From a virus, in IMG/VR virus record IMGVR_UViG_3300047552_000368, positions 1 to 21,157 of that record: a DNA stretch of 21,157 nucleotides; one strand, given 5' to 3'. Each line of letters starts with the position of its first letter. The first letter of the stretch is position 1. Both the position numbers and the translations under genes were made by a program. Shown one piece after another: positions 1 to 21,157 of this stretch. The notes below the pieces were generated by a model. It searched no databases and was not told where the DNA came from. It saw only the letters and a list, made by a program, of their open reading frames with translations.

Positions 1-42
1 GCGATAAAGACCAAGGATAGCATTTTAGATGCTGAAAAATGA
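1..42 (+). CDS. 3' end of an upstream ORF (partial)
   Basis: Frame 1 is open from the window edge to a TGA at 40-42 and reads A-I-K-T-K-D-S-I-L-D-A-E-K. The other two frames close within 18 bases. If real, this gene overlaps the next start (ATG at 29) by 14 bases, a spacing common in this genome. Thirteen residues are too few to assign a family. Confidence 0.35.
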   Translation, partial: AIKTKDSILDAEK

Positions 43-289
43 AAAGCTGCACGAAATAGCTAAAGAGATCGCCGATTATGTAGACGATCGTCAAAGCGGA
101 TTCTATCTGACCGTGAATATCTACACGACGAATGCGTTTTTTGTGAGAATACCGACCGAACGTCTTGCTGATGCTAAGTTTATCATCTACAGGCACCTTC
201 CGCACGCCTCGGTTAAATTTGAGCTTGCCGGATCGTCGTGCGGCGTCGAAATTTATTTTGTTTTGATAAATACAAATGCAGGCAGATAA
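29..289 (+). CDS. small hypothetical protein (86 aa)
   Basis: An ATG at 29 follows an AAGGA ribosome binding site at 13-17. The product is a soluble, mixed alpha/beta-looking protein with a helical start (KLHEIAKEIADYVDD), then alternating hydrophobic strands and a central FFVRIPTERLADAKFII stretch. There is no signal peptide, membrane helix or motif I recognise. It sits just upstream of the nuclease gene, whose likely start lies 8 bases past this stop, so the two are probably co-transcribed and co-translated. Function unknown. Confidence 0.65.
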   Translation: MLKNEKLHEIAKEIADYVDDRQSGFYLTVNIYTTNAFFVRIPTERLADAKFIIYRHLPHASVKFELAGSSCGVEIYFVLINTNAGR

Positions 290-297
290 CTAGAGCG

Positions 298-708
298 GTG
301 AAACCACCGCGACATGCCTTCACGAAAAAGCGCGTAAGATCTTTAGCGGGCTATCGCACCGACCTGCCCGGAATTTACTTTCGCTCGGCCTGGGAAGCGA
401 ACTACGCCCGCTACCTAAACCTGCTGATTAAGACCGGGGCGATAAAGGCCTGGCAGTACGAGCCGACCACATTCTGGTTCGACGGCATTAAGCGCGGCAC
501 GAATAACTACAAGCCGGACTTTAGGGTCGAGGACCATAACGGCGAGTCGTACTTCGTCGAGGTCAAGGGCTACATGGACGCGAAATCTAAGACGAAAATC
601 AAGCGCATGGCGAAGTATCATCCGGAGATTAATCTCGTAGTGGTCGACGCGAAGGTTTATAGAGGCCTAAAGGCGAAGCTCGCCGGCGTGATCCGTAACT
701 GGGAATAG
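298..708 (+). CDS. PD-(D/E)XK nuclease-like protein (DUF1064 type)
   Basis: The protein carries the core of a PD-(D/E)XK nuclease. A conserved RSAWEANYARYL helix is followed by YEPTTFWF, then Y-K-P-D-F and, after a spacer, YFVEVKGYMD. This gives the catalytic pattern PD...ExK. DUF1064-type phage proteins share this layout and are about this long (136 aa here). They are thought to be Holliday-junction or recombination nucleases, but that is a family guess. I chose the GTG at 298 because it comes 8 bases after the previous stop and keeps the whole domain. A GTG at 238 in the same frame would add 20 residues overlapping the upstream gene. Neither start has a strong Shine-Dalgarno. Confidence 0.75.
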   Translation: MKPPRHAFTKKRVRSLAGYRTDLPGIYFRSAWEANYARYLNLLIKTGAIKAWQYEPTTFWFDGIKRGTNNYKPDFRVEDHNGESYFVEVKGYMDAKSKTKIKRMAKYHPEINLVVVDAKVYRGLKAKLAGVIRNWE

Positions 709-722
709 CTACGCTGCGTCGA

Positions 723-745
723 GATTATGCACGGATTATGCATAA
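723..745. repeat. direct repeat GATTATGCA x2, 11-bp period
   Basis: GATTATGCA occurs at 723-731 and again at 734-742, one helical turn apart. The second copy continues into the perfect palindrome TTATGCATAA (736-745). It lies in the 90-base gap before the metallophosphoesterase gene. Tandem sites on the same DNA face suggest an operator for a phage regulator. That is inference from spacing alone. Confidence 0.4.
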
Positions 746-798
746 GTAAAAAACTAGACCACGACATCGAAAGCTCTGCGACTATCATCTAGCCTTAG

Positions 799-1794
799 AT
801 GGCAAGCAGGGCGCGAAAAGACTACGACGCTAAAGCCGAGCTACACGACATCGTCTCAAAGGTGCAGGCCTACTATCGCGAGCACTCAACGGCGCCGACG
901 ACGAGAGACCTGACGAAGCATTACGATATTTCAGAGTACGACGTTAAATGCCATGGCGGCATGGTGCAGCTACTACAGCACGCAGGTATCGAGCCCGGAC
1001 ACCATAACCAGAGAAAAAATAAAAAGAACCCGTTCGCGGTGCCCTCGATCGCCGATCACATCGTAAGCCACGAGCCGAGAGAGAAAAGAAAGCGCAGAGA
1101 AAAGCCCTACCCGCGCATCGCCGTGATCTCTGATATTCACTGGCCATTTGAGCACAAGCCGACCGTAGAGAAGTTTTTAAGCATCGCCGTAAAGGCCTTT
1201 CAACCCGAGCACGTCGTTATCAATGGCGACGCCTGGGACTTCTACTCGCACTCTAAATTTCCGAGATCGCATAACGTCTTCACACCAGGCCAGGAGGAGC
1301 AGCTCGCGCGCGAAATGAACGCCACCTTCTGGGCTGAAGTTCAGAAAGCGGCGCCTAAGGCCAAGTGCCATCAGATTTTAGGAAACCACGACATCAGGCC
1401 GCTAAAAAGAATCATGGAGTCGATGCCGACCATGGAGCATTGGGTCGATAAGTACTTCCGCGAGCTTTTCACGTTCGAGAACGTAGAGACGATCTTCGAC
1501 CCTCGGCAGGAGCTTATTCTAGGCGACGATATTGTGATCCTTCACGGCTACGCATCGAAGCTCGGCGATCATAGAGACCACCTGCACATGAACGCCGTCG
1601 TAGGCCATACGCACAGACCTGGAGTCGTTTATAAGGCCATAGGGCCTAACCAGGAGCCGATCTGGGAAGCGAACTCAGGCCTCGCAGGAGACCCTACGGC
1701 GAAGGGCCTGACCTATACCACGACGCGCATGAACGGATGGGTTAACTCGTTTCTCATGATCGACGAGCACGGCCCGAGGGTCGTTCACACATGA
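799..1794 (+). CDS. metallophosphoesterase with N-terminal HNH-repeat-like module
   Basis: The calcineurin-like metallophosphoesterase core spans about residues 105-300 and has every metal-binding motif. They are S-D-I-H (D112, H114), N-G-D-A-W-D (D144), G-N-H-D (N196, H197), L-H-G-Y (H249) and V-V-G-H-T-H-R (H270, H272). Residues 13-66 form a separate small helical module (LHDIVSKVQAYY, STAPTTRDL, GGMVQLLQHAGI). It resembles the DNA-binding repeat found beside homing endonucleases. A Lys/Arg-rich linker (about 70-104) joins the two. Phage members of this family may act on nucleic acid ends or nucleotides; the substrate here is unknown. No clear Shine-Dalgarno precedes the ATG. The stop overlaps the next start (ATGA). 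Confidence 0.85.
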   Translation: MASRARKDYDAKAELHDIVSKVQAYYREHSTAPTTRDLTKHYDISEYDVKCHGGMVQLLQHAGIEPGHHNQRKNKKNPFAVPSIADHIVSHEPREKRKRREKPYPRIAVISDIHWPFEHKPTVEKFLSIAVKAFQPEHVVINGDAWDFYSHSKFPRSHNVFTPGQEEQLAREMNATFWAEVQKAAPKAKCHQILGNHDIRPLKRIMESMPTMEHWVDKYFRELFTFENVETIFDPRQELILGDDIVILHGYASKLGDHRDHLHMNAVVGHTHRPGVVYKAIGPNQEPIWEANSGLAGDPTAKGLTYTTTRMNGWVNSFLMIDEHGPRVVHT

Positions 1795-2051
1795 GCACGA
1801 AAAAGCCTAAGACCAAAATACAGACCGTCGCTGTGCTCTGGACCGATGCAACCTCGCACGATCGCTGGGAAGATATAGACGAAGCGAAAAAGCTAGAGCT
1901 AGCGAAGATAAACACGCTCGGGACCATGATCTACGAGGACGCCGAGAAGATAATCGTCGCCCTTTCGATCGACGAAGACCTAGAGCAGGTCAGCCAGACG
2001 CTCGCCATACCTAAGGCATGGATTCAGCGCATCAGACGGATCAAAGCCTAG
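1791..2051 (+). CDS. small conserved phage protein (86 aa), unknown function
   Basis: The start overlaps the phosphoesterase stop as ATGA, indicating translational coupling. The pattern is V-A-V-L-W-T-D-A, a tryptophan in RWEDIDEA, INTLGTMIYED, a hydrophobic strand KIIVALSIDED and a final IPKAWIQRIRRI. It resembles a family of short phage early proteins that end in an IP-x-x-x-I-x-x-I helix. That match is from memory of the pattern. The last 25 residues could form a helix-turn-helix, but this is weak. Cytoplasmic, no membrane segment. Confidence 0.75.
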   Translation: MSTKKPKTKIQTVAVLWTDATSHDRWEDIDEAKKLELAKINTLGTMIYEDAEKIIVALSIDEDLEQVSQTLAIPKAWIQRIRRIKA

Positions 2052-2081
2052 ACACAGTAAAAAATACAATAGATCGAGACA

Positions 2082-2110
2082 TTGCTACCACTGCCGGGCG
2101 TTCTGATTAT
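2082..2110 (+). promoter_or_regulatory. possible promoter before the HTH gene
   Basis: TTGCTA (2082-2087) and GATTAT (2105-2110) are 17 bases apart, each matching 4 of 6 bases of the sigma70 boxes. They lie in the only gap (2052-2139) between the early genes and the regulator. The match is modest, so this is a suggestion only. Confidence 0.3.
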
Positions 2111-2148
2111 ATAGCCAGATAAACGAAGAAAACTGGACGGTGGCGAAA

Positions 2149-2535
2149 ATGAGCGAAGCTAGTAAAGACAAAGATCAAAAATCGACGGAGCTGGTAAACG
2201 AGGCGAAAAGCTGCACGCTAGGTAGCTACCTCGCAGCCCTCGGCATGAGCACTCAGACCCTTGCGATGCTCTCGGGCGTCGACGATAAAAAGATAAAAGC
2301 CTTTGAGCTAAACGGCCCGCACTCGGTTACACTCTCAAAAATGGAGTGCTCTCTTATCGCCTACGTGCTCAGACTTTCGGCAGAAGAAGTCTACGAGAGT
2401 CAGGTCTGGCTAACGGAGCGCCGCCTTAGGTTTCTAAAAAACCGGGCCGATCTCGCTGAGCAGCGCCTTAGGCGCAGAATCGAAGTGTCGACCGCCTTCG
2501 GACTGCTCGAGGACATGGACACGACGATTCACTGA
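2149..2535 (+). CDS. Cro/CI-type helix-turn-helix protein
   Basis: Residues about 25-80 fit the XRE/Cro-CI fold. LGSYLAALGMSTQTLAMLSG supplies helices 1-2, VDDKKIKAFELNG the recognition helix and turn, and LSKMECSLIAYVLRLSAEEVY helices 4-5. A long, highly charged helical tail follows (residues 85-115, rich in Arg), perhaps for dimerisation or nucleic-acid contact. The likely role is a DNA-binding regulator of phage transcription. The ATG at 2149 is preferred because a GGACGGTGG sequence lies just upstream. A GTG at 2140 in frame would add three residues. The gene stands alone between the early genes and a terminator. Confidence 0.7.
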   Translation: MSEASKDKDQKSTELVNEAKSCTLGSYLAALGMSTQTLAMLSGVDDKKIKAFELNGPHSVTLSKMECSLIAYVLRLSAEEVYESQVWLTERRLRFLKNRADLAEQRLRRRIEVSTAFGLLEDMDTTIH

Positions 2536-2541
2536 GTAAAT

Positions 2542-2566
2542 AAAAAACCCGGGTTTTTGCCCGGGT
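2542..2566 (-). terminator. intrinsic terminator, minus-strand direction
   Basis: A perfect 7-bp stem (ACCCGGG at 2547-2553 with CCCGGGT at 2560-2566) has a 6-base loop. Read on the minus strand it is followed by six T's (2547-2542), a textbook rho-independent terminator. On the plus strand no T-tract follows the hairpin. It would therefore stop leftward transcription coming from the sugar genes before it enters the HTH gene. The overlapping palindrome AAAAACCCGGGTTTTT could give weak rightward termination. Confidence 0.75.
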
Positions 2567-2701
2567 AGGATGCGTGACGCAATGTCTTAAACGCATCGTC
2601 TTAGTGGGCTCCATGAGCCGCACCTTAAACGATAGCACCACGCCGACAAACCGGAAAACAATTCGACATTTCAAAAAATCCAGTCCAGAAAATAGAGCTA
2701 G
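2567..2701. other. intergenic region before the epimerase gene
   Basis: This 135-base gap holds a 7-bp inverted repeat (GATGCGT 2569-2575, ACGCATC 2591-2597) and an 8-bp direct repeat CTTAAACG (2586-2593, 2624-2631). The octamer GATGCGTG recurs exactly at the epimerase start (2569-2576 and 2701-2708). I see no convincing sigma70 promoter. The overlapping minus-strand ORF looks spurious. Confidence 0.4.
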
Positions 2702-3640
2702 ATGCGTGTAATCGTCACCGGATGCGCCGGCTTTATAGGCTTTCACCTGACCCGCCGCCTTCTAAACGAGGGCTACCAGGTTATCGGCCTCGATAACTTC
2801 TCTACCGGCAGGGTCGAACACGTGAAGCTACTTAAAGAGCTAAGTAGCCAGTTTCGCTTCGAGCCCGTTGATATAGAAAAAGCCGATCAGGTAAAGGATC
2901 TCTTCTGGGCCACGGCAAAGCTCGGCACCATCGACTGCGTGTTTCACCAGGCGGCCCTCGGCTCAGTGCCGCGATCGATCACGGAGCCCGAAAAGACGAC
3001 CGCTTCTAACATTCTAGGCTTTCAGAACGTGATTCATGCGGCGCAGCTAACGAAGGCCGAACGCTTCGTCTACGCTTCATCAAGCTCCGTCTACGGCGCT
3101 AAGACGAACTCGACCTCTCCGTACGCCCTATCGAAAAGCTATAACGAAATGCTCGCCAAGCTCTACTCGGACCTCTACGGCATGGAAACCGTAGGACTGA
3201 GATACTTTAACGTCTTCGGCCCGAAGCAGCTCTCTACGGGCAGCTACGCCGCCGTGATACCGCGCTTTATCCGCCTGATCTCAGAGAATAAGGAAATCGA
3301 AATACACGGCGACGGTAACCAGGCCCGCGACTTTACCTACGTCGATAACGTCGTCGAGGCGAATCTAAAGGCTATGCTCGCTGCGGTAAACGGGCACTAC
3401 GTAATGGACATCGGCTGCGCTCAGACGGTGACGGTAAACGATCTCGCCACCTGCATCGCGAAGCTGATGCAAAAAGAGCTGCAAATCAGGTACTCGAAAA
3501 AGGATAGGCCAGGAAACGCCCTTTACTCGTGTGCGAATCTCGACGAGGCTCGGCGCGTTATAGGATACGAGCCCGAAGTAGGATTTCACGAAGGCTTAAA
3601 GCGCACTATTCTCGATCACGCTCGGACGTTCGCAAATTAA
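2702..3640 (+). CDS. UDP-GlcNAc/UDP-GlcNAcA 4-epimerase-like (WbpP/TviC family)
   Basis: An extended short-chain dehydrogenase/reductase. It has the Rossmann NAD motif G-C-A-G-F-I-G (7-13), the family signature HQAALGSVPRSI (82-93), the serine run ASSSSVYG (125-132), and the catalytic pair Y141 and K145 in YALSK. RYFNVFGP and IHGDGNQARDFTYVDNVV follow. The HQAALGSVPRSI block is typical of WbpP/TviC enzymes, which invert C4 of UDP-GlcNAc or its uronic acid. The neighbouring dehydrogenase suggests it makes UDP-GalNAcA. At 312 residues it is shorter than usual (about 340), and the loop between the SxYG block and PYxxxK is about 10 residues shorter than in WbpP. There is no strong Shine-Dalgarno. 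Its 3' end overlaps the leftward gene by 35 bases. Confidence 0.88.
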   Translation: MRVIVTGCAGFIGFHLTRRLLNEGYQVIGLDNFSTGRVEHVKLLKELSSQFRFEPVDIEKADQVKDLFWATAKLGTIDCVFHQAALGSVPRSITEPEKTTASNILGFQNVIHAAQLTKAERFVYASSSSVYGAKTNSTSPYALSKSYNEMLAKLYSDLYGMETVGLRYFNVFGPKQLSTGSYAAVIPRFIRLISENKEIEIHGDGNQARDFTYVDNVVEANLKAMLAAVNGHYVMDIGCAQTVTVNDLATCIAKLMQKELQIRYSKKDRPGNALYSCANLDEARRVIGYEPEVGFHEGLKRTILDHARTFAN

Positions 3641-3881
3641 CGAACTGCTCGACTTCGTCCATCACCTGCTCGAGCGCCTCTCTGGTAAGCTGAGTCATTT
3701 TTTTAGGCCTACCCTTTGGCATCTCAAGACGTAGCTCGTTTATTTTCTCAGTCAGGACGTAATACCGAGCCCGCTGCGCCTCAGTCACTGGCACGCCGAT
3801 AATGCGAATTAAACGGTCGTCGACCTCTGAGACCACTGTCTGCGCCGTTGCCGTCGTATCGACGCCCTCGCTCTTCGCCAT
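3606..3881 (-). CDS. hypothetical protein (91 aa) with a basic GRPKK motif
   Basis: The start lies 5 bases after the dehydrogenase stop on the same strand, so the two probably share a transcript. A GAGG sequence sits upstream of the ATG. The product is charged and mostly helical: TEAQRARYYVLTEKINELRLEM, then a basic K-G-R-P-K-K, then LTREALEQVMDEVEQFV. K-G-R-P-K-K looks like an AT-hook core, but one short match proves little. The end overlaps the convergent epimerase gene by 35 bases. Family unknown; a small DNA-binding or regulatory role is possible. Confidence 0.65.
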   Translation of the reverse strand: MAKSEGVDTTATAQTVVSEVDDRLIRIIGVPVTEAQRARYYVLTEKINELRLEMPKGRPKKMTQLTREALEQVMDEVEQFVNLRTSERDRE

Positions 3882-3886
3882 ACCGA

Positions 3887-5209
3887 TTAAAGCCTCGCTA
3901 GGTAAAAGCCGCGACTTTCGCAGGCCTGCCGATCAAGGAAGGACTTTACGTCAAACACGGTGCCGAATCTAGAAACGGCTAGCTCTAAGTACTGATACGC
4001 ATTGCGGTGGTAGTCCTCGTGAGCCACGCAGAAAATAGCACTGTCGCTCTTCGCTAGCTTCCGAGGCGCGAGCATTTCAATGCCGTACTCCTTAACCGCA
4101 TGCGCCTTATCGGCCATCGGATCGGAGACCTGAACCCAGATGCCGCGACGCCTAAGAGCCCGCACGACGTCGATCACCTTCGTGTTTCTTATATCCGGGC
4201 AATTTTCCTTAAACGTAAACCCGAAGATCGTCACCATCTGCGGATGCCGCCCAGTCTTCGCGAAGTGAAAATCTAAGGCACGCTCGGCAACGAACTCGCC
4301 CATGGAATCATTTATCGCACGGCCCGCCTTTATCACCTTCGGCTCATAGCCCAGGCTCTCCGCCTTGTGCGCCAAGTAGTACGGGTCGACACCGATACAG
4401 TGCCCGCCGACTAGACCAGGGCGAAAGCGAAGGAAATTCCATTTCGTGCCGGCAGCGTCTAGCACGTCCTGCGTATCGATACCGAGACGCGCGCAGATCT
4501 TCGCCATTTCGTTCATAAGCGCTACGTTTATATCGCGCTGCGTATTCTCTAGGATCTTCGCCGCCTCGGCGACCTTTATCGATGGCGCCATGTGTACGCC
4601 GGGCTGCACGACTGCCGAATACACGAAGGCGATCTTTTCTAAAGCCTCTCGAGATCGCGCAGAAACCACCTTTTTTATATTCTCTAGCCGATGCTCCTTA
4701 TCGCCCGGATTGATGCGCTCCGGACTATAGCCGACGTGAAAGTTTAAGCCCTCTTTTAGGTTCGACATCGCCTCTAGGATCGGCACGCAATCGTTTTCGG
4801 TACAGCCCGGAGCTACGGTCGACTCAAAAACCACGATCGATCCGCGCTTCATGAACTTACCAACCATCTGCGACGCTAACTTTAGGGCTCTCGTATCGGG
4901 AAAGTTCGCGCCGTCTACCGGCGTCGGTACCGCGACGATATAGAAATCAAGACCGCGAAGATCAGTGACGTTAGAAGAAAAGACGCCGTTAAAGTCTGAT
5001 AAGGCTCCAGGGCTGACCTCCTTCGTGCGATCTACTCCGGCTCGAAGCTCCTGAACTCTGGCCTCGTCAATATCGAAACCGACGACCTTAAACTTGCGCG
5101 CCATCGCTACCGCCACCGGCAGACCGACATAGCCAAGACCGACAATGCCGATCGTAGGATTATAGAGAGAGCGCACGCCGATAGGTAAATGAACGACATT
5201 CGTTGACAT
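3887..5209 (-). CDS. UDP-N-acetylglucosamine 6-dehydrogenase-like (WbpO/TviB family)
   Basis: A full-length (440 aa) member of the UDP-glucose/GDP-mannose dehydrogenase family. It oxidises C6 of a UDP-sugar to a carboxylate with two NAD+. Seen in order: the NAD-binding G-L-G-Y-V-G-L-P (24-31), VPTPVD (94-99), ESTVAPG (129-135), GYSPERINPGDK (160-171), EAAKILENTQRDIN (215-228), TKWNFLRFRPGLVGGHC (255-271) with catalytic C271, and FTFKENCPDIRNT. YSPERINPGD and TKWNF point to the WbpO/TviB branch, acting on UDP-GlcNAc rather than UDP-glucose. I chose the ATG at 5209. No Shine-Dalgarno is visible, and the N-terminus is about 18 residues longer than the Rossmann strand needs. Transcription runs leftward from the 5210-5293 gap. 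Confidence 0.9.
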   Translation of the reverse strand: MSTNVVHLPIGVRSLYNPTIGIVGLGYVGLPVAVAMARKFKVVGFDIDEARVQELRAGVDRTKEVSPGALSDFNGVFSSNVTDLRGLDFYIVAVPTPVDGANFPDTRALKLASQMVGKFMKRGSIVVFESTVAPGCTENDCVPILEAMSNLKEGLNFHVGYSPERINPGDKEHRLENIKKVVSARSREALEKIAFVYSAVVQPGVHMAPSIKVAEAAKILENTQRDINVALMNEMAKICARLGIDTQDVLDAAGTKWNFLRFRPGLVGGHCIGVDPYYLAHKAESLGYEPKVIKAGRAINDSMGEFVAERALDFHFAKTGRHPQMVTIFGFTFKENCPDIRNTKVIDVVRALRRRGIWVQVSDPMADKAHAVKEYGIEMLAPRKLAKSDSAIFCVAHEDYHRNAYQYLELAVSRFGTVFDVKSFLDRQACESRGFYLARL

Positions 5210-5232
5210 GAGAGAATTAAAAGGCCCAGACT

Positions 5233-5262
5233 TTGCGTGAGCAAATATAATTTATATTATCA
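5233..5262. promoter_or_regulatory. AT-rich divergent promoter region
   Basis: The 84 bases between the leftward dehydrogenase and the rightward terminase genes contain a perfect TATAAT (5246-5251). TATTAT (5255-5260) lies 16 bases after TTGCGT (5233-5238), reading right. The inverted repeat ATATAA-t-TTATAT (5245-5257) also gives TATAAA on the minus strand. The -35 boxes are poor in both directions, so an activator or a phage-modified polymerase may be needed. Both flanking genes must start transcription near here. Confidence 0.5.
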
Positions 5263-5293
5263 CTTTTTCTGCAACGCAGGACAGCATAGATAA

Positions 5294-5686
5294 ATGAACT
5301 CTGAAAATCCGCCGATCGTAAAAAAAAGACGTGGCTGGCAGAAAGGGCAAAGCGGAAACCCAGCGGGCCGAACGCCGCTTTCGCCGGAGATAAGAGAGAT
5401 CAGGCGACTGAATAATGAAAACCTGCCGGCGATCTTAAATAAGTTCTTAGACATGGACCGCGAGCAGCTAAACGAGGTGGCGCAGAACCCGAAGACGCCC
5501 GCCATGGAGCTGATACTTATTAAAGTAATCACAGAGGCCGTAAAGCATGGCGACCATCACCGGCTAGGGTTTCTCTTCGATCGCATCCTCGGTAAGCAGG
5601 CCGACACGCTAAACGTCGTGGGCCTACACCTCTCGCTCGTCAGGACGCTGAAGACATTAGAAGAGAAAAATGCCGAGGACATGTAA
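5294..5686 (+). CDS. terminase small subunit-like protein (DUF5681 N-terminus)
   Basis: The N-terminus holds the block GWQKGQSGNPAGR (residues 15-27), the hallmark of DUF5681 proteins next to phage packaging genes. A helical body follows (LSPEIREIRRLN, PAILNKFLDMD, MELILIKVITEAVKHGDHHRLGFLFDRILGK). At 130 aa it fits a small terminase subunit that binds DNA and delivers it to TerL. The stop touches the TerL start (TAAATG), indicating coupling. AGGA at 5278-5281 is the likely ribosome site, 12 bases from ATG. The role rests on position plus the DUF5681 block. No obvious helix-turn-helix is seen. Confidence 0.78.
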   Translation: MNSENPPIVKKRRGWQKGQSGNPAGRTPLSPEIREIRRLNNENLPAILNKFLDMDREQLNEVAQNPKTPAMELILIKVITEAVKHGDHHRLGFLFDRILGKQADTLNVVGLHLSLVRTLKTLEEKNAEDM

Positions 5687-7171
5687 ATGATCGATGGCAA
5701 GGATCTCGAGCTTGCCGCGCAAAGCCTGCTAGATCGCGAATGGCGCATGGCGAACCTGTACTCGATCATCGATAAGCGCGGCGAGCAGGTCAGATTTAAG
5801 GAAAACCCGATACAGAAAAAGATCAGACTATCGAAGGCAAAGCGTAAGCGCATTCTAAAAGCGAGGCAGTTCGGCGTCTCGACCGGCGCTATTCTAGACA
5901 TCTTCGATCGCACGATCTGGAAGGAAAACGTCACGAGCGTTATCCTGGCACACGAGCAGGACGCTATTAAAAAGCTATTCCGCATCGTGCAGCGGGCCTA
6001 TAACTTCCTGCCCGAGCCGCTTAGACCAAAGCTCGATCGCGGCGGTGGCTCTAAGTACGAGTTCTATTTTCCGGAGATTAACTCAAGGATCTATTGCGAT
6101 CTCGAATCACGGGCCGACACGATTCAGAACCTGCACATTTCAGAGGCCGCCTTTATCGACGATGTAAACCGCATCAGGGCCACCGTCGAGACCGTCCCGC
6201 TAGAGACCGGTAGAGTTACCGTCGAGACCACGCCGAACGGCATGGGCAATCATTTTCACGACGCCTGGATCGATACGAACTCTACCTACGAGCACCTTTT
6301 CTTTCCGTGGTACATGCACAGCGAGTATAAGATCGCGACCAAAGAGAGCTTAAAATATACGCAAGACGAACTCGACTTTATCGATAAGGCCGAGGAGCGA
6401 CACGGCATTATAATCACGCCGAATCAGATAGCGTTTCGCAGGCATAAGAAGTCAGAACTTAAAGAGCTATTTTTGCAAGAGTATCCAGAGGACGACGCGA
6501 CGTGCTTCCTTGCCTCAGGCAATCCGGCAATCGACCCGATGATAGTCCAGGACTTTTTAGCCAGCTCGCCGCAGCCGATCGAAGAGGACCCGATCACGAG
6601 AATCTACAAGCATGTAAATAAGGGCTCAACATACGTAATCGGCGCTGATACTGCCGAAGGCGTAAAGGGCGACTACTCTGCCGCTGTAGTCTTTGATGTA
6701 TCCAGAAAAGAGCAAGTTGCAGCCTTACAAGGATACATGAAGCCCTCGGATTTCGCCCACGAGATAGCACAGCTCGCCCGAAGATACGCCATACAGAAGC
6801 ACAAGCTGCCGCTCGTAGCCGTAGAAAGAAACAACCACGGGCACGCAGTGCTTCTCGAGCTAGACGAGCATATACGTTACCCGAACCTGTATAAGGCAAA
6901 GGACGGGCGCGTCGGCTGGGTCACGGACCGAATATCTAGACCGATCATGATGAACGCACTTATCGACGCCGTTGAGTCGAAGAATTTTAATTTTCCCGAT
7001 CGCCCGACCCTACAGGAATTTCTGACGCTAAAAAATCAGAATGGTAGGATTGAGGCGGCAGAAGGAAAACACGACGACTTAGCCGTCGCAGCGGCAATAG
7101 GTCTCCAGATGTGCGTAGAGGTGAAGGTCTCCGAAGTATATACCGACATCGCGTCGAAGATCCTACTGTAA
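5687..7171 (+). CDS. terminase large subunit (TerL)
   Basis: This is the DNA-packaging motor and headful/cos nuclease (494 aa). The ATPase half has the Walker A-like K-A-R-Q-F-G-V-S-T (58-66) and the Walker B strand with S-E-A-A-F (152-156). It also has TTPNG (181-185) as the coupling motif region. The nuclease half has the RNase H-like acidic residues: D321 in IGADTAEG, E380 in VAVERNN, and D463/D464 in GKHDDLAVAAA. Walker A lacks the usual GK[ST] lysine, having G-V-S-T. The R-Q-x-G-x-S-T form is normal for TerL. Close in style to the Mu gp28-like terminases. The gene starts directly after the small subunit stop. A GAGGG ribosome site precedes the portal gene downstream. Confidence 0.93.
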   Translation: MIDGKDLELAAQSLLDREWRMANLYSIIDKRGEQVRFKENPIQKKIRLSKAKRKRILKARQFGVSTGAILDIFDRTIWKENVTSVILAHEQDAIKKLFRIVQRAYNFLPEPLRPKLDRGGGSKYEFYFPEINSRIYCDLESRADTIQNLHISEAAFIDDVNRIRATVETVPLETGRVTVETTPNGMGNHFHDAWIDTNSTYEHLFFPWYMHSEYKIATKESLKYTQDELDFIDKAEERHGIIITPNQIAFRRHKKSELKELFLQEYPEDDATCFLASGNPAIDPMIVQDFLASSPQPIEEDPITRIYKHVNKGSTYVIGADTAEGVKGDYSAAVVFDVSRKEQVAALQGYMKPSDFAHEIAQLARRYAIQKHKLPLVAVERNNHGHAVLLELDEHIRYPNLYKAKDGRVGWVTDRISRPIMMNALIDAVESKNFNFPDRPTLQEFLTLKNQNGRIEAAEGKHDDLAVAAAIGLQMCVEVKVSEVYTDIASKILL

Positions 7172-7193
7172 CCAAAAACGAGGGCTTAAAAGA

Positions 7194-9413
7194 ATGGCAG
7201 AAGTAGCAGCAGTCAGACCGAAGTTCGAACGATCGCGCAACCTCATGGAGGACGTCTACTTCGGCACTGCCGAAGAAACATTTCAGGAGTCGGGCTACTA
7301 CCCTGACTCGACGGTAAAGCCCTACAACCCTGACGACCTTTATCAGAAGACCGGCAACTACGACATTTTCGAGGACATGGCGAAGGACGATCAGGTCTCC
7401 GTCTGTATGAGATTAAAGACGGACCTTGTCGTAGGGACTGGCTTTGACATCTTCTGCTCAAACCCTGAGCATGAACTTATCAAGGATGATTTAGAGCTGG
7501 CTCTTAACGAGGACATGGACGTCCCTTTTGAAGATTGCCTCGAAGAGATTCTTACGGCCTACATTTACGGATTTTCGCTAACAGAAAAGATTTTCGGCTA
7601 CCGCCCGGACGGGTCGCTGACGCTTAAAATGTTAAAGACCCGGCATCCGGCTACCTGGCTGATACACACGGACGAAAAAGGAAACGTCGAAAAATATCAG
7701 CAGCTCGGCACGCGCAAGGATAAGGAGATCGAGCCTAAGTCGCTGATTCATTTCGTGGCCAACAGGAAGTTTCAGAATCCTTATGGGACTAGCGATCTGC
7801 GGTCAGCCTACACGGCATGGTTCGCTAAAAGGCAGATCGTCCGATACTACGCCATCTTTTTAGAGAAGGCTGCGTCGCCTACACCGGTCGCCCGCTACGA
7901 TAAGAACGCACCGCCAGAGGCCGTAACTGATATCTTTAATGCGATAAAATCATTTCAGACCAAGACCGCCCTAGTTATGCCGAAGGATATTGAGGTCGAG
8001 TTCTTAGAGTCGAAGTCCTCCGGCGAGGCCTACGACAAGGCGATAGCGATTTTCAATATGTTCATAGGTCGATCGCTCTTCGTGCCAGACCTCCTGGGCC
8101 TGCACGGAGCGCAGACCGGAGGTGGCTCCTACTCTCTCGGCACGGAGCAAATCGCCTTATTCATGAAGCACATCGGGCGCAGACGCCGCGCGCTAGAGTC
8201 GATGATAAACCGCGAGATAATATGGCCGCTCGTATTTCATAACTTTGGCTACGTCGACGATTACCCTAAGTTCAAGTTACGCCCGATCTCCGATGCCGAC
8301 GCCATGGAAGCGGCGAAGCTCTGGGTTGAGGCAGCTAAATCAAGAATCTACAAGCCGACGAGCGACGAGGTGAACTACTTCCGCACGCTCGTTAAATTTC
8401 CAGAAGGCGAGGTCGAAGAGTATGGGCCGGACGCGCAAGTCGCCCAAGTACAAGCGAATCAAGGAGCAGCGAGAGTCGAAATCGAAGACGCAGAGGAAAA
8501 AGAAACGGAAATCGAAGAGATTGAACCACGCGAGGACGCCGAGAATCTCGAAGGCAAAGCAGAAGATAATCGACCAGAGCAGAAAACTTTTAAGCTAGGT
8601 GCCTACCCTCCGGGCGACTACCACCGGAAGGTAGACTTTAAGGCGATCGAAAAGCAGATGTCGGCCTTCGACGAAGCCCTGATTCGTGACCTAAAGCCGA
8701 TCGTCACGCTTGCGATCGAAGACGTCTACGATCAGATCAACGATAAGAAGGTGATACAGAAGCAGGACCCGGCGAAGTTAGAAACGGTCAAGGTTAAGAA
8801 GTTAAAGGATATTCGCACGCTCATGCGCCGCTCTCTGCGCGACATCTGGGTCGAGGGCGAATCATCTGCCAAGTCGGAGCTATTTAAGGGCCAGTTCGCT
8901 AAGTCTACCGTCCTGCCAGACGAGAAGTTCTTAGAGATTCTCGATCAGGAGCTTTTCGACTTTATCGGCGACTGGGAATACAAGGTCACGCAGCGCGCGC
9001 GCCAGGCTGCAATTGCGGCGATAAAGGACGGTCAGAGCATTTCGTCGTTTGTTACGGCTAACGTCGAGGGTTCGATCGGTGAGGCCATGGTTTCTCTAGA
9101 GCGCTACTCTAGGACGAAACACACCGAGGTTATGAACAAAGGCCGACTCTCGTTTTTTGAAAAGTCAGGCGTCGTAACCGGCTATCAGTACAGCGCCATT
9201 ATGGATTCGAAGACCTCGGAGATCTGCTCCGCCCTAGACGGCAAATTCTTCGAGGCCGGCAGTCAGCCCATACCGCCGATGCACTTCAACTGCCGCAGCC
9301 TTCTTATACCGATAACGAAGTACGAATCTTTTACGCCAACCAAGTCGATCGGCGGTCAGTCACCGGAGGATTTTCTGACTGATAACGTCGGGAAAGGATT
9401 TCCTGTAAAATGA
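7194..9413 (+). CDS. portal protein fused to MuF head-morphogenesis domain
   Basis: Residues about 40-410 form a DUF935-type (Mu gp29-like) portal, with DQVSVCMRLK, AYIYGFSLTEKIF, FVANRKFQNPYGTSDLR and RSLFVPDLLGLHG. The portal forms the twelve-fold DNA gate. A very acidic, probably disordered linker (about 410-465) leads to a MuF domain (480-725). The MuF end is diagnostic: YSAIMDSKTSEICSALDGK, PPMHFNCRSLLIPI, with paired cysteines in SEICSALD and FNCRS. In Mu these are two genes (29 and 30); here they form one 739-aa ORF with no internal stop. The last codon overlaps the next ATG (ATGA). Confidence 0.9.
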   Translation: MAEVAAVRPKFERSRNLMEDVYFGTAEETFQESGYYPDSTVKPYNPDDLYQKTGNYDIFEDMAKDDQVSVCMRLKTDLVVGTGFDIFCSNPEHELIKDDLELALNEDMDVPFEDCLEEILTAYIYGFSLTEKIFGYRPDGSLTLKMLKTRHPATWLIHTDEKGNVEKYQQLGTRKDKEIEPKSLIHFVANRKFQNPYGTSDLRSAYTAWFAKRQIVRYYAIFLEKAASPTPVARYDKNAPPEAVTDIFNAIKSFQTKTALVMPKDIEVEFLESKSSGEAYDKAIAIFNMFIGRSLFVPDLLGLHGAQTGGGSYSLGTEQIALFMKHIGRRRRALESMINREIIWPLVFHNFGYVDDYPKFKLRPISDADAMEAAKLWVEAAKSRIYKPTSDEVNYFRTLVKFPEGEVEEYGPDAQVAQVQANQGAARVEIEDAEEKETEIEEIEPREDAENLEGKAEDNRPEQKTFKLGAYPPGDYHRKVDFKAIEKQMSAFDEALIRDLKPIVTLAIEDVYDQINDKKVIQKQDPAKLETVKVKKLKDIRTLMRRSLRDIWVEGESSAKSELFKGQFAKSTVLPDEKFLEILDQELFDFIGDWEYKVTQRARQAAIAAIKDGQSISSFVTANVEGSIGEAMVSLERYSRTKHTEVMNKGRLSFFEKSGVVTGYQYSAIMDSKTSEICSALDGKFFEAGSQPIPPMHFNCRSLLIPITKYESFTPTKSIGGQSPEDFLTDNVGKGFPVK

Positions 9414-9652
9414 ACGCACCAAAGGACGATCAGTGCCGATTCGGGCACACGACGGAATATAAGCTCTACTGCGATCGCCTCGACTACTTCATAGCGAGAA
9501 CCGAGGGCGACATCGAGGAGATAAAGCAGGATCTAAAAATGATAATTTCATTCAAGTATCAGATTATCGGCGGTGCCGTCGTAATAAGCACGGTCTGCGC
9601 CGCAGTCGTTACAATCCTGGGCCTATACCTTAGCGCGAAAGGCGGTGGCTAA
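9410..9652 (+). CDS. small membrane protein, XhlA/holin-like topology
   Basis: This 80-aa protein has a charged N-terminal half with a helical segment (RTEGDIEEIKQDLKMII). One transmembrane helix follows (about residues 51-74, IIGGAVVISTVCAAVVTILGL), then a short glycine-rich tail. Two cysteines and a histidine near the start (CRFGH, LYC) might bind metal. The layout resembles XhlA haemolysin-like phage membrane proteins that work with lysis genes, but sequence identity is not evident to me. It is translationally coupled to the portal-MuF gene (ATGA) and sits just before the protease, an odd place for a lysis gene. It could instead be a virion membrane-associated or ejection factor. Confidence 0.7.
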   Translation: MNAPKDDQCRFGHTTEYKLYCDRLDYFIARTEGDIEEIKQDLKMIISFKYQIIGGAVVISTVCAAVVTILGLYLSAKGGG

Positions 9653-9654
9653 AA

Positions 9655-10791
9655 ATGGCGAACCTTAAAGAGATAAAACAGGTCGAGATCTTCTCGAGCG
9701 GCACATGGAACGGCGACACCTATACGGCGGACGACCTCGACGAAATGGTTCGGGCGTTTACCGAAAACCGAGGCCGCTTTCGGCCCTATCTAAAGCTCGG
9801 GCACAACGAGGAGCAGTCTCTTATTCAAGCCGATGGCCTTCCCGCCGCTGGCTGGGTCGGCAATATATACCGCATCGGCGAAAAGCTCTTCGCTGACTTC
9901 GTCGATATTCCGGCAAAGATTTACGAGCTGATCGAAAACCGCGCCTACAGGAAGGTCTCCTGCGAGATTTACTGGAACGTGCAGATAGACGGTAAGGAAT
10001 ACCCGTACCTTTTAAGCGCCGTCGCCCTGCTCGGTGCCGACACACCGGCTGTGATGAACCTCTCTGACATCTTGTCGATGTATGGGCTGAAACCAGAGGA
10101 CGCGACCGACGAAATTAAAATTTACAGCGCGCCCGAAAATTCGTGTAACGTGAAGCGGTACAAGACCACGGATATAAATTTAAGCACAAGCGAGGTAGAC
10201 ACAATGCCGGCAGAAAAGACGGAAAACGAAGTTAAGCTCGAAAAGGATCTAGCCGCGCAGGCCGAAAAGAGCCAAGAGCTAGAGGCTGAACTGGCTAAAT
10301 TTAAGGCAGACGCAGAGGCGAGAGAAACTGAGCTGCGCACGCTGAAGGAAGAAAAAGAGCGACTCGAAGCGAAAGCGCTCGAAGCCGAAATGAAGCGCCA
10401 GGAAACGGAGCGCGAGGCCTACGTCTCTCAGCTTGTGTCTGAGAAGATCATCACGCCGGCTATGAAACCATACGTGCTCGCCCTGATTGGCGATCATAAG
10501 GCTGAGTACTCGATCGATCAGACCGAGGGCGAGGCGAAAAAGTACTCTAAAAATGATTTAGTTAAAGAGATTCTAAAGCTGCACTCAGCCAAGGACGTTA
10601 ACGTCGAAGAGAGTTCGTCCGAAGGTAAAAAAGACGAGGGCACGACTGAGGATAAGATCAGAGAGAAAATCGAAGAATACATGAAAGAAAATAAATGCTC
10701 GTTTACGCAAGCCTACAAGGCAGTCACGAAGCAGCTAAAGCCTCGTGAGTCGACCTCGATGGATGGCGAAGACGACGCAGAAGGAGTTTAA
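9655..10791 (+). CDS. prohead protease-scaffold (Mu I-like)
   Basis: The N-terminal domain (1-150) matches Mu-I-like prohead proteases: FSSGTWNGDTYTADDLDEMV, RPYLKLGHNEEQ, DGLPAAGWVGN, and YRKVSCEIYW. H50 in LGH and S102 in KVSCEI are the likely catalytic pair, by analogy with serine prohead proteases. Residues about 185-275 form a long charged coiled coil (LAAQAEKSQELEAELAKFKAD and on). The C-terminus is an acidic/basic helical tail like a scaffold (IEEYMKENKCSFTQAYKAV). The protease would cut the scaffold and itself during head maturation. It precedes the decoration and capsid genes, as expected. Confidence 0.88.
   Translation: MANLKEIKQVEIFSSGTWNGDTYTADDLDEMVRAFTENRGRFRPYLKLGHNEEQSLIQADGLPAAGWVGNIYRIGEKLFADFVDIPAKIYELIENRAYRKVSCEIYWNVQIDGKEYPYLLSAVALLGADTPAVMNLSDILSMYGLKPEDATDEIKIYSAPENSCNVKRYKTTDINLSTSEVDTMPAEKTENEVKLEKDLAAQAEKSQELEAELAKFKADAEARETELRTLKEEKERLEAKALEAEMKRQETEREAYVSQLVSEKIITPAMKPYVLALIGDHKAEYSIDQTEGEAKKYSKNDLVKEILKLHSAKDVNVEESSSEGKKDEGTTEDKIREKIEEYMKENKCSFTQAYKAVTKQLKPRESTSMDGEDDAEGV
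10204..10791 (+). CDS. nested scaffold protein from an internal in-frame start
   Basis: Within the protease gene, an ATG at 10204 is in frame. GAGGT (10192-10196) precedes it with a 7-base spacer, a good Shine-Dalgarno. It would yield a 195-aa protein that is only the coiled-coil scaffold part, without the protease. Mu (I/Z) and lambda (C/Nu3) use exactly this arrangement, so the internal start is likely used. Supported by signal and precedent, not by expression data. Confidence 0.6.
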   Translation: MPAEKTENEVKLEKDLAAQAEKSQELEAELAKFKADAEARETELRTLKEEKERLEAKALEAEMKRQETEREAYVSQLVSEKIITPAMKPYVLALIGDHKAEYSIDQTEGEAKKYSKNDLVKEILKLHSAKDVNVEESSSEGKKDEGTTEDKIREKIEEYMKENKCSFTQAYKAVTKQLKPRESTSMDGEDDAEGV

Positions 10792-10793
10792 TT

Positions 10794-11174
10794 ATGTCGC
10801 ACGTAGACCCGCTAAGTTTTAAGGTCGCGACGACCCTCGCAGCGAATCGCATTGTTACCGCCCTGACCGGCACTGCAAATTCGGTCAAGTACCCGGCGGC
10901 AGCTCTCGAATTGCCCGTGGGCGTTACGATCGACACAGTGAAGGATACAACTCAGGCAATCGACGTAGCCTTTGCAGGCATTCATAAGGTTCTGTTCAAC
11001 GACACAGTCGCTAGCGGTGCTCTCGTAGCATCCGACTCGTCTGGTCGCGGCATTCCTTATGTCAACGCCACCGCAGGCGCTTGCTTCGTAGGTGTCTTGG
11101 TTGGGCCCGCAGTCGCTGCTACCGGCACGATCGCGGACGTATGGATCAATCCCGGATTTAAGGCAATCCCGTAA
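10794..11174 (+). CDS. head decoration-like protein (DUF2190 type)
   Basis: A small (126 aa), Ala/Val/Gly/Thr-rich beta protein. It sits between scaffold and capsid genes, where phages encode the head decoration or stabilisation protein. The pattern KVATTLAANRIVTALTGTANSVKYP, then VGVTIDTVKDTTQAIDVAF, then a near-final GTIADVWINPGF is like DUF2190/decorator proteins, with small barrels on the capsid surface. A strong AAGGAG ribosome site (10781-10786) lies 7 bases before ATG, fitting high expression. Family assignment rests on composition, size and position. Confidence 0.68.
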   Translation: MSHVDPLSFKVATTLAANRIVTALTGTANSVKYPAAALELPVGVTIDTVKDTTQAIDVAFAGIHKVLFNDTVASGALVASDSSGRGIPYVNATAGACFVGVLVGPAVAATGTIADVWINPGFKAIP

Positions 11175-11195
11175 TAGGGAAGGAAGGAATTATCC

Positions 11196-12101
11196 ATGCC
11201 AACTAAATTACAAGCACACGTTGACCAGCTCCTCAGTGACGTTTCCGTCCGGTATCGTAACGAAGAGTACGTCGCAGACGCGATGCTTCAAACGATTCCG
11301 GTTAAAAAGGACTCGGACCTGTTTCGTGTTTATGCGCGAAATTTCCGCATCCCTGAGACAAAGCGCGCCTCTGGTGGCGTAGCGCGAGAATTCGACTTCG
11401 AAGTGTCGACATCAAGCTACATCCTAGAGAATCACGCTCTCAAGGGTTACGTCAGCGACGACGCTGCTGATAACTACGACATTTCTGACCTTCGCGCAGA
11501 TATGACCGAGCACCTCTCGGACGCGATTCTGCGCATGAAGGAAAAGAAAGTCGCAGACCTGTTTACGACTACCTCGTGGTCGCTAAACGTGTCGCTCGCA
11601 GCGACCGCAGCGTTTAACCAGAACACCACGGTATCGAACCCTATTCCTGTATTCGATACAGGTGCGTCGACCGTAATTGCGAATAGCGGCTACAAGCCGA
11701 ACTACGCAGTTATGCCGCGCGAGGGCTTCGTCGCCGTGAAGAACCACATCAGCGTACTGGACCGCGTTAAGTACACGTCGGCAGAGGTCAGCGAAGCGAT
11801 GATCGCAAGCCTTCTCGGCGTAGAAAAGCTGCACGTCGCAAATGCTGGCTACGATAGCGCAGCCGAGGGCGTAGCGGACGCGATCACGAATATCTACGGA
11901 GACGTAGCGTTCATGGGCTATAAGCCCGCGTCGCCTGGACCAATGAAGCCCGCCTCTCTCTATATCTTTGAGAAGGCGGCTCCGAGGGTTCGTCGGTGGC
12001 GCGTCGAGGAGCGGCAGTCCGATGCGATCGAGGTGCAGATTAAATTCCAGCCGAAGGTCGTAGCCTCCTTGACCGGTTATCTGATTAAGGACATTATCTG
12101 A
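11196..12101 (+). CDS. major capsid protein
   Basis: 301 aa, led by a very strong GGAAGGAAGG ribosome site and followed by a strong terminator, as expected of the most abundant virion protein. Features of HK97-fold shells are seen: an N-terminal helix (LQAHVDQLLSDVSVRYRNEEY), a region with RASGGVAREFDFEVSTSSYILE, the helix LSDAILRMKEKKVADLF, and the C-terminal APRVRRWRVEERQSDAIEVQ. It ends with an IKFQPKVVAS strand. Its closest style is the capsid of Mu-like or related siphophages. Position after protease and decoration genes makes the call firm even though I cannot name the subfamily. Confidence 0.88.
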   Translation: MPTKLQAHVDQLLSDVSVRYRNEEYVADAMLQTIPVKKDSDLFRVYARNFRIPETKRASGGVAREFDFEVSTSSYILENHALKGYVSDDAADNYDISDLRADMTEHLSDAILRMKEKKVADLFTTTSWSLNVSLAATAAFNQNTTVSNPIPVFDTGASTVIANSGYKPNYAVMPREGFVAVKNHISVLDRVKYTSAEVSEAMIASLLGVEKLHVANAGYDSAAEGVADAITNIYGDVAFMGYKPASPGPMKPASLYIFEKAAPRVRRWRVEERQSDAIEVQIKFQPKVVASLTGYLIKDII

Positions 12102-12138
12102 GCCACACACACGCTCAGTAGAACCGAGTCGTCCTTTG

Positions 12139-12175
12139 GGCCCGTTAGACGCCACGCTAGCGGGCCTGTCTTTTT
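12139..12175 (+). terminator. intrinsic terminator after the capsid gene
   Basis: A 10-bp stem (GGCCCGTTAG at 12139-12148 with CTAGCGGGCC at 12157-12166, one G-U pair) has an 8-base loop and is followed by TGTCTTTTT (12167-12175). This is a strong rightward terminator 38 bases after the capsid stop. It should keep capsid transcript levels above those of the tail genes by partial read-through. Confidence 0.88.
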
Positions 12176-12225
12176 AGAGCTAAAAACGCTTGCGATTAAA
12201 ATTAAATTCTGGAGACACTAGACGC

Positions 12226-12489
12226 ATGGAAATCACAGAAAAGATCGATGCAGAAGAGACGCCGCAGTCCAGACAACGAAAGCGAATCGCTAAAGAGGCC
12301 TCAGCTCGTAAGAAAAAGGCCGAGGCGAAGCTCGAAGAATGGTACGAGATCAGCGCCGAGCGCAAGGTCGTGAAGTGCGTTAGATCCGGGACCGGTAACG
12401 TGCATCGCGTGTATCAGTGCCAGGACGATGCGAAGAATCGCGACTGGGTCGAGGGCCTAAAGAAAAAGGGCCTTGTTCGCCTGAAATAG
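12226..12489 (+). CDS. small basic protein (87 aa), unknown
   Basis: The ATG at 12226 follows a GGAG (12211-12214), 11 bases away. A TTG at 12190 in frame would add 12 residues but lacks a ribosome site. The N-terminal half is a Lys/Arg/Glu-rich helix (RQRKRIAKEASARKKKAEAKLEEWYE). The C-terminal half is compact with two cysteines (VVKCVRSGTGNVHRVYQCQDDAKN, RDWVEGLKKKGLVRLK). It is the first gene after the capsid terminator, where phages often place small head-tail connector or capsid accessory genes. No family is recognised. Confidence 0.65.
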   Translation: MEITEKIDAEETPQSRQRKRIAKEASARKKKAEAKLEEWYEISAERKVVKCVRSGTGNVHRVYQCQDDAKNRDWVEGLKKKGLVRLK

Positions 12490-12519
12490 TAAATAAACCT
12501 TTCGAGGCGGTAGGTAACT

Positions 12520-13008
12520 ATGGGTCTCTACTCGACGACGACGGCACTACAGACGGCAATGCTGGGCAGCAGTTTCGACACGGCTACGACCCTTCTCGCC
12601 TCTGACATGATCGACGACGCCGAGGCCGAGGTTAATAAGTACCTATCGCAGCGATACGACATCGGGTCAGCACCGTTTAACACGGCGACGACGATACCGC
12701 CGATCGTTAAGTCCTGCACGAAATGGCTCGCCATGGGCTACACCTACGAGCAGCTCTCGCGCGGTGGCGATGCGAATCCGAGGGCCGAGCGGCTGATCGA
12801 GCGCGCCATTGATAACCTGAAAATGATCGCCGAGTTTAAGCTAAACGTGCTCGACTCGACTGGATCCGTAGTTGCCGATGCGACGAACTCGAACTTCCGC
12901 GTTCAGTGCAATACGACCGACTACACATCGACCTTTAACGAGGACGACGAACTCAACTGGGCAGTAGATACGGATAAGACGGACGACATTTCGTCGGCCA
13001 GGGACTAG
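12520..13008 (+). CDS. head-tail connector, Mu gp36-like (DUF1320 type)
   Basis: 162 aa. The helical N-terminal half has the connector pattern ATTLLASDMIDDAEAEVNKYLSQRYDIG, then PPIVKSCTKWLAMGYTYEQLSRGG, then ERAIDNLKMIAEFK. This is the layout of DUF1320/gp6-like adaptor proteins that form a ring below the portal: a membrane-free helix bundle with L-x-Q-R-Y near residue 45. The tail is acidic and probably flexible (NEDDELNWAVDTDKTDD). AGGCGGTAGGT lies before the ATG. Position after the capsid and before gpG fits the Mu order. Confidence 0.78.
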   Translation: MGLYSTTTALQTAMLGSSFDTATTLLASDMIDDAEAEVNKYLSQRYDIGSAPFNTATTIPPIVKSCTKWLAMGYTYEQLSRGGDANPRAERLIERAIDNLKMIAEFKLNVLDSTGSVVADATNSNFRVQCNTTDYTSTFNEDDELNWAVDTDKTDDISSARD

Positions 13009-13014
13009 CGCCGC

Positions 13015-13569
13015 ATGGCTACGACCGAGGCCGTCTTAGATGATAAAGACGCCCAGGAGTACCTAGAGAAGCTCGTCGATAAGGCTCGCAATCTAACAGA
13101 GCAGAGCGAGATTGTTGGCCTTATCTCCGCAGTTACGTTTCAGGACATAATGGACCATTTCAAAAAGCAGCAAGGCCCGACCGGCGCCTGGCCTAGGTGG
13201 TCTCGAGGGCATCGCAAGAGAGCGGCAAAGCTCGGTTTCTCAGAGGCATCGAACATGCTGAAATGGAGCGGTAAGCTCAGGCAGTCAGTTACGCCGAACG
13301 CTAGGGTCGTGCAAGAAGGTCTGATGTGGTTTAACCCGGCGAAGACCTCAGGCAAGGGCTATAAAAAACAGACGCAGCCGCAGAAGGCGTCAAAGAAAAA
13401 TAAGGTAAAGTTAAAAAAGCGTCGAGCATCGTCGGCGAAGCCATTTCCTTACGCCTGGTGGCACGACTCTGTAGACGATAACCCAAAGCCGCGACCGTTC
13501 ATGTGGTTATCGAAGACGGCCCTTGATAAGATCGCCGAAATAGTTACCACTAAGGTCCTGGAGGACTAA
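13015..13569 (+). CDS. tail completion / virion morphogenesis protein, Mu gpG-like
   Basis: 184 aa. It follows the order of the phage virion morphogenesis family (Mu gpG, P2 gpS type). Residues about 40-60 hold the FQDIMDHFKKQQGPTGAWPRWS block, then MLKWSGKLRQSV. Near the C-terminus come YAWWHDSVDDNPKPRPFMWLSKTALDKIAEIV, where P-R-P-F-x-x-L-S is the family mark. A Lys-rich stretch (about 117-145) may contact DNA or the connector ring. The family finishes the head-tail joint. The gene starts 6 bases after the previous stop. Confidence 0.8.
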   Translation: MATTEAVLDDKDAQEYLEKLVDKARNLTEQSEIVGLISAVTFQDIMDHFKKQQGPTGAWPRWSRGHRKRAAKLGFSEASNMLKWSGKLRQSVTPNARVVQEGLMWFNPAKTSGKGYKKQTQPQKASKKNKVKLKKRRASSAKPFPYAWWHDSVDDNPKPRPFMWLSKTALDKIAEIVTTKVLED

Positions 13570-13573
13570 AGCC

Positions 13574-14086
13574 ATGGCAGCGGTGCTAGACCTGAATAAC
13601 ATTCTCGAGCAGATACAAACGATCTTCGAGTCGGCTAATACGACGACGGCCTCGCCGGTCGATATATCGAACGGGCTATCGACGCAGTCAGGACGCGTGC
13701 GCCAAGTCTATAAGACGCATCCGACGAGAATCAGGCCCGAGGTGAACGTAATGCCATTTGTTACGACCTACATTTCGTCTAAGTCGACGGACGACCAGAC
13801 CTTCGCTAGAGATAAGCTCTCGATAAAGAGAAAGGCCGACGTGACGATCGACGTCGTCGGCGCGGTCTGGAATACGGCTTTTCAGTCAGCCGATACCGAT
13901 CCGGCAGATGCCGACATTCATGTGCTTATGGAGAATCTAGAGCTATGCCTCAGGGGTAACGACACGCTAAACGGCGCCGTTCATAGCCACGTGCCTACGG
14001 GCGTCGAGTACTACGACGAAAACCTAGACGAGGGCGTGCATCTTCGCTTCGGCATTCTGACCCTAAGAGCCACCGCGTACTACTGA
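13574..14086 (+). CDS. putative tail terminator / minor tail protein
   Basis: 170 aa, with a GGAGG ribosome site at 13559-13563. The sequence starts with a helix (LDLNNILEQIQTIFESAN). Mixed beta strands follow, such as NVMPFVTTYISS, KRKADVTIDVVGAVW, and a last strand LRFGILTLRATAYY. The size, the N-terminal helix and a final strand ending in an aromatic pair fit tail-terminator proteins (lambda gpU type), which cap the tube. In gene order this slot (after gpG-like, before tube) is where that protein belongs. Sequence similarity alone would not settle it. Confidence 0.6.
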   Translation: MAAVLDLNNILEQIQTIFESANTTTASPVDISNGLSTQSGRVRQVYKTHPTRIRPEVNVMPFVTTYISSKSTDDQTFARDKLSIKRKADVTIDVVGAVWNTAFQSADTDPADADIHVLMENLELCLRGNDTLNGAVHSHVPTGVEYYDENLDEGVHLRFGILTLRATAYY

Positions 14087-14117
14087 GATAAAAAATAAAC
14101 CGAGGAGATAAGAGCAG

Positions 14118-15110
14118 ATGCCGAATGAGAGTCAGGTCTTGGCGCAGTCGAAAGCCGCCTACGGGCAATGGAAAGAACAGTGGCGAGAGCAGGCGAAGAC
14201 GCACTCTGAGTATAAAATGAAAAGCCTGCTCGACTTCGAGAATATCGGCGTGGGCCGGACCGTGCTATGCGTCGCAAACGGCTATTCGTTCGAAGAAAAT
14301 ATCGAGACGATCAAAGCGCATAGGGAAAATATCGACATCCTTTGTTGCGATAAGACGCTAGGGCACCTGCTCGATAACGGCATCGTGCCGACCTACTGCC
14401 TCGTCTGCGACGCTAACGTCTCGTTTGAGAAGTACCTGGAGCCCTATAAAGACCAGGTTAAGAACGTCGTTCTTTTTATAAACGTCTGCGCGAACCCGAA
14501 ATGGACCGAGGGCATCGCATGGAAGGATCGCTACTTCTTCGTGAATAAAGACATCCTACAGTCGGAGAAGGAATTCTCGGCCCTCTCGGGCTGCGATAAC
14601 CTGATACCGGCTGCGACGAACGTGTCGAACGCAATGGTCGTGCTTTTGACTCAGTCCGATAACGGCGGGCGCGTGAACTTCTTCGGCTACGATAAGATCT
14701 GCCTGATCGGCTACGACTACTCATGGAAGGCCGACGGTAAGTACTACGCTTTCGATAAGGACGGAGACGGCAAGACGCACTACATGCGGCACATTCACGC
14801 GCTAAACGAGGCCGGCGATTACGTCTACACGTCCGGTAATCTGGCCTTTTCGGCCTCCTGGCTCGAGAAGTACGTCACGACATTTAAGCTGCCCGTCGTT
14901 CAGTGCTCAAAGAGCGGTATCATGGGCCAGTCCTTTGGCGGCGATCTGGCTAAAAATTTAAGTTATCGCTACAAGCCGCAAGATGCGACACTTGTGCGTG
15001 AGCTGATCGAGCGCCTTAATAAGGCCCGACACGAGGCGCGAAAACTTGATACAGTGTTAAAGGAAATCAGTCGGGACCACTATCGAAGCTACGTAGCTTC
15101 GCGCTATTAA
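14118..15110 (+). CDS. DUF115 / Maf-like (MptE-like) protein inside the tail operon
   Basis: 330 aa. Residues about 46-110 match the DUF115/MptE-like fold: VLCVANGYSFEENIETIK, I-L-C-C-D-K-T-L-G-H-L-L, N-G-I-V-P-T-Y-C-L-V-C-D-A, then a YLEPY helix. Later, FFGYDKICLIGYDYSW resembles the V-G-x-D strand of the same family. A charged helical tail closes it (VRELIERLNKARHEARKL). DUF115 covers MptE pterin diphosphokinases and Maf flagellin glycosyltransferases, which attach acidic sugars. A phage tail operon makes a transferase role more likely than pterin synthesis. GAGGAG precedes the ATG. The next gene, the tail tube, has a near-perfect ribosome site 12 bases after this stop. Enzyme activity is not proven from sequence. 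Confidence 0.72.
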   Translation: MPNESQVLAQSKAAYGQWKEQWREQAKTHSEYKMKSLLDFENIGVGRTVLCVANGYSFEENIETIKAHRENIDILCCDKTLGHLLDNGIVPTYCLVCDANVSFEKYLEPYKDQVKNVVLFINVCANPKWTEGIAWKDRYFFVNKDILQSEKEFSALSGCDNLIPAATNVSNAMVVLLTQSDNGGRVNFFGYDKICLIGYDYSWKADGKYYAFDKDGDGKTHYMRHIHALNEAGDYVYTSGNLAFSASWLEKYVTTFKLPVVQCSKSGIMGQSFGGDLAKNLSYRYKPQDATLVRELIERLNKARHEARKLDTVLKEISRDHYRSYVASRY

Positions 15111-15122
15111 GGAGGAAATCTC

Positions 15123-16172
15123 ATGGCAGTAGGCCAAGGTGCAATCGTTAGCTTTCCGTCTTATCTTGCCGTAGCTCGTGAGACTACCTACGGCACCTAC
15201 ATGACGGCGACCTGCGGGCTCGAATTTATATCGTGCTCTCTGAAAAACCTAAAAACGAATCGCGTGATCGAGGAGATTACCAGCTCGCGCGTAATGAACG
15301 ACACTATAGGGCTAGGGCGAACGATCGAGGGCGATCTTGAGCACTACTTCGACCCTCGCTCTACGGCGGCCTGCTATATGCTACAGAACGGCCTCGGCGG
15401 CGCTGCGGTAACCTCTGCGACTGCGACCGGTGAAACTGCGGGCGGTACGGCCTTTACGCACGTCTTCACCTTAGGCGACTTCTCTGCGACGCACGGGTCG
15501 CTCTCGTTTAACGTGCGCAAGGGCGATGCGACCAGCGCTAAGATCTTCGAGTACAAGGGCCTGCGAGTAAACGAACTGGCGCTCACATCAGAGATCGACG
15601 AGCCGCTAAAAATGACTTACTCGCTCATAGGTAAAGACGCATCGCTTACGACGAACGACGTATCGAGCAGCATCGGCACTCTGAGCCAGACGCCGCTATC
15701 GTTCGTAAATGGTCGACTGAGCCTCGAGGGCACGTTCGCGTCTCTGACCTCAACGTCGTTCTGGCATGTGCAGAATATCGAGTTCACACTGGCGAATAAC
15801 CTAAAGGCAGATGAGTCGTCGCGCCGAATCGGATCGGATACGCTCGACGTACTGCCTCCAGGCGTAGCGAGCATGGAGCTTAAATTCACGATTCGCTTTG
15901 ATACAAACACGGCCTATAACTACATGCTAAACGGCACGCAGATCGCAGGTGAGTTCGAGTTCCTAGGCGACACGCTTGCGACCTCTATCATTCGCCAGGG
16001 CTTAAAGATGCAGTTTCCGAAGCTCGTCGTCACCGAGGCGGCAGACCCGGAGATTTCCGGCCCAGACGAGATCCTGACTCAAGAGGTAACGGCAGTCGTT
16101 CTTCGCGATGTATCTAGCGCCGGTGGCTACGCAGTCCGGGCGCTCGTAACAAATAACGCTTCGAGTATTTAA
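15123..16172 (+). CDS. tail tube protein (major tail protein)
   Basis: 349 aa, preceded by AAGGAGGA at an ideal distance, fitting a major virion protein. It has the tail-tube look: an N-terminal YLAVARETTYGT start, a beta-rich body rich in Ser/Thr, LSFNVRKGD, KIFEYKGLRVNELALTSEIDEPLKMTYSLIG, and the late LKFTIRFDTNTAYNYMLNG. Repeating strands with 'LxFxxxN/D' spacing are typical of gpV-like tubes. The absence of a sheath gene beside it suggests a non-contractile tail. GTG of the next gene directly follows its stop. If the virion is glycosylated, this abundant Ser/Thr-rich protein is a natural candidate target. Confidence 0.8.
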   Translation: MAVGQGAIVSFPSYLAVARETTYGTYMTATCGLEFISCSLKNLKTNRVIEEITSSRVMNDTIGLGRTIEGDLEHYFDPRSTAACYMLQNGLGGAAVTSATATGETAGGTAFTHVFTLGDFSATHGSLSFNVRKGDATSAKIFEYKGLRVNELALTSEIDEPLKMTYSLIGKDASLTTNDVSSSIGTLSQTPLSFVNGRLSLEGTFASLTSTSFWHVQNIEFTLANNLKADESSRRIGSDTLDVLPPGVASMELKFTIRFDTNTAYNYMLNGTQIAGEFEFLGDTLATSIIRQGLKMQFPKLVVTEAADPEISGPDEILTQEVTAVVLRDVSSAGGYAVRALVTNNASSI

Positions 16173-16583
16173 GTGAATTTTCTAAACTGGTTTCGCGCAA
16201 GGCCGCTCGATGCGGTCTTGTCTCCTAAGAAGAGAATCAAGGTGCAGGGCGTGGTCTTTATTATTAAAAAGATCGACGTCCTGGACCACCTCGAAGGCGC
16301 TAAGGTGCTTCAGAAGTCCTACGACACCTATAAGGTCGAGCGCGAATCGGGCAAAGATATCGAGTCGGTGGTTCAGAAAAAGGTCAGAGAGCACTATGCC
16401 GATGTGATCCTGGCCGGAGTCGTAAGCCCAAAGATTAAGCGCAAGCAGGACGACCCGTCCGGCGAGTACTGGGTCCAGGATCTTTTCCAGAACTGGGACT
16501 TGGTCGAAAATTTATATTCCGAAATCCTTGAGTTCACCTATGGTAAAAAAAAACTAACGAAGGCGCTGGGCCTAAAAAGCTGA
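16173..16583 (+). CDS. tail assembly chaperone (gpG-like)
   Basis: 136 aa, starting with GTG directly after the tube stop. Soluble and charged: LNWFRARPLDAVLSPKKRIKVQGVVFIIKKIDVLDHLEGAKVLQ, then helical segments, ending YGKKKLTKALGLKS. In siphophages a short protein between tube and tape measure, with a -1 frameshift into a longer product, is the gpG/gpGT chaperone pair that loads the tape measure. This one has both the place and the slippery run (nine A's, 16545-16553). No ribosome site is obvious, so translation probably couples to the tube gene. Confidence 0.85.
   Translation: MNFLNWFRARPLDAVLSPKKRIKVQGVVFIIKKIDVLDHLEGAKVLQKSYDTYKVERESGKDIESVVQKKVREHYADVILAGVVSPKIKRKQDDPSGEYWVQDLFQNWDLVENLYSEILEFTYGKKKLTKALGLKS
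16547..16553 (+). other. -1 programmed frameshift slippery site, A AAA AAA
   Basis: Nine A's (16545-16553) precede CTAACG, giving the zero-frame codons AAA AAA AAA CTA. The heptamer A-AAA-AAA at 16547-16553 is an ideal -1 site. Slipping there leads into the frame that stays open to 16765. No other start serves that frame. Confidence 0.85.
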
Positions 16584-16765
16584 GTCGTGACCGGCTGATA
16601 GAGCTAGACGTGATCGCAAAGCGCTACGGCGTACTGCCATCAGAGGTCGCGAAGATACCGGTCGAGGACTACCAGCTTAACTTGCTCGTCGTAGAGAAGG
16701 CCTTCGAAGAGGAAGCAAAGGCGGCGAAAAAGATCAGACCGCCGATGCGCGGCGGTAGACGATAG
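16553..16765 (+). CDS. frameshift extension of the tail chaperone (gpT-like part)
   Basis: The -1 frame is open from the slippery site to TAG at 16763-16765. It encodes about 70 residues: TNEGAGPKKLSRDR, then LIELDVIAKRYGVLPSEVAKIPVEDYQLN, a LLVVEKAFEEEAKAAKKI helix and a basic RRPPMRGGRR-like tail. Fused to the first 127 codons of the upstream gene it gives a 197-aa gpGT-like product. No ATG or ribosome site starts this reading frame, so frameshifting is the economical explanation. The tail is expected to bind the tape measure, as lambda gpT does. Confidence 0.83.
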   Translation, partial: TNEGAGPKKLSRDRLIELDVIAKRYGVLPSEVAKIPVEDYQLNLLVVEKAFEEEAKAAKKIRPPMRGGRR

Positions 16766-16778
16766 CAGGTGAGCTGGC

Positions 16779-18554
16779 ATGGCAAATAAGGAAGCGTCAC
16801 TACTACTCAGGATAAAAGAGACGGGCTCCGAGGCCCTTGATCGCGCAGGCGACGCGCTTAAAAACGTAGGGCAGATCGCCCTAGGCGTAGGTACTGCGAT
16901 CGTCTCTTTTGGTGCGATGGCGCTGAAGGCCTTTAGAGAATCCGAGCTAGCGACGAATCAGCTAAATCAAGCAATGGTAAACTCGGGCGTTTTCTCGACC
17001 GAGCTACGAACGCGATACGAGACTCTGGCCTCGTCGATTCAGAAGATGACTACCTTCGAGGACGATGCGGTAATCTCCTCGATTGCCCTGATACAACAGC
17101 ACGCTAAGGGCATTCCTGTAACCGACGCTCTTGTGAAGGCCACGACTGACCTTGCCGCAGCTCAGGGCATTGATCTTAACCAGGCGGCGGAGCTAGTAGG
17201 TAAGACGATCGGTAGCAATACGAACGCGCTTGCAAGGCAGGGCATAGAGATCGACGCCACGGCGACGGCCTCGGAGAAAATGGCCCAGGTAACCGAAGCG
17301 CTTAACTCTAAGTTCGGCGGTCAGGCCGAGGCGATGGCCCTAGGTCTAGGCTCGATCGAGCAGTTAAAAAACGCCTTCGGTGACTTCATGGAAGACGTCG
17401 GAGCGGAGATCGCACCGACCGTAGGTGCTCTCGTTAAGATCTTCACCGATTTATTTAGCTCGATGTCGACCGGCATGAGCATTGCGCAAGCGTTCGGCGT
17501 GATTTTTCAGTCGATCGGCGAGGGCGCTCTCTATCTAAAGTTCGGTCTGAACGAAGTCGTGATGGCGATCACCGGCGGGCTCGTAAGCGCTACCGAGGCG
17601 ACGAAGGCAGCGGTGCGAGGTAACTTTTCGCAGGCTAAGGAGATCGTCGCGACTGGGCTTGCCGAGATAAAAGCGGCGCACATAGAGAATCAGACGGCAT
17701 TAAATTCAGAATTGCAAATGCTTCGAGACGCCCGAGAGGCCGGCGATCAGGCGGCACTACAGCGAGACGAGCAGAACTTTTTAGCATCTACGCAGCGGAA
17801 AAAAGAGATAGAGGCGCAGAACCACGTCGAGAAGCTAGAGGCGCAGATCACTAGAGAGCAGGAGCTTTTCGATCTACAAGCCGCTAGCGATGAGCAGAAG
17901 ATCTCGAAGCTGATTCAAATGAAGGATCGCGAGATCAAGGCCGAGACCGATGCGGGTCAGAAAAGGCAGCTCTTGTTAGAGAAGCAGGCCTTACAGCAGC
18001 TAAATCACGAATCCATGATGAATGCGAAGCGCATGGATGCGGAGAAAAAGATAAACGACGAGCGCGTGGCTGGGCAGCGCGACACGCTTAGTAAAATTTC
18101 AACGCTTTCAAACTCGAATAACCAAACACTAGCAGCTCTCGGCAAGGCTGCCGCTATTACGCAGATTGCTCTTGATACGCCAGTAGCTATTGCTAAGGCC
18201 CTGACCTACGGCGGGCCACCACCTCTTAACTTCGCCGTGGCTGGAATAGTCGGTGCTGCGATGGCGGCCCAGGCGGCGCGCATTGCGGGCGTACAGCTCG
18301 CAGACGGCGGTATCGTAAGAGCCACGCCCGGCGGTGTGCCCGCGATCATCGGCGAGGGCGGTCGCGACGAGGCCGTTATTCCTTTAGAGGACGGGCGCGT
18401 GCCCGGCATGGGCGGCAATGTAACGATAATCGTAAACGGCGGCCTACTGGGCGATGCGCAAAGCGCTCAGGAGTTTGCCGTAGCCGTCGATCGAGAGCTG
18501 CTTAAACTAAGGCAATCGAACGCATCGGTCGCCTTTGACTTCGGAGTAGTTTAG
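16779..18554 (+). CDS. tail tape measure protein
   Basis: 591 aa. It has an N-terminal helix and a first membrane-like segment (VGQIALGVGTAIVSFGAMA, about 29-47), then long helices and Q/A-rich repeats typical of tape measures. A coiled-coil stretch runs about 280-420 (EIKAAHIENQTALN, KKEIEAQNHVEKLEAQITREQEL). Near the end come PPPLNFAVAGIVGAAMAAQAA, LADGGIVRATPGG and EGGRDEAVIPL, the familiar C-terminal signature. The ribosome site AGGTGA (16767-16772) lies close to ATG. At 591 residues the tail would be short to medium, near 90 nm if about 1.5 angstrom per residue. It is flanked by the chaperone and Dit genes as expected. Confidence 0.93.
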   Translation: MANKEASLLLRIKETGSEALDRAGDALKNVGQIALGVGTAIVSFGAMALKAFRESELATNQLNQAMVNSGVFSTELRTRYETLASSIQKMTTFEDDAVISSIALIQQHAKGIPVTDALVKATTDLAAAQGIDLNQAAELVGKTIGSNTNALARQGIEIDATATASEKMAQVTEALNSKFGGQAEAMALGLGSIEQLKNAFGDFMEDVGAEIAPTVGALVKIFTDLFSSMSTGMSIAQAFGVIFQSIGEGALYLKFGLNEVVMAITGGLVSATEATKAAVRGNFSQAKEIVATGLAEIKAAHIENQTALNSELQMLRDAREAGDQAALQRDEQNFLASTQRKKEIEAQNHVEKLEAQITREQELFDLQAASDEQKISKLIQMKDREIKAETDAGQKRQLLLEKQALQQLNHESMMNAKRMDAEKKINDERVAGQRDTLSKISTLSNSNNQTLAALGKAAAITQIALDTPVAIAKALTYGGPPPLNFAVAGIVGAAMAAQAARIAGVQLADGGIVRATPGGVPAIIGEGGRDEAVIPLEDGRVPGMGGNVTIIVNGGLLGDAQSAQEFAVAVDRELLKLRQSNASVAFDFGVV

Positions 18555-18556
18555 CC

Positions 18557-19351
18557 ATGGCAGTCGATTCAGTTTTTGAGTTCTTAAAGTCGAACTTTCT
18601 CAATACGACGACGCAAATAGCGGTGACGAATAACACGGGTACTGCCGAGAACCTCCTGAACCCGGATCGCCGGATACAGTACTACACCGATGGGCTCGAT
18701 AACGATGCCACGACGGCCTCGATCACTATCAGCTTTGCAGCGACGCAGACCGTAAGCCGCCTTGCCCTAAACGAGATCAATTTTAAGAAATTTAATATCT
18801 ACTACAATGGCCTTACGGCTAACACGCTCGCGCTGACCTCGACCGCTGCCACGACGACAAGCCAATGGACAAATAACTCAGAGACGTCGATGTATCTTCG
18901 CTTCGCCTCGGTTAACGTGACGTCGCTGACCTTCGACCTCTACTCTACGCAGGTCGCGAATGCAGAGAAGGCGATCGGCTCGCTGTATATTTCGGACCCG
19001 CACTTTACACCGCCAAGGCGCCCGTCGTCGTCGGACTACACGCATCGCATCGATCCCGAGCAGGTCGTTCATACGATGTCAGACGGTGGCGTAAGGCTTC
19101 ACACGGTAAAGGATAAGCAGCAGACCGAGCTTAAATTTAAGAATATCTCGCGCACGTTCAGAGATAATCTAAAGGATCTCTACGACCTGCACGACTCTTT
19201 TCTCTTCTGCCCGCTCGGGACCTCTACCGGATGGGACGCAGTGATCTATGAGGCCGTCTGGCCAGGCAATTTCGACTTCTATAAATTCTCAGACGATGCC
19301 GTAGCCTCTGGCTTTAGCGGCACGATACAGCTTCGCGAGGTGTCCTCGTAA
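18557..19351 (+). CDS. distal tail-like protein (Dit position), discoidin-like N-terminus
   Basis: 264 aa. The first 150 residues form a beta sandwich-looking region: NLLNPDRRIQYYTDG, ASITISFAATQTVSRLALNEINFKKFNIYYNG, TSMYLRFASVNVTSLTFDLY. This resembles an F5/8 (discoidin) carbohydrate-binding fold. The rest (YISDPHFTPPRRPSSSDY, RIDPEQVVHTMSDGGVRLHTVKDKQ, FSGTIQLREV) fits a tail-hub adaptor. It comes right after the tape measure, so it is probably the Dit-like ring that starts the tail tip. A GGAG (18543-18546) precedes ATG. The last base of the stop is the first base of the next ATG (TAATG). The discoidin idea is pattern-based. Confidence 0.65.
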   Translation: MAVDSVFEFLKSNFLNTTTQIAVTNNTGTAENLLNPDRRIQYYTDGLDNDATTASITISFAATQTVSRLALNEINFKKFNIYYNGLTANTLALTSTAATTTSQWTNNSETSMYLRFASVNVTSLTFDLYSTQVANAEKAIGSLYISDPHFTPPRRPSSSDYTHRIDPEQVVHTMSDGGVRLHTVKDKQQTELKFKNISRTFRDNLKDLYDLHDSFLFCPLGTSTGWDAVIYEAVWPGNFDFYKFSDDAVASGFSGTIQLREVSS

Positions 19352-20751
19352 TGGCAGACCTGATAAGCCTTATCAAAGCGCCGCACTCGGACGTCTTTCG
19401 TCGCTGTAAGATCAAGCGCCGACTGCCTTCGACTGGGCTCTTTGAGTCGACATGGCTTGACGTCTCCGAGGACGTTAAAAAATGGGGTTCTTATAAGATA
19501 CAGGTCGACACCGAGAAGCCGAATAAATTCTCATTCGCAAATGCGGCGATCAGCTTCGCGAACGACGAGGGCAAGTATAACCCCGAGGACGACGAACTCT
19601 CTCTCTGGTTTAACTACCTGTCGCAGCAGCGCACGCTAGTAAGAATCGAAGCCGGATATAATGCTTTCACGAACACATCTGGCGTCTGGACTAAGCAGGA
19701 ATTTCCTTTAGTCAGCGAATGGGACGAAGCTCTTTTTGACGACCAGTACACGTGGGACGAATCTCGAGGGGCCGCCGTTTTTACCGGCATCATTTCAGGC
19801 GATATAAACCTCTCGAATAAAAACGAGGTCGCCTTTACAGTTCGCCCTCTAACGCAGATCTTCGTCGACTACCCGGCGAGAAACCTCACGGGCTGGACCT
19901 CGACTGGGCTCACGGCGAGTCAGTTTATAACGATGCTGAGAGATCAGACGGACGGCTCCTCGGCCTACGTGTTTCGTCCGTTCTTTGGCGACACGACGGC
20001 GAACTGGGACATCTCGACGACCTCGACCATCTATGGGCAGCTAAATACGTCGACGGCTAAGGACGTAATCAATGCAAACGTTTGGGCCATTATAGAAAAG
20101 CTCGCCGAGGCCGAGTCGTTCGTACCGTACGTCACGCAGGACGGCATCTTTAAGTTCGTCTCACGGGCGAGCAATTCAAGCGCGACAAGCTACGATTTCT
20201 ACGGCTCCGGATCTTTTTCGTCGACCTACGGAAACACGATCAAGGCCATTAGCAAGTTCGGCAAAAAGATTACGCGCTACTATTCGCGCGTTCAGGTTAA
20301 GTATCGAGACGAGGACACGTCGACCGCCTATGAGGTCGTACAGACATCGCTAGCCGTAAGCGGCACGAATAGCCCATGGGCCTTGGGCGCTAGGTCCCTA
20401 GAGATTCAGAATAACTTCATACCGACGTCGACCGTCGCGCAGACCGTCGCGCAGACGCTTTTTAACGAGCACTCGACGCTTAAAAACGAAGTCGAGTTCA
20501 CGACCTCCTTCATACCGCACTTAGATATTCTCGATCGCGTGAGGATCTTTTACGACTCGCCACCGACGAACTCTAACACGCTATGGGACCAGAACGACTG
20601 GGCCGACGATGCCACGACTACGGCAGATGATCTCTTTTTCGAGCGTGCGACCGGCGACGCCATTCGTCTTCTGGGCGAAGAATTTAAGTTTTTATCGATA
20701 GGTCTGAACCTTGATAAGTTCGAAATGTCTTTTCACGCAAGAGAGGTCTAG
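19351..20751 (+). CDS. tail tip / baseplate hub protein
   Basis: 466 aa, overlapping the previous stop by one base. It has a hub-like pattern: SEDVKKWGSYKIQVDTEKPNKFSFANAAISFANDEGKYNP, VRIEAGYN, AAVFTGIISGDINLSNKNEVAFTVRPL, then WAIIEKLAEAESFVPYVTQDG and KFGKKITRYYSRVQVKYRD. The last part (LDILDRVRIFYDSP, IGLNLDKFEMSFHAREV) is like the C-terminal barrel of gp27-type hubs. A perfect tandem 12-base repeat (20431-20454) writes TVAQ twice. The hub joins Dit to the fibre and guides the tape measure through the tip. Recognised by pattern and position. Confidence 0.75.
   Translation: MADLISLIKAPHSDVFRRCKIKRRLPSTGLFESTWLDVSEDVKKWGSYKIQVDTEKPNKFSFANAAISFANDEGKYNPEDDELSLWFNYLSQQRTLVRIEAGYNAFTNTSGVWTKQEFPLVSEWDEALFDDQYTWDESRGAAVFTGIISGDINLSNKNEVAFTVRPLTQIFVDYPARNLTGWTSTGLTASQFITMLRDQTDGSSAYVFRPFFGDTTANWDISTTSTIYGQLNTSTAKDVINANVWAIIEKLAEAESFVPYVTQDGIFKFVSRASNSSATSYDFYGSGSFSSTYGNTIKAISKFGKKITRYYSRVQVKYRDEDTSTAYEVVQTSLAVSGTNSPWALGARSLEIQNNFIPTSTVAQTVAQTLFNEHSTLKNEVEFTTSFIPHLDILDRVRIFYDSPPTNSNTLWDQNDWADDATTTADDLFFERATGDAIRLLGEEFKFLSIGLNLDKFEMSFHAREV
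20431..20454 (+). repeat. tandem 12-bp duplication in the hub gene
   Basis: ACCGTCGCGCAG occurs twice in a row (20431-20442 and 20443-20454), in frame, coding TVAQ-TVAQ. It is a small duplication that would vary by slippage without breaking the frame. Confidence 0.8.
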
Positions 20752-20753
20752 CG

Positions 20754-21157
20754 GTGCCAAGTAGCAATACGATCACATCGACCGATATCACGACGTTCGT
20801 CGCGGGCACGACCATCAAGAGCGGCGAGGTAAACGGTAACTTCTCAGTTTTTAGGGGCCACCTGATACCGGTCGCCGTGAACACATCTAGTGCGGCCTCG
20901 ACGACGACCTACGATCTAGGCTCTACGTCTAGCGCTTGGCGAACGTCCTACGTCCAGACCAGGCAGTTTGCGACACAGTCGACGAGCACCTCGACGCCCG
21001 ACTCTGGGTTTCTATCCGTCTATGCGAAGTCAGATAACGAACTCTATAAAAAAACCTCGGGCGGAGTAGAGACAAAGCTCGCGATTCAAAAGGCACCGAC
21101 GATTCAAAAATTCACCTCTGGTTCTGGCACCTATACGACACCGTCAGGCGTTAAATG
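20754..21157 (+). CDS. tail fibre / receptor-binding protein (partial, runs off the window)
   Basis: A GTG at 20754, two bases after the hub stop, opens a frame that stays open to the edge (at least 134 residues). The sequence is fibre-like: SNTITSTDITTFVAGTTIKSGEVNGNF, an LGSTSSAWRTSYVQT repeat-like unit, DSGFLSVYAKSDNELYKKTSGG, and at the edge FTSGSGTYTTPSGVK. That last stretch normally leads into a glycine-rich receptor-binding tip (IRVxMVGGGG...). The protein is therefore probably the host-recognition fibre. The C-terminal part, with the receptor specificity, lies outside. Confidence 0.8.
   Translation, partial: MPSSNTITSTDITTFVAGTTIKSGEVNGNFSVFRGHLIPVAVNTSSAASTTTYDLGSTSSAWRTSYVQTRQFATQSTSTSTPDSGFLSVYAKSDNELYKKTSGGVETKLAIQKAPTIQKFTSGSGTYTTPSGVK

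Follow-up and report, generated by a model that had tools for sequence, protein, structure and literature searches.

A gene for a Maf-like putative glycosyltransferase of the DUF115 family occupies a fixed place in the tail module of a lineage of uncultured phages, between the genes for the tail terminator and the tail tube. We favour, with somewhat better than even confidence, the reading that the phage makes a CMP-ulosonic sugar and that the gene product attaches it to a virion protein, with the tube as the likeliest acceptor. The gene was analysed in a stretch of 21,157 bases (the window; IMG/VR virus record IMGVR_UViG_3300047552_000368, positions 1 to 21,157) that is probably a fragment. 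Its features, and those of selected related contigs, are listed in Table 1.

Table 1. Features of the window and of related viral contigs (L numbers).
Source	Position	Strand	Feature	Basis
Window	2702..3640	+	Nucleotide-sugar epimerase, TviC-like, optional accessory	Pfam E 3e-54; TviC model
Window	3887..5209	-	Nucleotide-sugar dehydrogenase, TviB-like, optional accessory	TviB model; NDP-sugDHase
Window	13574..14086	+	Tail terminator (gpU/p142-like), directly upstream of DUF115	AF2 fold match
Window	14118..15110	+	Maf-like (DUF115/PF01973) putative glycosyltransferase, 330 aa	Pfam E 2e-16, AF2 fold
Window	15108..15125	+	Junction: DUF115 stop TAA, GGAGG ribosome site, tube ATG	Direct reading
Window	15123..16172	+	Tail tube protein, favoured candidate acceptor	PF18906 Phage_tube_2 E 1.6e-26
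Window	16173..16583	+	Putative tail assembly chaperone	Position and conservation only
Window	16779..18554	+	Putative tape measure protein	Position, length, conservation
Window	20754..21157	+	Start of tail-fibre-like gene (family c16), cut by window end	Gene maps of 12 relatives
L023	6551..7975		Tail terminator with N-terminal extension	
L164	18109..18483		Small protein c17	
L164	18484..19323		DAHPS-like synthase c19	
L186	2432..3730		Methyltransferase c12, TPR repeats C-terminal	
L257	6978..17135		Sugar genes, fibre and DUF115	
L257	13958..15511		Ser/Thr-rich repeat fibre	
L257	16182..17135		DUF115	
L268	2451..7520		Sugar genes of a third phage type	

The preliminary description of this DNA had recognised a Maf/MptE-like gene here, and this assignment was confirmed: the protein scores 60.7 bits over residues 29–204 against PF01973 (MptE-like, formerly DUF115), well above the gathering cut-off of 34.6. 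The NCBIfam flagellin-modification model PseD/Maf (NF050051) aligns to residues 45–253 (E 2.8e-6), at 26.2 bits against a cut-off of 670 and over positions 226–430 of the 640 in the model; as this is far under the cut-off and covers a partial architecture, the protein is classed as Maf-like and not as Maf. An AlphaFold2 model, made from an input that included 14 relatives (pLDDT 88, pTM 0.86), returned the Maf glycosyltransferase 5mu5 as the first PDB match in Foldseek (E 2e-10), followed by archaeal HPPK/MptE (3e-5). The structural comparison with Maf and MptE that had been proposed at the outset was run with VIA-align, and 5mu5 was the top match among the PDB chains compared (Z 21.9, rmsd 2.8, 237 residues), ahead of HPPK/MptE (8sd5, Z 16.5), SteA (Z 11–12) and the GT29 and GT42 sialyltransferases (Z 8–10). 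The predicted structure has the fold of the Maf catalytic domain as well as that of MptE, and is nearest to Maf rather than MptE. Sequence profiles built from DUF115 also reached Maf first (E 1.6e-4 and 1.3e-4, with HPPK at 0.067 in the second). When the lineage is aligned with an outgroup of 35–40% identity, 32 columns are invariant, a pattern that fits a working active site and an active enzyme. The main lineage reads NGYS at the position of GPS in Maf, so its specificity may differ from that of Maf. A region of the type GxDY/F...YAF presumably resembles CstII, judging by eye.

The position of the gene within the tail module was equally well borne out. The upstream protein has no Pfam or PHROG match and lies beyond the reach of sequence searches alone; its AF2 model (pLDDT 75) matches the tail terminators gpU of lambda and p142 of T5 (Z 14–15), and this predicted fold, together with its place before the tube, identifies it as the tail terminator. 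The coupled ribosome sites described earlier are also present, with GAGGAG preceding the DUF115 ATG and GGAGG the tube ATG, and the gap between DUF115 and tube has a median of 12 nt in the relatives. The tube had further been called strongly expressed, a weaker claim that has only a good Shine-Dalgarno sequence behind it. A promoter scan returned fewer sites than were found in shuffled sequences. Of the downstream genes, the putative chaperone had no PHROG match and the putative tape measure protein no Pfam match.

Four scans of viral contigs, with the DUF115 protein (17 loci), a DUF115 alignment (71), a tube alignment (79) and outgroup DUF115s (10) as queries, converged on the same arrangement. 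The tube lies directly downstream of DUF115 in all 164 testable loci of the pooled scans, which fall partly on the same contigs and represent about 76 distinct DUF115 proteins, so the link to tail genes that had been suggested from one sequence extends to every case that could be examined. A terminator was recognised upstream of DUF115 in 150 of 153 loci; the three without a call (L029, L107, L235) all represent one contig, where another profile does detect it. Since the order terminator‒DUF115‒tube recurs in every testable relative, the arrangement is not due to chance. Seen from the tube, DUF115 is just upstream in 76 of 79 loci, and in the remaining three (L084, L124, L126) the contig starts about 50 bases before the tube. 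The tube-alignment scan of viral contigs found no tube of the lineage without DUF115, and even an outgroup with 30% identical tubes carries it. Tubes without DUF115 that could serve as a control come only from distant Acinetobacter phages such as TRS1 (29% identity), whose annotation shows no DUF115 gene in the interval from terminator to tube.

Some variation was seen in the terminators themselves. In about 14 relatives (among them L007, L009, L016, L023, L040, L042, L061 and L071) the protein has an N-terminal extension of about 300 residues, which in L023 contains short repeats and a domain of Laminin-G/concanavalin type (PF13385, E 1e-6); this would put a lectin-like fold on the neck, encoded beside the putative sugar transferase gene. 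In contig L141 there are two terminator copies instead, one of them extended at its C-terminus by fn3.

The source of the sugar was sought in the remaining gene content. The preliminary description had pointed to the TviB/TviC-like pair of the window as the origin of an acidic sugar donor, and had proposed a check of whether the pair accompanies the transferase across phages. Both genes score under the cut-offs of the specific NCBIfam models (181.7 bits for TviC; 426.7 bits against a cut-off of 592 for TviB), while the dehydrogenase passes the general NDP-sugDHase model. Among 13 genomes, the window included, the epimerase family is present in seven and the TviB-like dehydrogenase in three. 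Such a pair would yield a UDP-linked hexuronic acid, whereas Maf takes CMP-linked acids. The pair was therefore rejected as the general donor source, being patchy in the relatives and expected to give a UDP- rather than a CMP-linked product.

The more general proposal, that the phage makes an acidic donor, is sustained by a different set of genes. Whole-contig maps of 12 near-complete relatives reveal a cassette after the tail genes, following c16. All 12 carry a cytidylyltransferase‒GT2 fusion (c11, in which the N-terminal half is the cytidylyltransferase) and a methyltransferase with TPR repeats (c12), and 10 carry a radical SAM/SPASM protein (c18). A small conserved protein of about 124 aa (c17), without a Pfam or PHROG match, lies beside c11, likewise in 10 of the 12. 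The TPR repeats of c12 could bind a protein acceptor. A synthase completes the set, either DAHPS-like (c19, 8 of 12) or NeuB-like (c25, 4 of 12), with both present in one genome; in the outgroup genome, a NeuB-like ORF was found that belongs to neither cluster (PF03102, E 7.5e-34). In 31 loci the sequence runs on far enough beyond c11 for the cassette to be assessed; 30 of them have c19 or c25, and all have c12 and c18. A match above the cut-off to the cytidylyltransferase family of CMP-KDO/CMP-sialic type (PF02348) was obtained for 21 of the 24 large relatives. In these relatives, CMP-ulosonate donor genes of the kind that go with Maf are found in the same genomes as DUF115, and this gene content supports the view that phages of the lineage encode the means to make an acidic, CMP-type sugar donor.

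The two synthases stand in for each other and belong to different families, which share a chemistry, the condensation of PEP with an aldose to a 3-deoxy-2-keto acid; such acids are the substrates of enzymes of the CMP-KDO/CMP-sialic type. The best scores of c19 are to DAHP synthase models, though under their cut-offs, and the KPRTS loop with which DAHP synthase binds erythrose-4-phosphate is replaced in the alignment with 1vs1 by RAGTY, which is kept across the c19 set. This replacement makes a changed substrate likely, with an aldose that is probably not erythrose-4-phosphate, and the c19 proteins may form a so far unknown ulosonic acid. Because the window's contig ends too early, within c16, the gene that precedes the cassette, we infer the cassette of its own phage from the relatives; the closest near-complete one (G017, DUF115 66% identical) has the cassette as well as the Tvi-like pair. 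The likely donor genes are those of a cassette just past the window end, and not the Tvi-like pair.

A tblastn search of INPHARED (50,697 phage records), in which three different DUF115 proteins served as queries, gave no relative; none was found, with the patterns used, in bacterial and archaeal genomes, where no prophage was seen either. Members of the family are entered in databases as 'MptE-like' phage proteins, for which we found no described function or system. The literature searched, which included few subscription papers, contained no description of a Maf accompanied by an ulosonate cassette in a phage.

A scan with c11 revealed a second, unrelated group of near-identical contigs with a P22-type portal (L257, L259, L266, L269 and others), which may be of marine type. 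This group has a c12-like methyltransferase, c18 and a c19 protein that matches the main-lineage c19 profile at E 2e-77, and its cytidylyltransferase and GT2 are two adjacent genes rather than a fusion. The substrate loop of its c19 reads VYGTYP. Its DUF115 lies about 5 kb from the sugar genes and adjoins a Ser/Thr-rich repeat fibre gene. The protein matches PF01973 (1e-28), the main-lineage profile (3.5e-10), Maf 5mu5 (6.5e-5) and, weakly, a sialyltransferase PHROG (4.6e-4), and carries the classic motifs GSGPSL, which includes the GPS of Maf, and TSGSV. The cytidylyltransferase half of c11 has no tblastn relative in the 50,697 phage records, and the pairing of DUF115 with the cassette in two lineages is therefore unlikely to be background. 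Within one lineage the co-occurrence largely reflects shared ancestry, so that the independent support amounts to one other lineage. A third phage type, L268, is a counter-example of a kind, as it carries a radical SAM protein, a GT2‒CMP-sugar synthetase fusion whose domains stand in reversed order, NeuB and a pair of epimerases, with no DUF115 on its 19.5 kb contig.

As regards the acceptor, the preliminary description had drawn attention to the Ser/Thr richness of the tube; the value is indeed high (21.2%), but not uniquely so, as the distal-tail-like protein at 18557 reaches 22.3% and a gp36-like protein 21.0%, and it was rejected as evidence for the target. In a distance test on the 33 taxa with all genes, with a short profile for the terminator, the partial correlation with DUF115 was highest for the tube (0.32, bootstrap CI 0.10–0.48), followed by MCP (0.20) and the terminator (0.06), even though the terminator is as close to DUF115 as the tube is. 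The tube was the top co-varying gene in only 60% of bootstraps and, as linked genes share their history, the correlation is only a hint. The tube is thus favoured as acceptor by its position and a weak evolutionary-rate signal. A motif of the type N-x-[TV]-[SA]-[SN]-Y at the tube C-terminus (nt 16,128–16,172 of the window) is kept in most relatives and absent in TRS1; it is a possible glycosite, or else a structural or packing contact.

The same enzyme and donor may instead serve another acceptor, such as the c16 fibre, the 18557 protein or the capsid, with the adjacency of the tube reflecting late expression only. The equal Ser/Thr content, the location of the cassette after c16, the second rank of MCP in the distance test and the fibre beside the marine-group DUF115, where no tail tube was recognised nearby, would all agree with this, but the strict adjacency of the tube wherever the main lineage could be tested and its top partial correlation do not, and we consider such an acceptor unlikely, though it is the leading alternative. 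That the glycan is destined for the host surface, for receptor masking or superinfection exclusion, seems improbable: GT2 enzymes are often used by phages to change host surface glycans, and weak matches to GtrB-like PHROGs were obtained for the GT2 half of c11, but DUF115 is locked within a virion operon, Maf acts on cytoplasmic protein, and with no prophage in the host genome scan lysogenic conversion is not indicated. It is more doubtful still that DUF115 is a pterin pyrophosphokinase of the MptE type, or a relative of it that has lost catalysis and acts as a tail assembly factor. The family bears the name of MptE, HPPK/MptE is the second fold match, and a fixed place in a tail operon would suit an assembly factor; against this, Maf is clearly the better match by both fold and sequence, the pocket-like motifs are invariant, the co-occurring genes are sugar genes, and the invariant D98-A99 (context D98-A99-x-V) is not followed by DxDG, which we take to be the metal-binding motif of MptE. 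A role of the cassette and DUF115 in DNA modification, for which there are precedents among viral DNA-hypermodifying glycosyltransferases (Pyle et al. 2024, as cited in PMC12619734), is hardly credible given that Maf relatives act on protein, that the cassette sits with tail rather than replication genes and that no base-modifying gene was found constantly linked to it.

Returning to modification of a virion protein by the Maf-like enzyme, we infer its catalysis, donor, acceptor and order of steps as follows. An ulosonic acid would be formed by a PEP-aldose synthase, either c19 with its changed substrate loop or c25, and activated with CTP by the N-terminal half of c11. The DUF115 product, a putative soluble glycosyltransferase made along with the tail proteins, would accept the CMP-activated, sialic-acid-like 3-deoxy-ulosonic sugar and transfer it to Ser/Thr residues of a virion protein, in the likeliest case the tube; this step would precede tail assembly or accompany it. 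The glycan would probably be extended or edited by the GT2 half of c11, c12 and c18, although the GT2 domain could itself transfer the sugar. A bolder version is put forward tentatively, as possible and not probable: the phages would have a self-sufficient, novel 3-deoxy-ulosonic pathway with a neofunctionalised DAHPS-like synthase, the coating of the tube would be an obligatory maturation step, and tube and flagellin would have become targets of the same kind of enzyme independently.

Few cases of virion glycosylation have been described in tailed phages, and most of the enzymes responsible have yet to be assigned. In the lineage studied here, the gene for one such putative enzyme belongs to the fixed core throughout and is accompanied by its own candidate donor genes, so that target, donor and purpose (shielding, receptor contact or tail stability are candidates) become testable with a handful of genes. 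If the proposal is true, it would provide a function for part of the 'MptE-like' proteins that are listed with no function assigned in uncultured phages, and would lead to a synthase that forms a sugar from an unknown substrate.

Among known systems, the GT42 (CstII) and GT29 sialyltransferases share a common fold with the DUF115 protein; neither family is among the Pfam matches of the window protein, and none of the comparisons made placed it in them. MptE/6-hydroxymethylpterin pyrophosphokinase shares the Pfam family and overall fold at a lower score than Maf, and the phage gene co-occurs with sugar rather than folate genes. Mycobacteriophages carry glycans on capsid and tail tube (Freeman et al. 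2023, cited in PMC12619734), and as far as the account in the citing paper goes, neither a Maf-like enzyme nor ulosonic acid is known there. In Bacillus subtilis, spsE and spsF belong to the CMP-legionaminic acid pathway, in which a NeuB-like synthase and an SpsF-like cytidylyltransferase act together (PMC7439481); that system serves the spore crust and lacks a Maf, whereas the phage cytidylyltransferase is fused to GT2 and its synthase is often DAHPS-like. The closest counterpart is Maf (motility accessory factor), which transfers CMP-activated nonulosonic acids or KDO to Ser/Thr of flagellin, CbMaf using CMP-Neu5Ac and CMP-KDO (PMC11339370). The phage protein differs in its length (330 aa against 632–666), its NGYS motif in the main lineage and its viral location beside a tail tube rather than flagellin, and it resembles the enzymes of M. 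magneticum (5mu5) and CbMaf in its catalytic-domain fold, its NGI-P motif, its predicted solubility, the presence of CMP-ulosonate donor genes in the same genome and a place among genes for a helical tubular assembly.
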